Positions 1 through 64,000 of a stretch of DNA of 64,000 nucleotides are shown here, piece by piece. The stretch covers positions 1-64,000 of the forward strand of contig NZ_JAIQDJ010000007.1 in the NCBI RefSeq assembly GCF_020034655.1. The letters run 5' to 3'. Made by a program: the position numbers and the translations under genes. The notes under the pieces are model-generated. The model was not told the origin of the DNA and ran no database searches. It saw only the letters and a program-made list of their open reading frames with translations. The stretch's first letter is position 1, and each line of letters begins with the position of its first letter. This DNA comes from Thermomonas beijingensis (GTDB lineage Bacteria > Pseudomonadota > Gammaproteobacteria > Xanthomonadales > Xanthomonadaceae).

Positions 1-230
1 CTGAGGGCACCGTTGGCGTAATAGCTGGCATTACTGGCCAGGGTGTATGTCGTGCCAGCATCGGGGCGTGCGCTGATGGCGGTGGTTTGGCCCAAGGCAT
101 TGACGGTGTAATTCACCGCCACGCTGGCCGGGGCGGCTTCGCTGATCACCTGGGCCAGCGCGTTGTAGGTGTAGCCGATGCTCCAGCTTTGCAGTGTAAT
201 TTCACATCCAGTAATTTCGCATAATGCATA
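1..230 (-). pseudogene. 3' part of an RHS/YD-repeat protein gene, broken at its 5' side
   Basis: Read on the minus strand, the window edge is an open frame encoding tyrosine-, glycine- and asparagine-rich repeats such as IGYTYNALAQV, VNYTVNALGQT and YYANGAL, the pattern of RHS/YD-repeat proteins (large wall or toxin-delivery shells). The repeat similarity runs from the left edge to about position 195. Upstream the frame continues only to a TAA at 231-233 and contains no ATG, GTG or TTG start, so the gene is cut off there, directly at a dif-like site. The carboxy-terminal part lies outside the window. Truncation by insertion or recombination is inferred; the repeat family is read directly from the translation. 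Confidence 0.7.
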
Positions 231-241
231 TTATGTCAGTC
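214..241 (+). other. dif-like XerC/XerD recombination site
   Basis: Two 11-bp arms flank a 6-bp centre: ATTTCGCATAA, TGCATA, TTATGTCAGTC. The inner arm bases CATAA...TTATG and the spacing match the bacterial dif consensus (E. coli arms GGTGCGCATAA and TTATGTTAAAT around TGTATA). The outer part of the right (XerD-type) arm is poor. Filamentous phages of Xanthomonads integrate at dif by borrowing XerCD. The RHS frame dies exactly here and a phage-type protein starts just downstream, so this is more probably a phage or mobile-element junction than the main chromosomal dif. Confidence 0.5.
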
Positions 242-279
242 GATAGAGGTTTCCTGACCGTGATGCAGGACGTTCTCCT

Positions 280-618
280 ATGGCTACGTTGGAAGTTCTC
301 CGGCAAGGTCGCTGGTCCCCTCTTGGAGGCCATGACGGCATGACCGTGATCTGCTGGCACTGCCAGCAGGAAACGACCCGCGACCACGCCCTGCGGATCG
401 CCGAGGACAAGTTCCGGCTGACGTGGGAAAACTGGGACGGCTGGCGGTTCTCCGGGCGCTACCAGATCGCACCAAGCAAGGCTGGGCACATCACGCCGGA
501 ACGGCTGCTGGGCCTGCTATGGGAAGAACAAACCCGCGCAAGCATGCGCCGGTCATGTCCGCAATCCGCCCAAGTGGTGCGACTCGCAGCCCGCGAACGA
601 TTCGACGGGCAAGCTTAG
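280..618 (+). CDS. small phage-type protein, possibly DUF3653-like
   Basis: A 112-residue protein whose middle reads ENWDGWRFSGRYQIAPSKAG followed by HITPERLLGLLW. This 'tryptophan-rich patch, then TPE-R-L-LLW' pattern resembles small phage-related (DUF3653-type) proteins common in Xanthomonas and Lysobacter prophage and filamentous-phage regions. No enzymatic motif is visible; such proteins are usually presumed regulatory. It starts 39 bp after the dif-like site. No other phage gene follows: the next 80 bp up to the LysR gene show nothing recognisable. It is probably a residue of an integrated element. The family call rests on recollection of the pattern, not an alignment. Confidence 0.45.
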   Translation: MATLEVLRQGRWSPLGGHDGMTVICWHCQQETTRDHALRIAEDKFRLTWENWDGWRFSGRYQIAPSKAGHITPERLLGLLWEEQTRASMRRSCPQSAQVVRLAARERFDGQA

Positions 619-700
619 GACCGAACTTCGCAATAGCAGATAAATCTGCGCCCAGGACAAACTGCAGCTTCATCTTGCGCATGGTTCTTCGTTTCTTCGT

Positions 701-1612
701 TCAGGAAGATGTTCGGCGCTTCGCACCCTTGCACGCATCCAGCACGAGCGCGCGCAGCCAACGGTGCGCGGGATCTGCGTCCAGCCTTGGATGCCAGAAC
801 AGCGAGATGGTGAAGTCCTCGACCGGCACCGGCAGCCTGAAGAGATGCATGCCATCGCACAGCCCGGCGGTGTGCCTTTCCGGGACCGTTGCGACTATGT
901 CCGAACCGCGAGCAAGCGCGATCGCGGGGCCGAAGCCTCCGACCGTCGCCACCGCGTTACGCACCAGCCCCACCCGTTCCAGCGCCTCATCAACCATCGC
1001 GGCGCGCAGGCCGCGGCGTTCGACCACGACATGGCGGGCAGCCGCATAACGCTCAGGCGTGATGCCCCCCTTCGAGAGGCCATGGCCCCGACGTACGACA
1101 CCGACGAAGCGGTCACGGAACAATCCCACCGCGCGGATTTCCGGACCCATCATCCGGCCGATCACGCCCGTCTCAAGATCGACCGTGCCATCGCGCAAGG
1201 GCGTGCTGTCCTTGTCTTGCTTGGTCAGGAACGAGAGCTTCACCAACGGTGCTTCTGCTGACACACGCGCAATCAACTCAGCCCCAAAGGTTTCCGCGAA
1301 GCCTTCGGTGCTGCGAATCGAGAATGTCCGTGCCAGCGATAGCAAGTCGAGCTTCAGCGCGGGGCGCAGGACTGCCTCCGCGGCGATGACTACCTGACGG
1401 ACATTCCACCGCAGTTGCAGCGCACGTGGCGTTGGCACCAAGCCACGTCCTGCGCGCACCAGCAAAGGGTCGCCCGTTACTTCCCGCAGTCGCGCAAGCG
1501 CCCGGCTCATTGCCGATGCGCTCAGCTGCAGGCGCTTTGCGGCGCCCACCACGCTGCCCTCATCGAGCAGGACGTCGAGAGTAACAAGGAGGTTCAGGTC
1601 GAGGCTGTCCAT
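701..1612 (-). CDS. LysR-family transcriptional regulator
   Basis: A 303-residue LysR-type regulator. The amino end (MDSLDLNLLVTLDVLLDEGS, then GAAKRLQLSASAMSRALARL) is the winged helix-turn-helix; residues from about 90 form the effector-binding domain (FSIRSTEGFAETFG, VPVEDFTISLFWHPRLDADP). I chose the ATG at 1612 because the family starts a few residues before the DLNLL motif; the open frame reaches 1663. It is transcribed away from the MFS gene at 1724, with 111 bp between the starts, the classic arrangement of a LysR protein controlling its divergent neighbour. An inverted repeat at 1660-1683 in that gap is a candidate operator. The inducer is unknown. Confidence 0.9.
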   Translation of the reverse strand: MDSLDLNLLVTLDVLLDEGSVVGAAKRLQLSASAMSRALARLREVTGDPLLVRAGRGLVPTPRALQLRWNVRQVVIAAEAVLRPALKLDLLSLARTFSIRSTEGFAETFGAELIARVSAEAPLVKLSFLTKQDKDSTPLRDGTVDLETGVIGRMMGPEIRAVGLFRDRFVGVVRRGHGLSKGGITPERYAAARHVVVERRGLRAAMVDEALERVGLVRNAVATVGGFGPAIALARGSDIVATVPERHTAGLCDGMHLFRLPVPVEDFTISLFWHPRLDADPAHRWLRALVLDACKGAKRRTSS

Positions 1613-1659
1613 GGCACAAGAAATAGCACGATCTAACCTGGTCATACATGGCGTTTCAT

Positions 1660-1683
1660 GCACGAATTATTTTCAATTCATGC
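1660..1683. promoter_or_regulatory. inverted repeat, candidate LysR operator
   Basis: GCACGAATT (1660-1668) and AATTCATGC (1675-1683) form an inverted repeat with one mismatch in nine and a 6-bp spacer. It lies centrally between the divergent LysR and MFS starts. LysR proteins typically bind dyads containing T-N11-A in such positions. The operator role is inferred from location and symmetry. Confidence 0.45.
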
Positions 1684-1723
1684 TTCTACCGCCTTTCCTA
1701 GGCGTGGCTCAAGCTCCCGACCC

Positions 1724-3169
1724 ATGAACACCTCCCACTCCTCGCAGTCTTCCGCTTTGCCCCTGTCGGGTGCCCTCGCCTGCCTGGCCTTGACCATGTT
1801 GCTTTCGTCGCTTGGCATCAGCATCGCCAATGTCGGGCTGCCGACCTTTGTGCGCGCCTTCGATGCACCCTTCCAGTCCGTGCAATGGGTGGTACTGGCT
1901 TATCTGTTGGCGGTCACCACGCTGGTCGTGTCAGCAGGCCGGCTGGGCGACCTGTTCGGTCGGCGTCGGCTCATGTTGTTCGGGATCACGACGTTCACCG
2001 CGGCCTCGCTGGCCTGCGCCGCAGCTCCCTCACTCTGGCTGCTGATCGCCGCACGGGCAGGCCAAGGAGCGGGGGCAGCCATGATGATGGCACTGACAAT
2101 GGCGCTGGTCGGCGAAGCCGTGCCGAAGGAACGCGCGGGCCGGGCGATGGGGCTGCTTGGCACGATGTCGGCCGTCGGCACCGCGCTTGGCCCGTCTCTG
2201 GGAGGCCTGCTCATCGGGAACTTTGGCTGGCAGGCGATCTTCCTCATCAACCTGCCTCTGGGCCTGCTGGCTGCTTCGCTGGCTTGGCGCTTCCTGCCCC
2301 GCGACCGGATCTCGGGCACGGCGCCTGGCTTCGATCTGCTGGGCTCCCTCTTGCTGGCCTCCGGGCTTGCGAGCTATTCGCTGGCGATGACGCTTGGACG
2401 TGGCCAGTTCGGTGCGATTAACCTAGTGCTGGCCGGTGCCGCAGTTGCCCTCGGACTGGTCTTCCTTGTCGTTGAATCGAAGACGCGTTCGCCGCTCGTG
2501 CGGCTCGCACTGTTCCGTGAGCGCCTAGTTGCCACGGGGTTCGTGGCCAGTGGTTTGGCGACGACGGTGGCGATGACGACCCTCGTGGTGGGCCCCTTCT
2601 ATCTGTCCGGCGCCTTGCATCTCGAAGCGACCAAGATCGGCCTGGTGATGTCGATGGGGCCACTGGTCGCGGCACTGGCGGGGGTGCCTGCAGGCAAGGC
2701 GGTCGACCGCTTTGGCGCCATGCGCATGACTCTGGTTGGCCTGCTACTGATGGCGACGGGCGCCTGCTTGCTCTCACGCGTGATGACCGATAGCGGTGCA
2801 ACGGGCTACATCATTGCCCTGGTCACGCTGACTGCCGGATTCGCCACCTTCCAGGCTGCCAACAACACCGCCGTCGTCACCGGCACTGACCCCGGTCAGC
2901 GCGGCATCGTGTCGGGACTGCTCAATCTCTCGCGCAATCTGGGTCTTGTCACTGGGGCATCACTGATGGGCGCCGTGTTCATGCATGCCGCCGGCACGTC
3001 AAATATCGCTTCTGCCAGCACCGCTGCGGTGGTGACAGGTGCGCATGCGGTGTTCCTGCTTGCGGCATTGCTTTCCGCCATTGCGCTGGCCGTGGTCATA
3101 GCGCCCATGACGCGTACGGGCGTGCATTCCCTCAAGCGCTTGAGGCCTATGGCCCCACCAAGATCATGA
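1724..3169 (+). CDS. MFS drug-efflux transporter, DHA2 (EmrB/QacA) type
   Basis: A 481-residue inner-membrane proton-coupled antiporter with about 14 hydrophobic segments. Motif A is visible after the second helix (GRLGDLFGRRRLMLFG), and motif C-like glycine/proline patterns follow (GTALGPSLGGLLIGNFGWQA). The ATG at 1724 is preferred over the frame's first ATG at 1658 because it directly precedes the first membrane segment. The divergent LysR gene probably controls it. The last residues (LKRLRPMAPPRS) are read through sequence that in another frame belongs to a dead DUF5694-type gene, so the native carboxy terminus may have been replaced at a junction near 3130. Substrate unknown; drug, dye or organic compound export is typical of the family. 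Confidence 0.88.
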   Translation: MNTSHSSQSSALPLSGALACLALTMLLSSLGISIANVGLPTFVRAFDAPFQSVQWVVLAYLLAVTTLVVSAGRLGDLFGRRRLMLFGITTFTAASLACAAAPSLWLLIAARAGQGAGAAMMMALTMALVGEAVPKERAGRAMGLLGTMSAVGTALGPSLGGLLIGNFGWQAIFLINLPLGLLAASLAWRFLPRDRISGTAPGFDLLGSLLLASGLASYSLAMTLGRGQFGAINLVLAGAAVALGLVFLVVESKTRSPLVRLALFRERLVATGFVASGLATTVAMTTLVVGPFYLSGALHLEATKIGLVMSMGPLVAALAGVPAGKAVDRFGAMRMTLVGLLLMATGACLLSRVMTDSGATGYIIALVTLTAGFATFQAANNTAVVTGTDPGQRGIVSGLLNLSRNLGLVTGASLMGAVFMHAAGTSNIASASTAAVVTGAHAVFLLAALLSAIALAVVIAPMTRTGVHSLKRLRPMAPPRS

Positions 3170-3490
3170 TCGAACGCAACACGGCCGACCAGGAAGAAAT
3201 CGACCTCGTGCTGCAGAAGACCTGCAGCGGCGAGCGCGAGGCCAGCAGAGAAGAATACGAACAGATTGTCTTCCAGCTGGCGTGTCGGCTGCACATCCCG
3301 GTCGTGGCGATCAACTACAACGCGCTTGGCCCCATCCAGGGTCCGAAGAAGATCGATTTCAGCATGGCCGTCCGACCGAGTGCTGGTGATCTACGGATCA
3401 GGCCATGGGTACATCCTGCGCCGGATGGCGGAGGAATCCCTGATCTTCGATGTACTGAACACCGAAGCCTATTTGAAACAACATCTTTGA
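3130..3490 (+). pseudogene. remnant of a DUF5694 (TraB/GumN-like) gene
   Basis: From about 3130 the plus-strand frame of the ATG at 3166 reads AYGPTKIMIERN and later EQIVFQLACRL, the start-proximal motifs of the DUF5694 family. After about 3385 the family signal continues in the next frame as RVLVIYGSGHGYILRRMAEE and ends at a TGA at 3488-3490. The middle of the family (several tens of residues or more) is missing and a frameshift separates the halves, so this is a dead gene. It abuts the MFS carboxy terminus with no intact start. The family assignment is by motif memory. Confidence 0.5.
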
Positions 3491-3499
3491 CGCCATCGC

Positions 3500-3742
3500 G
3501 CCAGCTTGCAAGCCTTCGCGTCGAAAGGCATCAACCTGCCCAGCAGCTCAAGGCAACACTGGATTACGTCCAAACCACCTGGCTCGGTGCTAAGCATGTC
3601 GATTCCACAAGAATTGGCGCCTTCGGCTTTTCTGCCGGTGCATTCACGGCACTGGGAGCAATCGGTGGTGTTCCAGACATGGCTCTGGTGGCCGATCACT
3701 GCCGCAGACAGAATGACCACATTCTCCGTAGCAGACAGCTGT
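3500..3742 (+). pseudogene. remnant of an alpha/beta (dienelactone-type) hydrolase
   Basis: In the same frame as the preceding remnant's first half, the translation contains LKATLDYVQTTW, VDSTRIGAFGFSAGAFTALG and AIGGVPDM. The GFSAGAF piece is the nucleophile elbow (G-x-S-x-G) of alpha/beta hydrolases related to dienelactone hydrolase. The part before the elbow and everything after VADHC are missing or out of register, so no functional enzyme is encoded. The long open frame at 3166-3789 that joins this to the DUF5694 piece looks like an accidental fusion of two gene fragments. Confidence 0.5.
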
Positions 3743-4150
3743 CTAAAACCCGTGACAGGCCGCTCGGACAGGTACATCCAGTTGGCTGAGCTGAGCAAAG
3801 GTTCTGGACATGCCGAGGCGTTGCAGAGCGGCTTCACGCTTGGCTTTGCTGGCATGGCATTGATTGCGGGCCGTAGTGTGGCGATTGGTGCGCGGGGCCA
3901 AATATCGCGGGTTATGTACGACGTATCTAGGCGTTCGTGTTGTCAGAAGTGGCCGCTGGGCACGCGCTGAAGCAGCGTCGCGTTGATACGCCACCACTCG
4001 GTCCAACCGTTGCCCCGTCGCGCAGGCTTGCGATTGGTAGCTCACCGCTCGGTGTGCACCCAAGCATCGGTACAACTCATTGGCTGCCGCGGGTTTTGCA
4101 AGTACGAGGCAAAGCAGGAACAGCAACAACCACAGCGGCATCTTGGGCAT
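3743..4150 (-). CDS. small secreted DUF4124-like protein
   Basis: A 135-residue protein with a signal peptide (MPKMPLWLLLFLLCLVLA, cleavage likely after KPAAA). The mature start NELYRCLGAHRAVSYQSQAC is the DUF4124 pattern of periplasmic or secreted Xanthomonad proteins. The tail (CHASKAKREAALQRLGMSRT, then LSQLDVPVRAAC) matches a carboxy-terminal module often attached to DUF4124 in this order. Four cysteines in the mature chain could form disulfides. Start at 4150 chosen from the signal peptide; 4141 and 4165 are alternatives. Function unknown. It ends inside the decayed region to its left, and nearby genes are unrelated. Confidence 0.75.
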   Translation of the reverse strand: MPKMPLWLLLFLLCLVLAKPAAANELYRCLGAHRAVSYQSQACATGQRLDRVVAYQRDAASARAQRPLLTTRTPRYVVHNPRYLAPRTNRHTTARNQCHASKAKREAALQRLGMSRTFAQLSQLDVPVRAACHGF

Positions 4151-4245
4151 GGCGGGCACATCCAATGGACTGCCTGTCAGCCTGCGATTTCAGATCGAGC
4201 ATGGCAGTCGGTGCTTGCCCTGTGCTCACGTAGGAAAACAACGGG

Positions 4246-4692
4246 TTAGTGCGATGACGCCAAATCATCGAGGATTGGGCAGCTGGGCCGATGGTCGCCA
4301 TGGCACTGTTTGGCCAACCGCTCCAGGGTGCGCTGCATGGCTTGCAGCTCGCTGATTTTTTCGGCCAATTCGGCAGCGTGGCTGCGCGCCAGTTGTTTGA
4401 CTTCGGCACTGGCGCGCTGCGGGTTGTCCCACAGTGCCAGCAGACTTTCGATTTGCTTGATCGAAAACCCCAGTGAACGGCCACGTTTGATGAAGCGCAG
4501 ACGGTGCACGTCGGCATCGTTGTAAAGACGATAGTTGGCGAAGGTGCGGCCGCTGGGTCGGGTCAGGCCGATGCTCTCATAATGGCGGATCATCTTGGCC
4601 GACACACCGGTCAACGCTGCGGCTTGGCCAATATTGTGCAAGCCCTGCTGCAAGGCATCGGCAAGCTCTGGTCGGGTGGGTTTATTGGTCAT
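4246..4692 (-). CDS. cueR: CueR, copper-responsive MerR-family activator
   Basis: A 148-residue MerR-type regulator. The helix-turn-helix reads NIGQAAALTGVSAKMIRHYE, followed by the wing and a long dimerisation helix; near the carboxy end two cysteines spaced by seven residues (CHGDHRPSC) form the Cu(I)-binding loop typical of CueR. The spacing and the adjacent copper genes separate it from MerR or ZntR relatives. It lies 24 bp downstream of the copA ATPase stop on the same strand, so it is probably co-transcribed with and autoregulated by copA's promoter. It would bind the two CueR boxes at 6947-6965 and 6984-7014. Confidence 0.92.
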   Translation of the reverse strand: MTNKPTRPELADALQQGLHNIGQAAALTGVSAKMIRHYESIGLTRPSGRTFANYRLYNDADVHRLRFIKRGRSLGFSIKQIESLLALWDNPQRASAEVKQLARSHAAELAEKISELQAMQRTLERLAKQCHGDHRPSCPILDDLASSH

Positions 4693-4716
4693 CGGTGCGT
4701 CTCCTTCGGGTGCACA

Positions 4717-6906
4717 TCAATCCTGCGCTTGCGGTGCCCAGCGCCGCAGCAGCAAGGCGTTGCTGACGACGCTGACACTGGATAACGCCATCGCCGCGCC
4801 AGCCAGCATCGGGTCGAGCATGCCCAGTGCCGCCAATGGGATGCCGATGAGGTTGTAGATGAAGGCCCAAAATAGATTCTGGTGGATTTTCCGCACCGTG
4901 CGCCGTGAAATATCGATGGCAGCGGCAACCAGCCGTGGGTCGGGACGCATCAGGGTGATGCCAGCGGCGTGCATCGCCACGTCGGTGCCGTTGCCCATCG
5001 CAAAGCCAACGGTGGCGGCGGCCAGCGCGGGCGCGTCGTTGAGGCCATCGCCGACCATGCCCACCGGGCCCTGCTCTGCCAGTTCACGGATCACGCGCAG
5101 CTTGTCGTCCGGCAGCAGTTCAGCGCGGACGTCGTCTTGCGCAAGCCCGATTTCTGCGGCGACGGCGCGAGCGGCGGCACGGTTGTCACCCGATAGCATC
5201 AGCGAGCGGATGCCCATCGCCCGCAACGTGGCCACCGCTTGCGCGGATTGCGGACGTGGCGTATCGCCAAATGCCAACAGCCCCTGCAAGTGCCAGCCCT
5301 GCTCGGTGTGTCCCGCCAGCCAAGACTGCGTCTGGCCTGCATTCGAGGCCTCGTTCGCCAGTATTTGCGCGGACGTCAGGTCAACGCCCAGCTCCCCCAG
5401 CCAGCGCGCATGGCCTAGCACCCAGCGCGCGTCTCCCCGCCCGCCCTGCACGCCGCGCCCGGCCACCGCGGTGATCGCGGTGATGTCGGCTGCGGCGATA
5501 CCGCGCTCGTGTGCTGCGTCCAGTACCGCCTTTGCCAGTGGATGTTCGCTGCCCTGCTGCAATCCGGCAGCCAGCGCCAGCAGTGTTGTACCGTCGCCAT
5601 CCAGTGCGTGCAATCGCACCAGCGTGGGTTTGCCGATGGTCAGCGTGCCGGTCTTGTCGAACGCCACGGTGCGCAGCTGGCGGGTGGTTTCCAACGCTTC
5701 CACATCCTTGATCAGGATGCCGGCGCGCGCCGCCACGCCGGTACCGGCCATCACTGCAGCGGGTGTGGCCAGCCCGAGTGCGCACGGGCAAGCAATCACC
5801 AGCACGGCGACGGCATTCAGCAGTGCTTGCGGCCAGTTCCCTGCAGCCAGCCCCCACGCTAATAACGTCACCCCGGCGATGGCGATCACCACTGGCACAA
5901 ACACCGCGCTGACCTTGTCCACGATGCGCTGGATTGGTGCTTTTTGGGCTTGCGCGTCTTCCACCAAGCGCACGATGCGCGCCAGCGCGGATTCCGCACC
6001 AATCGCAACGGTGCGGATGCGCAGGCGGCCTTCGCCGTTCACCGCGCCACCCGTCACACGATCACCGGGGGCTTTGGGTACCGGCAGGGATTCGCCGCTG
6101 AGCAGCGATTCGTCGCTGTGGCTGCGTCCGTCCAGGATTTGTCCATCCACGGGAATACGTTCGCCGGGCAGCACGATGACTTCGTCATCCACGCTAACCT
6201 CGGCGATCGGCACGCTGGTTTCAATACCACTGCGCAAGACGCGTGCGGTCAGCGGGCGCAATGCTTGCAGGGCACGAATGGCATCGGTGGCTTGTCGCTT
6301 GGCGCGTGCTTCCAGCCACTTGCCCAACAAGATCAGGGTGATGACCACCGACGAAGATTCGAAATACAGCGGTGCAGCGTGCTGCGCTTGGCTGGGTGCC
6401 AGCCAGTTGAACAGGCTCAAGCCATACGCGGCGCTGGTGCCCAGTGCCACCAGTTGGTCCATATTGCCGCTGCGTGCACGCAATGCGGCAACACCGGCGC
6501 GATAAAACCGTGCGCCAAGCCAAAACTGCACGGGCGTGGCCAGCAGCCACTGCGCCCAACCGGGAAGCGCCCAATGCACGCCGACGGGCATCAAGAGCAT
6601 CGGTGCAAGCAACGGCAGCGAAAGCAGTGCTGCCAGCAGCAGGTGGCGGGTTTCCCGGGGCATGCCTGTCGGCGGCGCGGCGACGGGTGTCGCGTCTTCC
6701 TCGCTGGCGTGGTAGCCGGCGCGCTCCACCGCGGCAATCAATGCCTGCACGGTTGCACTACCCTGCACTGCGGCAGTTTCCGTGGCCAGATTCACCGTGG
6801 CTTCCTGTACGCCATCAACCTTGCGTAGCGCCTTTTCCACCCGGCCCACACACGACGCGCAGGTCATGCCACTGATATTTAGATGGATGGCTGATTCGGC
6901 AGGCAT
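4717..6906 (-). CDS. copA: CopA, Cu(I)-exporting P1B-type ATPase
   Basis: A 729-residue inner-membrane copper pump. Order: one amino-terminal heavy-metal domain with GMTCASC; membrane helices; actuator domain; helix with the CPC ion motif ([19 protein letters not shown]); phosphorylation site DKTGTLT; hinge [20 protein letters not shown]; final two helices. It exports cytoplasmic Cu(I) to the periplasm using ATP. The ATG at 6906 is chosen because it immediately precedes the metal domain; the open frame extends to 6969 through the promoter. Cognate -35 and -10 elements with a 19-bp spacer lie 32 bp upstream, as in E. coli copA. cueR follows in the same direction. Confidence 0.96.
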
Positions 6907-6938
6907 CGGGGGCTCCGGCAAGACTGAATTCCTGGGCC

Positions 6939-6969
6939 ATTCTGATCCTTCCCAAGATGGGAAGGTCAA
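6939..6969 (-). promoter_or_regulatory. CueR-dependent promoter of copA
   Basis: On the minus strand: -35 TTGACC (6964-6969), a 19-bp spacer, then -10 CAGAAT (6939-6944). The spacer holds the dyad CCTTCCCATCTTGGGAAGG (6947-6965). The overlong 19-bp spacer and this dyad are the hallmarks of MerR/CueR promoters and closely match the known E. coli copA site. Confidence 0.85.
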
Positions 6970-6983
6970 CCATCATCCCACGC

Positions 6984-7014
6984 TTGACCTTCCCGGCATG
7001 GCAAGGTGAACACT
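6984..7014 (+). promoter_or_regulatory. CueR-dependent promoter of the copZ/MCO/copB operon
   Basis: Plus strand: -35 TTGACC (6984-6989), 19-bp spacer containing ACCTTCCCGGCATGGCAAGGT, -10 AACACT (7009-7014). It is divergent from, and 14 bp away from, the copA promoter, so one regulator could open both sides of the copper island. The chaperone ATG lies 33 bp downstream of the -10. Confidence 0.8.
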
Positions 7015-7047
7015 GCGCACCATCTTCACATTCCAAGGAGTCTTGCC

Positions 7048-7254
7048 ATGTTGCTGCACGTTGAAAACATGAGTTGCCAGCATTGCGTAGCTGCCGTCAC
7101 CCGTGCGTTGCAGGCGCTGGATGCCGCAGCTGTTGTGCACGTGGATCTGGCGAAGCAGCATGTCCTCGCCAGCGGGAATTTCAGCGCAGAAGCTGCCATC
7201 ACGGCACTGAACGCGGAGGACTATCCCGCCAGCCTGATTGATGGCACCGCCTGA
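7048..7254 (+). CDS. copZ: CopZ-like copper chaperone (HMA domain)
   Basis: A 68-residue single heavy-metal-associated domain. The metal loop is MSCQHC, followed by the usual alternating beta-alpha pattern ending in YPASLI. Such chaperones carry Cu(I) in the cytoplasm and dock on CopA's own metal domain. ATG at 7048 is preceded by AAGGAG at a good distance; the longer frame to 7006 would run through the promoter. The multicopper oxidase starts 2 bp after its stop, so the two are translationally close. The gene symbol is by analogy. Confidence 0.85.
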   Translation: MLLHVENMSCQHCVAAVTRALQALDAAAVVHVDLAKQHVLASGNFSAEAAITALNAEDYPASLIDGTA

Positions 7255-7256
7255 CT

Positions 7257-8990
7257 ATGCCCGCCCAGCATGACCCCACGCGCCGCCGCCTGCTGCACGG
7301 CATGGCGCTGGGTGGCGCGGCAGTGGCGCTGCAACCGTTGTGGGCGCTGGCATCACCGGGCCAACCGACGGTGCTGGCCGGCACCGATGTTGACCTGTGC
7401 ATCGCGCGCACGCCGGTGAACATCACCGGCAAAACGGTCGACGCGTTCACCGTGAATGGCAGCCTGCCCGGCCCGATCCTGCGTTGGTGCGAAGGCGATA
7501 CCGTGCGCATTCGCGTGCGCAATGCACTGGCGGAAACCAGCTCGATCCATTGGCACGGCCTGCTGCTACCGGCCAATATGGACGGCGTGCCGGGCATGAG
7601 TTTTGACGGTATCGCCCCCGGCGGCGATTATCTGTATCAATTCAAGCTCAAGCAAAGCGGCACCTACTGGTACCACAGCCATTCCAGCCTGCAAGAACAA
7701 GCGGGGCTGCTGGGGCCCATCATCATCGACCCGATTGCGCCGGATCCATGGGCCTGCGCTCATGATTACGTGGTGCTGCTCTCGGATTGGACCGATCTGG
7801 ACCCGGCACGATTGTTCGCGCGGATGAAAAAACGCAGCGACTACGACAACACCTACAAGCGCACACTGGGCGACTTTGTGCGCGATGCCCGCGCACGAGG
7901 CCTACGCGCCACGTTGGCCGACCGCAAAGCCTGGGGCGCGATGCGGATGAGCCCCAGCGACCTCGCCGACGTCAATGGCCATACCTACACCTACCTCGCC
8001 AATGGCCACACTGCCGCGCAGAACTGGACGGGAATATTTGCCCCCGGTGAACGTGTGCGCCTGCGCTTCATCAACGGCGCGGCGATGACCTTCTTTGATG
8101 TCCGCATTCCCGGTTTGAAGCTGACCGTGGTGGCTGCCGATGGGCAGCCGATCCAGCCGGTAGAAATCGACGAATTTCGCATCGCGCCAGCGGAAACCTA
8201 TGACGTGATCGTGCAGCCCATGGATGCCGTGGCGTACACCGTGTTCGCGCAAGCGATGGATCGCAGCGGCTATACCCGCATCACCTTGGCCCCGCACATC
8301 GGGATGCAAGCGGCAATTCCGATGCCGGATAAACGCCCGTTGCTGACGATGGACGATATGGGTCACGACGGGCACGCGATGGACAAGGCGGGCGAAATGA
8401 CCTGCGGCGCCGCAATGGGAATGCCCGCGATGGAAGGCATGGCGGGCATGACACATGGCAGTGCAATGCAAACCCACCCGGCCAGCGAAACCCGCAACCC
8501 GGATGTGGATATGCAAACGATGGCACCCGTGCCGAAGTTGGATGACCCCGGCATTGGCCTGCGCAACAACGGCCGCAGCGTGCTGCGCTATGCCGATCTA
8601 CGCAGCCTGCATGCGCCTGCCGATGGCCGCGAACCGTCTCGCACAATCGAGCTGCATCTGACCGGCAATATGGAACGCTTCACGTGGGGGTTTGATGGCA
8701 TCCGCTTCGGTGATGCCGCCCCCATCCGGCTCAAATACGGCGAGCGCATGCGCCTTGTACTGATCAACGACACCATGATGGAACATCCGATCCACCTGCA
8801 TGGTCTGTGGAGCGATTTGGAAGATGCGCACGGGCAATTTCTGGTGCGCAAACACACGGTGAGCATCCCGCCGGGCAGCAAACGCAGCATTCGTGTGACT
8901 GCCGATGCGCTGGGCCGTTGGGCATTCCACTGCCACATGCTGCTGCATATGGAAGGTGGCATGATGCGTGAAATGCGGGTGGAGGAATGA
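7257..8990 (+). CDS. periplasmic multicopper oxidase, copper resistance CopA/PcoA type
   Basis: A 577-residue Tat-exported multicopper oxidase. The amino end has the twin-arginine signal (RRRLLHGMALGGAAVAL). The copper ligands are in their usual four motifs: SIHWHGLLLP, TYWYHSHSS, HPIHLHGLW and HCHMLLHMEGGM. A methionine- and histidine-rich stretch at about residues 360-405 (MGHDGHAM, MGMPAMEGMAGM) would collect extra Cu(I). It oxidises Cu(I) to the less harmful Cu(II) in the periplasm. In plasmid systems this protein is called CopA or PcoA; I leave the symbol empty to avoid confusion with the ATPase. The stop overlaps the copB start. Confidence 0.93.
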   Translation: MPAQHDPTRRRLLHGMALGGAAVALQPLWALASPGQPTVLAGTDVDLCIARTPVNITGKTVDAFTVNGSLPGPILRWCEGDTVRIRVRNALAETSSIHWHGLLLPANMDGVPGMSFDGIAPGGDYLYQFKLKQSGTYWYHSHSSLQEQAGLLGPIIIDPIAPDPWACAHDYVVLLSDWTDLDPARLFARMKKRSDYDNTYKRTLGDFVRDARARGLRATLADRKAWGAMRMSPSDLADVNGHTYTYLANGHTAAQNWTGIFAPGERVRLRFINGAAMTFFDVRIPGLKLTVVAADGQPIQPVEIDEFRIAPAETYDVIVQPMDAVAYTVFAQAMDRSGYTRITLAPHIGMQAAIPMPDKRPLLTMDDMGHDGHAMDKAGEMTCGAAMGMPAMEGMAGMTHGSAMQTHPASETRNPDVDMQTMAPVPKLDDPGIGLRNNGRSVLRYADLRSLHAPADGREPSRTIELHLTGNMERFTWGFDGIRFGDAAPIRLKYGERMRLVLINDTMMEHPIHLHGLWSDLEDAHGQFLVRKHTVSIPPGSKRSIRVTADALGRWAFHCHMLLHMEGGMMREMRVEE

Positions 8991-9865
8991 GTATGCGCAA
9001 CGTCATCGCGCTGCCTCTGCTGCTGTGCATCGGCACGGCCTTCGCGCAGGAGCACACGCATCACACCATGCCGGCGCAGGCGCAAGCACAAGACGCGCAC
9101 GCCGCGCTTCGCCAACCCGCGGAGACAGAGACCCAATCCAGCGCGCAGCCGGCATCACTTTCCGCATCTGGCTATCGCCCCCCTGCCCTTACCGATGCCG
9201 ATCGCGCTGCCGCGTTCCCGCTGCTGCGCAGCCATCACGACCACGCCGATCCGTTGCTGTGGATGCTGCAGGCCAACCGTTTCGAATGGACACAAGCCGA
9301 TGCCTTGGCTTGGTCAGGCAACGCGTGGATTGGGCATGACCGTGGCCGGCTTTGGCTGCGCAGCGAAGGCGAGCGCACCCACGGCAAAACCAGCGCCCGT
9401 CTGGAAGCGTTGTGGGGCAAGCCCGTGAATGCGTGGTGGGATGTAGTGGCCGGCGTGCGCCATGACAGCGGTCACGGGCCGGCCCGCGATTGGTTGGCCG
9501 TGGGTGTGCAGGGACTTGCGCCCTACAAATTCGAGGTGCAGGCCACCGCTTATCTGGGTAGTGGCGGTCGCAGTCTGCTGCACGCGGAAGCCGAGTACGA
9601 AATGCTGCTGACCAACAAACTGATGTTGCAACCCCGCATCGAAGCCAGTTTCCATGGCCGGGATGATCGCACGCGGGGAATCGGCGCAGGGCTGTCGGAA
9701 ACCTCGGCCGGGCTGCGTCTGCGCTATGAAATCCGGCGCGAGTTTGCACCGTACATTGGCTATGCATGGGCGCAAAAACATGGGCGCACCGCATCTCTAG
9801 CCGAAGCGGCCGGCGGCACTGCGAACGAAAGCGGCTGGGTGGCGGGCTTGCGGTTCTGGTTTTGA
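8987..9865 (+). CDS. copB: CopB/PcoB outer-membrane copper resistance protein
   Basis: A 292-residue outer-membrane protein with a Sec signal (MSMRNVIALPLLLCIGTAFA). A short His/Met linker (EHTHHTMPAQAQA) is followed by the CopB beta-barrel domain beginning near DHADPLLWMLQANRFEW and ending in the aromatic LRFWF that marks barrel proteins. The start ATG overlaps the upstream stop as ATGA; a second ATG 6 bp later is possible. It pairs with the multicopper oxidase in periplasmic copper sequestration. The linker is shorter than in the Pseudomonas syringae protein. After it, 148 bp show no gene. Confidence 0.9.
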   Translation: MSMRNVIALPLLLCIGTAFAQEHTHHTMPAQAQAQDAHAALRQPAETETQSSAQPASLSASGYRPPALTDADRAAAFPLLRSHHDHADPLLWMLQANRFEWTQADALAWSGNAWIGHDRGRLWLRSEGERTHGKTSARLEALWGKPVNAWWDVVAGVRHDSGHGPARDWLAVGVQGLAPYKFEVQATAYLGSGGRSLLHAEAEYEMLLTNKLMLQPRIEASFHGRDDRTRGIGAGLSETSAGLRLRYEIRREFAPYIGYAWAQKHGRTASLAEAAGGTANESGWVAGLRFWF

Positions 9866-10013
9866 ACTCGCATCGTCCCGCAATTCACCAGCCACATGAC
9901 AAAAGGCATATGTAGGTTTGCGTTTTTACCGGTAAGAATCAGGCGGGGATTGCCGGACGTGTCACCCCAGATCGACCTCCTGCCCTGCGGGGCTCAACTG
10001 GTGGAGAACTGCC

Positions 10014-11648
10014 TTGCATCGTCGTGAATTTCTTGCCCTATCTGGGCTTACCGCCGGCGGCTTATTGTTGCCTTCATTCTTTGGCAACGCCATTGCTGCC
10101 GAGCAATTACTGGAAACCATCGATCCGGCATTGAAAAAGCGCTTGGCTGATGACGCACTGAGCGCCGCCAAGGCTGCAGGCGCCAGCTACTGCGATGTGC
10201 GTATTGGCCGCTATCTGCGACAAGCGGTGATGACCCGTGAGAACAAGGTGCAAGGTGTGATGAATGGCGAGTCCACCGGGGTGGGCATTCGCGTCATCGC
10301 CAATGGCGCGTGGGGTTTTGCCGCTACCAATGAGCTGTCCCAAGCTGGTGTTGTGCGCGCCGCGCAACAGGCCGCCGCGATTGCCAAGGCCAATGCCAAG
10401 TTCCAAACCGTGCCGGTGCAACTGGCGAAAGCGCCCAGCTATGGTGAAGTGGCATGGAAAACCCCCATTCGCAAAAACGCGATGGCTGTACCGATCAAAG
10501 AAAAAGCAGATCTGTTGTTGGGCGTGAATGCGGCGGCGATGGCGGCAGGTGCCAGCTTCGTCAACTCCACCCTGTTTGCAATCAACGAACAAAAATATTT
10601 TGCCAGCACCGATGGCTCTTACATCGACCAGGATGTGCACCGCATCTGGGCACCGATGGGCGTTACCGTCATCGACAAAGCCAGCGGCAAGTTCCGCTCA
10701 CGTGCCGGCCTGTCCTCGCCACGCGGCATGGGCTATGAATACCTGGAACCGGATCCGGCCGAGCGGTTTGAGTTGCCAGGTGGTGCGGTGGTCTATCGCA
10801 ATGCCTATGACATGAAGGCCGATGCCATTGCGGCGGCAAAACAGGTCAAAGAAAAACTGATGGCCAAATCGGTCAAGCCAGGCAAATATGATTTGGTGCT
10901 GGATCCTTCGCACACTTGGCTGACCATCCATGAGTCCGTGGGCCACCCCTTGGAACTGGACCGTGTGCTGGGCTACGAGGCCAATTATGCCGGTACCAGT
11001 TTTGCCACCATGGACAAGCGCGAGGCGCATTTCCAATACGGCAGCGACAAGGTCAACATCGTTGCCGACAAGACCCAGCCTGGCTCGTTGGGTGCAGTGG
11101 GTTGGGACGATGAGGGCGTGAAGTGCAAGCAATGGGATCTGATCAAAGCCGGCAAGTTGGTGGATTACCAAACCATTCGCGATCAAGCGCACATCCTGGG
11201 CAAAACCGAATCCGATGGCTGTTGCTATGCCGACTCCTGGAGCAGCGTGCAGTTCCAACGGATGGCCAATGTGTCGCTGAAAGCAGGTAGCGACAAGCTC
11301 AGCCCGGCCGAGATGATCAAGGGTGTGGAGAATGGCATCTACATCATTGGTGATGGCTCGTTCTCGATTGACCAACAGCGCTATAACGCGCAATTTGGCG
11401 GTCAGCTGTTCTATGAAATCAAGAACGGCAAGATCACCGGGCAAATTGAGGATGTGGCTTATCAGATCCGTACACCGGAATTCTGGAATGCCTGCGCTGC
11501 CGTCTGCGATCAAAGCGATTACCGGCTGGGCGGCTCGTTCTTCGACGGCAAGGGGCAACCGGGGCAAGTGTCGGCTGTCTCGCATGGCTCGGCCACCGCA
11601 CGTTTCAACGGCATCAACGTCATCAACACTGCTCGCAGCCTCGGCTGA
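10014..11648 (+). CDS. TldD-like metalloprotease with a Tat signal
   Basis: A 544-residue TldD/PmbA-family protein. It starts at a TTG with GGAG 8 bp upstream; the amino end (HRREFLALSGLTAGGLLLP) is a twin-arginine signal, which cytoplasmic E. coli TldD lacks. The zinc motif HESVGH is at about residues 306-311. Near the end, the cysteine position of the classic CGKxGQ zinc-ligand motif reads DGKGQPGQ, so the third ligand may differ. TldD and its partner form a processing protease acting on unfolded peptides. It is the first gene of an eight-gene operon and is followed 23 bp later by its PmbA-like partner. Export to the periplasm is inferred from the signal. Confidence 0.85.
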   Translation: MHRREFLALSGLTAGGLLLPSFFGNAIAAEQLLETIDPALKKRLADDALSAAKAAGASYCDVRIGRYLRQAVMTRENKVQGVMNGESTGVGIRVIANGAWGFAATNELSQAGVVRAAQQAAAIAKANAKFQTVPVQLAKAPSYGEVAWKTPIRKNAMAVPIKEKADLLLGVNAAAMAAGASFVNSTLFAINEQKYFASTDGSYIDQDVHRIWAPMGVTVIDKASGKFRSRAGLSSPRGMGYEYLEPDPAERFELPGGAVVYRNAYDMKADAIAAAKQVKEKLMAKSVKPGKYDLVLDPSHTWLTIHESVGHPLELDRVLGYEANYAGTSFATMDKREAHFQYGSDKVNIVADKTQPGSLGAVGWDDEGVKCKQWDLIKAGKLVDYQTIRDQAHILGKTESDGCCYADSWSSVQFQRMANVSLKAGSDKLSPAEMIKGVENGIYIIGDGSFSIDQQRYNAQFGGQLFYEIKNGKITGQIEDVAYQIRTPEFWNACAAVCDQSDYRLGGSFFDGKGQPGQVSAVSHGSATARFNGINVINTARSLG

Positions 11649-11671
11649 TCGGCGCAAGGAGAGCAAGACCC

Positions 11672-13006
11672 ATGAGTATCCTCACCGAAGCGCAAGCCAA
11701 GACCATTTTGGACAAGGTCATCGCGCTATCCAAGGCCGATGAATGCACCGCCACCTTGCAAGGTTCCATCGAAGGCAACATCCGTTTTGCCCTGAACAAC
11801 ATTTCTACCAGCGGTGTAGTCACCGACACCAGTCTGTCCGTGGCTGTTGCATTTGGTAAGCGCAGTGGCATGGCCAGCATCAACGAGTTCGATGATGCCG
11901 CGTTGCAGCGCGTGGTACGTCGTGCCGAAGACCTGGCACGGTTGGCACCGGAAAACCCCGAGTTCATGCCCATCATCGACAAGCAAACCTATACGCCCAG
12001 CAACACCTTCAACGCGAATACGGCGGCGATTACCCCGGAGTTTCGTGCGCAGGTTGCGGCAGACTCCATCAACCCCTGCAAAGCGGAAAAGCTGATTGCA
12101 GCTGGCTTTCTGGAAGACGGCCAAAGCTTTGTGGCATTCGCCAACAGCAAAGGCAATTTCGGTTATCAGCAAGCAACCGGCTTCAACTACACCTGCACGG
12201 TGCGCACCGAGGATGGACGTGGCTCAGGCTGGGTAGGTCATGCCCTGGAAGATGCCGCCACATTCAAGGCCAGCCATGACATCGAGATCGCCAAGCGCAA
12301 GGCACTCGCCTCACGGGAGGCCAAAGCGCTGGAGCCTGGCAAATACACCGTGATCCTGGAGCCCGCCGCCGCCGCAGGCCTGATCAGCTTCATGATGAAT
12401 TTCTTTGATGCACGCAGTGCGGATGAAGGTCGCAGCTTCCTGTCGAAGAAAGGTGGTGGCAACAAATTGGGGGAGTTGGTATTTGATCCACAGGTCAATC
12501 TCGTTGCCGACCCCTGGCACCCCGAGGCACCGGTGATGCCGTGGGATGGCGAGGGCATGCCACGCACCAAACTGCCGATCATCCAGAATGGAAAAATTGC
12601 CAATTTGTCGTATTCGCGCTTTTGGGCACAAAAGCAAGGCAAACAGCCCAATGCGCGTCCAGGCAATCTGTTGATGCGTGGTGGCGACAAGTCAATTGCC
12701 GATTTGGTCAAAGGCACCAGCAAGGGCATTTTGCTGACACGCACCTGGTATATCCGCATGGTGGATCCGCAGACCGTGCTGCTGACCGGGCTGACTCGCG
12801 ATGGCACCTTCTACATCGAAAATGGCGAGATCAAATACCCGGTCAAGAATTTCCGCTTCAACGAATCCCCAGTCATCATGCTCAACAACATTGATGAGCT
12901 GGGCAAGCCGGTACGAGTGGCGGGTGATGAATCCAGCATGGTGATGATGATCCCACCGATGCGGTTGCGTGATTTCACCTTCACATCACTGTCGGATGCG
13001 GTGTAA
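11672..13006 (+). CDS. PmbA/TldE-like partner protein
   Basis: A 444-residue TldD/PmbA-family member without the HExxxH motif, as expected for the non-catalytic TldE/PmbA subunit. Family landmarks include YTVILEPAAAAGLISFM in the centre and the closing block RNFRF-like VKNFRFNESPVIMLNNID. A good ribosome site (AAGGAG) precedes the ATG. Unlike its neighbour it has no evident signal peptide, which is puzzling if the TldD-like subunit is exported; Tat can carry partners piggy-back, but that is speculation. DUF4159 follows after 9 bp. Confidence 0.85.
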   Translation: MSILTEAQAKTILDKVIALSKADECTATLQGSIEGNIRFALNNISTSGVVTDTSLSVAVAFGKRSGMASINEFDDAALQRVVRRAEDLARLAPENPEFMPIIDKQTYTPSNTFNANTAAITPEFRAQVAADSINPCKAEKLIAAGFLEDGQSFVAFANSKGNFGYQQATGFNYTCTVRTEDGRGSGWVGHALEDAATFKASHDIEIAKRKALASREAKALEPGKYTVILEPAAAAGLISFMMNFFDARSADEGRSFLSKKGGGNKLGELVFDPQVNLVADPWHPEAPVMPWDGEGMPRTKLPIIQNGKIANLSYSRFWAQKQGKQPNARPGNLLMRGGDKSIADLVKGTSKGILLTRTWYIRMVDPQTVLLTGLTRDGTFYIENGEIKYPVKNFRFNESPVIMLNNIDELGKPVRVAGDESSMVMMIPPMRLRDFTFTSLSDAV

Positions 13007-13015
13007 GGACGTGGC

Positions 13016-13711
13016 GTGACCCGCGCCGAGTTCTTGCGTTTGGCGCTGGGCGCATCGGCGGCACTGTTGTTGCCGTCGGTGCGTGCTGCCAGCCGGTTCG
13101 ATTTCCACTTCACCCGGCTCAGATATGATTCCGGTGATTGGGATGTGGATGCACGCATGCCATCCAATCTGATCACTGCGCTGATTGACTACACCAATTT
13201 GCGGGTTGACCCCAGGGAGCATGTCGTCGCATTGGCAGACCCGAAGCTGCTGGCAGCTCCGTTTTGCTATCTGGCCGGCCACAAGCTGGTGGAATTCAAC
13301 CCTGCTGAACGCCGCAACTTTGAACGTTATGTGCGCAATGGCGGCTTTGTACTGGTGGATGATTGCAACCACGACATCGATGGCTTGTTTGCCAAATCGT
13401 TTGAAGCGCAGATGGCCAGTATCTTCGGCAAGTCGGCACTCAAAAAACTGCCCAACACGCACCCGCTATTTTCAAGTTTCTTCAAATTCCCGGACGGCCC
13501 GCCAGCCACCGGTTTCGAGCTCAACGGCTGGGGCGATGACTTGGTACATGACTACTTGCGCAGTATTGAAGTGAATGGCCGGATGGGCGTGCTGTATAGC
13601 AATAAAGACTATGGTTGCGAATGGGATTACGACTGGCGCAACAAGCGCTTCTTGGCGGAAGACAACACGAAGTTTGCGGTCAATATCGTGATGTATGCGT
13701 TGACCTCTTGA
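13016..13711 (+). CDS. DUF4159 protein with signal sequence
   Basis: A 231-residue DUF4159 protein. GTG start at 13016 just after the upstream stop (AAGGAC in between); the amino end ([20 protein letters not shown]) is a signal peptide with a single Arg. The domain shows [14 protein letters not shown] and [11 protein letters not shown], typical of this family, which is related to class-I glutamine-amidotransferase-like folds and found with MoxR/DUF58 genes. Family function is not established. Its gene ends 13 bp before moxR. Probably periplasmic or membrane-anchored. Confidence 0.85.
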
Positions 13712-13724
13712 GCACGGAATCCGG

Positions 13725-14729
13725 ATGAATGCGAACACCCGCAATGAAGCCATGATGCAGCAACATCTTGCGCAGCTAAGTCAGCTGCGCGACGCCATTG
13801 CGCATGTCATCGTGGGCCAGCATGACGTAGTGGAGCAACTTCTGATTGGCTTGCTGGCCGGTGGCCATTGCTTGCTGGAAGGCGTGCCGGGGTTAGGTAA
13901 AACCTTATTGGTGCGTTCACTGGGGCAAGCACTGTCCCTGGACTTCAGGCGTGTGCAATTCACCCCGGATCTCATGCCAAGTGACATTCTGGGTACCGAG
14001 TTGCTGGAAGAAGATCACGGGACGGGCAAGCGTGCATTTCGATTCCAGAAAGGGCCGATTTTCACGCACCTGCTGTTAGCAGATGAGCTCAACCGCACGC
14101 CCCCAAAAACGCAGGCTGCGCTACTGGAAGCCATGTCAGAGGGCACTGTCAGCTACGCCGGTACCACCTATGCCTTGCCAGCCCCATTTTTTGTTTTGGC
14201 TACACAAAATCCACTGGAGCAGGCAGGTACCTACCCACTACCGGAAGCGCAGCTGGATCGCTTCTTGTTGCATGTGCGCGTGGGCTACCCAAGTGAACAG
14301 GAAGAGCGCGACATCCTCAGCCAAACTACCGGCAACCATGGTGGCCAGGTGCCCAACGTGATGGAGGGCGCGGCGGTTCTTGCACTGCAAGCCCATGTGC
14401 GGGATGTGCATGTAGGCAGCGACTTGCTCACATGGATCAACCGGCTGGTACGCGCGAGCCGCCCCGGCGATGCGTTGGCAACCGACGATGTGCGCAAGTA
14501 TGTGCGCTGGGGTGCTGGCCCGCGTGCTGGGCAATCCCTAGTTCTGGCAGCCAAAGCACGGGCGCTACTGCATGGTCGTTTTGCCGCAACCCGGGAGGAT
14601 GTGATTGCACTGGCCTCCCCGGTCATGCGCCATCGCTTGTTGCTCTCGTTTGCGGCGGAAGCCGAACAGAAACAGGCGGATGATGTGATCGCAGTTTTAC
14701 TGCGTGCAGTGCCCTACCCCGCCACCTGA
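13725..14729 (+). CDS. MoxR-family AAA+ ATPase
   Basis: A 334-residue cytoplasmic AAA+ ATPase of the MoxR group. Walker A is GVPGLGKT (residues 53-60), Walker B sits in [20 protein letters not shown], sensor 1 in [20 protein letters not shown], and the lid follows. MoxR ATPases act as chaperones that load cofactors or remodel protein complexes and are nearly always next to DUF58 and VWA/Bat proteins, as here. The stop overlaps the DUF58 start (ATGA-type overlap), indicating translational coupling. The client is unknown; candidates are the membrane proteins encoded downstream. Confidence 0.93.
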
Positions 14730-15625
14730 TGCAACGCATGCCAGAGGCTTTGATTCCACCGGATGTACGCAGTCGTCTGAACGAACTGCGATTACAGGCA
14801 CAGCGCACCCGTGCAGCGCAAGGGATTGGATTGCATGCCAGCCACAACCGTGGCGCCGGGCTCGAGTTTTCGCAATATCGCAGCTATGAGCCTGGCGATG
14901 AGTTGCGCCAGATCGACTGGAAGCTGTACGCACGCTCGGATCGTTTTTTTGTACGCGAGGCCGAACGTGAAAGCCCATTGACCGTGTGGTTACTGCTCGA
15001 CGCCAGTGCTTCGATGGCGCAAGCCGATCAAGCAAAGCCCGGGTTTTCACGTCTGCAGGCCGCCAAAAGTCTGGCCGCCTGCGTTGTTGAACTGGCTTTG
15101 CGGCAAGGTGACCACTTCGGGTTGATTGCATTGCGTGAAGATGGCGTGCAATTACTCCCTGCCAGCAGCGGCCCGCGCCAGCGCGACCGTCTCTGGTTGT
15201 CACTGCATTCGCTGACAGCACAGGCGCGCTTCCCGCAGGGTGAGCGTTTGAACCCAGTCTGGGAGCGCATTGTTGCCGATGATCTGGTTATCGTGCTCAG
15301 TGATGGTTTCGATGATGGCTGCATTGCGTTGGCAGAACGTCTTGCCGCTGCGCGCCGCGAGGTCATATTCATTCAACTGTTAACCGCCGAAGAGCGTGAC
15401 TTTCCATTTACCGGAGGTCATTTGTTTCATGATCCTGAAACAGGCCAGACCGTCTCCGGTGATGGCAAAGCAATGCGGGCAGAGTTTCTGCAGCAGTTCA
15501 ACCGGGCATTGCAGATGCTGGATGCGCGATTGGATGCGGCCGGTATCGTGCATGTGCGCCATGTGCTGGATGCCCCGCTGGATATCCCATTGCGACAGTT
15601 GTTTGGCAAGCACGCGCGGCCATGA
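14729..15625 (+). CDS. DUF58 protein (VWA-like, MoxR partner)
   Basis: A 298-residue protein with the DUF58 signature YEPGDELRQIDWKLYAR at about residues 53-69, followed by a von Willebrand A-like fold whose MIDAS-type metal site begins LLDASASM. No transmembrane segment is seen. DUF58 proteins are the standard partners of MoxR ATPases. It overlaps both neighbours by 1 and 4 bp. The role in this operon is inferred only from association. Confidence 0.9.
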   Translation: MQRMPEALIPPDVRSRLNELRLQAQRTRAAQGIGLHASHNRGAGLEFSQYRSYEPGDELRQIDWKLYARSDRFFVREAERESPLTVWLLLDASASMAQADQAKPGFSRLQAAKSLAACVVELALRQGDHFGLIALREDGVQLLPASSGPRQRDRLWLSLHSLTAQARFPQGERLNPVWERIVADDLVIVLSDGFDDGCIALAERLAAARREVIFIQLLTAEERDFPFTGGHLFHDPETGQTVSGDGKAMRAEFLQQFNRALQMLDARLDAAGIVHVRHVLDAPLDIPLRQLFGKHARP

Positions 15626-16770
15626 ACCCGGGTTTGCTACTGCCAAGCGCGCTTTTTTCGCTGCTTGCCCTGCTGCTTCCACTACTGATCCATCTGGCAC
15701 GACGGCAACAACAGCAGCCTTTGGATTTTGCCGCATTACGCTGGCTTGGCAGCAAGCCAAAACCACGCAGCCGATTTCGTTTAGATGATATTCCGCTACT
15801 GCTTGTGCGCTTGTTATTGCTCGCACTGTTGGCGTTATGGCTGGCAAAACCAGTGCTGCATGGCGCGCCAGATCGACGTACTTATGTAGCGGTCATGCCT
15901 GGGGTTGCCGCCACAACGGTGGCCATGCAAGCGTTGCCCGCAAATGCACGCAAGCATTGGCTGGCGGTTGGCTTCCCTAGCCTGGACAGCGACCCACCAG
16001 CGGATGCGCAACCCATTGCCAGTTTGCTGCGACAACTGGATGCCGAGCTGCCATCCGAGGCACCTTTAGTCGTACTGGCCACCACGCAGTTCGATGGTGC
16101 TGATGCGCGGCTCCCCATACTTTCGCGAAGTGTGGATTGGCGCATCGTTGCCGGCGCACCGCCATCAACGCCAATGGTCACCGCACTGGCCGCGCCTCGC
16201 TTGCAAATCAGATCTGATTCAGCACATCGCACGCAGGCCGGTTATCTGCATGCTGCAAGCCGCGCATGGCAAACACCTGCAGAATTCACGGCGAGCTCAG
16301 CAGCATTCCCGAACAATCAGCAAATTGTGCTGGTCTGGTTTGTGTCCGACCCACTGCCCACGACCTTGTTGGAGTGGGTCGCACATGGCGGCACGGTGAT
16401 ACTCGACTCCAGCCATGCGCTGCCGCAGTCTCGTCATCCTGTTTCGCTTTGGCAAAATGCTGCCGGCATTGATCTTCTGCAAGCCATCGCATATGGCAAA
16501 GGCCGTTTGTTGCGTTTCACCCGGCCGCTGCAACCAGCACAAATGGCGGAGCTGTTGAACGCCGAATTTCCACAACACCTGCACGATGCACTGCAAGCAC
16601 CCGGTGTTGCACCCATCCCTGCAGATGCAAGAACTTATCGGCCCCAGACTGGTGCAAACGCCTATCCACAAGCCCCTTATTCACTGCAGCCGTGGCTGGC
16701 GTTGGTGCTGGCGCTAGTGTTCTTGAGTGAGCGTTGGCTGGCTACCGGTAGGCGTGGGGAGCAAGCATGA
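15622..16770 (+). CDS. BatA-like membrane protein (aerotolerance family)
   Basis: A 382-residue membrane protein. The first 85 residues are the BatA amino-terminal module: a helix (SALFSLLALLLPLLIHLARR), the LDFAALRWL segment, then a second helix (LLLVRLLLLALLALWLAKPV). The middle is a periplasmic domain without a full MIDAS motif, and a last helix (LQPWLALVLALVFLSERWLA) lies near the carboxy end. This is the usual fourth member of MoxR/DUF58/Bat clusters. It overlaps neighbouring genes by 4 bp at both ends. Confidence 0.8.
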   Translation: MNPGLLLPSALFSLLALLLPLLIHLARRQQQQPLDFAALRWLGSKPKPRSRFRLDDIPLLLVRLLLLALLALWLAKPVLHGAPDRRTYVAVMPGVAATTVAMQALPANARKHWLAVGFPSLDSDPPADAQPIASLLRQLDAELPSEAPLVVLATTQFDGADARLPILSRSVDWRIVAGAPPSTPMVTALAAPRLQIRSDSAHRTQAGYLHAASRAWQTPAEFTASSAAFPNNQQIVLVWFVSDPLPTTLLEWVAHGGTVILDSSHALPQSRHPVSLWQNAAGIDLLQAIAYGKGRLLRFTRPLQPAQMAELLNAEFPQHLHDALQAPGVAPIPADARTYRPQTGANAYPQAPYSLQPWLALVLALVFLSERWLATGRRGEQA

Positions 16771-18911
16771 GTCGCAGTTTGCTTCCCGCCAACGCGTGGC
16801 GTGCGGCAAGGCTGCAGAACATCGGCATCTGGCTGGGATATCTGGTCCCGTGGTGCACTGCTGCCTGCACGATGGCGTGGCATCTGTTGGGCCCGCGCCT
16901 TGCACTATTCCTTGGTGGTTTTGCGCTACTGGCAAGTGCGGTCATCGGATGGTGGCTGTGGCACAAGCACGACATCCATTGGCTGATACGCAATTTGAAT
17001 TCACATCGCAGCGACATGGAGGACAGCGCCGATTTGCTGTTGTCCAACGATGCGCTCAACCCACTGCAACGCTTGCAGCAACAACGTCTTGTGCAACGAC
17101 TACAAGACTACCCCGTGGATTTGCGCAAGCCGTGGCCGATGGCATCACTGCTGGGGTCTGCAGCAATTGCATTGGTTTTCATTATTACCGTTGCGAAGTG
17201 GCCTGCAGATTTGCCAAACGATAAAGCCACTGCTCAACCAGCCGTGCAACATTCCACTGAGGGACCACTTTTACAGGATATCAACCTGCAGATCACGCCA
17301 CCCGGGTACACGGGCTTGCCGATCCGCAGTGTGCAAACTCTCACGTTGAAAGTTCCGGTTGGGTCAATCGTGCAATGGTCGTTGCACTTCTCCCATGCCC
17401 CCACGAAAGTTGCGCTGGTGTTGCTGGATGGACGGGAAATCCCACTGCAACCCAATGGCGCAGCATGGGTAGCGCGTCTGACCTTGCCAGCCCCCACCCT
17501 GTATCGCTTGCAAGTTGACGGCAAATTCCCGGATGCCGGCAAGCTGCATCGTATTGATGTGGTCGCGGACCTGGCGCCGCAAGTCAACGTGCTACAGCCC
17601 GCGCACAGCCCTAGTCTGGCCACGGTTGGGCAACCCGACTGGGATGTGAGTTTCGATGCGCGCGATGATTATGGGGTTCTGGCACAAGCCAGCTTGCGCA
17701 TCACGTTGGCGCAAGGCAGCGGTGAGTCGATTGCATTTCATGAGCAGCGCCTCGTATTGACAGGCCAAGGCGGCGCACAGCACCGCCGCTTTGCGCACCG
17801 ACTGGATCTGGCTGCGTTGGGCATGGCGGAAGGCGATGACTTGATCGTGCAACTGGAGGTGTCCGACAACCGCCGCCCGCAACCCCAACTGACGCGCAGC
17901 CCCAGTGTGATTTTGCGCATGAGTCGCAAACCTGAAATGGAAAGCGCCGGCATCGAAGGCGTGGTGCGACGCGTGCTACCGGCTTATTTTCGCAGTCAAC
18001 GGCAAATCATTTTGGATGCTGAAGCACTACAGAAAAAAAGACGCATGCTGGCATCGGAGCTGTTCTTGAAGCAATCCGATGCGATTGGCGTAGATCAACG
18101 CATTTTGCGCCTGCGCTATGGCCAGTTCCTAGGTGAGGAAGCCGAAGGCGGACCGAAGCTGTCGCCCACTGCCGATGCCGCACAAGACCAACACGTACCT
18201 GTCGATGACGATCACGGCCATGAAACACCGAACCCACCTGCGCCTGTGTTCGGGCAGATTGATCACCTCCTGGAAAATTTCGGGCACACCCATGACATCG
18301 CCGAAGCCGCGACCTTGTTGGACCCGGAAACACGCGCCATTCTCAAGCAAGCATTGGATCAAATGTGGCAATCGGAATTGCAGTTACGGCAAGGCCAGCC
18401 CGATCGCGCATTACCGTTTGCTTACAAGGCATTGGGCTATATCAAGCAAGTCCAGCAGGCGGACCGCATTTTTCTTGCGCGGGTGGGCCCACAGTTGCCG
18501 CCGATAGATGAAAGCCGGCGCATGGGCGGCAAGCGTGATGGCATTGCGTCACGGGCCGATGCACTGCAAACAGCCACCACCGAGGCCTCTGCAATCAGTG
18601 CACTCTGGCAAGCCCTGGCCGCACCGTCACCTTCACCTTCACCTTCACCTTCTTCTTCGCCTGCGTTACCCCTGCAAGCTTTTGATACGTGGCTGCACAG
18701 CCATCCACCACAGCAAGACGATCTTTTGTCACTGCAAGTGGCATTGGATGCAGTGCGTCGTGATCCTGCTTGCAGCGGTTGCCGCAGCGAACTGCAACGC
18801 CAGTTGTGGCCACTCTTGCCGCTACCCCCCGCGCAACCCATGCGCCGCGAACCGGCGACGCCGCAAGGTCAGCGCTACCTGGATGCATTACAGGCAGAGG
18901 CAGTCCAATGA
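16767..18911 (+). CDS. large DUF4175-like membrane protein
   Basis: A 714-residue protein with two amino-terminal membrane helices (about residues 25-65) and another near 130 (MASLLGSAAIALVFIITVAK), then a long soluble part. Beta-rich segments (LQITPPGYTGLPIRSVQTL) precede a coiled-coil-like region containing DHLLENFGH and GQPDRALPFAYKALGYI. The layout matches DUF4175-type proteins seen with MoxR/BatA genes. Residues at about 620-632 are a PSPSPSPSP run from a CCTTCA hexamer repeat, a likely flexible linker. Function unknown; likely a periplasm-facing scaffold of the operon's complex. Confidence 0.65.
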   Translation: MSRSLLPANAWRAARLQNIGIWLGYLVPWCTAACTMAWHLLGPRLALFLGGFALLASAVIGWWLWHKHDIHWLIRNLNSHRSDMEDSADLLLSNDALNPLQRLQQQRLVQRLQDYPVDLRKPWPMASLLGSAAIALVFIITVAKWPADLPNDKATAQPAVQHSTEGPLLQDINLQITPPGYTGLPIRSVQTLTLKVPVGSIVQWSLHFSHAPTKVALVLLDGREIPLQPNGAAWVARLTLPAPTLYRLQVDGKFPDAGKLHRIDVVADLAPQVNVLQPAHSPSLATVGQPDWDVSFDARDDYGVLAQASLRITLAQGSGESIAFHEQRLVLTGQGGAQHRRFAHRLDLAALGMAEGDDLIVQLEVSDNRRPQPQLTRSPSVILRMSRKPEMESAGIEGVVRRVLPAYFRSQRQIILDAEALQKKRRMLASELFLKQSDAIGVDQRILRLRYGQFLGEEAEGGPKLSPTADAAQDQHVPVDDDHGHETPNPPAPVFGQIDHLLENFGHTHDIAEAATLLDPETRAILKQALDQMWQSELQLRQGQPDRALPFAYKALGYIKQVQQADRIFLARVGPQLPPIDESRRMGGKRDGIASRADALQTATTEASAISALWQALAAPSPSPSPSPSSSPALPLQAFDTWLHSHPPQQDDLLSLQVALDAVRRDPACSGCRSELQRQLWPLLPLPPAQPMRREPATPQGQRYLDALQAEAVQ

Positions 18912-20641
18912 ACCTGCCGACCCTGCCCGTACTAACGGCCGGTGTGCTGGCATTGGCCTGTGTATTTGCGCTTGCGCGCGTGTGGCGGCAGCGTGCGCAA
19001 CGCTCTCGACTTGCGCTTGTCACCTTGTTGGCATTGCAGCCGGCACTGGCCACAGCCTTGTATTTCGGGCTATTTCCGCCACTGCACATGGCCCAGACTG
19101 GTAGTAGTCTGGTCGTATTGACCGCAGGTTGGCGCAGCGCTGCTGCCGCTAATCTGTCAGGTCAACGCATTGCATTGCCGGAAGCCGAACCCGCGGCGTC
19201 TGCTGAACGCGCGCCAGACCTTGCCACAGCACTGCGTCGGCATCCGCAGATCACCTTGCTGCATATCCTCGGCCACGGGCTGGAAGCCCGTGATCGCGAT
19301 GCCGCCCATGGCTATCAGATTGACTTCATCCCGGCGCCACTACCGGCAGGCCTGGTGGCATTGCATGTGCCTTCTCGCGTGGCGGTGGGCAATGCGCTGC
19401 GTGTGCGCGGCCGGGTGCAAGGTGTTGATGCTGGCACGGTGGAACTGCTGGATCCCGGCAACCAGCGCGTGCAACGCAGCCCGCTGGCGCACGATGGATG
19501 GTTTGAGATGCAAATGGCCGTTCGCGAGGCCGGCCTGACGGCTTACACCCTGCGCGTACTGGATGTGGCCGGCACGCTGCAAGACAGCGTGCCGCTGCCG
19601 ATGGAGGTTGTCACCGCAACGCCCTTGCGCCTGCTGGTGTTGGCTGGCGCGCCCAATCCGGAACTTAAATACCTGCGGCGCTGGGCGAAAGATGCTGGAA
19701 TCGCCATGCACACGCGAATCGCGGTCGGTGGCGGCAGCGCCTTGGGCGATGCGCCGATCGCGTTGACTGATGACAGCCTGCGCGCGTTTGATCTGGTGCT
19801 GTTGGATACCCGCAGCCTGCAAGCGTTGCCTGCGAGTGAAGTGCGAGCGCTGACGTTAGCCATGCACAAGGGGCTTGGCGTGTTGTTGCAACTGGATGCG
19901 GCACCTGCACCTGCGCTACGCGCACGCCTGCGCGAGTGGGGGTTTGCGCTGGCCACTGGCGATGCCACGCAAACCGTTTCGCTGGCTGCCGGTCTACCAG
20001 CACTTCCCAGCTACCGAGTGACAGATTCGACCACTACCAGCGCGCGTTTGCTAAGCGACACAGACGGCCAACCACTGGGGCTATGGCGCGCCTTGGGGCG
20101 TGGTCGGGTTGGGCTGCTCCCCATTTCTGAAACGTATCCACTGGTGTTGCAAGGTATGGGTGAGCGGCATGCCCAGTTATGGAGTGAAATCACTGCAACG
20201 CTCGCACGCAGTCAAGAGAGCGCTCCACTGTTACCGCCGTCGGCGCCTGCATGGGTGGGCGAACGGGTCATTGTCTGCGCGCTGCCCGCAATAACCGCTG
20301 CGGCGACGCTTGCGCCACAACACCCTGGCCCAACGGCGGCCCCCGGTCGCTGCATTGCCGAGTGGCCGCAGCGTGCCGGCTGGCAGCGCTTGCAGCAGAT
20401 CGCGCAGCCACTGCACTACTTCGCCCTGCAGCAACGCACTGCACTTGCATGGCGCTTGAGTTTGCGTCAACAAGCCACCCGGCAGTTGGCGCTGCAATCA
20501 ACGCATGCGCCGACGCGGAGGGGGCAAGCAATGCCACAACGTGGCCGCGCCTGGCCATGGCTGGCGGCTTGGTTGGTACTGGCCGCAGCGGCCTGGATCT
20601 GTGAGCGTCGCTTGCATGAGCGGCCTAGTGCAACGCGCTGA
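18908..20641 (+). CDS. membrane protein with glutamine-amidotransferase-like core, last gene of the MoxR operon
   Basis: A 577-residue protein. ATG at 18908 overlaps the previous stop by 4 bp; the frame is open further upstream but inside the DUF4175-like gene. Two amino-terminal helices (LPVLTAGVLALACVFALARV; LVTLLALQPALATALYFGLF) are followed by a large domain with RLLVLAGAPNPELKYLRRWA and GLGVLLQLDAAPAPALRARL, the pattern of GATase1-like domains in BatA-associated membrane proteins. A helix near the end (RAWPWLAAWLVLAAAAWICE) anchors the carboxy terminus. Catalytic Cys-His-Glu residues are not evident. Its role is presumably structural within the same complex. Confidence 0.65.
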   Translation: MNLPTLPVLTAGVLALACVFALARVWRQRAQRSRLALVTLLALQPALATALYFGLFPPLHMAQTGSSLVVLTAGWRSAAAANLSGQRIALPEAEPAASAERAPDLATALRRHPQITLLHILGHGLEARDRDAAHGYQIDFIPAPLPAGLVALHVPSRVAVGNALRVRGRVQGVDAGTVELLDPGNQRVQRSPLAHDGWFEMQMAVREAGLTAYTLRVLDVAGTLQDSVPLPMEVVTATPLRLLVLAGAPNPELKYLRRWAKDAGIAMHTRIAVGGGSALGDAPIALTDDSLRAFDLVLLDTRSLQALPASEVRALTLAMHKGLGVLLQLDAAPAPALRARLREWGFALATGDATQTVSLAAGLPALPSYRVTDSTTTSARLLSDTDGQPLGLWRALGRGRVGLLPISETYPLVLQGMGERHAQLWSEITATLARSQESAPLLPPSAPAWVGERVIVCALPAITAAATLAPQHPGPTAAPGRCIAEWPQRAGWQRLQQIAQPLHYFALQQRTALAWRLSLRQQATRQLALQSTHAPTRRGQAMPQRGRAWPWLAAWLVLAAAAWICERRLHERPSATR

Positions 20642-20652
20642 CCGGCGTTGGG

Positions 20653-21051
20653 TCAGCGCTTTTTGCGCACGTACAACACCAAGGCGTGATCGACAATTTC
20701 GAAGCCATGTTCAGCGGCAATTTTCTGCTGCAAAACCTCGATTTCGTCGCTATGAAACTCCACTACCTTGCCGGTTTCCAGATCCACCATGTGGTCGTGG
20801 TGCTCGCCACGGTCCAGCTCATACACAGCGGTGCCGCCTTCAAAATTGTGCTTGAGCACCAAACCGGCCGACTCGAACTGGGTCAGCACGCGGTAGATGG
20901 TGGCCAAGCCAATGTCTTCGCTTTCGGCCAACAGCTGCTTGTAGATATCCTCGGCGGTCATATGCCGGGGCTTGGCATGCTCCAACAACTCAAGAATGCG
21001 CAGTCGTGGGTGGGTCACCTTCAAGCCCGCTTTGCGAAGATCCTGCGACAT
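20653..21051 (-). CDS. fur: Fur, ferric uptake regulator
   Basis: A 132-residue Fur repressor. DNA-binding winged helix: LKVTHPRLRILELLEHA to LATIYRVLTQFESAGLV; metal-binding dimerisation part: ELDRGEHHDHMVDLETGKVV and HGFEIVDHALVLY. With Fe(II) it represses iron-uptake genes. It lacks the carboxy-terminal CxxC pairs of E. coli Fur and ends VLYVRKKR, as Xanthomonas Fur does. It is divergent from bamE, the arrangement conserved in Xanthomonads. Confidence 0.95.
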   Translation of the reverse strand: MSQDLRKAGLKVTHPRLRILELLEHAKPRHMTAEDIYKQLLAESEDIGLATIYRVLTQFESAGLVLKHNFEGGTAVYELDRGEHHDHMVDLETGKVVEFHSDEIEVLQQKIAAEHGFEIVDHALVLYVRKKR

Positions 21052-21196
21052 GGTTTCCTTCCTCAGATGTCATGCGACATGCAACGCCGGGTGAATGGAC
21101 TTGCGGCAACGGCTTGCCGCAGATCCAGGCAAAGGCAGCGTGGTGGCGATGCGGGAGTGTATCATCGGCACTTCCGCCACTGCCCACACCCTGCCG

Positions 21197-21592
21197 ATGC
21201 GCAAGCTGATCCCCCTCCTTCTTGCAACCTTGCTGGTCAGCGGCTGCGGCATGCTGTATCGCCAGCCGATCTTCCAGGGTAATTTGCTGGAAAAATCGGC
21301 AGTTGACCAACTGCAGGCTGGGCTGGATCAGCATCAAGTGATGACACTGTTGGGCAGCCCGTCGGTACAAGACCCGTTCCACCACAATCGTTGGGATTAC
21401 GTGGCCAGCCAGCGCATCGGCCGGCACGGCGCGCCGCAGGTCAAAACCATGACCCTGTGGTTTGAAAACGGCAATCTGACCCGCTGGGAAGGCGACTACT
21501 TCCCTGAGCAAGATTCCGAGTTGGCTAAAAATTCGGTGCGCTACTTCGGCCCGAATCTGGCCAAGGATAAAGACAAGAAAAAACGCCGCTAA
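21197..21592 (+). CDS. bamE: BamE (OmlA), outer-membrane assembly lipoprotein
   Basis: A 131-residue lipoprotein of the BAM complex that inserts beta-barrel proteins into the outer membrane. Lipobox LVSGC with the lipidated cysteine at residue 17; the SmpA/OmlA fold follows (YRQPIFQGNLLEKSAVDQLQ, QVMTLLGSPSVQDPFHHNRW). The carboxy end is a lysine-rich tail. The ATG at 21197 is set by the signal peptide. Divergent from fur and convergent with rnfH, whose stop it overlaps by 4 bp. Confidence 0.95.
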   Translation: MRKLIPLLLATLLVSGCGMLYRQPIFQGNLLEKSAVDQLQAGLDQHQVMTLLGSPSVQDPFHHNRWDYVASQRIGRHGAPQVKTMTLWFENGNLTRWEGDYFPEQDSELAKNSVRYFGPNLAKDKDKKKRR

Positions 21593-21852
21593 CGCCGCTT
21601 TGCGCGTTCAGCGCGCAATCGGCGCGCCTGCTTGGGGTCGATGAGGAGTGCCCGCAGCAGTTCGATGCGATCACCCGGATGCAGGCGGGTGTCGGCTTGC
21701 GCGGCCACCCCAAACACGGCAATCGCAACAAACTCTGTATCCAGCTGCCAGTTGGCTGCCGCCAGAGCATCGGCTACGCACGCATTTTCGTTTACCTCAA
21801 CCAGCATGCTGTCGGCACGCTTGGGCCAAGCCCGCAACAACTGCACTTGCAT
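21589..21852 (-). CDS. rnfH: RnfH-family ubiquitin-like protein
   Basis: An 87-residue RnfH protein: beta-grasp fold with [20 protein letters not shown] at the start, then GDRIELLRALLIDPKQARRL, the signature end of the family. Function is uncertain; RnfH is conserved next to ratA. Its ATG overlaps the ratA stop (ATGA), so the two form one operon. Confidence 0.9.
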   Translation of the reverse strand: MQVQLLRAWPKRADSMLVEVNENACVADALAAANWQLDTEFVAIAVFGVAAQADTRLHPGDRIELLRALLIDPKQARRLRAERAKRR

Positions 21853-22283
21853 CAGCGTGAACCTTTGTCCGCTTCGCGCACGAAGTCATCCACCATGCGA
21901 TCGGCCAAGCTTTGCATTCCAATGGCCAAAGCTGGCCCCAACAGCCGACTTTGCGGTTCAAAATCCAGGCGCAACATGACTTTGCACGCACACTCATCCA
22001 GCGCATGAAATTCCCAACGCCCCAGCAGCTGCCGAAACGGGCCATCGCGCAGCGCCATGTCGATATGGTGCGGCGGGCTAAGCTGGTTCTCGGTGGTAAA
22101 CCATGTATGGAAGCCAGCGATGCCCAGCTCCAGTCGTGCCAACACGCGCAGCTCGCTGGATTCCATTACCTGGGCTTGATGGCACCACTCGAACCGGCTC
22201 GGATACGCGTCAACATCATTGACCAACGCGAACATGTGCGCGGCGGAATGTTCAACAAGGGCACTACGTTGAATAACAGGCAT
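21852..22283 (-). CDS. ratA: RatA/COQ10-type START-domain protein
   Basis: A 143-residue START-like protein beginning [20 protein letters not shown] with the family's [14 protein letters not shown] motif. The family includes E. coli RatA (reported to inhibit 70S ribosome association) and the yeast COQ10 ubiquinone-binding protein; in bacteria the respiratory-quinone role is also discussed. Lies upstream of rnfH and divergent from smpB, with 59 bp between the starts, as in most gammaproteobacteria. Confidence 0.9.
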
Positions 22284-22342
22284 CGAAAGATCCAGACAAG
22301 CCGACTGCCCCGCAGCGTGGACGAATCAGCGAGAATAACGGA

Positions 22343-22837
22343 ATGAACAAGAAGAATGCCAAGGATAAGCCAAACGGCGGCGGCACCATCGCCCTGAACA
22401 AGCGTGCCCGTCATGAATACAGCCTAGAAGAAAAATTCGAAGCTGGCCTCGCCCTGCAGGGCTGGGAGTTGAAATCCATTCGCGCTGGTCGCGCCAATAT
22501 CGTGGATGCGTATGCGGTGGTGCTGCAAGGTGAATTGTTTCTGATTGGCGCGCAAATCACACCACTCATCCAAGCCTCCACTCATGTGGTAGCCAATGAC
22601 CGCCGTACCCGCAAACTGCTGCTGCACCGGCGCGAAATCGACATGTTGATCGGCCGGGTTCAGCGGGATGGCTACACACTGGTACCCACTGCGCTGTATT
22701 GGAAGGGCAATAAGGTCAAGGCCGAGTTGGCACTGGCACGTGGCAAGCAAAGCCACGACAAGCGCGAAGCCAGCAAGGAGCGCGACTGGAACCGCGAGAA
22801 GCAGCGCCTGCTGCGGCGGCATAACAAGGACGCGTAA
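22343..22837 (+). CDS. smpB: SmpB, tmRNA-binding protein
   Basis: A 164-residue SmpB, partner of tmRNA in rescuing stalled ribosomes. Recognised by [20 protein letters not shown], the [20 protein letters not shown] core, and the basic tail ([20 protein letters not shown]) that enters the mRNA channel. The amino end has a short Lys/Asn-rich extension. No ssrA gene is visible in this window. Confidence 0.96.
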
Positions 22838-22915
22838 CCTGTGCCCCGCTGGGCGGGCCAGTTGAGCGTGTGATCACGACGACTGGCTGAATCACTCCAT
22901 CGCTCTGCCCATAGC

Positions 22916-22942
22916 AAAACGGCCACCTTGCGGTGACCGTTT
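22916..22942 (-). terminator. Rho-independent terminator of the tRNA operon
   Basis: On the minus strand AAACGGTCACC, loop GCAA, GGTGGCCGTTTT: an 11-bp stem with one G-T mismatch followed by a short T run. It lies 30 bp beyond the tRNA-Glu 3' end in the direction of tRNA transcription. The region between smpB and here contains nothing else recognisable. Confidence 0.7.
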
Positions 22943-22972
22943 ACGCGTTGCTTGCATGTTCCGATTCTGAAG

Positions 22973-23048
22973 TGGCGTCCCCACGGGGATTCGAACCCCG
23001 GTCGCTACCGTGAAAGGGTAATGTCCTAGGCCTCTAGACGATGGGGAC
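22973..23048 (-). tRNA. tRNA-Glu (anticodon TTC), CCA encoded
   Basis: Minus-strand cloverleaf starting GTCCCCATCGTCTAGAGG, with anticodon loop CTTTCAC (TTC), T arm GGTTCGAATCC and acceptor GGGGAC plus encoded GCCA. 76 nt including CCA. It follows tRNA-Ala by 24 bp and is probably in the same transcript. Confidence 0.97.
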
Positions 23049-23072
23049 AAAACCGGAAACAAGTTGTAAAAG

Positions 23073-23148
23073 TGGTGGAGCCAAGCGGGATCGAACCGCT
23101 GACCTCCTGCATGCCATGCAGGCGCTCTCCCAGCTGAGCTATGGCCCC
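23073..23148 (-). tRNA. tRNA-Ala (anticodon GGC), CCA encoded
   Basis: Minus-strand cloverleaf starting GGGGCCATAGCTCAGCTGGG, anticodon loop ATGGCAT (GGC), T arm GGTTCGATCC, acceptor GGCTCC and encoded ACCA. 76 nt. First gene of an Ala-Glu tRNA pair preceded by a recognisable promoter. Confidence 0.97.
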
Positions 23149-23168
23149 ACGGGGCTGGAAAGACGCGC

Positions 23169-23197
23169 ATTCTGCGGGGTAAACCCAGAGGCGTCAA
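23169..23197 (-). promoter_or_regulatory. promoter of the tRNA-Ala/tRNA-Glu operon
   Basis: Minus strand: -35 TTGACG (23192-23197), 17-bp spacer, -10 CAGAAT (23169-23174), followed by the GC-rich discriminator GCGCGTC. Such a discriminator is typical of stringently controlled stable-RNA promoters. It is 21 bp upstream of the mature tRNA-Ala. Confidence 0.6.
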
Positions 23198-23204
23198 GCG
23201 TTTT

Positions 23205-23690
23205 TCAATATTTTTTCTGCAGCGCATCATCCAATCCACGCAAGGTGGTCACGCCATGCCCCTGTTCGGCCAAATATTGCAGCCATTTACCCAGGAACGT
23301 ATTCATCCGCAGGCGGTGATTGAGGATGCGCTGTGGCGGTGGATACATGCCAATGACGTCTTGCCAGCGCCTTCCTGCGTAGCAATGGGTGGCTTCAACT
23401 TGTTTGGCATCGTGGTACAGGCGCAGATTGGCGGAAGGATCGACCATGCCGGTGTGTGGATCCACCAGCCCGTAGCTCATGCGCAGCTCGGTGGTGTAGG
23501 CGTGCTGCTCGATGACATCGATGTGCACATCCAGGCCATCGCCAATCGATGAAACATAATTGCCGCAGGCCAGTTCACCGGCTTCAAACAGGCGTTGCAG
23601 GCGCGTGTGGTTTTCGGAATACAGCCCCATCAACCAACCAAAACGGCTGAGTGTGGGTAGTGTGTTGTGGCGGGCAAAGGCAAGGCTCAT
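23205..23690 (-). CDS. DUF1249 protein
   Basis: A 161-residue DUF1249 protein, beginning MSLAFARHNTLPTLSRFGWL; family landmarks include YSENHTRLQRLF, YTTELRMSYGL and LRLYHDAKQVEATHCY. The family (E. coli YqiB is a member) has no assigned role. It ends 8 bp short of the tRNA promoter. An 89-bp gap without features separates it from ppsR. Confidence 0.88.
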   Translation of the reverse strand: MSLAFARHNTLPTLSRFGWLMGLYSENHTRLQRLFEAGELACGNYVSSIGDGLDVHIDVIEQHAYTTELRMSYGLVDPHTGMVDPSANLRLYHDAKQVEATHCYAGRRWQDVIGMYPPPQRILNHRLRMNTFLGKWLQYLAEQGHGVTTLRGLDDALQKKY

Positions 23691-23779
23691 GGTTTGATCC
23701 TACACGCGCAAATCACACTGCGGCAGGATTGACGAATACCCGGCGCAGGCCTAGCTTGGAAGAGGTGGCTGGCCGTGGT

Positions 23780-24601
23780 TCAGAACATCTCGCGGTTGAT
23801 GCCCAAATACTTCATCACGCGGCTGGAAATTTCTTCGATCGAAGCGTGCGTGGTGCTGAGCAGCTCGATGCCTTCGCGGCGCAGCATCGTCTCGGCCTGC
23901 GCAACCTCGCGCCGGCAGGTGTCCAGCTGGGCATAGCGCGAATCCGGCCGCCGTTCCTGGCGAATCTGGTGCAACCGATGCGGGTCGATGGTGAGCCCGA
24001 ACAGCTTGCTGCGGTACTGACGCAGCTTGGCCGGGAGGCGTTCGGCCTCCAGATCTTCCGGCGTCAGCGGATAGTTGGCGGCTTTCACCCCATGCTGCAG
24101 GGCCAGGTACACGCAGGTGGGCGTCTTGCCGGCGCGGGAGACGGCAACCAGGATCACGTCGGCATCGCTGAAGTCGAGTTTCATGCCATCGTCGTGAGTC
24201 AGCGCGTAATTCATCGCATTGATGCGGCGATGGTAGGTATCAAAATCCACGATGCCGTGGGCGTGGCCGATATGGGCTTCGCGGCTACGGCCCAGCTCTT
24301 GTTCCAGTGGCGCGATGAATGGCGCAAATATGTCCAGCATCAGTGCGCCGCTATCGGCCAAAAGCGTGTTCAGCTCCGCGTCCACGCAGGAGTTGACCAC
24401 GATGGGGCGCACACCGGCGGCCTCACCCGCGGCGCGCACGCGGATGGCGGCTTCGCGTGCCTTGTCCGGCGAATCCACGAATGGCAGCCGATCGGTGGCA
24501 AACCGCAGGCCCGCAAACTGGGTCAACAGGCTGTGGCCGATGGTTTCGGCGGTAATGCCGGTGCCATCGGACACATAAAACACGGGGCGAACAGCATCCA
24601 T
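23780..24601 (-). CDS. ppsR: PEP synthase regulatory protein (PSRP, kinase/pyrophosphorylase)
   Basis: A 273-residue bifunctional enzyme of the DUF299 family that inactivates PEP synthase by ADP-dependent phosphorylation and reactivates it by Pi-dependent dephosphorylation. Recognised by [20 protein letters not shown] at the amino end and the P-loop-like [14 protein letters not shown] near residue 150. The ATG at 24601 directly precedes this motif; the frame extends to 24652 without homology. It faces ppsA across an 80-bp divergent spacer, the standard regulator-target pairing. Confidence 0.94.
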
Positions 24602-24681
24602 CGGCAATCCTTGAGTGGCGGGCAGGTTAAAATAACGGACTTCCCGCGCCACTGCGCCGCCCTGCCCCCACGGAGCCCGCC

Positions 24682-27051
24682 TTGTCTAGTAATGTCCTTT
24701 GGTTGAACGACCTGCGCCTGACCGACCTCGCCCAAGTGGGCGGCAAGAATTCCTCGTTGGGCGAAATGATCGGGCAGTTGTCCAGCCTCGGCGTATCGGT
24801 CCCCGGCGGTTTTGCCACCACCGCCGATGCGTTCAAGGCATTTATCGCGCACAACAATCTGCACGCCCGCATCTACGACAAACTGGCAACGGTTGACGTG
24901 GAAAACGTGCCGCAACTGACCGCTGCCGGCGCGGAAATCCGTGGTTGGGTGATCGATGCGCCATTGCAGCCGGAGCTGGATGCTGATATTCGCAGCGCCT
25001 ACGCCAAGTTGTGCGCCGATAGCGGCGCACAAGACATCGCAGTGGCGGTGCGCTCTTCGGCCACGGCGGAAGATTTGCCCGATGCCAGCTTTGCCGGCCA
25101 GCAAGAAACCTTCCTCAACGTCACCGGTGCCGATGACGTGGTGCGCAAGGTCAAGGAAGTGTTTGCCTCGCTGTACAACGACCGTGCGATTGCCTACCGC
25201 GTGCACCATGGTTTTGCCCACGAAGACGTGTTCCTGTCGGCGGGTATCCAGCTGATGGTGCGCTCGGATGTGGGCAGCTCAGGCGTGTTGTTCACGCTGG
25301 ACACCGAATCGGGCTTCCGCGATGTGGTGTTTGTCACCGCCAGCTTCGGCTTGGGCGAAATGGTGGTGCAAGGCGCGGTCAACCCGGATGAGTTCTACGT
25401 GTTCAAGCCGACCTTGCGCGAAGGCAAGCCTGCAATCCTGCGCCGCGCATTGGGCAGCAAACAATTGCGCATGGTGTATTCCGATGTGCCCGGCGAACGC
25501 GTGCGCACCGAAGCCACGCCGGCAGAGTTGCGCGGGCAGTTTTCGATCACCGATGCCGATGTGGAGGCACTGTCCAGGCAGGCGCTGGTAATCGAGGCGC
25601 ACTACGGCCGGCCGATGGATATCGAGTGGGGCAAAGACGGTCACACCGGCAAGCTCTACATCCTGCAAGCGCGCCCGGAAACCGTGAGGTCGCGCGCCAG
25701 CGCCACCCAGATTGAACGCTACGCCCTGCTGCAGCGCGGTGACGTGCTGTCCGAAGGCCGCGCCATTGGCCACAAGATCGGCAGCGGTACTGCACGTGTG
25801 GTGCGCTCACTCGATGACATGAGCCGCGTACAGCCCGGCGATGTGTTGATCGCCGACATGACCGACCCGGATTGGGAGCCGGTGATGAAGCGCAGCGCCG
25901 CCATCGTGACCAATCGTGGTGGCCGCACTTGCCACGCCGCGATCATCGCCCGCGAGTTGGGCGTGCCGGCGGTGGTGGGCACGGGGGACGCACTGGATCG
26001 CATCAACGATGGCGATCTGGTGACGGTGAGCTGCGCGGAAGGCGATACCGGTTTCATCTATGCCAGTGCCCTGCCCTTCGAACGTACCACCACTGATCTT
26101 GGCAATATGCCGCCGGCACCGCTGAAGATCATGATGAACGTGGCCAACCCGGAGCGCGCCTTCGACTTCGGGCAGTTGCCGAACGCCGGCATTGGTCTGG
26201 CCCGCCTGGAAATGATCATCGCCAGCCATATCGGCATCCATCCGAAGGCGCTGCTGGAATTCGACAAGCAGGACGCGGCGATCAAAGCCAGGATCAACGA
26301 GCGTATCGCCGGCTATGCCTCGCCTGTCGAGTTCTACATCGAACGCCTGAAAGAAGGCATCGCCACCATCGCCGCCTCGGTGTATCCGAAGCCGGTGATC
26401 GTACGGCTGTCGGATTTCAAATCCAACGAATACGCTAACCTGTTGGGTGGCGGCAAGTACGAGCCGCATGAAGAGAACCCGATGATCGGGTTCCGCGGTG
26501 CCTCGCGCTACATCGATCCCGGCTTCAAGGACGCATTCGCGCTGGAATGCGTGGCGGTCAAGCGCGTGCGCGAGGCGATGGGCCTTGCCAACGTCTGGGT
26601 GATGATTCCGTTTGTGCGCACGCTGGATGAAGGCAAAGCCGTCATCGAAGTCCTGCGTGAAAACGGTCTGGTGCAGGGTGAGAACGACCTGAAAGTCATC
26701 ATGATGTGCGAGGTGCCCTCCAACGCGCTGCTGGCCGATGAGTTCCTCGATATTTTCGATGGCTTCTCGATTGGTTCCAACGACATGACCCAGCTCACGC
26801 TGGGGCTTGATCGCGACTCCGCGATCGTGGCCGGGCTGTTCGATGAGCGCAATCCAGCCGTCAAGAAGATGCTGTCGATGGCCATCCAGTCCGCACGTGC
26901 CAAGGGCAAGTACATCGGCATCTGCGGCCAAGGCCCGTCCGACCACCCGGACCTGGCGCAGTGGTTGATGGAACAGGGCATCGAGTCGGTCTCGCTGAAC
27001 CCGGACACCGTGGTCGATACTTGGCTGGCGTTGGCGAAGTCCAAGCACTGA
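24682..27051 (+). CDS. ppsA: phosphoenolpyruvate synthase
   Basis: A 789-residue PEP synthase (pyruvate + ATP + water to PEP + AMP + Pi), the entry enzyme of gluconeogenesis from pyruvate or lactate. Amino-terminal ATP-grasp nucleotide-binding part ([32 protein letters not shown]); swivelling domain with catalytic His418 in [18 protein letters not shown]; carboxy-terminal PEP/pyruvate barrel with [16 protein letters not shown] and catalytic Cys in [12 protein letters not shown]. It starts at TTG 24682 with GGAG upstream; no in-frame ATG gives a complete amino end. The partner ppsR is divergent. Confidence 0.96.
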
Positions 27052-27060
27052 TTGGATTGA

Positions 27061-27093
27061 GCTGACCCTGCGGAACACTGCCGCAGGGTCAGC
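27061..27093. terminator. perfect 13-bp hairpin between convergent genes, putative bidirectional terminator
   Basis: GCTGACCCTGCGG (27061-27073) and CCGCAGGGTCAGC (27081-27093) form a perfect stem with a 7-nt loop, 10 bp after the ppsA stop. The TGA stop of the convergent diguanylate cyclase gene (27089-27091) lies inside the stem. There is no T tract on either strand, so termination strength is uncertain. Confidence 0.6.
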
Positions 27094-30082
27094 TGCACAC
27101 CCGATTGCGCCCGCCCTGCTTGGCTTGATACAGCAGTGCATCGGCGCGCGCCACCAAGTCTTCCGGGCGCGCGGCATCTTCACGCGCGGCGACCCCACCA
27201 CTGATTGTCAGCTGCCAGCCCGGCGCATACGCACTGCAATCCAGGGCCTCCACGGCCAGCCGCATGGCGTTGCAAATTTCCTGTGCTCTGGCAAGCGGCA
27301 CGCGCTCGAACAGCACCGCAAATTCTTCCCCGCCCCAACGCGCCAACACCCCGGCCCCGCCAAGCGCATCGCGCAGCGCGTGGGCCACGGCCACCAGTGC
27401 CTGATCGCCAGCGGCATGCGAATAGTGGTCGTTGATGAGCTTGAATTCATCGATGTCGAACAGTGCGAAACACAGCGCACGATCGCCACGTACCGCACGC
27501 TCAAACGCAGCATCCAGTTGCGAATCCAAGCTTCGGCGGTTGCCAATCCCGGTCAATGCATCTTCCAATGCCATGCGTTCAAACGCTTCGGATTGCTCGC
27601 GCAGGCGCTCCAGCAACGCGGATTTTTCTTGATCCGAGATACGCAAACGGTCGGCATGTTCTTGCAGATCAGACGTGCGCTGGCCCACGAGTTGTTCTAA
27701 CTGGGTTGCTCGCTGATGCAGGTTGAAAAGGCGCCAGCGCACCAAGGCCCACAGCAGTAACAAACTGGCCAAGGCTGCCAATACCAACACCCATGGCCGT
27801 TCCCATAGCTGCGGCTGAATTTCGATTTGGATCGTGGTGATCTGCGGGCTCCAATTTTGCCCTAGTCCCGGTGCAGCCACGTTGACTTGGAAGCGATAAC
27901 GGCCTGCTTTCAAATTGGTGTATTGCACGCTGCGCTGGTTGCCGCGATCTACCCAATTATGGTCCATGCCCTGCAGTTGCTGGCGATAGCGCAAAAAGCG
28001 CGGCATCAAAAAGCTGATCGCGGCATAACGGAATTCCAGCTTGGTGGTGCCGGCTGGCAAGCTGAGCACTCGGCCAATCGACTGCGGCCTGCCATCAGCC
28101 AAAACCTGCTCCAGCACGACGCTGGGCAACGGACGCCGAAATGCGTGCAAGGATGCAGGGGACGCGAAGGCAGCGCCGCGCGCGGTGGCTACCCAGATAT
28201 TGCCATGCTGGTCACGAATGGCGGCAGGCCCGGAGCCGCCGTTGCACTGTGCACTGACCAGCCCATCTGCTTCACCAAAATGATCGTACTCAAGGCGCTG
28301 ATGACGGCCATCCAGAACGGCATTGGCCTCGGCTTTGGCAATCCGCAATACGCCGCGATTGGATGTAAGCCAATAGGAACCCAATTGGTCATCGACAATG
28401 GCAAACAAGGTATCCACGGGCAGGCCATTATGTATGCCAAGCCCCGCCAGATGGCCATTGCGATAGCGCAGCAGGCCGCGATCGGTAGCCATCCACAACG
28501 TACCATCGGCATCTTCATTGAAACCGAAGACATCCTGCGCACCATTGGTTGGGCGCATGTCCAAGGCTTGCACCTGTTCCCCGATGATGTGTGCCGCGCC
28601 GTTGGAGGTCCCTACCCACAGGCTGCCATCACGCGCCTGGTGCATCGAGATGATGAATTCCCGCGGCAAGCCTTCGCTTATCCCGAAGCGTTTGAACTTG
28701 CCATTTTTGAGCCGAACCAGCCCACGGTTGGTGCCAATCCATAAACTGCCATCGCTGGTTTCGGCAAGCGATCGCACTTGGTTGCTGGCCGGTAGTCCGT
28801 GTGCGGCATCGTAACGTGCCAACACTTTGCCATCACGCATCCGCAGCACACCATCGGTATAGGTACCGACCAGCAAATCGCCATTTCGGGCTTCCAACAG
28901 GCTCAAAATAGAATCGCTTGGTAGCCCATTTTCGGCGGTGTAGCTGGCGACTACCTGATTGTTGCGCCACAGGTTCAAGCCACGACCAGTGCCGATCCAG
29001 ATTCCCCCCTGGTGATCTTCGTACACCGTGCGCACATAGTCGTCACTGAGCCCCTGATCCCTGTTCCAGGTACTAAACGGCGCATCGCTCAAGCGGAGCA
29101 AGCCGGCATTGGTGCCAGCCCAGATACTGCCCTCGCGATCTACCAGTAACGATGGAACGCGATTGTTGGGCAGCCCACGCAAACTGGTGAAGCGATCCAC
29201 ACCCCGCGCAGATAGGCGCAATAAGCCATTGTTGACGGTGCCGATCCACAAGTTGCCACTGCGGTCTTCCGCGAGGCTGGGCGCCCCGTCTTGCGGCAGC
29301 AATGGCGAGAGCATTTCAAACTGGTCGGTATTGCCTACGCGGCGATACACCCCGCGTTCGGTGCCGACCAGTAATTGCCCGGCGCGGGTTTCAAATAGAT
29401 TGAACACCGGTGCATCGGGCAATCCCGAGGTACTGGGCATCACCCGCAGCTTACCGTCGTGGCTGCACACCGCCAGTCCGCCGGCAGTAGCAATCCAAAT
29501 GTCGCCGTCGTGGGTTTCGCGCAGGTCAAAGACTACATTGCTGGGCAGGCCATTATGGATGTTGTATTGCTTGACTTTGCCATGATCGAGCACGCTCAAG
29601 CCTTCGTTTTCAGTGGCCACCCACAAGCGCCGCGAACGGTCCTGGATGGCGTCAAGAATTTCATCTTGCGCCAGGCCATCTTTTTCGCTGTAAGTAGTCC
29701 ACTGATCGCCGCGTTTTACCGTCACTCCACCGCGTGAAGTACCCATGAGCACCGCACCGTCGGCGGCTACCGACAATGAGCGAATCGCGTTGTCTTGCAG
29801 GGCTGGGGTATTACTGCGATCAAACAGCTGGAACTCCAGCCCGTTGTAGCGCACCAAGCCTTCCCACGTGCCCAGCCACAGATAACCATCCGGGGTTTGC
29901 GCAATGCTGTTGACCTGGTTGTGCGGCAAGCCTTCGCGGGTGGTCCAAATCTCGCGATAGAACGCCGAGATAGGCTTTTCCTGTGCCAATACGACGCTGG
30001 ATGACAGGCATAGCAACACCAGCAGGCCGAGTGAGACTCGCCGCATCCAAGTTTGCACAGACGCCAACGGCATCCGCTTCAT
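27089..30082 (-). CDS. Reg_prop/Y_Y_Y sensor diguanylate cyclase
   Basis: A 997-residue membrane-bound receptor that makes cyclic di-GMP. Signal peptide (LGLLVLLCLSSSVVLA); about 600 residues of periplasmic beta-propeller repeats with the recurring GLPxNxVxSL and GxLWIGTxxGL patterns (Reg_prop); a Y_Y_Y domain at about 690-755; one membrane helix near 765-785; a short coiled coil; then the GGDEF domain with active site RWGGEEF at about residue 914. No EAL domain. The ligand is unknown, but this sensor architecture in other phyla often detects sugars or polymers. Convergent with ppsA; the next gene upstream, orn, degrades pGpG, the breakdown product of cyclic di-GMP. Confidence 0.92.
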   Translation of the reverse strand: MKRMPLASVQTWMRRVSLGLLVLLCLSSSVVLAQEKPISAFYREIWTTREGLPHNQVNSIAQTPDGYLWLGTWEGLVRYNGLEFQLFDRSNTPALQDNAIRSLSVAADGAVLMGTSRGGVTVKRGDQWTTYSEKDGLAQDEILDAIQDRSRRLWVATENEGLSVLDHGKVKQYNIHNGLPSNVVFDLRETHDGDIWIATAGGLAVCSHDGKLRVMPSTSGLPDAPVFNLFETRAGQLLVGTERGVYRRVGNTDQFEMLSPLLPQDGAPSLAEDRSGNLWIGTVNNGLLRLSARGVDRFTSLRGLPNNRVPSLLVDREGSIWAGTNAGLLRLSDAPFSTWNRDQGLSDDYVRTVYEDHQGGIWIGTGRGLNLWRNNQVVASYTAENGLPSDSILSLLEARNGDLLVGTYTDGVLRMRDGKVLARYDAAHGLPASNQVRSLAETSDGSLWIGTNRGLVRLKNGKFKRFGISEGLPREFIISMHQARDGSLWVGTSNGAAHIIGEQVQALDMRPTNGAQDVFGFNEDADGTLWMATDRGLLRYRNGHLAGLGIHNGLPVDTLFAIVDDQLGSYWLTSNRGVLRIAKAEANAVLDGRHQRLEYDHFGEADGLVSAQCNGGSGPAAIRDQHGNIWVATARGAAFASPASLHAFRRPLPSVVLEQVLADGRPQSIGRVLSLPAGTTKLEFRYAAISFLMPRFLRYRQQLQGMDHNWVDRGNQRSVQYTNLKAGRYRFQVNVAAPGLGQNWSPQITTIQIEIQPQLWERPWVLVLAALASLLLLWALVRWRLFNLHQRATQLEQLVGQRTSDLQEHADRLRISDQEKSALLERLREQSEAFERMALEDALTGIGNRRSLDSQLDAAFERAVRGDRALCFALFDIDEFKLINDHYSHAAGDQALVAVAHALRDALGGAGVLARWGGEEFAVLFERVPLARAQEICNAMRLAVEALDCSAYAPGWQLTISGGVAAREDAARPEDLVARADALLYQAKQGGRNRVCS

Positions 30083-30100
30083 GTGCCCCCTGTACTTGCG

Positions 30101-30670
30101 TTACTCCGCTGCCAAACCAGCCAGCGCCCCCATGTATTGCCGATAATGCCGCAATTCGTCGATGGAGTCGCGCACATCGCTCAAAGCGGTATGTGCCGAC
30201 ACCTTGCTGAACCCTGCCAACAACTTGGGCGACCAGCGCCGGGCCAGTTCCTTGACGGTGCTGACATCCAGATTGCGATAATGAAAATAAGCTTCCAGCT
30301 GCGGCATCAGGCGCGCCATGAAGCGGCGATCCTGGCAAATTGAATTGCCGCACATTGGCGAGGTCCTTGCTGGTAGCCACTGCTGTAGGAAGGCAATCGT
30401 GCGTGTCTCGGCCTCGGCCAGTGGTACACCCTCTTGCACTACTCGCCGCCACAGTCCTGAGCCGGTGTGATGGGTGCGGTTCCACTCGTCCATGGCTTCC
30501 AGGGTGGCCAAAGGATGCGCGATGGCCAGTTCCGGGCCTTCCGCCAGGATGTTGAGTTGGCCATCGGTCACCACGGTGGCAATTTCCAGGATGCCATCGG
30601 TTTGCGGGTCCAGCCCGGTCATTTCCAGGTCGATCCAAATCAGGCGGTCTTGCGGCAAATCGGTAGCCAT
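30101..30670 (-). CDS. orn: oligoribonuclease
   Basis: A 189-residue DEDDh 3'-5' exonuclease that finishes RNA decay by hydrolysing dinucleotides, including pGpG. Motifs: [13 protein letters not shown] (Exo I), the middle block [20 protein letters not shown], and [20 protein letters not shown] (Exo III). The start at 30670 is chosen by length relative to homologues; ATGs at 30676 and 30682 are equally open and no strong ribosome site decides. It ends 18 bp from the GGDEF gene start on the same strand. Confidence 0.95.
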
Positions 30671-30726
30671 CGGCATGCACATGAGTGAGATGTTGGCATC
30701 ATACTGAATCAAAGTCAGGACGCCGC

Positions 30727-31233
30727 ATGATCCAGGTCGCCACCACACTCACCCCGATACTCGCCCCGACGCTCAGTACGGCTTTGGGGCCGCACGCCAT
30801 TTTGTCCGCAATGCTGGCACCGGCCTTTTTTCTGACGGCCACTGCAGCGCTGCTGGCTTCAGCCAATACAAGACTGGCGCGCGTGGTGGATCGTCTGCGT
30901 GTATTGATCGTGGCATGGGCACAAGATGTTCCGGATGCCAAAGAGCGCGAGGATCAAATCCAACGCCACCGCCAACGGGCGCATCTGGTGCTGCGTGCGT
31001 GCCGCCTGCTGTATGGGGCGCTGGCCAGTTTTGTTGGTACCAGTCTGGCCTTGGCGGCAGATGCGCTGCTGGATTCGCGCTTGGGTGCACTGCCCACGGC
31101 CATGGCTGTTCTTGGCGTACTGTTTCTATTAGCTGCAAGTTTTGCGATGTGGCGCGAAGTCAGTATGGCCGTGAAGAGTTTTGATCTGGAACTGGATCAC
31201 AGCCTGGCGCAGCGCGGAAAACCAAGGCCCTAG
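30727..31233 (+). CDS. DUF2721 membrane protein
   Basis: A 168-residue inner-membrane protein with three hydrophobic segments ([60 protein letters not shown]) and the DUF2721 hallmark [13 protein letters not shown] between the first and second. Function unknown. ATG at 30727 chosen because the family starts just before the first membrane segment. Divergent from orn. Confidence 0.85.
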
Positions 31234-31239
31234 GCCTGA

Positions 31240-31716
31240 CTAGGCAAAGGGGCCATCAATTGCCTCTGCCCAAAACGGCCACCAGCCGCGCCCGGTCTGC
31301 GCGTAGCGGTCGGCGGCACGTTCAAAGCGATTGCGCGCCGATACCCCGCCGCACAGCACATACAGCGGCAAAAACAATGCGCCCAAAGCCATGTATTGCA
31401 GGACGTGGGCGTGTTCGTGATCGCCCAGCACAATCGGGGCTTCACGGCACAACCCCGCATCGTGTGCATAGGTATTACATGTGCGATCCAGCGTTGTGCC
31501 GGTATCCAAAATCACATTGCCGAGGGTTATCGCCCCACCGGGGCCCCACGGAAATTCTTGGAACACCAGACAATGCCGCTGCGGCTGCCAACGCGCTGTG
31601 GCACCCGCTGCAAGTGCCGCACTACCCATGACCAAACCCAACACACTCACCGGCGCAGCCCAGACCACGCCAATGGTAATCGCCACGTTACGCAGCCAAC
31701 CCGGCCAGTTGCGCAT
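31240..31716 (-). CDS. membrane protein with a HExxH-like metalloprotease motif, unknown family
   Basis: A 158-residue protein with an amino-terminal membrane segment (AITIGVVWAAPVSVLGLVMG) and a second near residue 115 (YMALGALFLPLYVLCGGVSA). Between them lies GDHEHAHVLQY, reminiscent of a zinc HExxH site, and downstream FERAADRYAQTG could supply a third acidic ligand. Whether it is an active peptidase cannot be told. The gene sits 2 bp beyond the phaC stop on the same strand, so it may be transcribed with the PHA synthase genes. Confidence 0.6.
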   Translation of the reverse strand: MRNWPGWLRNVAITIGVVWAAPVSVLGLVMGSAALAAGATARWQPQRHCLVFQEFPWGPGGAITLGNVILDTGTTLDRTCNTYAHDAGLCREAPIVLGDHEHAHVLQYMALGALFLPLYVLCGGVSARNRFERAADRYAQTGRGWWPFWAEAIDGPFA

Positions 31717-31718
31717 CG

Positions 31719-32798
31719 TCAGCGTGCGCGCTTGGCCAGCCAGTCGTGGATGGTTTGCGGTACTTCCTTCTGTGCACGGCTGGAGACGTAGATGCCGATG
31801 TGCCCCCCCTTGAATGACAGCTCGGTGTAGTCATCGCTGCCGATCAGCGCTTTCATTGCGCGAGAAGCATCCGGCGGCACCAAATGATCCTGTTCGGCAT
31901 AGATGTTGAGCACCGGCATTTCCACCAGGCCCAGATGCACTTCGCGGTTGCCCACTTTTGCACCGCCTTTGACGAAGCGGTTTTCCTGGAAGAACTGCTT
32001 GCTGAATTCGCGAAAGGCTTCACCGGCTTGGTCGGGTGAATCGAAGATCCACTTTTCCATGCGCAGGAAATCTTCCATCGCCTGCTTGTCGTCCAGGATG
32101 TCCACCATGCCCACGTATTTCTGTGCGAACAGCCGCCACGGTTTGAGCATCAAATAGGTGACGTTCATCATGTCGGCCGGCACATTGCCCAGCGTGTCCA
32201 CCAGCAGATCCACATCGATCTCGCGGTTCCAGTTCGACAGCATGTTGTCGGGGGTGTGGAAGTCCACCGGCGTCACCATCGTGATCAGGTTCTTGACCTT
32301 GTCCGGGTGCAGCGATGCGTAGCACAGCGAGAACGCGCCGCCTTGGCAAATGCCCAGCAGGTTGACCGCGTCCAGCGCATAAGCACCGCGCAAATAATCC
32401 ATCGCACCGCCGATAAAGCGCTCGATGTAATCCTCCAAGGTGAGGAAGCGATCGGAGCGATCCGGGTAGCCCCAGTCGATGATGTACACATCTTCACCAC
32501 GCGCCAACAGGCCTTTGATCAAGGATCGGTCGGACTGCAAATCGACCATATACGGGCGATTGACCAAGGCATAGGCGATCAGGATCGGCACCCGCGCAGT
32601 GGGGGGCTGTTCGCCTTTGAAGCGGTACAGCACCACTTTGCCATCGCGCCAGACTTCCTCGCGCGGGGTGACCCCGAAGCTGACGTCATCCATCGCACGC
32701 AGCGTGCTGATACCGGCCACCAGCTTGGCTTGCAGCTTGCCGGCGTCGTCCGCCAATGATTGCGCGGTGATATTGAGTGGGCCAAAGAACTGCGTCAT
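31719..32798 (-). CDS. phaC: class III polyhydroxyalkanoate synthase, PhaC subunit
   Basis: A 359-residue catalytic subunit that polymerises 3-hydroxyacyl-CoA (mainly 3-hydroxybutyryl-CoA) into polyester granules. The alpha/beta-hydrolase nucleophile box is GICQGG with catalytic Cys at about residue 151; the charge-relay His is in SFKGGHIGIYVSS. The length and PhaE partner mark class III, as in Allochromatium. ATG at 32798 chosen over 32816. It follows phaE with a 3-bp gap or overlap. No phaA or phaB is in the window. Confidence 0.94.
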   Translation of the reverse strand: MTQFFGPLNITAQSLADDAGKLQAKLVAGISTLRAMDDVSFGVTPREEVWRDGKVVLYRFKGEQPPTARVPILIAYALVNRPYMVDLQSDRSLIKGLLARGEDVYIIDWGYPDRSDRFLTLEDYIERFIGGAMDYLRGAYALDAVNLLGICQGGAFSLCYASLHPDKVKNLITMVTPVDFHTPDNMLSNWNREIDVDLLVDTLGNVPADMMNVTYLMLKPWRLFAQKYVGMVDILDDKQAMEDFLRMEKWIFDSPDQAGEAFREFSKQFFQENRFVKGGAKVGNREVHLGLVEMPVLNIYAEQDHLVPPDASRAMKALIGSDDYTELSFKGGHIGIYVSSRAQKEVPQTIHDWLAKRAR

Positions 32799-32799
32799 G

Positions 32800-33897
32800 T
32801 CAGCGCTTCCTTGCAACGGGCTTGGTGGGCTTCACAGGTGTTTTGCGCTTGCTTGCTTTGCTTGCTGCAGCGGCTTTGACTGGCGCACGCGCAGCGACGG
32901 ATTTGTTTGCGGCAGGTTCGGGAGCAGCTTTATTTGCCACTGGCTTCTTCTTGACCGCAGCGCTCTTGGTTGCTGCCGGTTTCGCCGGTGCAGGTGTTGC
33001 ATTGGCTTGCGCTGGTGTTGAAGTAGGCGGCGCAGCATCGCGCTGCATCCGCCGCAGTTGGCGTTCCAGTTCGGCAATTTTGCGATGGGCGCTGTCCAGC
33101 TCGGTGCGGCCCGGCAAGCCCAGCGCGGTGGCCGCTTGCTCAGCCTGTGCCTGCACCGCGCCACGCAGTTGCATTTGCGCATTGGTCAATTCCGCGAAGA
33201 CGCGCCGATAGTCCTGCGACAGCGCAGCCTTGGCCCATGCGTCTTCGGCGGCATCTACCCATAGATCAAACAGGGCACGCACGCTGCCAATTTGGCGACC
33301 GGGCTCTTCACGTTCGGCAAGCTTGCTTTCAAAGCAGGCATAGGCATCCTGCGAAATCCGGGTCAGCAGTTTGTTGTATGCCTCCAATGCCATTTGCCAG
33401 CGCAGATGTGCTTTGCCCAAGGCTTGCGCGTGTTCCTGATGTTCACGGGTGAAACCGAATGCGGGCAAGCCCAGCAAACTGGCCGCTTCACCACGCAGGC
33501 CCTGCAACCACGGCTGCGCCATCGCACTCCATTGCGCGATGCCTTCCAAGCCTGGCCCGCGCATGCCGTGCAGCAAATCCTGGAACGGGTTGTCACCCAG
33601 CATTTGCCGCCAAGCCTGCACGATATCGCGTGCACTGTGCTCACGCCCGGCAAACTGCGCCGCCAGTTGCTGCAGCTGCGCCAGCCAGTCCCCACTTTGC
33701 TGGCGGACATGCCCCAGCACCGAATCGAAACCGCCCTGCCCGCCGCCGGCGGCCTGCGTCCATGCGTTGAGTGCTTCGCGAAACGCTTGCGTGCCTGGCA
33801 CTTGCTCGGTCTGCGGCACGGCGTCTTGCAACGCATCGCTCCACAAGCCCCAGTATTGGCGCGCCAGTGCCACAAAATCATTGGGTGCGTTTGTCAT
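32800..33897 (-). CDS. phaE: class III PHA synthase, PhaE subunit
   Basis: A 365-residue partner subunit required for PhaC activity. Family landmarks: FVALARQYWGLWSDAL near the start, DSVLGHVRQQSGDWLAQLQQ, and the long helical middle ending DSAHRKIAELERQLRRMQRD (coiled coil). After about residue 290 the protein ends in an Ala/Lys/Pro-rich tail (TPAQANATPAPAKPAATK and similar), histone H1-like, which is unusual for PhaE and could bind the granule or DNA. Confidence 0.9.
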   Translation of the reverse strand: MTNAPNDFVALARQYWGLWSDALQDAVPQTEQVPGTQAFREALNAWTQAAGGGQGGFDSVLGHVRQQSGDWLAQLQQLAAQFAGREHSARDIVQAWRQMLGDNPFQDLLHGMRGPGLEGIAQWSAMAQPWLQGLRGEAASLLGLPAFGFTREHQEHAQALGKAHLRWQMALEAYNKLLTRISQDAYACFESKLAEREEPGRQIGSVRALFDLWVDAAEDAWAKAALSQDYRRVFAELTNAQMQLRGAVQAQAEQAATALGLPGRTELDSAHRKIAELERQLRRMQRDAAPPTSTPAQANATPAPAKPAATKSAAVKKKPVANKAAPEPAANKSVAARAPVKAAAASKASKRKTPVKPTKPVARKR

Positions 33898-33960
33898 GTG
33901 TCCTCCACGGTTGCGTGAATGCTAGCAACGCCAAGGTTGCACCGCTATCACACGGGGATG

Positions 33961-34578
33961 TCAAAGTTTCGGAATATGCAGGGTTTTGCTGATCATCAGT
34001 GACCCAGACAAGGCATACAGCAATACCAGCGGATGCAATTGCCACGGTCCCAGCTGCACCACACCAAGCAGGATGGCGTGACCCAATGCGCCGGCCCAAG
34101 CCGACCACGCCAGTACCGCCACCAGGAGCACGCTGGTGGGAATGGGCGTGCCTTCGAAATATTTCACCTTGCCCTCGGCGCCCGACAATTGCTCGGCGGT
34201 GACGTTGTAGCGTGCCAGCCGGCTGACCCCGCAGCCTACGAAATAGCTGAGGATCAACCAATCCCAGCCACCCTGCAGACCGCAGGCGTAGCCCAGTGCG
34301 GCAGGTGCCACGCCGAAGCTGATGACATCGGCCAATGAATCCAATTCGCGCCCCAAAGTGCTGGCCACTTTGCGCCAGCGTGCGATGCGCCCGTCCAATG
34401 CATCAAACACGAATGCCAACGGAATCAGCGCCATGCCCAGCAGCAAGTCGCGCACAACGCCGTCTTGCAGGTAGCGCATGGCCGCAAAGATCGCACCCGT
34501 GCCGCAGAAGGCATTGCCAAGGGTGAACCAATCGGCGAGATGGAACTCGCGCAGCATCGAAAAATGGCGTGGCTTCAT
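33961..34578 (-). CDS. pssA: CDP-diacylglycerol-serine O-phosphatidyltransferase
   Basis: A 205-residue integral membrane enzyme making phosphatidylserine, the precursor of phosphatidylethanolamine. The CDP-alcohol phosphotransferase motif is complete: D-G-x2-A-R-x8-G-x3-D-x3-D within FDALDGRIARW and GRELDSLAD. Several hydrophobic segments follow. ATG at 34578 precedes the first motif. It lies between the phaE and the oligomer hydrolase genes on the same strand; a link to PHA metabolism is not implied. Confidence 0.92.
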   Translation of the reverse strand: MKPRHFSMLREFHLADWFTLGNAFCGTGAIFAAMRYLQDGVVRDLLLGMALIPLAFVFDALDGRIARWRKVASTLGRELDSLADVISFGVAPAALGYACGLQGGWDWLILSYFVGCGVSRLARYNVTAEQLSGAEGKVKYFEGTPIPTSVLLVAVLAWSAWAGALGHAILLGVVQLGPWQLHPLVLLYALSGSLMISKTLHIPKL

Positions 34579-34624
34579 CGCACCAGCTTGCCAAATTCGA
34601 TGCCGTGCAGGCAAATACTTTCAA

Positions 34625-36421
34625 TCAGTGCGGCATCGCCAAATTACCTTCGGCCAGCGGCTTGCCCATGCGCGGCACGGTGTGGATCACCGCATCGATC
34701 GGCAACGCGGCCTTGCCATCTAGGTAAGCATCCACCCGATCCAGGGCGCTGTACACATACGGCAGCAATGGCAGATAGGCGGCGGCCATCGGCGGCAGGG
34801 CGAGGAAGGCATCGAAGTGCTGCGCATTGTCCACTTGCCAATAGCGCACGTCATTGCGGCCTGCGGCCTTGGCCATCGCCACATAAGGTGCGCTTGAAAA
34901 CGCTTGCGGCACCAGACCATCACTGCGGCCATGAATCACCACTACTGGCAGGCCTGCGCGGGGCAGTGTCGCACGGGTGTCGGCAATGCCTTTGCGCACA
35001 CGCTGCGCATCGGCACTGTCGCCGGTCCACAGATTGCGCAGGCATTGCATGCCGGTCAGGCCCATGTCGGTCATGGGCTGTGGATCGACAATGCCCACGC
35101 CCGCGCCTGGTGGAATGCCGGCGGCATCGGCCCACCACGCCGCACGCTCGGCCGCCGTGGCCGCACGCGGGCTGGTGTCGACGTTTTGCGCGGAATAGCG
35201 ATAGCCGCAAGGATGCGCATCGAAAGCATAACGCCCATAGGCCGAGGCGTAGCCCACGGCCACGGCGCGCCACAAATCGAAGGCAACCGAAATACTGCCC
35301 GCGCGCAGCGACGCATCGGTCCAGCCGGCGGCATGCAATTTCGCCAGTGCATCTTTCTGCTGCGCATCCAACGTATCGCCAGCCAACACACCTCGCATTT
35401 TCAATGCCGCGCATTTGGCGTCCAGTCCAGGCATTGCCGGAATGCCCAATTGCGGCAACACGCAAGGCATCAATAGCGCAGCTTCAGTGCTGTAGTCATA
35501 CAGACTGCGTGCGTCTGGCCCTTGTGCGTAAATATTGGGCTCGCCGGCAACCACCGCATCCAGCCACGGTTCGCTATCCTCGGCGGCACGCAGTACCGCG
35601 CCACCGCCGTTGGAGATGCCCACCGCAATCACGCGGGTGTTCTCGAAGGTAAATGGCGCTTGCTGCGGCAATTGCGCATTCAAGGTGGCCAGCGCAAATT
35701 GCGCAGCTTGCTTCACATGCCGGCCCCAATCGGCTTCCGGGTTGTCTTGCGAATGCGCATGTTTGTACGCCACACCGGAGCCACTAGCGGACGCAGGCTT
35801 GAATGCCAATGCGGTATTGCCATTGGCTGCCGCCACGCGGCCATCCAACGCGACTCCCTGCCCGGCATCCAGATCAAAATAATCGGTGCCATTGCCCTTG
35901 TCGGTATAGGCCACCGCGCAGCCACGCGGCAGGCCCCACGCGCCGGCCACCGCGATCGCCCCGTAAATGCCGCGCGAGCCGGACGATGCCGCCACCACCA
36001 CACAGCGTTTGCGTGGGTCGAACCCATCCGGCAATTGCAGCAGCACCCGATGCGGCTGCCTGGCACCGGCCAGCGTGGCCAAGGCACTGAATTCGCGCCC
36101 CGGGACCGTGGCCACGCTGCCATACAGCGTGGCGTAGCCACCGCCGGGAGCCAGATCGGCAATGCCGCGCCAGTTGCTCCACAGCGCACGCCGGCGCAGT
36201 TCGGCGGCGGTGGGGTGTTCGGCATCGCCAAAGGCGGGCGGAATGATCGACTGCAAACCCGCCAAGCCCAAGCCTCCGGTCAGCAAATCATCGGCATCAC
36301 GGTGTGTGGAGATGAGTGGCTGGCTGAACATGGAGGCACCCTTGTGGGAAGCAGGCAGACTGGCGCAGCCTGCCAACAGGGCAAGCGCACTGGCGAAGGC
36401 GCAATTACGGAAGATATTCAT
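34625..36421 (-). CDS. D-(-)-3-hydroxybutyrate oligomer hydrolase
   Basis: A 598-residue exported lipoprotein-like enzyme that splits 3-hydroxybutyrate oligomers into monomers. Signal and lipobox at the start (FASALALLAGC); an alpha/beta hydrolase domain with SSGSRGIYGAIAVAGAWGLP and the nucleophile region VIAVGISNGGGAVLRAAEDS; the carboxy half has the family's PVVVIHGRSDGLVPQAFSSA. It links extracellular or granule-derived polyester breakdown to the dehydrogenase encoded divergently 95 bp away. Confidence 0.9.
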   Translation of the reverse strand: MNIFRNCAFASALALLAGCASLPASHKGASMFSQPLISTHRDADDLLTGGLGLAGLQSIIPPAFGDAEHPTAAELRRRALWSNWRGIADLAPGGGYATLYGSVATVPGREFSALATLAGARQPHRVLLQLPDGFDPRKRCVVVAASSGSRGIYGAIAVAGAWGLPRGCAVAYTDKGNGTDYFDLDAGQGVALDGRVAAANGNTALAFKPASASGSGVAYKHAHSQDNPEADWGRHVKQAAQFALATLNAQLPQQAPFTFENTRVIAVGISNGGGAVLRAAEDSEPWLDAVVAGEPNIYAQGPDARSLYDYSTEAALLMPCVLPQLGIPAMPGLDAKCAALKMRGVLAGDTLDAQQKDALAKLHAAGWTDASLRAGSISVAFDLWRAVAVGYASAYGRYAFDAHPCGYRYSAQNVDTSPRAATAAERAAWWADAAGIPPGAGVGIVDPQPMTDMGLTGMQCLRNLWTGDSADAQRVRKGIADTRATLPRAGLPVVVIHGRSDGLVPQAFSSAPYVAMAKAAGRNDVRYWQVDNAQHFDAFLALPPMAAAYLPLLPYVYSALDRVDAYLDGKAALPIDAVIHTVPRMGKPLAEGNLAMPH

Positions 36422-36515
36422 GCCCTGACTCTAGCTGTAGCGGCAATGACGCGCATCGTACTTTGGTACCAACCCGGCGCAGCGTCTTCCTGTTAGCGTA
36501 TGGAAATGGGTTTGC

Positions 36516-37337
36516 ATGGGAATTTCGATGAACGATACATTCTTGAACGGGCGCACTGCACTGGTGACCGGCAGCACCTCGGGAATTGGCTTGGCGATTG
36601 CCAAAGCCCTGGCTGCCGCCGGTGCACAGGTGGCGATCAATGGCTTGGGCAGCGCCGAACAAATTGAACACGCCATTGTCGGCGTGAATGCTGCCGGCAG
36701 CGGGGGTGCCCGTCACTTCGGTGCAGACTTGCGCGATGCCAATGCCATCGAAGCCATGATGGCCGAGCTGGCCAACTGGAGCCGTGGCGGCGTTGATCTT
36801 CTGGTCAACAATGCCGGCATTCAGCATGCAGTGCCCTTGCACGAAATGCCGGTGGCGAAGTGGAACGACATCATCGCGATCAACCTGTCTTCGGCCTTCC
36901 ACACCATGCGTCTTGCGATGCCGGCGATGGCGCAGCGCGGGTTTGGCCGGGTTATCAATATTGCGTCGGTGCATGGTCTGGTGGCCTCGAAAGACAAGGC
37001 GCCGTATGTCGCCAGCAAATTCGGCATCGTCGGGATGAGCAAGGTCGCAGCGCTGGAGTATGCCGCACAGGGCAGCCGCGATTCGGGTGGCCTCACCGTC
37101 AACTGCATTTGCCCGGGCTGGGTGGAAACGCCATTGATCGAACCGCAGATTGAGGCCCGCATGCACGGTGGCAGCCGCGACGATGGCGTGCGTGCACTGC
37201 TGGCGGAAAAACAGCCCAGCCTGCGCATGAGCTTGCCCGAGGAAATCGCCAGCTTGGCGGTGTTCCTGTGCCGCCGCGAAGCGCACAACATCACCGGCAC
37301 GGCAATGCCGGTGGATGGGGGCTGGACGGCGCAATAA
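36516..37337 (+). CDS. bdhA: 3-hydroxybutyrate dehydrogenase
   Basis: A 273-residue short-chain dehydrogenase oxidising D-3-hydroxybutyrate to acetoacetate with NAD+. Cofactor motif TGSTSGIGLAIA; NNAGIQH; catalytic Ser in NIASVHGLVASKD and YVASK; closing GTAMPVDGGWTAQ. The VNNAGIQH and SVHGLVAS forms are characteristic of this enzyme rather than generic SDRs. A second ATG at 36528 is also possible. It precedes crbR by 3 bp and is divergent from the oligomer hydrolase. Confidence 0.92.
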   Translation: MGISMNDTFLNGRTALVTGSTSGIGLAIAKALAAAGAQVAINGLGSAEQIEHAIVGVNAAGSGGARHFGADLRDANAIEAMMAELANWSRGGVDLLVNNAGIQHAVPLHEMPVAKWNDIIAINLSSAFHTMRLAMPAMAQRGFGRVINIASVHGLVASKDKAPYVASKFGIVGMSKVAALEYAAQGSRDSGGLTVNCICPGWVETPLIEPQIEARMHGGSRDDGVRALLAEKQPSLRMSLPEEIASLAVFLCRREAHNITGTAMPVDGGWTAQ

Positions 37338-37340
37338 GCC

Positions 37341-38024
37341 ATGCCTTGCCTGCTGATTGCCGACGACCACCCGCTGTTTCGCGCCGCGCTCAAACAAGCG
37401 GCACGCGATGCACTGGGCGAAGTGGAGCTGTTCGAAGCCGGTCATTTGGATGCGGCACTTGCACTGCTGGACGCACAGCCACAGGTGGATCTGGTGCTGC
37501 TGGATCTGCATATGCCGGGCAATCACGGGCTGGCTGGCCTGGCCGCCATTCGTGCGCAATATCCCGGCGTGGCGGTGGTGGTGGTGTCAGCCAACGACGA
37601 TCCGCGCGTGGTGCGGCGCGCATTGGATCATGGCGCCGCCGGCTATCTGCCCAAGAGTGCGGGGCTGGAAGACTTGCGCGATGCCATTCGCAGCGTACTG
37701 GCCTGCGATACGTGGCTGCCCCCCGCCCTACGCGCCAGCGTGGCACGCGCAGCCTCTTCGCAGCACGATGCCGACCTTGCAGCGCGCTTGGCCAGTCTGT
37801 CGCCACAACAATTCCGTGTACTGGCATTGGTGGCGCAGGGCTTGCTCAACAAGCAAATCGCGGATCGTCTGGATGTGCAGGAACGCACCGTGAAAGCGCA
37901 CCTGACCGCCATCTTCGAACGCCTAGGCGTGCGTAACCGTACCCAAGCCAGCGTGGTGTTGCGTGAGCTGGAATTGAGTGACCCGGCGCGGTTGATCGAA
38001 GGCGACGTTGCGCTTTCGCGCTGA
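37341..38024 (+). CDS. crbR: CrbR-like LuxR/NarL response regulator
   Basis: A 227-residue two-component regulator: receiver with the phosphoacceptor Asp at residue 55 (LVLLDLHMPG), Lys of the active site in GYLPKSAG, then a LuxR-type helix-turn-helix (LSPQQFRVLALVAQGLLNKQ, ERTVKAHLTAIFERLGVRNR). The partner kinase gene with an SSF transporter domain (38435-41782) lies convergently after the DnaA-box region. CrbR relatives (also called ErdR) control acetyl-CoA synthetase and acetate use in Vibrio and Pseudomonas. The name is by analogy. Confidence 0.85.
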   Translation: MPCLLIADDHPLFRAALKQAARDALGEVELFEAGHLDAALALLDAQPQVDLVLLDLHMPGNHGLAGLAAIRAQYPGVAVVVVSANDDPRVVRRALDHGAAGYLPKSAGLEDLRDAIRSVLACDTWLPPALRASVARAASSQHDADLAARLASLSPQQFRVLALVAQGLLNKQIADRLDVQERTVKAHLTAIFERLGVRNRTQASVVLRELELSDPARLIEGDVALSR

Positions 38025-38066
38025 TGCACTGCGTACGAAAGTGCTGGTGATTTTTTGGCCACACAT

Positions 38067-38146
38067 CTTGACAGGCTCGCTGCACAAAGCGCTCCGGCAG
38101 TTATCCACATGATTGTTGAAGCGTCATCCACAAGCGCTGTGGAAAA
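38067..38146 (+). repeat. DnaA-box module 1
   Basis: CTTGACA at 38067; boxes TTATCCACA (38101-38109), TCATCCACA (38124-38132), inverted TGTGGAAAA (38138-38146). Gaps 14 and 5 bp. Confidence 0.75.
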
Positions 38147-38214
38147 CCACGATATGCCGCCGTGATGCAGGAAAAATATTTTTGAAATGTTGTGGCCATA
38201 TTTTCACCACACCA

Positions 38215-38294
38215 CTTGACAACCCTGCCACACAAGTCGCGCAGCGTGTTATCCACACGTTTATAGGGCAGTGATCCACAGCTGATGTGGACAA
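38215..38294 (+). repeat. DnaA-box module 2
   Basis: CTTGACA at 38215; boxes TTATCCACA (38249-38257), TGATCCACA (38272-38280), inverted TGTGGACAA (38286-38294). Gaps 14 and 5 bp. The whole module repeats the internal spacing of module 1, 148 bp further on. Confidence 0.75.
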
Positions 38295-38326
38295 GCGAAA
38301 CGATGCAATTCCACAAGCAAAACCAT

Positions 38327-38430
38327 CTTGAACAAAATTTCACCAATAGTCTGCAGGCCGCGCCACGCAATGCGCTTGGATGTTTATCCACACCCTTGTG
38401 CGGATGCTCATCCACAGTCTGTGTGGACAA
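38327..38430 (+). repeat. DnaA-box module 3
   Basis: CTTGAACA at 38327 (spaced differently); boxes TTATCCACA (38384-38392), TCATCCACA (38408-38416), inverted TGTGGACAA (38422-38430). Gaps 15 and 5 bp. Confidence 0.75.
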
Positions 38431-38434
38431 CCGC

Positions 38435-41400
38435 TCAGGGTGAATTGCGTGCAGCCAACATGCGATCAAGGATTGACTTCAGCGCCAATGGTCTGAGCGG
38501 TTTCATCAGCAAAGGCAAGCCTGCTTCTTGCGCGGCGGTACGCACTGCGCCGGTACGATCTGCGCTGAGAATCAGGCATGGAATGGACGCGTGCAATTCA
38601 CGTAATCGGTGATGCAACGACACCCCATCATCACCGTCATCCAGGTGGTAGTCGAAAATCCACAACGCGCATGGCTGCTGTGCCAGCGCACGCATTGCCG
38701 CTGCGCCGTTGCTTGCAGCAATCACTTCGCACCCCCAGCTTTGCAATACGCCGGCCAATGCATCCAATGCCGTAGCTTCATTGTCCACAATCAGCACGCG
38801 CAAGCCGGAAACCCCGCGCATGGGTGTGGTTCCAGGTTGTGCCGCTGCCGCTCGCGGCACGCTAAGGGCAAAACAACTGCCGCGCTGGACAATACTGACA
38901 AGCGACAACTCCGCACCCAGTAATCCCGCGATGCGTTTTGCAATCGCCAACCCCAAGCCAAGCCCCAGCCCGGGTGCTTGATCGCCACGCCGAAACTCCT
39001 CGAAAATCATTTCGCGCTGATCGGGCGCAATGCCGGGGCCACTATCGTGAACTTCAATCCGCAGCCCAAGCCCGCGCCGCCTAACCCCTAGCAACACGCG
39101 ACCACTGCTGGTGTAACGCAGCGCATTGGCAAGGAAGTTTTGCAATACGCGGTGCAACAGTTGCGGGTCGCTGTGCACCCACGCACGCGTGGCGACATAG
39201 TGCAGTTGCAGGCCGCGTTCTGCAGCCAATACCCGAAATTGGGCCACCAATGGATCCAACACTTCGCTCAATGGAAATATCCGCAACTCCGGAACCAAAC
39301 CACCGGCTTCCAGACGCGACATATCCAGCAATGTGCCAAGCAAGTCGGTGGTGGTGTCTAATGCACTACCGATATGCGCAGCCAGTTCGCGTTGCTCACC
39401 CACGCTGCGTTGTTGCAACGTGTCTGCAAACAAATGGGCCGCGTGCAACGGCTGCAACAGATCATGCCCAATCGCGGCCAAGAAGCGACTTTTGGCATCG
39501 TTGGCGTGCTCGGCTTCGCGTTTTGCGGTTTCCAGCAACGCGGTTCGCTCGATGACGCGCTGCTCCAGCGTTTCATTGCTGCGCTTGAGTTCGCTTTCCG
39601 TCTGTCGGAATGCGGTGACATCGGTGAAGGTGGCCACAAACCCGCCGCCGGGCATCGGGTTGCCGCGAATTTCAATGATGCTGCCATCGGGGAACACGCG
39701 CTCGGACAGGTGCGAAGTGCCGGCGCGCATATGCTCAAGGCGGCGCTGCAAGGCATCGTTGGCGCGCTCGAGGCCCGCCACTTCCCGCAACGCCCAGTTG
39801 GATGCCTCGGCGATTGGCATGCCTACCCGCAACATGCCGGATGGAAAGCCGAACAGTTCTGCGTAGCGGCGGTTCCACGCCACCAAATGCAACTGTGCAT
39901 CCACGACGCTGATGCCTTGGCTCATGTTTTCCAGCGCGGCCTCCAGCACGCGCTGGTTGAAGCGCAAATCTTCGCTGGCTTCACTGACGATATTGGCCAC
40001 GGTGTCGAGGTCTGCACCGGAGGCATCGCGGCGTGCCGCATCCAGCAACAAGCGCGCCGAGGCACTGCCCAGCACCGCTGCCAACTCATGCTCCAGACGT
40101 GATTCCTGCACTGCCGGTACCGGGCCGCTGGCCGGTGCACCTTGCAAGAGTTCCTCAACCCGTGCAGCAGGCAGAAAGCGACGCCCGGCATTGCGCAGGG
40201 TACGCACATCACTGCCGCGTGCATTTTGTTGACGGGTCGCGCCGTGCAGGTTGGCGGCTACCAAGGTGATGCCCGTGCCGACAAACAAACTGACGCCCAC
40301 CGCGCGTGCCAGCCGGCTCCACCCGGTCAAGCCGAACATCGCCTCGGGTGCCAGCCATGCCTGCCCGAACGGCCCGGCATGCAGCCAATCCGGATGGGCA
40401 CCCGCACTGGCCGTCAACAGCGGCACCAACATCACCCAGCACCACGCGGCAAACCCGGCCAGCACACCAAGACTGGCCGCTGGCCCCGGCGTCTGCGGCC
40501 GCCACAGTGCAAACGCCAGCGCTGGCATCAAGGTAGCCAAGGCCGAAAACGACACCGCGCCCACATCGGCCAATACCGCATTGCCGCTGACCAACCGGCT
40601 ATACGCCCAACCCGATAACATGATGGCAACAATGCCGAATCGTCGCAGCAGCAACAGGTCGCCACTGTGGTCACTGGCCTTGCCGCGTGCCCACGCACCA
40701 CGCAGCAGGCCGGGTGCAAACCAATGGTTGCCGATCATCAGGCTCAGCGTGAGCGTGCTGACAATCACCATGCCGGTCGCCGCACTCAAGCCCCCCAGAA
40801 ACACCAGCAAGGCCATGCCGGCGTGCCCCTGCACCATCGGTAGCGCCAAAGCGTACATATCGGTGGGAACGTGCTCCCCCAGCAGGGCCGCGCCGGCACG
40901 CGCCAGCGGCAAAGTGGGCAGCGCGATCAACAGCAGATACAGCGGAAACTGCCAACGCGCGGTGCGCACGTCCCGTTCGTCGCGGCATTCCACTACACCC
41001 ACATGGAATTGGTGCGGCATCAGGAACATCGCCAGTGCCCCCAAAATCACCAAAGGCATGAAGCCACCTGCGGACGATGATGGCGGCAAACGTGGCGCAC
41101 TGGGCAATGTGTGCAGGCCCAGCCACACAAACCCGCCCAGCGCCAGCATGACCAATAGTTTGAACAACGATTCGAATGCCAGTGCCAGCACCAACCCGCG
41201 GTTGTGCTCGGCCGCACTCACCCGGCGGGTGCCAAACATCATGGCGAACAAAGCCATTGCCAGCGCCACGTACAACGCACCATCCCGCCACAGCGGCGGT
41301 GCGCCATCATCGGCCGCACCGGTGCCCGCCGTCAGCGTGGTGAAGCTCATGGTGATCGCCTGCAGTTGCAGCGCGATGTAAGGGATCAACCCCAGCACTG

Positions 41401-41782
41401 TCACCAAGGTGACGATCGCGGCAAGCCATGCGTCTTTGCCTAAGCGCGTGGCAATGAGATCGGCCAGCGACGTCGCATTGGTTTGCCGCGCCAGCCGTAC
41501 CAGCCGTATCAAAAAGACAACCGCCAGCGCGTAGCACAGGATGGCGCCAATGAAAGTGGGCGGCAGTGGCCAGCCATAACGGGCCGCTTGGGTGACGGTG
41601 CCGTAGAACGTCCACGAGGTGCAATGCACCGCCAACGACAAGCCGTACACATGCCGCCAGTGCTTCGCAAACGCATCTGGATGGCGCTCGGCGTACAGAC
41701 CGGTGCCAAACAGCAGACCCAGCCACAGCAATGCAGCAGCAACGACAGCGGCGATACTCAGCATCGCCGCGCCTTCAGCCAT
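38435..41782 (-). CDS. crbS: CrbS-like hybrid histidine kinase with sodium:solute symporter domain
   Basis: A 1115-residue membrane kinase. The first 500 residues form a sodium/solute-symporter (SSF) domain with about 13 hydrophobic segments (HVYGLSLAVHCTSWTFYGTV near the start is typical). Then PAS (VLEAALENMSQGISVVDAQL), a coiled linker, HisKA with the phosphoacceptor His at about residue 773 (AAIGHDLLQPLHAAHLF), HATPase (VHDSGPGIAPDQ, GLGLGLAIAKRI) and a receiver with Asp near 1044 (LWIFDYHLDDG). This is the CrbS/MxtR architecture thought to sense acetate or a related metabolite. The start may be 41764, where AAGG precedes ATG. Partner regulator at 37341. Confidence 0.9.
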   Translation of the reverse strand: MAEGAAMLSIAAVVAAALLWLGLLFGTGLYAERHPDAFAKHWRHVYGLSLAVHCTSWTFYGTVTQAARYGWPLPPTFIGAILCYALAVVFLIRLVRLARQTNATSLADLIATRLGKDAWLAAIVTLVTVLGLIPYIALQLQAITMSFTTLTAGTGAADDGAPPLWRDGALYVALAMALFAMMFGTRRVSAAEHNRGLVLALAFESLFKLLVMLALGGFVWLGLHTLPSAPRLPPSSSAGGFMPLVILGALAMFLMPHQFHVGVVECRDERDVRTARWQFPLYLLLIALPTLPLARAGAALLGEHVPTDMYALALPMVQGHAGMALLVFLGGLSAATGMVIVSTLTLSLMIGNHWFAPGLLRGAWARGKASDHSGDLLLLRRFGIVAIMLSGWAYSRLVSGNAVLADVGAVSFSALATLMPALAFALWRPQTPGPAASLGVLAGFAAWCWVMLVPLLTASAGAHPDWLHAGPFGQAWLAPEAMFGLTGWSRLARAVGVSLFVGTGITLVAANLHGATRQQNARGSDVRTLRNAGRRFLPAARVEELLQGAPASGPVPAVQESRLEHELAAVLGSASARLLLDAARRDASGADLDTVANIVSEASEDLRFNQRVLEAALENMSQGISVVDAQLHLVAWNRRYAELFGFPSGMLRVGMPIAEASNWALREVAGLERANDALQRRLEHMRAGTSHLSERVFPDGSIIEIRGNPMPGGGFVATFTDVTAFRQTESELKRSNETLEQRVIERTALLETAKREAEHANDAKSRFLAAIGHDLLQPLHAAHLFADTLQQRSVGEQRELAAHIGSALDTTTDLLGTLLDMSRLEAGGLVPELRIFPLSEVLDPLVAQFRVLAAERGLQLHYVATRAWVHSDPQLLHRVLQNFLANALRYTSSGRVLLGVRRRGLGLRIEVHDSGPGIAPDQREMIFEEFRRGDQAPGLGLGLGLAIAKRIAGLLGAELSLVSIVQRGSCFALSVPRAAAAQPGTTPMRGVSGLRVLIVDNEATALDALAGVLQSWGCEVIAASNGAAAMRALAQQPCALWIFDYHLDDGDDGVSLHHRLRELHASIPCLILSADRTGAVRTAAQEAGLPLLMKPLRPLALKSILDRMLAARNSP

Positions 41783-41879
41783 GGGGGTGGGGTTCGATCA
41801 TCGGGCCACATTGCTGGCGAGCATAACGCGACGGCGAGCCGAAGCCCGCCGCCGCGCCGTCACCGCCCCAGGGGTTGGG

Positions 41880-44156
41880 TCAGAAGTTGTAGCGCGCAGT
41901 CAGGCTGAACTGGCGAGGCGCACCGTAGAAACCCGTCATCACACCAAGTGCCGACACCAGGTTGTACCCGGTTGTGCGGTATTCCTTGTTGGTCAGGTTG
42001 GTGCCGGCCAGTGACAGAGACCATGCATCATTGATCCGCCAAGTCACGTTTGCATTGACCAGACCATAGCCATCCTGGGTAATCGGGCTGGCAAGCGCCC
42101 CGGTCACTGGGTCCTTCACGATTTCGGTGGTGGCCACTACCTTGGACTGATAGCTATAGCCAGCACGCGCGGACAGATGCCCACCATTGGCTAGATCGGT
42201 ACGCCATTCAAGGTTGATCGCACCCGAGAAATCCGGGGCGTTGGTCATTGCTTGTTGCTTGGCAATATTCACCCCTTTGAACATGTACTCATCAAACTTG
42301 GCATCCATCCAGGCCAGATTTCCGGTAATCGCCCAGTGCTGGGTCGGCAGCCATTGGTATTCGACTTCCAGGCCATTGATGGTCGCGGCACCGGCATTGG
42401 TGAAATCGCCGAAGAACGCATCATCCTTGCCGTCGTTATTGCTGTCGTAAGCAGTGAAGATCGACAGCTGGATATCCTTGTATTTGTTGTGGAACGCGGC
42501 CAAGTTCAAGAACAGACGTTGGTCCAGCAGCCCCATCTTGCTGCCAATCTCGTAACTGTCGACCTGCTCGTCCTTGAACGGTTCAGCCGACCGTGGCACC
42601 GCAGTAGCTTGGGCGCGGATGTTGTACCCCCCCGACTTGAAGCCACGCGAGGCATTACCGTAGACCATGATGTCGGGGGTGATCTGGTAGTCCAGCGAGA
42701 CCTTTGGCGACATGTTCTTGAAGTTGATGGTCTTGTTGAAATTCGCCGAGACTGCTGTTTGCTTGCTGAAAGTTCCGTCGCTATAGCTACGATTAAGAAC
42801 GACAGCGTGCTTGTCTTCGTCGGTGTAGCGCGCACCAACATCGATTGAGAATTTGTCAGTGACATCAAAGGTCCAGTCGGCATACACGGCGATGCTGTCC
42901 GTCATCACCTTGCCTTGGGTGTCACCAAATAGCAGGCCATAGAAATTGTTCAGCACCTGGCCACCGGCCTCGCCGCTGAAAGAATACAGGCCAACCACCC
43001 CGCGCGAGCGACCACCGCCGTCGTAGTTGACTTGAAGTTCTTGACTCACCTGCTGGTCGTTGTAGAAGGCTTTGACGTCCGCGATCGGGAATGGCAGCGT
43101 ATCGAAATCGATGTTGGTCTCGGTATCAGACTCGCGTTTTGCCAACACGTATTTGAGTGTCCAGTTGTCGTCTGCCCGATAGTTCACGGTCATCGATGCA
43201 CCATCCACCTTGGTGTAATTCGTGTTGGGCATCCCGTTACGTACGTCGTAACGGCTGTCCAGCGGCAACCAAGTAGACAGCCCCGGGAACAGGAAATTGG
43301 CCGTTGCATTGGTGTTTGGTGCTAGCAGCTTGGCACCGCGCACGCCTGAATCGTCCTTCATCCAGTCCATTGCAAACTGGATGTCGAAACTGTCGGTGAC
43401 ATATGCACCCAGTTGAGCACGCACGACCTTGATGTCTTTGTCGCTCACCTGATCGCCAGTGCGAATGTTTTCACCAAAGCCGTCACGGCTCAGGCTCGCA
43501 GCAGTAATGCGAGCGCGCAAAGTATCGCTACCCAAGCCGCCGCCCAACCCCAGCTTGAAATCGCGCTGACCATAGTTGCCAAGGGTGACCGCACCGAAGC
43601 CGTTGAACTCTGGCGACAGTGCGCGTGTTACGTACTTGATTGCGCCACCGATGGTGTTCTTGCCGTACAGGGTGCCCTGCGGGCCGCGCAGCACTTCCAC
43701 GCGCTCAACATCCAGTACATCCAGTAAGGCACCCTGCGGGCGGGCCAGATAGACATCGTCCAAGTACAGGCCCACACCAGGATCAACGCCCCACAGAGGA
43801 TCAGACTGGCCAACGCCCCGGATGTAGGCAGTGATGGTGGTATTTGATCCACGCGCGGCGTAGATGGTCATATTCGGCACCTGCGCACCCAGATCCCCCA
43901 GATCCTGGATATTGAGCTTGTCTAACGAATCGGCAGTGAACGCGGTGACCGCGACTGGCACGTCCTGCAGGGTTTCTTCGCGTTTGCGGGCAGTGACCTT
44001 CACGCTTTCAAGGGTTGTCGCCTTTTGTGCCGCGGGAGTGGCCGCCTGCTCGCCGTCCTTGCCCTTGGCAGCATCCTGCGCCAAAGCAGGAGCTCCAATC
44101 AGGAACGACATCGCCAGTGCACCGTGAACAGCCAGACTCAATTGCTTACGCTTCAT
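41880..44156 (-). CDS. TonB-dependent outer-membrane receptor
   Basis: A 758-residue active-uptake receptor: signal peptide, then the plug (TLESVKVTARKREETLQDVP, with VERVEVLRGPQGTLYGKNTI, IGGAIKYVT) and a 22-strand barrel finishing in a terminal aromatic (SLTARYNF). Start at 44156 is supported by GGAGG upstream; the frame opens at 44204. No substrate motif is visible. It is the only TonB receptor in the window and is divergent from the GntP-type permease, so together they might import a small organic acid or its oligomer; this is speculative. Confidence 0.9.
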   Translation of the reverse strand: MKRKQLSLAVHGALAMSFLIGAPALAQDAAKGKDGEQAATPAAQKATTLESVKVTARKREETLQDVPVAVTAFTADSLDKLNIQDLGDLGAQVPNMTIYAARGSNTTITAYIRGVGQSDPLWGVDPGVGLYLDDVYLARPQGALLDVLDVERVEVLRGPQGTLYGKNTIGGAIKYVTRALSPEFNGFGAVTLGNYGQRDFKLGLGGGLGSDTLRARITAASLSRDGFGENIRTGDQVSDKDIKVVRAQLGAYVTDSFDIQFAMDWMKDDSGVRGAKLLAPNTNATANFLFPGLSTWLPLDSRYDVRNGMPNTNYTKVDGASMTVNYRADDNWTLKYVLAKRESDTETNIDFDTLPFPIADVKAFYNDQQVSQELQVNYDGGGRSRGVVGLYSFSGEAGGQVLNNFYGLLFGDTQGKVMTDSIAVYADWTFDVTDKFSIDVGARYTDEDKHAVVLNRSYSDGTFSKQTAVSANFNKTINFKNMSPKVSLDYQITPDIMVYGNASRGFKSGGYNIRAQATAVPRSAEPFKDEQVDSYEIGSKMGLLDQRLFLNLAAFHNKYKDIQLSIFTAYDSNNDGKDDAFFGDFTNAGAATINGLEVEYQWLPTQHWAITGNLAWMDAKFDEYMFKGVNIAKQQAMTNAPDFSGAINLEWRTDLANGGHLSARAGYSYQSKVVATTEIVKDPVTGALASPITQDGYGLVNANVTWRINDAWSLSLAGTNLTNKEYRTTGYNLVSALGVMTGFYGAPRQFSLTARYNF

Positions 44157-44318
44157 CGCCAATTCCTCCCGGGATATGCAGAACCAGCGGACGGATGCCG
44201 CCATTGCTGTGCACGGTAATCACTTGCCGGGCGGGTGGGCATTGGACGTTAGGACAATGTTGCATCGCCCGATTGGCAACGACACTCGCAGCCCAACGTC
44301 CGTTGCCCGGAGTGGCGC

Positions 44319-45722
44319 ATGTCGTTTTTGATCGTATTGGCCGCACTGTGCTTCCTGATGGTGGTGGCCTACCGCGGCTACAGCGTGATCCTGTTCGCGC
44401 CGGTAGCGGCGCTGGGCGCGGTACTGCTGACCGATCCGCAACTGGTGGCACCTATGTTCACCGGCTTGTTCATGGACAAGATGGTCGGCTTTCTGAAACT
44501 GTATTTTCCAGTGTTTTTGCTGGGCGCGGTGTTCGGAAAAGTGATCGAGTTGTCGGGGTTTTCCAAGGCCATCGTGCGGGCCACCATCCGCGTGGTGGGC
44601 GCGCAGCGGGCGATGCTCTCCATCGTGCTGGTGTGCGCGCTGCTGACCTACGGCGGGGTGTCGCTGTTCGTGGTGGTGTTTGCGGTGTATCCGTTCGCTG
44701 CCGAATTATTTCGCCAATCCAATATCCCCAAGCGGCTGATCCCCGGCACGATTGCGCTGGGCGCGTTCACCTTCACCATGGATGCGCTGCCGGGCACGCC
44801 GCAGATCCAGAACATCATCCCCACCACGTTTTTCGGCACCAACACCTGGGCCGCGCCCACGCTGGGCAGTTTGGGCGGGGTGTTTATCCTGATCGTGGGC
44901 ATGAGCTATCTGGAATGGCGCCGCCGCGCCGCACTGCAAGCCGGCGAGGGCTATGGCGATGCCGCCAGCCTGCGCAACGAGCCGGCGGCCTTTGCCGGTG
45001 GCAAACTCGCGCATCCACTCATCGCCATCTTGCCGCTGCTGCTGGTCGGTGTGGTCAATAAGCTGCTGACCTTGTGGATCCCCCAACATTACGGCGATAG
45101 CACCAGCTTCGTGCCGGCGGTGATTGGCAACCCTGCACCGGTGGTGCAGGAAATTTCGAAAGTCGCGGCGATCTGGGCGGTAGAAGGCGCGCTGCTGGCC
45201 GGTATCGCCTGTGTGCTGCTGTTTGCATGGAAGCCGGTCAAAGCAAGTTTTGCCGAAGGCAGCAAATCCGCCATCTCCGGTGCACTGCTGGCCGGCATGA
45301 ATACCGCATCCGAATACGGCTTTGGTGCCGTCATCGCCGCCCTGCCCGGCTTTTTGGTGGTGGCGCACGCGCTGGGTTCGATCCCCAATCCGTTGGTGAA
45401 CGAAGCGGTGACCGTCACCGCCCTGGCCGGCATCACCGGCAGCGCATCGGGTGGCATGAGCATTGCGCTGGCGGCGATGGCGGACACCTTCATCGCCAAT
45501 GCGCATGCCGCAGGCATCCCGATGGAGGTACTGCATCGGGTGGCCGCAATGGCCTCCGGCGGCATGGATACCCTGCCGCACAACGGTGCAGTCATCACCC
45601 TGCTCGCGGTCACCGGGCTGAACCATCGCCAATCCTACAAAGATATTTTTGCCGTTACCTGCATCAAGACGCTGGCGGTGTTTGTGGTCATTGCGGCCTA
45701 TTACATGTTCGGGCTGGTGTGA
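44319..45722 (+). CDS. GntP-family permease, possible 3-hydroxybutyrate importer
   Basis: A 467-residue inner-membrane permease with about 12 helices. It opens FLIVLAALCFLMVVAYRGYS and carries YPFAAELFRQSNIPKRLIPG, GAFTFTMDALPGTPQIQNII and ITGSASGGMSIALAAMADTF, features of the GntP clan. Close relatives include gluconate and D-3-hydroxybutyrate permeases; the neighbouring PHA degradation genes favour 3-hydroxybutyrate. Divergent from the TonB receptor. The substrate is an inference from context. Confidence 0.82.
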   Translation: MSFLIVLAALCFLMVVAYRGYSVILFAPVAALGAVLLTDPQLVAPMFTGLFMDKMVGFLKLYFPVFLLGAVFGKVIELSGFSKAIVRATIRVVGAQRAMLSIVLVCALLTYGGVSLFVVVFAVYPFAAELFRQSNIPKRLIPGTIALGAFTFTMDALPGTPQIQNIIPTTFFGTNTWAAPTLGSLGGVFILIVGMSYLEWRRRAALQAGEGYGDAASLRNEPAAFAGGKLAHPLIAILPLLLVGVVNKLLTLWIPQHYGDSTSFVPAVIGNPAPVVQEISKVAAIWAVEGALLAGIACVLLFAWKPVKASFAEGSKSAISGALLAGMNTASEYGFGAVIAALPGFLVVAHALGSIPNPLVNEAVTVTALAGITGSASGGMSIALAAMADTFIANAHAAGIPMEVLHRVAAMASGGMDTLPHNGAVITLLAVTGLNHRQSYKDIFAVTCIKTLAVFVVIAAYYMFGLV

Positions 45723-45755
45723 CGGGCTTGTCAGACAGGTGGATTGCCACGCACC

Positions 45756-47048
45756 ATGCGTGGCATGAATGACATCGAAAACCCGCACACACTGTCACGC
45801 CGCACCACTCCGACGTGGGAAGTTGAATTACTGATTTCCGGTATTGCGGTGTTTGCCATGCTGCAATTGCCAGGCTGGCTGGATGACCGGTTTTTCGCGC
45901 TGCGCCCGCGGTTTGATTCCGACTGGCGAACGGTGCTGCAGCTGGTGTACATCTACGCCAGAAGTGCGGCGCTGATTCTGGCCTTGACCTTCGTCCTGCA
46001 TCTGCTGCTGCGTGCGCGCTGGATTGCCTTGGTGGGCATGCATTCGGTGTATCCCGATGGCATTCGCTGGGACAAACTACGCATTGGCCCGATTGCACGC
46101 GCGATGGAGCAAGCGCGTGAAATATCATTCCCTGACATCATCGAAAACGCCGATAACCGCGCCACCATCTTGTTTGCAGTCGGAGTCACTCAAGCGATGT
46201 TTGTGGTGGTGATCTCAATCGCCGCGATCAGCATACTTGGGTTGTCCATGATAATTGCCGCACTGAGCGGCGGCCGACTAGATCCAAGCAGTATTCTGGT
46301 CGTGCTCATGGGGCTCTGGGTGGTGCCGTCGGCAGTAGCGGCAATGATTGACCATAAGTACGGTAGTGCATTAACGCCAAATAGCCGTTGGTACCGGCTA
46401 TTGCAGCGCATGTTCGGAGTCTATGCGAGGCTTGGTTTTCGCCGCAGCAACAACCCGGTGATGGCGTTGCTGAGCAGCCACAGCAGCGACCGCAAAGTAC
46501 TCACTGCCACTATGCTGCTGATGTTCCTTGCACTAGGGGTGACAATATTCAGTGGGACACTGCAGCGTGAGCCATCCTTGCTTGGCAATTACGCACTGTT
46601 TCCTGCCGGACGCGATGTGCGGGCCCTCGATAGTGCCCACTACGATGACCAGCGCAACCCTGCGCGGGATGATGCCGTGCCCTATGTGCAGTCCGCGATC
46701 ATCAAGGATGCCTACGCACAGTTGGTGGTGCCGTTCCAACCCAATCGCGATACTTCCGCGATGCAGCGGCGTTGCCCGCAGACCCGGGCACAGTCCGCAC
46801 AAACACGGCTGACCTGCTTGTCCGCACTGCACACGGTTACGCTGGACGGCAAGCCACTGCCTGAACTGCGCTATGAAATTTCCAGCGACCCACGCACCGA
46901 CCGCCCCGCCCTGCTGGCGATGATCGATGTGCGCACACTCGCTAACGGGCGGCATGAATTACATGTAACGCGCCCTCCGCGCAGCGGAAGCTCCGCGAAG
47001 GACATCTCACAAGATCCCGGTTTCGATGTGATTGCATTCTGGCGCTGA
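45756..47048 (+). CDS. multi-pass membrane protein of unknown function
   Basis: A 430-residue protein with five hydrophobic segments (LISGIAVFAMLQLPGWLDD; ALILALTFVLHLLLRARW; FVVVISIAAISILGLSMII; ILVVLMGLWVVPSAVAAM; MLLMFLALGVTIFSG), then a hydrophilic carboxy-terminal domain of about 150 residues holding a Cys pair (RRCPQTRAQSAQTRLTC) that could form a disulfide outside the cytoplasm. No known domain recognised. The start is uncertain: TTG at 45744, ATG at 45756 or 45765. Possibly co-transcribed with the upstream permease (33 bp from its stop). Confidence 0.75.
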   Translation: MRGMNDIENPHTLSRRTTPTWEVELLISGIAVFAMLQLPGWLDDRFFALRPRFDSDWRTVLQLVYIYARSAALILALTFVLHLLLRARWIALVGMHSVYPDGIRWDKLRIGPIARAMEQAREISFPDIIENADNRATILFAVGVTQAMFVVVISIAAISILGLSMIIAALSGGRLDPSSILVVLMGLWVVPSAVAAMIDHKYGSALTPNSRWYRLLQRMFGVYARLGFRRSNNPVMALLSSHSSDRKVLTATMLLMFLALGVTIFSGTLQREPSLLGNYALFPAGRDVRALDSAHYDDQRNPARDDAVPYVQSAIIKDAYAQLVVPFQPNRDTSAMQRRCPQTRAQSAQTRLTCLSALHTVTLDGKPLPELRYEISSDPRTDRPALLAMIDVRTLANGRHELHVTRPPRSGSSAKDISQDPGFDVIAFWR

Positions 47049-47079
47049 CCTGACCGCCAGCAACTTCTAAACTAACGCG

Positions 47080-48183
47080 GTGAACACTCCGCAGCGCAAG
47101 ATCATCCACGTGGACATGGACGCGTTTTACGCGTCGGTGGAGCAGCGTGATAACCCGTCCTTGCGCGGGCAACCGGTCGTAGTGGCGTGGAAAGGATCGC
47201 GTTCTGTGGTGTGTGCGGCCAGCTACGAGGCACGCACGTTTGGCGTACGCTCGGCAATGCCGGCGCTGCGTGCGGAAAAACTCTGCCCGCAGGCGGTGTT
47301 CGTGCCACCGGACTTTTCCCGCTACAAAGCGGTCTCCCGGCAGGTGCGCAGCATCTTTGAACGCTATACCCACTTGATCGAACCACTGTCGCTGGATGAA
47401 GCCTATCTGGACGTCACCACGCCCCTGCGTGACCTGGGGAGTGCTACTGCCATCGCGCAAGAAATACGCAGCGCAATTTTCGAACAAACCCAGCTCACCG
47501 CGTCGGCCGGCATCGCGCCCAATAAATTCCTGGCCAAGATCGCCAGCGACTGGAACAAACCCAATGGGCAATTCGTGGTCAAACCCACAATGGTGGACGC
47601 TTTTTTGGCACCGCTGGCGGTGGGCAAGCTGCCGGGTGTGGGCAAGGTGATGGAAGCCAAACTGGCCGAGCTGGGCATCCACACCTGCAATGATCTGCGC
47701 AGCTTCGGTGCGGAGCCGCTGCAACTGCGCTTCGGGCGCTGGGGCCGACGGCTGCATGAGTTGGCCTTCGGGATCGACCAGCGCGAGGTGCAAAGCGTGC
47801 GCGCCACCTTGCAGATTTCCAGCGAAGACACCTTCCCGGTGGATCTGCCGCTGGACGCGCTGGAGCCGCATATTCGTCGCTTGGCGGCCGCTACATGGCA
47901 GGGCTATGGCAAGGAATGGCAGCGCCACCCCGGTCGCATCGCCCGCACCGTGGTGCTGAAACTGAAAACGGCCGACTTCCGCAGCCTGACGCGCAGCTTG
48001 ACCGGGGCGGAACCGCCCACCTCGGAACAGGCCCTGGCCGATATCGCCTGTGCCCTGCGCGCGCGCGTGGATCTGCCCGTGCAGACACGCTACCGGTTAG
48101 TGGGCGTGGGGCTGTCCGGCTTTGCCGAGGCCGACGGCAGCCCGGCGCAAGAGGACCTGTTTTTGTCCGCCACGCCGGCATGA
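47080..48183 (+). CDS. dinB: DNA polymerase IV
   Basis: A 367-residue Y-family translesion polymerase. Catalytic motifs HVDMDAFYASVEQRDNP (amino end) and SLDEAYLDVT; the helix-hairpin-helix is in LPGVGKVMEAKL and the little-finger domain follows. GTG start at 47080. A typical SOS box (CTGT-N8-ACAG) was not seen upstream. The carboxy-terminal end lacks an obvious QLxLF beta-clamp motif but ends QEDLFLS, which may serve. Confidence 0.95.
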   Translation: MNTPQRKIIHVDMDAFYASVEQRDNPSLRGQPVVVAWKGSRSVVCAASYEARTFGVRSAMPALRAEKLCPQAVFVPPDFSRYKAVSRQVRSIFERYTHLIEPLSLDEAYLDVTTPLRDLGSATAIAQEIRSAIFEQTQLTASAGIAPNKFLAKIASDWNKPNGQFVVKPTMVDAFLAPLAVGKLPGVGKVMEAKLAELGIHTCNDLRSFGAEPLQLRFGRWGRRLHELAFGIDQREVQSVRATLQISSEDTFPVDLPLDALEPHIRRLAAATWQGYGKEWQRHPGRIARTVVLKLKTADFRSLTRSLTGAEPPTSEQALADIACALRARVDLPVQTRYRLVGVGLSGFAEADGSPAQEDLFLSATPA

Positions 48184-48252
48184 CCACGCAGGTGTGAACA
48201 CCGCCGCAAGAATGGAACAATCACTCCAGATTGCAAGCGCTAGGCTGTCGCA

Positions 48253-49464
48253 ATGACCACGCCTGCAGCCAGTCCTGCCACGACTCCCCTAGTGCCCTCA
48301 ACCGCACCCCTGGGTGATGATTTGCGCGGGCTGTTGCGTCTGTTGCTGCAGGCCATCACCGCCACCAGCGGGCTGGCCGAGCACGTCCATGCCAATGTCC
48401 TGGGCGTGCCGTCGCGGCTGCTGGGCGCACCCACCCGTGCGCGCACACGCGGCATTGCGGGCCTTGCTTACGCGTCAGTGCGTACCACCTCGCAGTGGCT
48501 GGGTGGCGGGCTGGACGCGGCCTTGGCCAAACTGCCGTTGGCTGCGCAAACCGGCACCCGATCAGCGCGGCGTGAGGCCCTGCTGGCCGCACTCAATGGC
48601 GTGTTGGGTGACCACCTGCAGGCCAGCAGCAATTCCCTGGCGTTGTCCGCTTGCCTGCGCAGCAATGGACAAGTCTTGCCGCTGGATGACGCGGCATGGC
48701 CCGCCAGCCTGCCCTTTGCAACCCCCAAACTGCTGGTGCAGGTGCACGGGCTGTGCATGAACGACCTGCAATGGCGTCAGCAAGGCCACGATCACGGTGC
48801 GCAACTGGCCGCCGAGCATGGCTATACGCCGGTCCATCTGCACTACAACAGCGGCCTGTCGATCGCCAGCAACGGCGAAGCATTCGCGCAGTTGTTGCAA
48901 CAATTGCTGGCGCGCTGGCCGGTGCCGATGGAGCGCTTTGCCATCCTCGGCCACAGCATGGGCGGCTTGGTGACACGCGCCGCGATTCTGCACGCCAGCC
49001 GTAACGCGCAAGCATGGTTGCAACAGCTCGATCAAGTCGTGTTTCTGGGTACCCCGCATCACGGCGCGCCGCTGGAACGGGCCGGCCATCTGCTGCAACA
49101 CACCTTGGGCCTGACGCCGTGGACAGCCCCCTTCACGGGCATCGGACGGTTGCGCAGCATCGGCATCCAGGACCTGCGACACGGCAGCATCGGCGCACCG
49201 AATGCAGACTACCCGCCGTTGCCGGCAGGCCTGCGCGCCTACGCCGTTGCAGCCTCCACCCAAGCCATTGCAGCGGGCCGCGGCGGCCGCTATCCGCGTG
49301 GTGACGGCTTGGTGCCCATTGCCAGCGCCCTGGGCGAACACCGCGACCCCCGCCGCAATCTGCGCATCCCCAAAGCGCACCAATATCTGGTGGCCGGCAC
49401 TGGCCATATCGGGCTGCTCAGCAGCATCGAGGTGTACCAACAGTTGCGGCGTTGGTTGGCGTAA
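48253..49464 (+). CDS. PGAP1/lipase-like alpha/beta hydrolase
   Basis: A 403-residue soluble hydrolase. After about 130 residues of helical amino region, the core shows LLVQVHGLCMNDLQWR (oxyanion region), the nucleophile elbow GHSMGGLVTRAAI, VFLGTPHHGAPLERAGHLLQ and a final GTGHIGLLSSIEVY carrying the presumed catalytic His. This is the pattern of PGAP1-type esterases; bacterial members usually act on lipids, but the substrate is unknown. No signal peptide. Overlaps the frame of the next MFS gene upstream of its chosen start. Confidence 0.85.
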   Translation: MTTPAASPATTPLVPSTAPLGDDLRGLLRLLLQAITATSGLAEHVHANVLGVPSRLLGAPTRARTRGIAGLAYASVRTTSQWLGGGLDAALAKLPLAAQTGTRSARREALLAALNGVLGDHLQASSNSLALSACLRSNGQVLPLDDAAWPASLPFATPKLLVQVHGLCMNDLQWRQQGHDHGAQLAAEHGYTPVHLHYNSGLSIASNGEAFAQLLQQLLARWPVPMERFAILGHSMGGLVTRAAILHASRNAQAWLQQLDQVVFLGTPHHGAPLERAGHLLQHTLGLTPWTAPFTGIGRLRSIGIQDLRHGSIGAPNADYPPLPAGLRAYAVAASTQAIAAGRGGRYPRGDGLVPIASALGEHRDPRRNLRIPKAHQYLVAGTGHIGLLSSIEVYQQLRRWLA

Positions 49465-49508
49465 TTGGCATGCACCACAGCGTGGTGCAAATACCCTACG
49501 CTTGCGTG

Positions 49509-50816
49509 ATGCACACGCCCATCGACCACACAGCACTCACCCGCCCCCAGCTCAAAACCCTCGCCCTGGCCTCATTGGGCGGCGCGTTGGAGTTTTACGA
49601 TTTCGTGGTGTTTGTATTTTTCGCCACCACCATGGGGGCGTTGTTCTTTCCGGCGGACATGCCCGGCTGGCTGAAACAAGTGCAGACCTTCGGCATTTTC
49701 GCTGCCGGTTATCTGGCGCGGCCGCTGGGTGGCATTGTGATGGCGCATTTTGGCGATCTGTCCGGGCGCAAGCGGATGTTCATGCTCAGCATCTTGCTGA
49801 TGGCCATCCCTACCTTGTTGATGGGGCTGCTGCCGACGTATGCACAGATTGGCGTGCTGGCACCGATCCTGCTGTTGCTGCTGCGCATCTTGCAGGGTGC
49901 GGCGATTGGCGGCGAAGCACCGGGGGCGTGGGTGTTTGTCAGCGAACATGTGGCACCGGGTCGGCGTAATTTTGCGTGCGGCGCGTTGTCGCTCGGGCTA
50001 CTGGCTGGCATCTTGCTGGGCTCGCTGGTGGCGCTGCTGGTCAACGCCAACCTGGATGACGCGCAGCTGTTGGCCTGGGGGTGGCGCATCCCCTTCGTCC
50101 TAGGCGGCGTATTCGGATTATTGGCTTTGCATCTGCGCCGGCAATTGCACGAAACCCCGGTGTTTGCGCAGTTGCAGGCGCAAAAACAATTGGCTGCAGG
50201 GTTGCCGCTCAAATCCGTGCTGCGCGATCACGGCACTGCCGTCATCATCGGCATGTTGCTGACTTGGCTACTCACCGCTGCCGTAGTGGTAACCATCTTG
50301 ATGATGCCCACCTTCCTGCAAAGCATGGGGGTATCTCGCAGCGATGCGCTGACGGGGAATGCGCTGGCGGTGCTGGCTGCAATGGCCGCCAACTTGATTG
50401 CAGGTGCGCTGGCCGACCGCTTCGGTGCAGGCCGCGTGCTGGCATTGTGGAGTGTGCTGCTTGGCGCGGCATTTTTCGCCTTCTACCAAAGCGCCCAAGC
50501 CGGCGAATACTCGCACCTGTTGTATGCACTGGCCGGCAGTGCAGTGGGCCTGACCGCGATGATCCCCGCCATTGCACTGGGCGGGTTTCCGGCCAGCGTG
50601 CGGTTTTCCGGATTGTCGTTTGCTTACAACGTGGCGTATGCCATCGCCGGTGGTCTGACCCCCGTGCTGCTGAGTTTGGCAATGAAGGGCAACCCCAGCG
50701 CGCCATTGCATTACATGCTGGCCATGGCGGCGCTGGGGCTGGTGCTGGGGGTGCTGGTGCAATTGCGTCAACCGCGCACGGTCACGGCAAGTGCCCCGCT
50801 GCCACCGGCAGGCTGA
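49509..50816 (+). CDS. MFS transporter, metabolite:proton symporter (MHS) type
   Basis: A 435-residue 12-helix transporter. Amino end LGGALEFYDFVVFVFFATTM and motif A GDLSGRKRMFMLSILLMAIP are MHS-family marks; the group carries dicarboxylates, proline, betaine, citrate and the like. ATG at 49509 is at a natural amino end; the frame opens at 49452. Its final 35 bp overlap the 3' end of the CocE-type gene on the other strand. Substrate unknown. Confidence 0.85.
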   Translation: MHTPIDHTALTRPQLKTLALASLGGALEFYDFVVFVFFATTMGALFFPADMPGWLKQVQTFGIFAAGYLARPLGGIVMAHFGDLSGRKRMFMLSILLMAIPTLLMGLLPTYAQIGVLAPILLLLLRILQGAAIGGEAPGAWVFVSEHVAPGRRNFACGALSLGLLAGILLGSLVALLVNANLDDAQLLAWGWRIPFVLGGVFGLLALHLRRQLHETPVFAQLQAQKQLAAGLPLKSVLRDHGTAVIIGMLLTWLLTAAVVVTILMMPTFLQSMGVSRSDALTGNALAVLAAMAANLIAGALADRFGAGRVLALWSVLLGAAFFAFYQSAQAGEYSHLLYALAGSAVGLTAMIPAIALGGFPASVRFSGLSFAYNVAYAIAGGLTPVLLSLAMKGNPSAPLHYMLAMAALGLVLGVLVQLRQPRTVTASAPLPPAG

Positions 50817-52719
50817 TAAAACTGGCCTGTTGCGGCGTGGCCCAGATGCGTTGAGTCGCTTTGCGGTAATCGTCCGGCTTGGCCAGGAAGATGTTGTTCA
50901 CATACGTCTGTGGATTGCGGTCGTACAGCGGGAACAAGCTGGACTGGATCTGCACCATCAGCCGGTGCCCCGGCTTCAGCACGTGATTCACATTGGGCAA
51001 GTCGAAGCTGTACATCAGCGGCTGATCCGATGCCAACGCCTTGGGCGCATCGAAGCCTTCGCGATAACGGCCACGGAAAATGGTGAGCGCAATCGGCAAT
51101 TCATAGCCGGCCATTTTCGGGTCATCCGGGTATTGATCGGGGTACACGTCAATCAATTTCACGACCCAATCACTGTCACTGCCGGATGTACTGGCGAACA
51201 AATGCGCCACCGGCACGCCAGCCAGCTTCACTGGCGCAGTCAGCTCTGCACTGGTGTAGCTCAGCACATCGGTGCGGCCATCCACAAAGCGCTGGTCACG
51301 CACCAGCCACGTGGTCCACGTGGCGCGGTCGCCCATATCCACCGGGCGTGGCACAAACGGCACCGGCTTGGCGGGGTCGGACACATATTCGGCGTACTGC
51401 GCGCCGCTGTTGTCCTGCGTACCACGCAAGGTTTGGTCGGCATGCAGATACAGCGGCACCGAGGCCTGCGCGCAGCCCTGTGCGCAACTTTGCGGCCAGT
51501 GCTGATAGGTATCCCAGCGGTTGCTTGCCGCATCGTAAATCCACACCGGCGGCGTCTTCGCGATGGGCGCGCCCGTCTTCAAATATTGATCGAAGAACGG
51601 CTTGAGCACGTTGCGCCGCCATTGCTGGGCGGTGTCGCCGTCAAACTTCAAATCCCCCAAGCTGCTGCCATCGTAATTGGCTTGGCTGTGCCGCCACGGG
51701 CCAATCACCAGGAAATTGCGGGTGTTGTCGGTGTCCTTGGATTCCAGCGCCGCCCACGCATGGTTGCCGCCGTACATGTCCTCCTGATCCCATAACCCTT
51801 GTTCCCACATCACCGGCACGTTGATAGCCGGCAGCCTGGCAAGCAGTTTGTCCAAGCCTTGCTGCTGCCAATAGCTGTCGTAGCTGGGGTGCTCCAGCAG
51901 CTTGTGCCACGCCGGCAACTGCTCCAGTCCGGCAGCGCGGGCGTAATCGCCTACCGAGCCTGCACGCAGGAAGTTGGTGTAGTCGTCATTGGTGGCGCGA
52001 GGCATCCCCACACCTGGCCCACGTGCTGCGGTCTGGCCGGTGAGATAACCCAAATTGATCTGCCGGTAGGCACCATTCTGGAACCAATCATCACCAATCC
52101 AGCCATCGATCATCGGGCTTTCCGGCGCGGCCACTTTCAATGCCGGGTGCGGCTGCAACAAGGCCATCACCACCGTGAAGCCTTCATACGAAGAGCCCAG
52201 CATGCCCACCCGGCCATTGCTTTGCGGAATGTTTTTGACCAACCAGTCGATGGTGTCGTAGGCATCGGTGCTGTTGTCGATCCCGGTTTTGTTGAGCGGG
52301 CCACGCGGTGGCCGCGTCATCACGTAATCGCCTTCCGAGCCGTACTTGCCGCGGATATCCTGAAACACGCGGATATAGCCATCTTCGGCAAAAGCGGTAT
52401 CGCCCTGCGGCAGCGCATCCACCATGCGCGTGGCGTTGTCGATGCGTTCTGCACGTTTGGCGGCGTTGTAGGGCGTGCGGGTCAGAATGATGGGCGCATC
52501 GTGTGCACCTTTGGGAAGCAGGATGACCGTGTACAACTTGACCCCATCGCGCATCGGCACCATCACCACGCGCTTGGTGAAGTCGCGCTGCGGCTCTGGT
52601 ACGACGAATGTCTTGCCGGTGATATCCGGCGTCATCGGCGCGGTTTGCGTCCATCCATTGCCGGCCATGGCCAGCGCCAAGGCCAGAGCAGATACCCGCA
52701 GTACAGCTTGCAGCTTCAT
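50782..52719 (-). CDS. CocE/NonD-family hydrolase (X-Pro dipeptidase / acylase fold)
   Basis: A 645-residue secreted hydrolase with a signal peptide (VSALALALAMAGNGWTQ). Peptidase S15/CocE fold: VVMVPMRDGVKLYTVILLPK, nucleophile in RVGMLGSSYEGFTVVMAL, and carboxy-terminal jelly-roll (PVKLAGVPVAHLFASTSGSD, KPGHRLMVQIQSSLFPLYDR). Relatives include cocaine esterase, glutaryl-7-ACA acylase and the alpha-amino acid ester hydrolase of Xanthomonas. Substrate unknown. It converges on the MFS gene with a 35-bp overlap. Confidence 0.9.
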   Translation of the reverse strand: MKLQAVLRVSALALALAMAGNGWTQTAPMTPDITGKTFVVPEPQRDFTKRVVMVPMRDGVKLYTVILLPKGAHDAPIILTRTPYNAAKRAERIDNATRMVDALPQGDTAFAEDGYIRVFQDIRGKYGSEGDYVMTRPPRGPLNKTGIDNSTDAYDTIDWLVKNIPQSNGRVGMLGSSYEGFTVVMALLQPHPALKVAAPESPMIDGWIGDDWFQNGAYRQINLGYLTGQTAARGPGVGMPRATNDDYTNFLRAGSVGDYARAAGLEQLPAWHKLLEHPSYDSYWQQQGLDKLLARLPAINVPVMWEQGLWDQEDMYGGNHAWAALESKDTDNTRNFLVIGPWRHSQANYDGSSLGDLKFDGDTAQQWRRNVLKPFFDQYLKTGAPIAKTPPVWIYDAASNRWDTYQHWPQSCAQGCAQASVPLYLHADQTLRGTQDNSGAQYAEYVSDPAKPVPFVPRPVDMGDRATWTTWLVRDQRFVDGRTDVLSYTSAELTAPVKLAGVPVAHLFASTSGSDSDWVVKLIDVYPDQYPDDPKMAGYELPIALTIFRGRYREGFDAPKALASDQPLMYSFDLPNVNHVLKPGHRLMVQIQSSLFPLYDRNPQTYVNNIFLAKPDDYRKATQRIWATPQQASFISLPVAAGHLP

Positions 52720-52849
52720 TGCACCACTCCAGCCATCGCGTCAGCTTGGCAGTGTGGCACGCCGCCGCCACCGCCAACAGCCTGTCCATCTGCACTTAGT
52801 GACTGGTGCGAAGATCGCCTATGATGGGTCGATTGTGTGTGCAGTGCGG

Positions 52850-55426
52850 TTAGCGGGCGGCGGCCACGCGCTGTTGCAAATACGCCAGGGATTCCTCCAC
52901 CTGGTCGATCAGCACCAAGCACAACTCGCCCGGCTGCAAGCTGGCCAACGCATGATCAATCGCTGCGAATTCGCCTTGGATGGTTTCAACCACTTGCGTG
53001 CGCGGTGCATCTTGCAGGCCTTCGCGCAGTAGTTGTACCACTTCGCCATCCTCACGCCCACGCTGGCAGGCATCCTGATACAGGATGACCTCATCGAAGG
53101 CCGCGCCCAGAATGCGGGTTTGTGCGCGAATGTCGTCATCGCGCCGATCCCCGGCACCACTGATCACCACCTTGCGCCGACGCGCCGGCATGTTTTCAAT
53201 CGCGGCCACCAGCGCCTGCATCGCATCCGGGTTATGGCCGTAATCGGCAATCAAGGTGGCGCCTTGATAATCCATCACGTTGAAGCGCCCCGGCGCGTTG
53301 CCGGTGTCGGACTGGAAGCTGGCCAAGCCCTGCCGGATTGCATTCCAACTCAGCCCCAAGCCCCACGCTGCTGCCACCGAAGCCATCACGTTTTCGACTT
53401 GAAAACCTATCGTGCCGTTGCGGGTCAGAGGCACGCCAGCCAGTGGCAAGCGGGTTTCGAACGCGCCTTCCATCGCCACGACATCCCCGTTGTGGACATA
53501 CACCACGCGCCCGCCTTGGGTTTTATGGCTGGTGATCACCGGGTGTTCCGGGTCTGCGGCAAAAAAGATCACCTTGCCGGGGCACTGTGTCGCCATGACC
53601 GCCACAATCGGGTCGGCGGCATTGAGTACCGCATAACCATTCTTGGCCACATTACGTACGATCACGCGCTTGAGTACCGCCAGGTCATCCACCGTGGTGA
53701 TGAAGTTCAAGCCCAGATGATCGCCGACCCCAATATTCGTCACCACCGCCACATCAGCATGGTCAAACGCCAACCCTTCGCGCAGCAAACCGCCGCGTGC
53801 GGTCTCGAATACGGCGGCATCCACGGTGGGATTCAGCAGAATATTGCGGGCGCTGCGTGGGCCGGAACAGTCACCCGAATCCACCTGCACCGCATTGACA
53901 TACACGCCATCGGTATTGGTCATACCCACACTCAAACCACTGGTGCGCAGCAGGTGCGTGATTAAACGCACCGTGGTTGTCTTGCCATTGGTACCGGTGA
54001 CGGCCACCACCGGGATGCGCCCGTTCTCGCCCGGCGCAAACATATGATCAATGACCGCTTTGCCCACATCACGGGCTTTACCAAACGAGGGCGACAGGTG
54101 CATGCGCAGGCCCGGTGCGGCATTGACTTCCACGATACCGCCGCCCTGCTCTTCCAGCGGCCGCAGTACGCTGTCACACACCACATCGACACCGCAAATA
54201 TCCAGCCCCACCATTTGCGCGGCTTCCACTGCGCGTGCCGCCACTTCGGGGTGCACATCACCTGTGACATCGGTGGCGGTGCCCCCGGTGGAAAGATTCG
54301 CGTTGTTGCGAAGCACGATGCGCCGGCCTTTTTCCGGAATCGACTCTGCGTGCAGGCCTTGTTTTTCCAGCGTACTTAGCGCAATTTCATCGAAACGGAT
54401 TTTGGTCAGCGACGTCGCATGGCCTTCTCCACGGCGTGGATCGGCATTGACCTGTTGTACCAGCTCACGCACGCTGTGGATGCCATCGCCACGCACATTC
54501 GGCGGCTCACGACGGGCAGCGGCGACCAATTTATTGCCCACTACCAGCAGGCGGTAATCGCCACCCGGCAGGTAGCGTTCCACCAGAATGTCATCGCGGA
54601 AACCTTGCGCTACTTCAAACGCACGCCGGATTTCGGCTTCACCACGCAGGTTGACCGTCACGCCCTTGCCTTGGTTGCCGTCCAGCGGCTTGACCACTAC
54701 CGGCAAGCCGATCTCTTGCGCGGCGGTCCACGCATCGTCGGCACTATGCACTGGCCGCCCTTCCGGTACCGGCACGCCGGCGGCGCGCAGCAGTTTTTTG
54801 GTCAGCGCCTTGTCTTGTGCAATGGCTTCGGCAATCGCGCTGGTGCGGTCCACTTCGGCGGCTTGGATGCGGCGCTGTTTGCTACCCCAACCCATCTGCA
54901 CCAAGCTGCCGCCGGTCAATCGCCGGCACGGAATGCTGCGGTTGATAGCCGCTTCGACAATCGCGCCGGTGCTTGGCCCCAGCCGCACCTCCTCGTCTAG
55001 ATCGCGTAGTCGCCGCAATGCTTCTTGCAGATCGAATGACGTATCGGCACGTGCAGCCAGGCAGAGCTGCTCGGCCAGTTGCAAAGCCAACCGGCCCACG
55101 GCTTCTTCGCTGTATTCAACAACAATCTGGAATACGCCCGGCTGTACCGTTTTGGCAGTGCGGCTGAACGTGACCGGGCAACCGGCTTGTGCTTGCAGGC
55201 AAATCGCGGCCACTTCCAGCGCATGCGCCAGCGTCAGCGTGTCGGACTTATGCGTGGCACGCAGAAACCCGAGCTCGGGAAAGCGTTCGCGTAGACGATC
55301 TTCGAAACCGGGCATGCCCGCCAATGGGCGCTCGCCCTCGGACAGGGTGACGATGGCCTCGATCGCGGTGCGTCGGGTCCACAGGTTGGGCCCGCGCAGG
55401 GCCCGGATACGTGAAATCTCCATCAC
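52850..55426 (-). CDS. cphA: cyanophycin synthetase
   Basis: An 858-residue enzyme that builds cyanophycin, a poly-aspartate backbone with arginine side chains, using two ATP-dependent ligase modules. An ATP-grasp part (residues about 220-470; GLPVVVKPLDGNQGKGVTVN, GLDICGVDVVCDSV, GGIVEVNAAPGLRMHLSPSF) and a Mur-ligase part whose P-loop is VTGTNGKTTTVRL at about residues 477-487, with NLAD/YGHNP-type ISGAGDRRDDDIRAQ. The motifs look intact. It is immediately downstream of its paralogue (overlap 4 bp). Cyanophycin is a nitrogen reserve; cyanophycinase is not in the window. Confidence 0.95.
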   Translation of the reverse strand: MMEISRIRALRGPNLWTRRTAIEAIVTLSEGERPLAGMPGFEDRLRERFPELGFLRATHKSDTLTLAHALEVAAICLQAQAGCPVTFSRTAKTVQPGVFQIVVEYSEEAVGRLALQLAEQLCLAARADTSFDLQEALRRLRDLDEEVRLGPSTGAIVEAAINRSIPCRRLTGGSLVQMGWGSKQRRIQAAEVDRTSAIAEAIAQDKALTKKLLRAAGVPVPEGRPVHSADDAWTAAQEIGLPVVVKPLDGNQGKGVTVNLRGEAEIRRAFEVAQGFRDDILVERYLPGGDYRLLVVGNKLVAAARREPPNVRGDGIHSVRELVQQVNADPRRGEGHATSLTKIRFDEIALSTLEKQGLHAESIPEKGRRIVLRNNANLSTGGTATDVTGDVHPEVAARAVEAAQMVGLDICGVDVVCDSVLRPLEEQGGGIVEVNAAPGLRMHLSPSFGKARDVGKAVIDHMFAPGENGRIPVVAVTGTNGKTTTVRLITHLLRTSGLSVGMTNTDGVYVNAVQVDSGDCSGPRSARNILLNPTVDAAVFETARGGLLREGLAFDHADVAVVTNIGVGDHLGLNFITTVDDLAVLKRVIVRNVAKNGYAVLNAADPIVAVMATQCPGKVIFFAADPEHPVITSHKTQGGRVVYVHNGDVVAMEGAFETRLPLAGVPLTRNGTIGFQVENVMASVAAAWGLGLSWNAIRQGLASFQSDTGNAPGRFNVMDYQGATLIADYGHNPDAMQALVAAIENMPARRRKVVISGAGDRRDDDIRAQTRILGAAFDEVILYQDACQRGREDGEVVQLLREGLQDAPRTQVVETIQGEFAAIDHALASLQPGELCLVLIDQVEESLAYLQQRVAAAR

Positions 55427-57624
55427 GCGCCCTTCGTATCAATGGAACGGGCGGCAGCCGCCAATTCCTGTTCAAAATGTTCGATGCCTGCAGGAATCAG
55501 ATCCACCGGCACATCCAGCGCCCAGCATGCGGCGATTGCGGCCAGCACTGCTTCGAGGTGTGCCGGAGTGGCCGATGCGGAAGTCAAATCAAACCGCGAC
55601 AGCCTTGCCAGCGGTTCTTCATTGCTGCCGGTGGCCAGAATAATCGCGCCATTGCGCACAAACACGGCGCGCCCGCCTTCGCTCAAATGCTCGGCCAATG
55701 GCGCGGCATCTGCTTGCATGGCGTAGAACATCACTTCGCCATCGCTGAATTTGGCCATCTCGGCAACCGCTGGCTCACACGCATTGAGCACCGCTGCACC
55801 ACCTTTCAACACTACATCGATTTGCGTGCGCAGTACGTTGAACAAGCGTTCGGGCGAGTCAATATGAAATTCGGCCAGTGCGGGATCCGCATCGGCATCG
55901 GTGAGCACCGCCACTTGGCAGCGGTCGTACGGTAAGCCTTCGGCAAGGATGGCGCGGGTGCTGGTTTCGATCACTGCCGCATCAATGGCGCGATTGATCA
56001 GCAACCGCTCGCCGCCATCAAAATGATTATTGGGACGCGTATCCAACACCCGTTGATCCAGCTGCAAGCCGGCGCTGCAAGCCAAACCCACATGGCGGCC
56101 GGAGAGGTGCAACAACCGTGCAATCAAACTGGCCAGCAAGGCCGGCTCACGCCGGCCCAATACGCCAATCACGGGGATCCGCCCACTTTCACCTGCAGGG
56201 AACAAATGCTCAACGATAGCCTGCCCTGCCGGCCGTGGCTTGCCGATGGCCGGCTTCAAATGCATCAGCAGACTGGGCCCGGCATTGACTTCCACTATCG
56301 CACCCCGGGTTTCACTCAGCGGCTTGCCGATGTCTTCGGTGACAAGATCAATACCGGCGATATCAAGGCCCACCACACGCGCAGCCAGCACGCCGGCTGC
56401 GGCAACATCGGGGTGCACTTCGTCGGTCACGTCAAACGCCATGTTGCCGTGACGCAAGATCAGCACGGTCTGGCCTGCCGGTGGAACCGATTCGGGGGTA
56501 AAGCCTTGCCGCTGCAACTCGTGCAGGGCAATTGGCTCGCGCTCCAGCAGCAAGGTTTCCAGCGGGAAGTGTTCTTCCTCTCCACGCCGCGGATCACTGT
56601 TGATCTGCAAATCGATCAATTCACGAATGTTGTTCTGGCCATCGCCCACTACTTCCGCCGTGAAGCCTTTGTTGGCTGCCACCAACTTGCCACCAATCAC
56701 CAACATGCGGTGTTCAACGCCCTGGATGAAGCGCTCCACGATCACCTCGCTGCCTTCCTCCAGCGCGCCGGCATAAGCGACTTCGATTTCGGCGCGGGTT
56801 TTCAGGTCGGCAAACACACCGCGCCCGTGATTGGCATCGGTGGGTTTGACCACTACCGGCAAGCCGATGTCTTCGGCGGCCTCCCATGCATCGTCCGCAC
56901 TCTTCACCACGCGTCCTTCCGGCACCGGCACGCCACAACTTGCGAGCAGGGTTTTGGTGAGGTCTTTATCGCGCGAAATGCTTTCGGCAATCGCGCTGGT
57001 GTGCTCGGTTTCCGCCGTCCAGATGCGGCGCTGGCGGTTGCCATAGCCCAATTGCACCAGATTGCCTTCAGTCAGCCCAAGATGCGGAATGCCGCGGTCG
57101 GTGGCGGCGTCCACAATCGCCGCGGTGCTGGGCCCCAGCAAGCGGCGGTCGGCCAGTTCGCGCAGCGGTTGCAGGCGCTCGTCAAGGTCAAACGGGGTGT
57201 CATTGATGGCCGCCATGAGCAAATCACGGGCAAGCGCCAGTGCAGCGCGGCCCACGGTTTCTTCACGCGCCCGGATCGCCACTTTGTAGATGCCACGCGG
57301 TCCGGCTTCGCGCGCTTTGCCAAAGCCGGTTTGCATGCCCACCAAATTCTGCAATTCGATGGTGACGTGCTCGAGGATATGCGCAGGCCAAGTGCCCTCT
57401 TGCAGGCGCTGCACAAAGCCACCGGTGGCACCCACGCTGCAGCGGTGCTCGTGCAGGCCGGGCAGCCAAGCAATCAAGCGGTCGGTAAAACCATCCAGCT
57501 TGTTGGATGGATAGTCTTCCAGATCACCAATATCCACCCAAGCTTCCAGCACCGGGCGATACGTCCACAGACTGGGGCCGCGCAAGTAGGTGACCCGCTG
57601 AAACGTGATCTCATTGTGCTTCAT
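55423..57624 (-). CDS. CphA-like paralogue with a degenerate Mur-ligase domain
   Basis: A 733-residue protein related to CphA and about 125 residues shorter. The ATP-grasp half is well preserved (GLPVVVKPTDANHGRGVFAD, GLDIAGIDLVTEDIGKPLSE, RGAIVEVNAGPSLLMHLKPA). In the ligase half the P-loop is replaced by GVLGRREPALLASLIARLLH, so ATP binding there is unlikely, while the rest of the fold remains (ETSTRAILAEGLPYDRCQVA). Such second CphA copies are frequent beside cphA in proteobacteria; the role may be regulatory or side-chain specific. It is the promoter-proximal gene of the pair and overlaps cphA by 4 bp. Confidence 0.85.
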   Translation of the reverse strand: MKHNEITFQRVTYLRGPSLWTYRPVLEAWVDIGDLEDYPSNKLDGFTDRLIAWLPGLHEHRCSVGATGGFVQRLQEGTWPAHILEHVTIELQNLVGMQTGFGKAREAGPRGIYKVAIRAREETVGRAALALARDLLMAAINDTPFDLDERLQPLRELADRRLLGPSTAAIVDAATDRGIPHLGLTEGNLVQLGYGNRQRRIWTAETEHTSAIAESISRDKDLTKTLLASCGVPVPEGRVVKSADDAWEAAEDIGLPVVVKPTDANHGRGVFADLKTRAEIEVAYAGALEEGSEVIVERFIQGVEHRMLVIGGKLVAANKGFTAEVVGDGQNNIRELIDLQINSDPRRGEEEHFPLETLLLEREPIALHELQRQGFTPESVPPAGQTVLILRHGNMAFDVTDEVHPDVAAAGVLAARVVGLDIAGIDLVTEDIGKPLSETRGAIVEVNAGPSLLMHLKPAIGKPRPAGQAIVEHLFPAGESGRIPVIGVLGRREPALLASLIARLLHLSGRHVGLACSAGLQLDQRVLDTRPNNHFDGGERLLINRAIDAAVIETSTRAILAEGLPYDRCQVAVLTDADADPALAEFHIDSPERLFNVLRTQIDVVLKGGAAVLNACEPAVAEMAKFSDGEVMFYAMQADAAPLAEHLSEGGRAVFVRNGAIILATGSNEEPLARLSRFDLTSASATPAHLEAVLAAIAACWALDVPVDLIPAGIEHFEQELAAAARSIDTKGA

Positions 57625-57794
57625 AAGTCATCATCGAAAATTCAAACAAGCCGCCTGCGGGATGCTCCGAAGGGTGTGTGGTGCTCTCAACCGACACCCC
57701 GCGTGCCCTCGCTATACTGCCATGCTTCAGGGTACGCATTCAGCCTACCCCAGCCACGCTTTTCCGTCATGTTACGGATAATTTAAAGATCCTT

Positions 57795-60113
57795 ATGTCA
57801 GCCGTAGCCACCTCACTTCCCATTTCCCACGCAGCCATCGACAGGCTGGGTGGCCAGCGCCACGGGCTGACGGAGCAGTGGCTGCATCAGCTTGTTCAAC
57901 AATTGCAGCCGGATGAGGCCGTACTAAGTGCCTTCACGATGGATTTGGATGAGGACCTGCACTTTGCTGATGGCGTATTGGTACTGACCGATCAACGCTT
58001 GCTCGCGCACATGCCGCACGCGCAGGGTTGGCAAGCGTGGCCACTGGCCCCCGGTTTGCAACTGCGGCATGGCGATCATGCCGGTGTGGGTCTGATTGAA
58101 TTGCTGGATACCAAAGCCCGGCTATTGCATTGCCGCTTCACCCTGAACCAGAACGTCGCTGCGCTGCGCTTACTGGGCTTGTTCGAGCGCCAACTGGACA
58201 GCCTGCAGGGCGCGCAGCCGGTGGATGACGATGACACCCTGTGCCCGATTTGCAAAGCCCCATTGCCTGACGGTGAGGACGAATGTCCCACCTGCGTACG
58301 CGAGCTGCACACGCCACCGTCCACATGGACGCTGCTGCGGCTCTGGCGGTTTGCGCGACCTTACAAATGGCCGCTGCTGGCGGGCTTCTTGCTGACCTTG
58401 GCTTCCACCGGTGCCACCTTGGTGCCGCCGTATCTCACCATGCCGTTGATGGACAAGGTGTTGATCCCGTTTCAAAACGGCAGTGACATTGATCATCAAT
58501 TTGTCCTGCTGTTGCTGGCTGGCATTTTGGGGTCGGCACTGGTGGCATGGCTTCTGGGTTGGGCGCGCACCTATATTCTGGCGCTGGTATCCGAGCGCAT
58601 TGGCTGTGATCTGCGTACCGTCACCTATGAGCATTTATTGAAGTTGTCGCTGGAATATTTCGGTGCCAAGCGCACTGGCGATTTGATGGCGCGCATTGGT
58701 TCGGAATCTGACCGCATCTGCCTGTACCTGTCGCTGAACCTGCTCGACTTCGCCACCGATGTACTGATGCTGGCGATGATTTCAGGGATCCTGTTTTCGA
58801 TCAACGCCAAACTCGCGTTGGTGACCTTGCTGCCATTGCCATTGATCGCCTGGATGATCCAGTTGGTGCGTGACAAGCTGCGCAACGGTTTTGAAAAAAT
58901 CGACCGCGCATGGTCTGAACTGAGTAGCGCGCTGGCCGACACCATCCCCGGTATTCGCGTGGTCAAGGCATTTGCCCAGGAGGGCCGCGAAGTTCATCGC
59001 TTCCGTGTAGCCAATCGTCACTATCTGGCAGTCAACGACAAACTCAACAAGGTGTGGTCGTTGTTTACCCCGACGGTCACACTGCTCACCGAGCTTGGTT
59101 TGATCGTGGTATGGGCATTTGGCATCTGGCAGGTTTCCAAGCACCAAATCACGGTGGGTGTGCTCACCGCATTTTTGGCTTATATCGGGCGTTTCTATAC
59201 GCGCTTGGATTCGATGAGCCGAATTGTTTCAGCCACGCAGAAGGCCGCTGCCGGTGCCAAGCGCATTTTCGACATCCTCGACCACGTTTCCAGCGTGCCG
59301 GAATCGGCCAACCCGGTGTCACTGCCCGCTGTACAAGGCGCGATCACCTTGCGCGATGTGGGCTTTCGTTATGGCAACCGCGGCGTGATTCGTGGCTTGA
59401 ATCTGCATATCCAACCCGGCGAAATGATTGGTTTGGTGGGTCATAGTGGCTCCGGCAAAAGTACATTGGTCAATTTGATTTGCCGCTTTTATGACGTGAC
59501 GGAGGGCGCGGTGCTGGTGGACGGGGTGGATATTCGTTCGCTGGCGATTGCGGACTTCCGCCGGCATATCGGTCTGGTACTGCAAGAACCTTTCCTGTTC
59601 TTCGGCACCATTGCCGAAAACATCGCCTACGGCAAACCCGATGCCAGCCGTGACGAGATCGTAGCTGCTGCCCGCGCCGCACACGCGCATGAGTTCATCC
59701 TGCGCCTTCCGCATGGCTACGATTCGCTGGTTGGCGAACGCGGGCAAGGGCTATCGGGGGGCGAACGGCAGCGCATTTCGATTGCACGCGCATTGCTGAT
59801 TGATCCGCGTTTCTTGATCATGGACGAAGCTACCTCGGCGGTGGATACCGAAACCGAAAAGGAAATCCAGCGCGCGCTCGACAACCTCGTCAAGGGCCGC
59901 ACCACCATTGCCATTGCCCATCGCTTGTCCACCCTGCGCAAGGCCGACCGTCTGGTGGTGATGGATCGCGGACGCATTGTCGAAGTTGGGCCACATGATG
60001 AGCTGATGGCCCAACAAGGTGCCTATTGGCGGCTGTATCAAGCGCAGTTGCGCAATGTGGATCAGGAAGATCAACTGGCGGAACTCACGCTGGGAGGCAT
60101 CAACCGTGAGTGA
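57795..60113 (+). CDS. ABC exporter fused to a sensor-like and zinc-ribbon amino domain (cyanophycin-associated)
   Basis: A 772-residue one-polypeptide half-transporter. Residues 1-140 form a small domain (HFADGVLVLTDQRLLAHMPH), possibly PH-like; residues 150-167 are a zinc ribbon with two C-P-x-C knuckles (CPIC, CPTC). Then six helices (type I exporter fold) and the ATPase: Walker A GHSGSGKSTL, signature LSGGERQRISI, Walker B FLIMDEATS, H-loop AIAHRLSTLRKA. This fused form occurs beside cphA and is annotated as cyanophycin-metabolism-associated, but what it carries is not established. ATG at 57795 follows an AT-rich leader; the open frame extends upstream to 57678. Confidence 0.88.
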   Translation: MSAVATSLPISHAAIDRLGGQRHGLTEQWLHQLVQQLQPDEAVLSAFTMDLDEDLHFADGVLVLTDQRLLAHMPHAQGWQAWPLAPGLQLRHGDHAGVGLIELLDTKARLLHCRFTLNQNVAALRLLGLFERQLDSLQGAQPVDDDDTLCPICKAPLPDGEDECPTCVRELHTPPSTWTLLRLWRFARPYKWPLLAGFLLTLASTGATLVPPYLTMPLMDKVLIPFQNGSDIDHQFVLLLLAGILGSALVAWLLGWARTYILALVSERIGCDLRTVTYEHLLKLSLEYFGAKRTGDLMARIGSESDRICLYLSLNLLDFATDVLMLAMISGILFSINAKLALVTLLPLPLIAWMIQLVRDKLRNGFEKIDRAWSELSSALADTIPGIRVVKAFAQEGREVHRFRVANRHYLAVNDKLNKVWSLFTPTVTLLTELGLIVVWAFGIWQVSKHQITVGVLTAFLAYIGRFYTRLDSMSRIVSATQKAAAGAKRIFDILDHVSSVPESANPVSLPAVQGAITLRDVGFRYGNRGVIRGLNLHIQPGEMIGLVGHSGSGKSTLVNLICRFYDVTEGAVLVDGVDIRSLAIADFRRHIGLVLQEPFLFFGTIAENIAYGKPDASRDEIVAAARAAHAHEFILRLPHGYDSLVGERGQGLSGGERQRISIARALLIDPRFLIMDEATSAVDTETEKEIQRALDNLVKGRTTIAIAHRLSTLRKADRLVVMDRGRIVEVGPHDELMAQQGAYWRLYQAQLRNVDQEDQLAELTLGGINRE

Positions 60114-60576
60114 TCTTGATTTCACCTTGGCCGAGGATGCCTTTGGCCAGCTGCAACTCACCTTGGGTGATGGCAGCACGCATGGCGGCGTAGTACCGGT
60201 GCGTGCATTTCCGATTGCTGCACCCGATGAAGGCGTCTCGCTGGTGGGACATGACGGTCATGAATTGGTGTGGGTCCCGCGCCTGTCTGCACTGGATGCT
60301 TCGCGCAAGGCAATCATCGAGGCAGAACTTGCGCAGCGCGAATTCATGCCGGTAATCGAACGCATCGTCAGCGTGTCGAGCTTTGTAACGCCCAGCCAAT
60401 GGACAGTAGCCACCAATCGCGGCGAGACCACCTTCACCCTGAAAGCCGAAGACGATATCCGCCGCATCAGCACCACTACCCTGCTGATTGCCGATAGCCA
60501 CGGCGTGCATTATCTGATCCAAGATCTGGCTGCCTTGGATCGCAACAGCAAGAAGCTGCTGGACCGGTTTTTGTAA
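60106..60576 (+). CDS. DUF1854 protein (cyanophycin-associated)
   Basis: A 156-residue DUF1854 protein. GTG start at 60106 overlaps the ABC gene stop by 8 bp, so translation is coupled. Marks: [63 protein letters not shown]1854 occurs almost always next to the ABC exporter fused to this amino domain and CphA. No membrane segment or catalytic motif; likely a cytoplasmic partner of the exporter. Confidence 0.85.
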
Positions 60577-60589
60577 CCTTGGCCCCGGC

Positions 60590-60655
60590 AGGAGCGCGCC
60601 CTGCGTGCGGCAGGCTTGGTGGCAGAGCAGTCGCGACCAGCGGTCGCTCCTGTCA
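60590..60655. repeat. REP-like palindromic repeat
   Basis: GCGACC (60633-60638), AGC, GGTCGC (60642-60647) form a hairpin inside GGAGCGACC-type sequence (CGGTCGCTCCTGTC on plus), the form of REP elements widespread in Xanthomonadales and Pseudomonas. A partly matching CAGGAGCG copy in inverted orientation begins about 60591, suggesting a BIME-like pair. The stretch lies in the 184-bp gap before tex. Confidence 0.5.
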
Positions 60656-60760
60656 ATAACGCACGCCGCGTTTGCATGCAAACGCCAGCCTGTCAAGCTT
60701 ACGCGCCGGCCGGAACAGGGCGAAAATGGCAGTTCCGTTCGCCTTTGGTTTGTCCTTCGC

Positions 60761-63109
60761 ATGACCGAGCTTTCCCCCGCCATCGCCCGCAAAATTGCCG
60801 CCACTATTGCCTCTGAAATCAGCGCGCAACCCGCGCAGGTGCTGGCCGCGGTAGGGTTGCTGGACGAAGGTGCCAGCGTGCCCTTCATCGCCCGCTACCG
60901 CAAGGAAGTGACCGGCGGGCTGGATGACACCCAACTGCGCAATCTGGAAACAAGGCTGACCTATCTGCGCGAGATGGAAGATCGCCGCGCAACCATCCTT
61001 GCCAGCATTGAAGACCAAGGCAAACTCAGCGACGCGTTGCGCGCCGACATCCTGGCTGCCGACAGCAAATCGCGACTGGAAGATTTGTACCTGCCCTACA
61101 AGCAGAAGCGCCGCACCCGCGCCCAGATCGCACGCGAAGCCGGACTGGAACCGCTGGCCGACGGCTTGATCCAGGACCCAACCCATGTGCCGGAGGAATT
61201 TGCCGCTGCGTTTGTGGATGCGGGAAAAGGCGTGGCTGATGCCAAGGCCGCACTGGAAGGCGCACGCGCCATCCTGATTGAACGTTGGGGTGAAGATGCG
61301 GCGCTACTGGGTGAGCTGCGCGACTGGCTGTCACGCGAAGGGGTGATTCGCGCCAAGGTGGTGGAAGGCAAACAGTTGGCGGGTGAAAAATTCCGCGATT
61401 ATTTCGACCACGCAGAGCCGCTGGCAAGGATTCCATCGCACCGTTTGTTGGCACTGTTGCGTGGTCGCCGTGAAGAGTTTTTGCAGCTTGACCTTGACCC
61501 CGGCAACGATGCCGAAGCCGGTCATCTGTATGCCGAAGGCCGGATTGCCTTGCATGCCGGGATAGAAGTGCGTGGCCGCGCTGCGGATGTTTGGTTGCGC
61601 AATGCAGTGCGGTTGGCATGGCGCGCCAAAATCCATATGCATTTGCTGCTGGACTTGTTCAATCAAGCCCGCGAAAAAGCCGAAGGCGAAGCAATTGCAG
61701 TATTTGGCGACAACCTGAAAGACCTGTTGCTGGCTGCACCCGCTGGCCCGAAAGCGGTGCTGGGGCTGGATCCTGGCCTGCGCACCGGAGTCAAGGTTGC
61801 AGTGGTGGATGCCACCGGGAAACTGGTGGCCACCGACACCATCTACCCGCACGAGCCACGCCGGCAATGGGATCAATCGTTGGCATCGCTGCGCAAGCTG
61901 TGCAGTGCACACAACGTGCAACTGATTGCGATTGGCAACGGTACCGCATCACGCGAAACCGACAAACTGGCCGGTGATCTGCTCAAGCGGGCGCCCGAAT
62001 TGAAGGCGCAGAAAATTGTGGTCAGCGAGGCCGGTGCGTCGGTGTATTCGGCTTCGGAATTGGCAGCCAAGGAGTTCCCCAATCTTGATGTGTCGCTCCG
62101 TGGTGCGGTCTCGATTGCACGCCGCTTGCAAGACCCATTGGCGGAATTGGTGAAGATCGAACCCAAGGCCATTGGCGTGGGCCAGTATCAACACGATGTG
62201 GATCAATACCGGCTGGCGCGTGCGCTGGATGCCAAGGTGGAAGACTGCGTGAACGCCGTGGGTGTGGACGTGAATACCGCCTCCAGCGCACTGCTGGCGC
62301 GGGTGTCCGGGCTATCGGCCACGGTGGCAGAAAACATCGTGGCGCACCGCGATGCCCATGGTGCATTCAAATCACGCAAGGCATTGTTGAAGGTGCCGCG
62401 CCTGGGCGATAAAACCTTCGAACAGTGCGCAGGTTTTTTGCGCATCATGGATGGCGAGCAGCCGTTGGATGCCTCCTCCGTGCACCCGGAAGCCTACCCG
62501 GTGGTGGAACGCATCCTGGCCGCCGGCGGCAAATCGGTGAAGCAAATCATCGGTGATGCCAGCTTTTTGCGTTCGCTCAAGCCTGCGCAATTTACCGATG
62601 CAACCTTCGGTGAGCCAACCGTGCGTGACATCCTGAAAGAGCTGGAAAAACCTGGCCGCGACCCGCGCCCCGAGTTCAAGGCCGCGCAGTTTGCCGACGG
62701 CGTGGAAGACATCAAGGATCTGCGCCCCGGCATGGTGCTGGAAGGCGTGGTCAGCAACGTCGCGGCGTTTGGTGCGTTCATCGATATTGGCGTACATCAG
62801 GATGGCTTGGTGCATATCTCGGCGCTGTCCGACACCTACGTGAAAGACCCGCGCGACGTGGTCAAGGCCGGCGACATCGTCAAGGTCAAAGTGTTGGAAG
62901 TGGATGTTGCACGCAAGCGCATTGCACTCACCTGCCGCATGAGCGACGAACCTGGCCCAGCGCAGCCCCGCAGCGCCGACCGCAACGCGGTGCGCGGCAA
63001 TGACCGAAACCAGGACCGTGGCGCACGCCCTGCCCCTCGCCCGCAGCAAGCAGCACCGGCACTCAATACCGCGCTGGCCGATGCACTGAAAGGGCTGCGG
63101 CGCGGCTGA
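60761..63109 (+). CDS. tex: Tex, RNA-binding transcription accessory protein
   Basis: A 782-residue Tex (YqgF-S1) protein: amino helix-turn-helix region ([20 protein letters not shown]), YqgF RNase-H-like domain ([20 protein letters not shown]), two helix-hairpin-helix modules ([20 protein letters not shown]), and a carboxy-terminal S1 domain ([20 protein letters not shown]). It binds nucleic acid and affects transcription; the exact role is unsettled. ATG at 60761 fits the family; the longer frame from 60605 covers the REP region. The tail is Pro/Arg-rich. Confidence 0.95.
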
Positions 63110-63188
63110 ACCGTGCTGGCCTTGGAATCCCACACTGGTTTACCTGCACGGCCGGACGCAGCCGAGCGGACATGGATAATGGGCTGAA

Positions 63189-63365
63189 ATGACCATCCAG
63201 ACCACCCCCGACGATCCCCGCCCCTTGCCGCCAGAGCCACCGCTGCCCAGTGACTGCTGCGATAGCGGCTGCGCCCCCTGCGTGAACGATACTTACTCGG
63301 AAGAGTTGACGTACTACCGTCAGGCGCTGGCGGCGTGGCTGGCACGGCACCCTGAGGCCACATAG
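63189..63365 (+). CDS. oxidoreductase-like (PF09791-type) small protein
   Basis: A 58-residue protein. After a Pro-rich start, LPSDCCDSGCAPCVNDTYSEEL is the complete Oxidored-like signature (C-C-x3-C-x2-C around a single motif). Family function is unknown; the cysteines could bind metal. ATG at 63189 is the only sensible start. Its last 46 bp overlap, convergently, the 3' end of the phosphopantetheinyl transferase gene. Confidence 0.8.
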   Translation: MTIQTTPDDPRPLPPEPPLPSDCCDSGCAPCVNDTYSEELTYYRQALAAWLARHPEAT

Positions 63366-64000
63366 CGCCAGTAGTCGGGTGCGCCGACCATGGCAGCAAT
63401 GGCTGCTGCGCCTTCCACCCGCCATTGACTGGCGGCTGGCCCGCACACGGCCAGCGCACCGTGCGCAAACAACCACGTGCAGGCGTCAGCCTGGGCAGAA
63501 CCGGTCGGCTGGGCGGTCAGTAATTGCGCCTGCTTGGGCTGCAAGCCTTCGCCGCTCCATTTGCCGTGGGCTTCTTTGAGTGTCCACAATTGGTGGAAAG
63601 CAGCTTGCTTCAGCGCTGCGGGCTGCTGTTGCAGATAGGCCAGCTCATCAGGTGAACAGACAAACTCTGCCAGTGCATCCCAATTCCGGGTGCGGCGTGG
63701 GAGTTCGATATCCACGCCAACGGCAGCTTCGGCCACCGCCAGCACCAACCAGTCACCGCTGTGACTGATGGACAGCTGCAACGGTGCATCGCTGGCATCG
63801 GCGCACAACCGTGGGCGACCATCGGGATGCGTGTGTAGCGTAATGCGCTGCCACGCGACCCCCAACTGCTGCGCTGCCAACTGGCGGGCCTGCCAATGCC
63901 CGGCGATAAAGCTGTCGCGTCGCGCTTGCGCACGCATGGCCGCAAGCCGCTGGCGCTCGGCCTCGGTCAGCCAGTGATCGGCATGCGCAGCGGCCTGCGC
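63320..64000 (-). CDS. Sfp-type 4'-phosphopantetheinyl transferase, 5' end outside window
   Basis: At least 226 residues; the frame stays open to the right edge with no stop (upstream residues LTEAERQRLAAMRAQ still resemble the family), so the start lies beyond 64000. Marks: SISHSGDW, AVGVDIELPRR, HQLWTLKEAHGKWSGEG, the Mg2+ and CoA-binding residues of the Sfp/EntD family that activates carrier proteins of polyketide, peptide or lysine synthesis. It is read towards, and overlaps, the oxidoreductase-like gene. Confidence 0.9.
   Translation of the reverse strand, partial: AQAAAHADHWLTEAERQRLAAMRAQARRDSFIAGHWQARQLAAQQLGVAWQRITLHTHPDGRPRLCADASDAPLQLSISHSGDWLVLAVAEAAVGVDIELPRRTRNWDALAEFVCSPDELAYLQQQPAALKQAAFHQLWTLKEAHGKWSGEGLQPKQAQLLTAQPTGSAQADACTWLFAHGALAVCGPAASQWRVEGAAAIAAMVGAPDYWRYVASGCRASHAASA

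Follow-up and report, generated by a model that had tools for sequence, protein, structure and literature searches.

A cluster of DnaA boxes in Thermomonas beijingensis is part of a larger repeated element, which we find in three copies in one intergenic gap, in further copies across the family and order, and, in a diverged single-copy form, beside the priA gene in most of the family. The sequences themselves show the element, how widely it occurs, how its parts are spaced and that it has a single-copy relative, and action like that of the DARS sites of Escherichia coli is the best-supported reading of what the element may do. More precisely, the array units and the priA-linked site would together make up an order-wide system of two classes of site that regulate DnaA in the manner of DARS, a proposal to which we give almost, though not quite, an even chance. 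The element may bear on how ADP-DnaA is recharged outside E. coli and its near relatives.

The window, by which we mean the whole stretch of 64,000 nucleotides that was analysed, contains the array in a gap between convergent genes at 38025-38434. The first-pass annotation of the window had described this gap as holding three modules, each consisting of an exact TTATCCACA box, a second direct box 14-15 bp later and an inverted box 5 bp after that, with a CTTGACA motif 34 bp ahead of the first two modules. All of these parts were found again. The gap is flanked by the stop codons of a response regulator gene and a hybrid histidine kinase gene; the second direct boxes follow the first boxes after 14, 14 and 15 bp, and the gap before the inverted box is 5 bp in each of the three modules. 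The nine boxes are part of three units of about 108 bp, spaced 148 and 135 bp apart, in which a palindrome precedes the boxes. The features are as follows.

37341-38024, plus strand: LuxR-type response regulator gene (Pfam Response_reg and GerE); the array starts directly past its stop codon
38042-38149, plus strand: unit 1 (match of unit model R1, G000:C7:38042-38149, E 6.7e-23)
Parts of unit 1: palindrome 38045-38061; CTTGACA 38067-38073; boxes 38101-38109 (plus), 38124-38132 (plus) and 38138-38146 (minus)
38191-38297, plus strand: unit 2 (match of unit model R1, G000:C7:38191-38297, E 1.7e-22)
Parts of unit 2: palindrome 38193-38209; CTTGACA 38215-38221; boxes 38249-38257 (plus), 38272-38280 (plus) and 38286-38294 (minus)
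38328-38434, plus strand: unit 3 (match of unit model R1, G000:C7:38328-38434, E 1.8e-17)
Parts of unit 3: degenerate palindrome 38329-38345; no CTTGACA; boxes 38384-38392 (plus), 38408-38416 (plus) and 38422-38430 (minus)
38435-41782, minus strand: hybrid histidine kinase gene (Pfam PAS_7, HisKA, HATPase_c and Response_reg), convergent with the response regulator gene

The palindrome of unit 2 lies within the AT-rich stretch flagged earlier. The window has 17 DnaA boxes when one mismatch is allowed, against a mean of 6.7 and a maximum of 16 in 100 shuffles, and its densest 400 bp hold nine box positions, where 40 dinucleotide shuffles gave one (33 shuffles) or two (seven shuffles). A scan of the genome for further clusters, as had been proposed, returned the module pattern at the three places of the array only, and a reversed-pattern control returned none. 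One more box with a single mismatch, TTGTCCACA, lies beyond the array within the histidine kinase gene (38781-38789).

To describe the unit beyond the window, we used a sequence-only model (R1) made from 26 of 32 units, the other six being near-identical copies (33 units had been collected and one was dropped). An alignment of units gives the order as a 17-bp palindrome (TGGnnAAWTTTTnnCCA), often a TTGACA, and then the boxes. We name the facing boxes I and II, box II being the second direct box, and in the window units the centre of the palindrome lies 71 bp before box II (positions by eye). Geometry was measured in 90 array-type units, comprising the 32 units and 58 of 90 model matches after duplicate, weak and reverse-strand rows were removed by hand. 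The facing boxes are 5 bp apart in all 90, with gaps of 3-7 bp allowed, although selection may account for part of this uniformity, as the units used to build the model had that gap; the model permits insertions and deletions. A palindrome was recognised in 88 of the 90 units, and its centre lies 69-72 bp before box II in every one of them (71 or 72 bp in 75). The strongest further box upstream of box II, counted when at least six of eight positions match, is 14 bp away in 61 of 88 units and 15 bp away in 15. By the same threshold no array unit (0/88) has a box 3 bp from box II, and 12 have one at 2 bp. Array units do show a weaker resemblance to a box 2-4 bp from box II, and by eye this weak site becomes more box-like, with a gap of 3 bp to box II, in genera g35 and g65. 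That DnaA binds the units is inferred from the box sequences. As for other proteins, the palindrome departs, on inspection by eye, from the Fis consensus given in PMC8682772, and TTGACA makes up no more than a portion of an IHF site.

Model matches (E at most 1e-4) occur in 224 of 296 family genomes and 40 of 54 genera, with one to ten per genome, and in 168 of 299 order genomes and 51 of 85 genera; for array-type units, 224 and 168 are upper figures, since lone weak matches may be the priA-linked site described below (about 20 bits). Among the matches listed, 70 of the 168 order genomes belong to a second family, f12, whose single locus read keeps the box part and has a degraded palindrome, and a further 28, from other families, have one or two weak matches apiece. 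The stricter module pattern was found at 24 places in 12 of 60 genomes, the window's own genome counted. Absence of conservation in relatives had been named as a result that would refute the proposal, and the outcome was mostly the opposite: the unit is widespread, although at the response regulator locus itself 13 of 24 same-genus genomes have no unit. The other 11 are the window's own genome and ten further ones, and the array also lies beside the response regulator in one genome of another genus (G034). The same-genus loci with units have one, two or three of them, and the usual distance between neighbours is 137-139 bp. Four same-genus genomes (G001, G006, G010 and G020) have no model match at E 1e-4, and arrays are therefore dispensable there.

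Grouping 40 loci by their flanking genes gave 13 groups, one of which was split by hand, hence about 14 distinct loci. Loci are common to several genera, and the gene partners vary from locus to locus. Some genera have one locus with several units, and others have several loci with one to three units each. One locus (L194, genome G086, 4461-4692) has two back-to-back units (67 and 39 bits) that point in opposite directions, whereas arrays elsewhere keep one orientation. The flanking genes are convergent in the window and, judged by eye from lists of open reading frames, at five loci in three other genomes. We considered strictly convergent gaps as a rule and dropped it after a rough codon-bias gene caller placed one locus group between divergent genes at six of seven loci. 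That caller missed the response regulator of the window and the dehydrogenase gene, and gave a negative gap in L164; because of these errors, little weight can be put on gene orientation and strictly intergenic position elsewhere.

A search for facing boxes revealed the second class of site. Of 149 family genomes, 133 have the perfect facing pair TTATCCACA-n5-TGTGGATAA exactly once and 16 lack it, and the reversed control gave none. In the window's own genome it lies on another contig.

G000:C9:7869-7889: priA-linked site, found by facing-box search (L057, L234)

At all 31 loci read (the window's own genome and 30 others) the pair adjoins priA, and in 30 of the 31 rows it lies about 111-199 bp ahead of the priA start, the other row being a partial alignment. 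Of the 31 rows, 30 have a third box, matching at 6-7 of nine positions, at 3 bp from box II, and the remaining one (L217) fits the 3-5 spacing when read in the proper direction. Read toward priA, the site also has a TGG...TTTTTTCGCCA-like stretch near the palindrome distance, the left half of which is often imperfect; TTGACA is absent from the site. The unit model, built without this site, gives it 20-21 bits in an alignment that includes the palindrome, whereas the boxes alone, read backwards, score 12-13 bits. By sequence, the priA-linked site is a diverged single-copy relative of the array unit. All five same-genus genomes searched carry it, among them G004 and G012, which have no units at the response regulator locus. 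The pair may also bear on control of priA by DnaA.

The two classes differ in chromosomal position. Of 39 single-contig genomes with dnaA located, one (G325) has no listed unit position, and in the remaining 38 complete genomes the listed array units lie 0.17-0.5 of the chromosome from oriC; the listing takes in matches down to E about 8e-8, so that weaker copies nearer oriC could be missing. The listed units thereby avoid the ori-proximal third of each replichore. By our own calculation, on listed matches only, the chance that 14 evenly placed loci would all miss the nearest third is about 0.0025. The priA-linked site lies 0.07-0.12 of the chromosome from oriC (seven complete genomes). The window's genome is in 60 contigs and its own array has no chromosomal placement; in four same-genus genomes that are complete or nearly so (G002, G009, G016 and G019) the array lies 0.39-0.47 from oriC.

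Like oriC, the array has several DnaA boxes with AT-rich DNA near, and it had earlier been suggested that it might be a displaced origin. We rejected this idea. The array does not lie beside dnaA or dnaN: dnaA is on contig C3, with boxes in the dnaA-dnaN gap, whereas the window is on C7. Moreover, the 14 dnaA loci read contain no unit and no palindrome. The origin is taken to be the dnaA-dnaN gap.

The earlier proposal of a titrating or reactivating locus fits the findings, and it is the second half, reactivation as in DARS, that is favoured by the geometry. Read from the MG1655 genome, E. coli DARS1 and DARS2 both have the order I-5-II-3-III. PMC5742627 likewise gives the two sites one shared spacing, with box I facing II and III. 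Boxes I and II hold ADP-DnaA head to head and thereby drive ADP release, and an interval of 2-3 bp favours head-to-tail cooperation (PMC8682772). The array units and the priA-linked site share the facing boxes 5 bp apart, and the priA-linked site has the full core spacing, III-3-II-5-I. In addition, array units are intergenic, and their palindrome at a fixed distance recalls the accessory sites of DARS2, which needs IHF and Fis sites at set, phase-dependent distances and has a core conserved in E. coli relatives (PMC4245941). E. coli DARS sites are not near oriC (PMC5742627); here the array units, with loci common to genera, lie at 0.17-0.5 and the priA-linked class lies at 0.07-0.12.

However, there are also differences from DARS. 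The strong third box of the array units is 14-15 bp from box II, about one helical turn beyond the DARS position. There are up to ten model matches per genome, and units form tandem arrays. A new palindrome replaces recognisable Fis and IHF sites, and the Fis-like and IHF-like sites of DARS2 lie at -130, -93 and -77, unlike the palindrome distance in the units. About 170 bp from the E. coli DARS2 core (L026) we noticed by eye a TTGG...CGCCAA stretch that resembles the palindrome, at another distance. Because the array units depart from one of the features that define DARS, several relatives lack the arrays, and titration is possible, we limit the claim to an element that would work like DARS, as the best-supported reading, and do not call the window array DARS. 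In the literature searched, which included few subscription papers and some sources only in part, no DARS-like element is reported for the Lysobacterales/Xanthomonadales, and that search returned no paper pairing the term DnaA-reactivating with Xanthomonas.

Under the DARS-like reading, ADP-DnaA arising from Hda-dependent inactivation would dock head to head on boxes I and II, the DnaA complex would be shaped with the help of a palindrome-binding protein, and ADP would be released, which would leave DnaA free to take up ATP again before the next initiation. In each replication cycle the priA copy would be duplicated early and the ori-distal copies late. The window's genome encodes Hda (231 bits, against a cut-off of 195), and ADP-DnaA should therefore be made there and need recharging. 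A fuller version of this reading can be entertained only tentatively, as one that could well be wrong: outside the near relatives of E. coli, one ori-proximal copy with the canonical core ahead of priA and several ori-distal copies built on the new palindrome may form an order-wide, two-class system for recharging DnaA; the number and position of the ori-distal copies may tune the timing of initiation in each lineage, and the palindrome may be bound by a new protein. If the element is DARS-like, its varied copy number and position across the order would offer a natural comparison of DARS dosage and position. The element also points to a partner protein at the palindrome, and to a once-per-genome site beside priA in most of the family.

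The main alternative is that the units hold DnaA off oriC, or promote hydrolysis of its ATP as datA does, and so delay re-initiation. Each unit has at least three boxes and genomes have several units, which would suit titration, as the box sequences alone would. Clusters of DnaA boxes are known to reduce the amount of free DnaA (PMC12371093), and the ori-proximal priA-linked class suits titration better than it suits recharging. On the other hand, that paper says that titration profits from ori-proximal boxes, and the listed array units lie far from oriC. The datA locus, by contrast, is close to oriC; it is single and requires boxes 2, 3 and 7 plus an IHF site (PMC5742627). Although datA is likewise an intergenic cluster of DnaA boxes, and the priA-linked class is near oriC too, the sole facing pair that we found in datA is 3 bp apart rather than 5 bp. 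The strict gap and the palindrome at a fixed distance also exceed what simple titration needs. We regard this alternative as unlikely, though with a real chance of being right. Local control of transcription, for example of priA by DnaA, would agree with the position of the priA-linked site shortly before the priA start and with the locus group called between divergent genes; yet the window array lies where two convergent genes end, and the neighbouring genes are not the same from locus to locus. A neutral dispersed repeat with no role in replication hardly suits the low copy number, the loci common to genera and the fixed spacing. Either of these, taken together as one alternative, appears improbable.

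Two further explanations have smaller chances still. The A-site of the ABC-primosome is a hairpin model for DnaA-dependent helicase loading, and by analogy the facing boxes could form a single-stranded hairpin through which DnaA loads helicase for restart or lagging-strand synthesis. The pair could fold as a stem with a 5-nt loop, and its neighbour priA is a restart helicase gene. However, the stem has 6 bp in most array units (9 bp in the priA-linked site), RNAalifold gave a covariation term of 0.1 with compensatory change in one of ten predicted pairs, and DARS geometry explains the facing pair equally well. The hairpin is the least probable of the explanations considered. A structured RNA was also rejected, given that same lack of compensation and a sole Rfam match (mir-652, at 18 bits where the gathering score is 73) that we put down to chance. 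Nor did we take the palindrome for a hairpin: its halves agree at 101 of 176 inner pairs, against a shuffle mean of 88, and 33 of 2000 shuffles reach that value, a slight excess.

The remaining explanation is a polar barrier to replication forks around the terminus, of the Ter kind. As in the Tus-Ter system the copies are few, lie in the dif half of the chromosome and, in genus g7, share a single orientation. A dif-like site was found in 21 of the 39 single-contig genomes and, with a looser pattern, in 14 more. All listed units of the 11 g7 genomes are oriented against the moving fork, whichever side of dif they lie on, at six of six distinct loci, and over all listed units of at least 50 bits 76 follow this polarity and nine go against it. 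However, these units are related by descent, and by distinct locus (a hand tally, as is the count of 14 loci itself) ten follow the polarity and four do not. A strong array locus shared by several genera is mostly in the opposite orientation, and placing dif shows one of two loci in g11 and g36 to depart from the polarity. Unlike Ter, the element is also made of DnaA boxes. A polar fork trap as a general rule was attractive in g7 and was dropped after loci were grouped and more dif-like sites placed, and as an account of the element a fork barrier now seems very improbable. The uniform orientation against forks in g7 (for example G178, G196, G275, G305 and G323) stands alone, as other genera break the pattern.

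Ahead of the response regulator gene, 34625-37337 encodes a 3-hydroxybutyrate-oligomer hydrolase (Pfam 3HBOH) and also a 3-hydroxybutyrate dehydrogenase. The nearest NCBIfam model to the response regulator is ErdR (228 bits, under the cut-off of 390), and that to the histidine kinase is the NahK/ErcS family (364 bits, under the cut-off of 400). The 3-hydroxybutyrate genes and the regulators suggest a polyhydroxybutyrate cluster controlled by a two-component system. In a genome of another genus (G030, locus L014), units sit behind a similar short-chain dehydrogenase gene.
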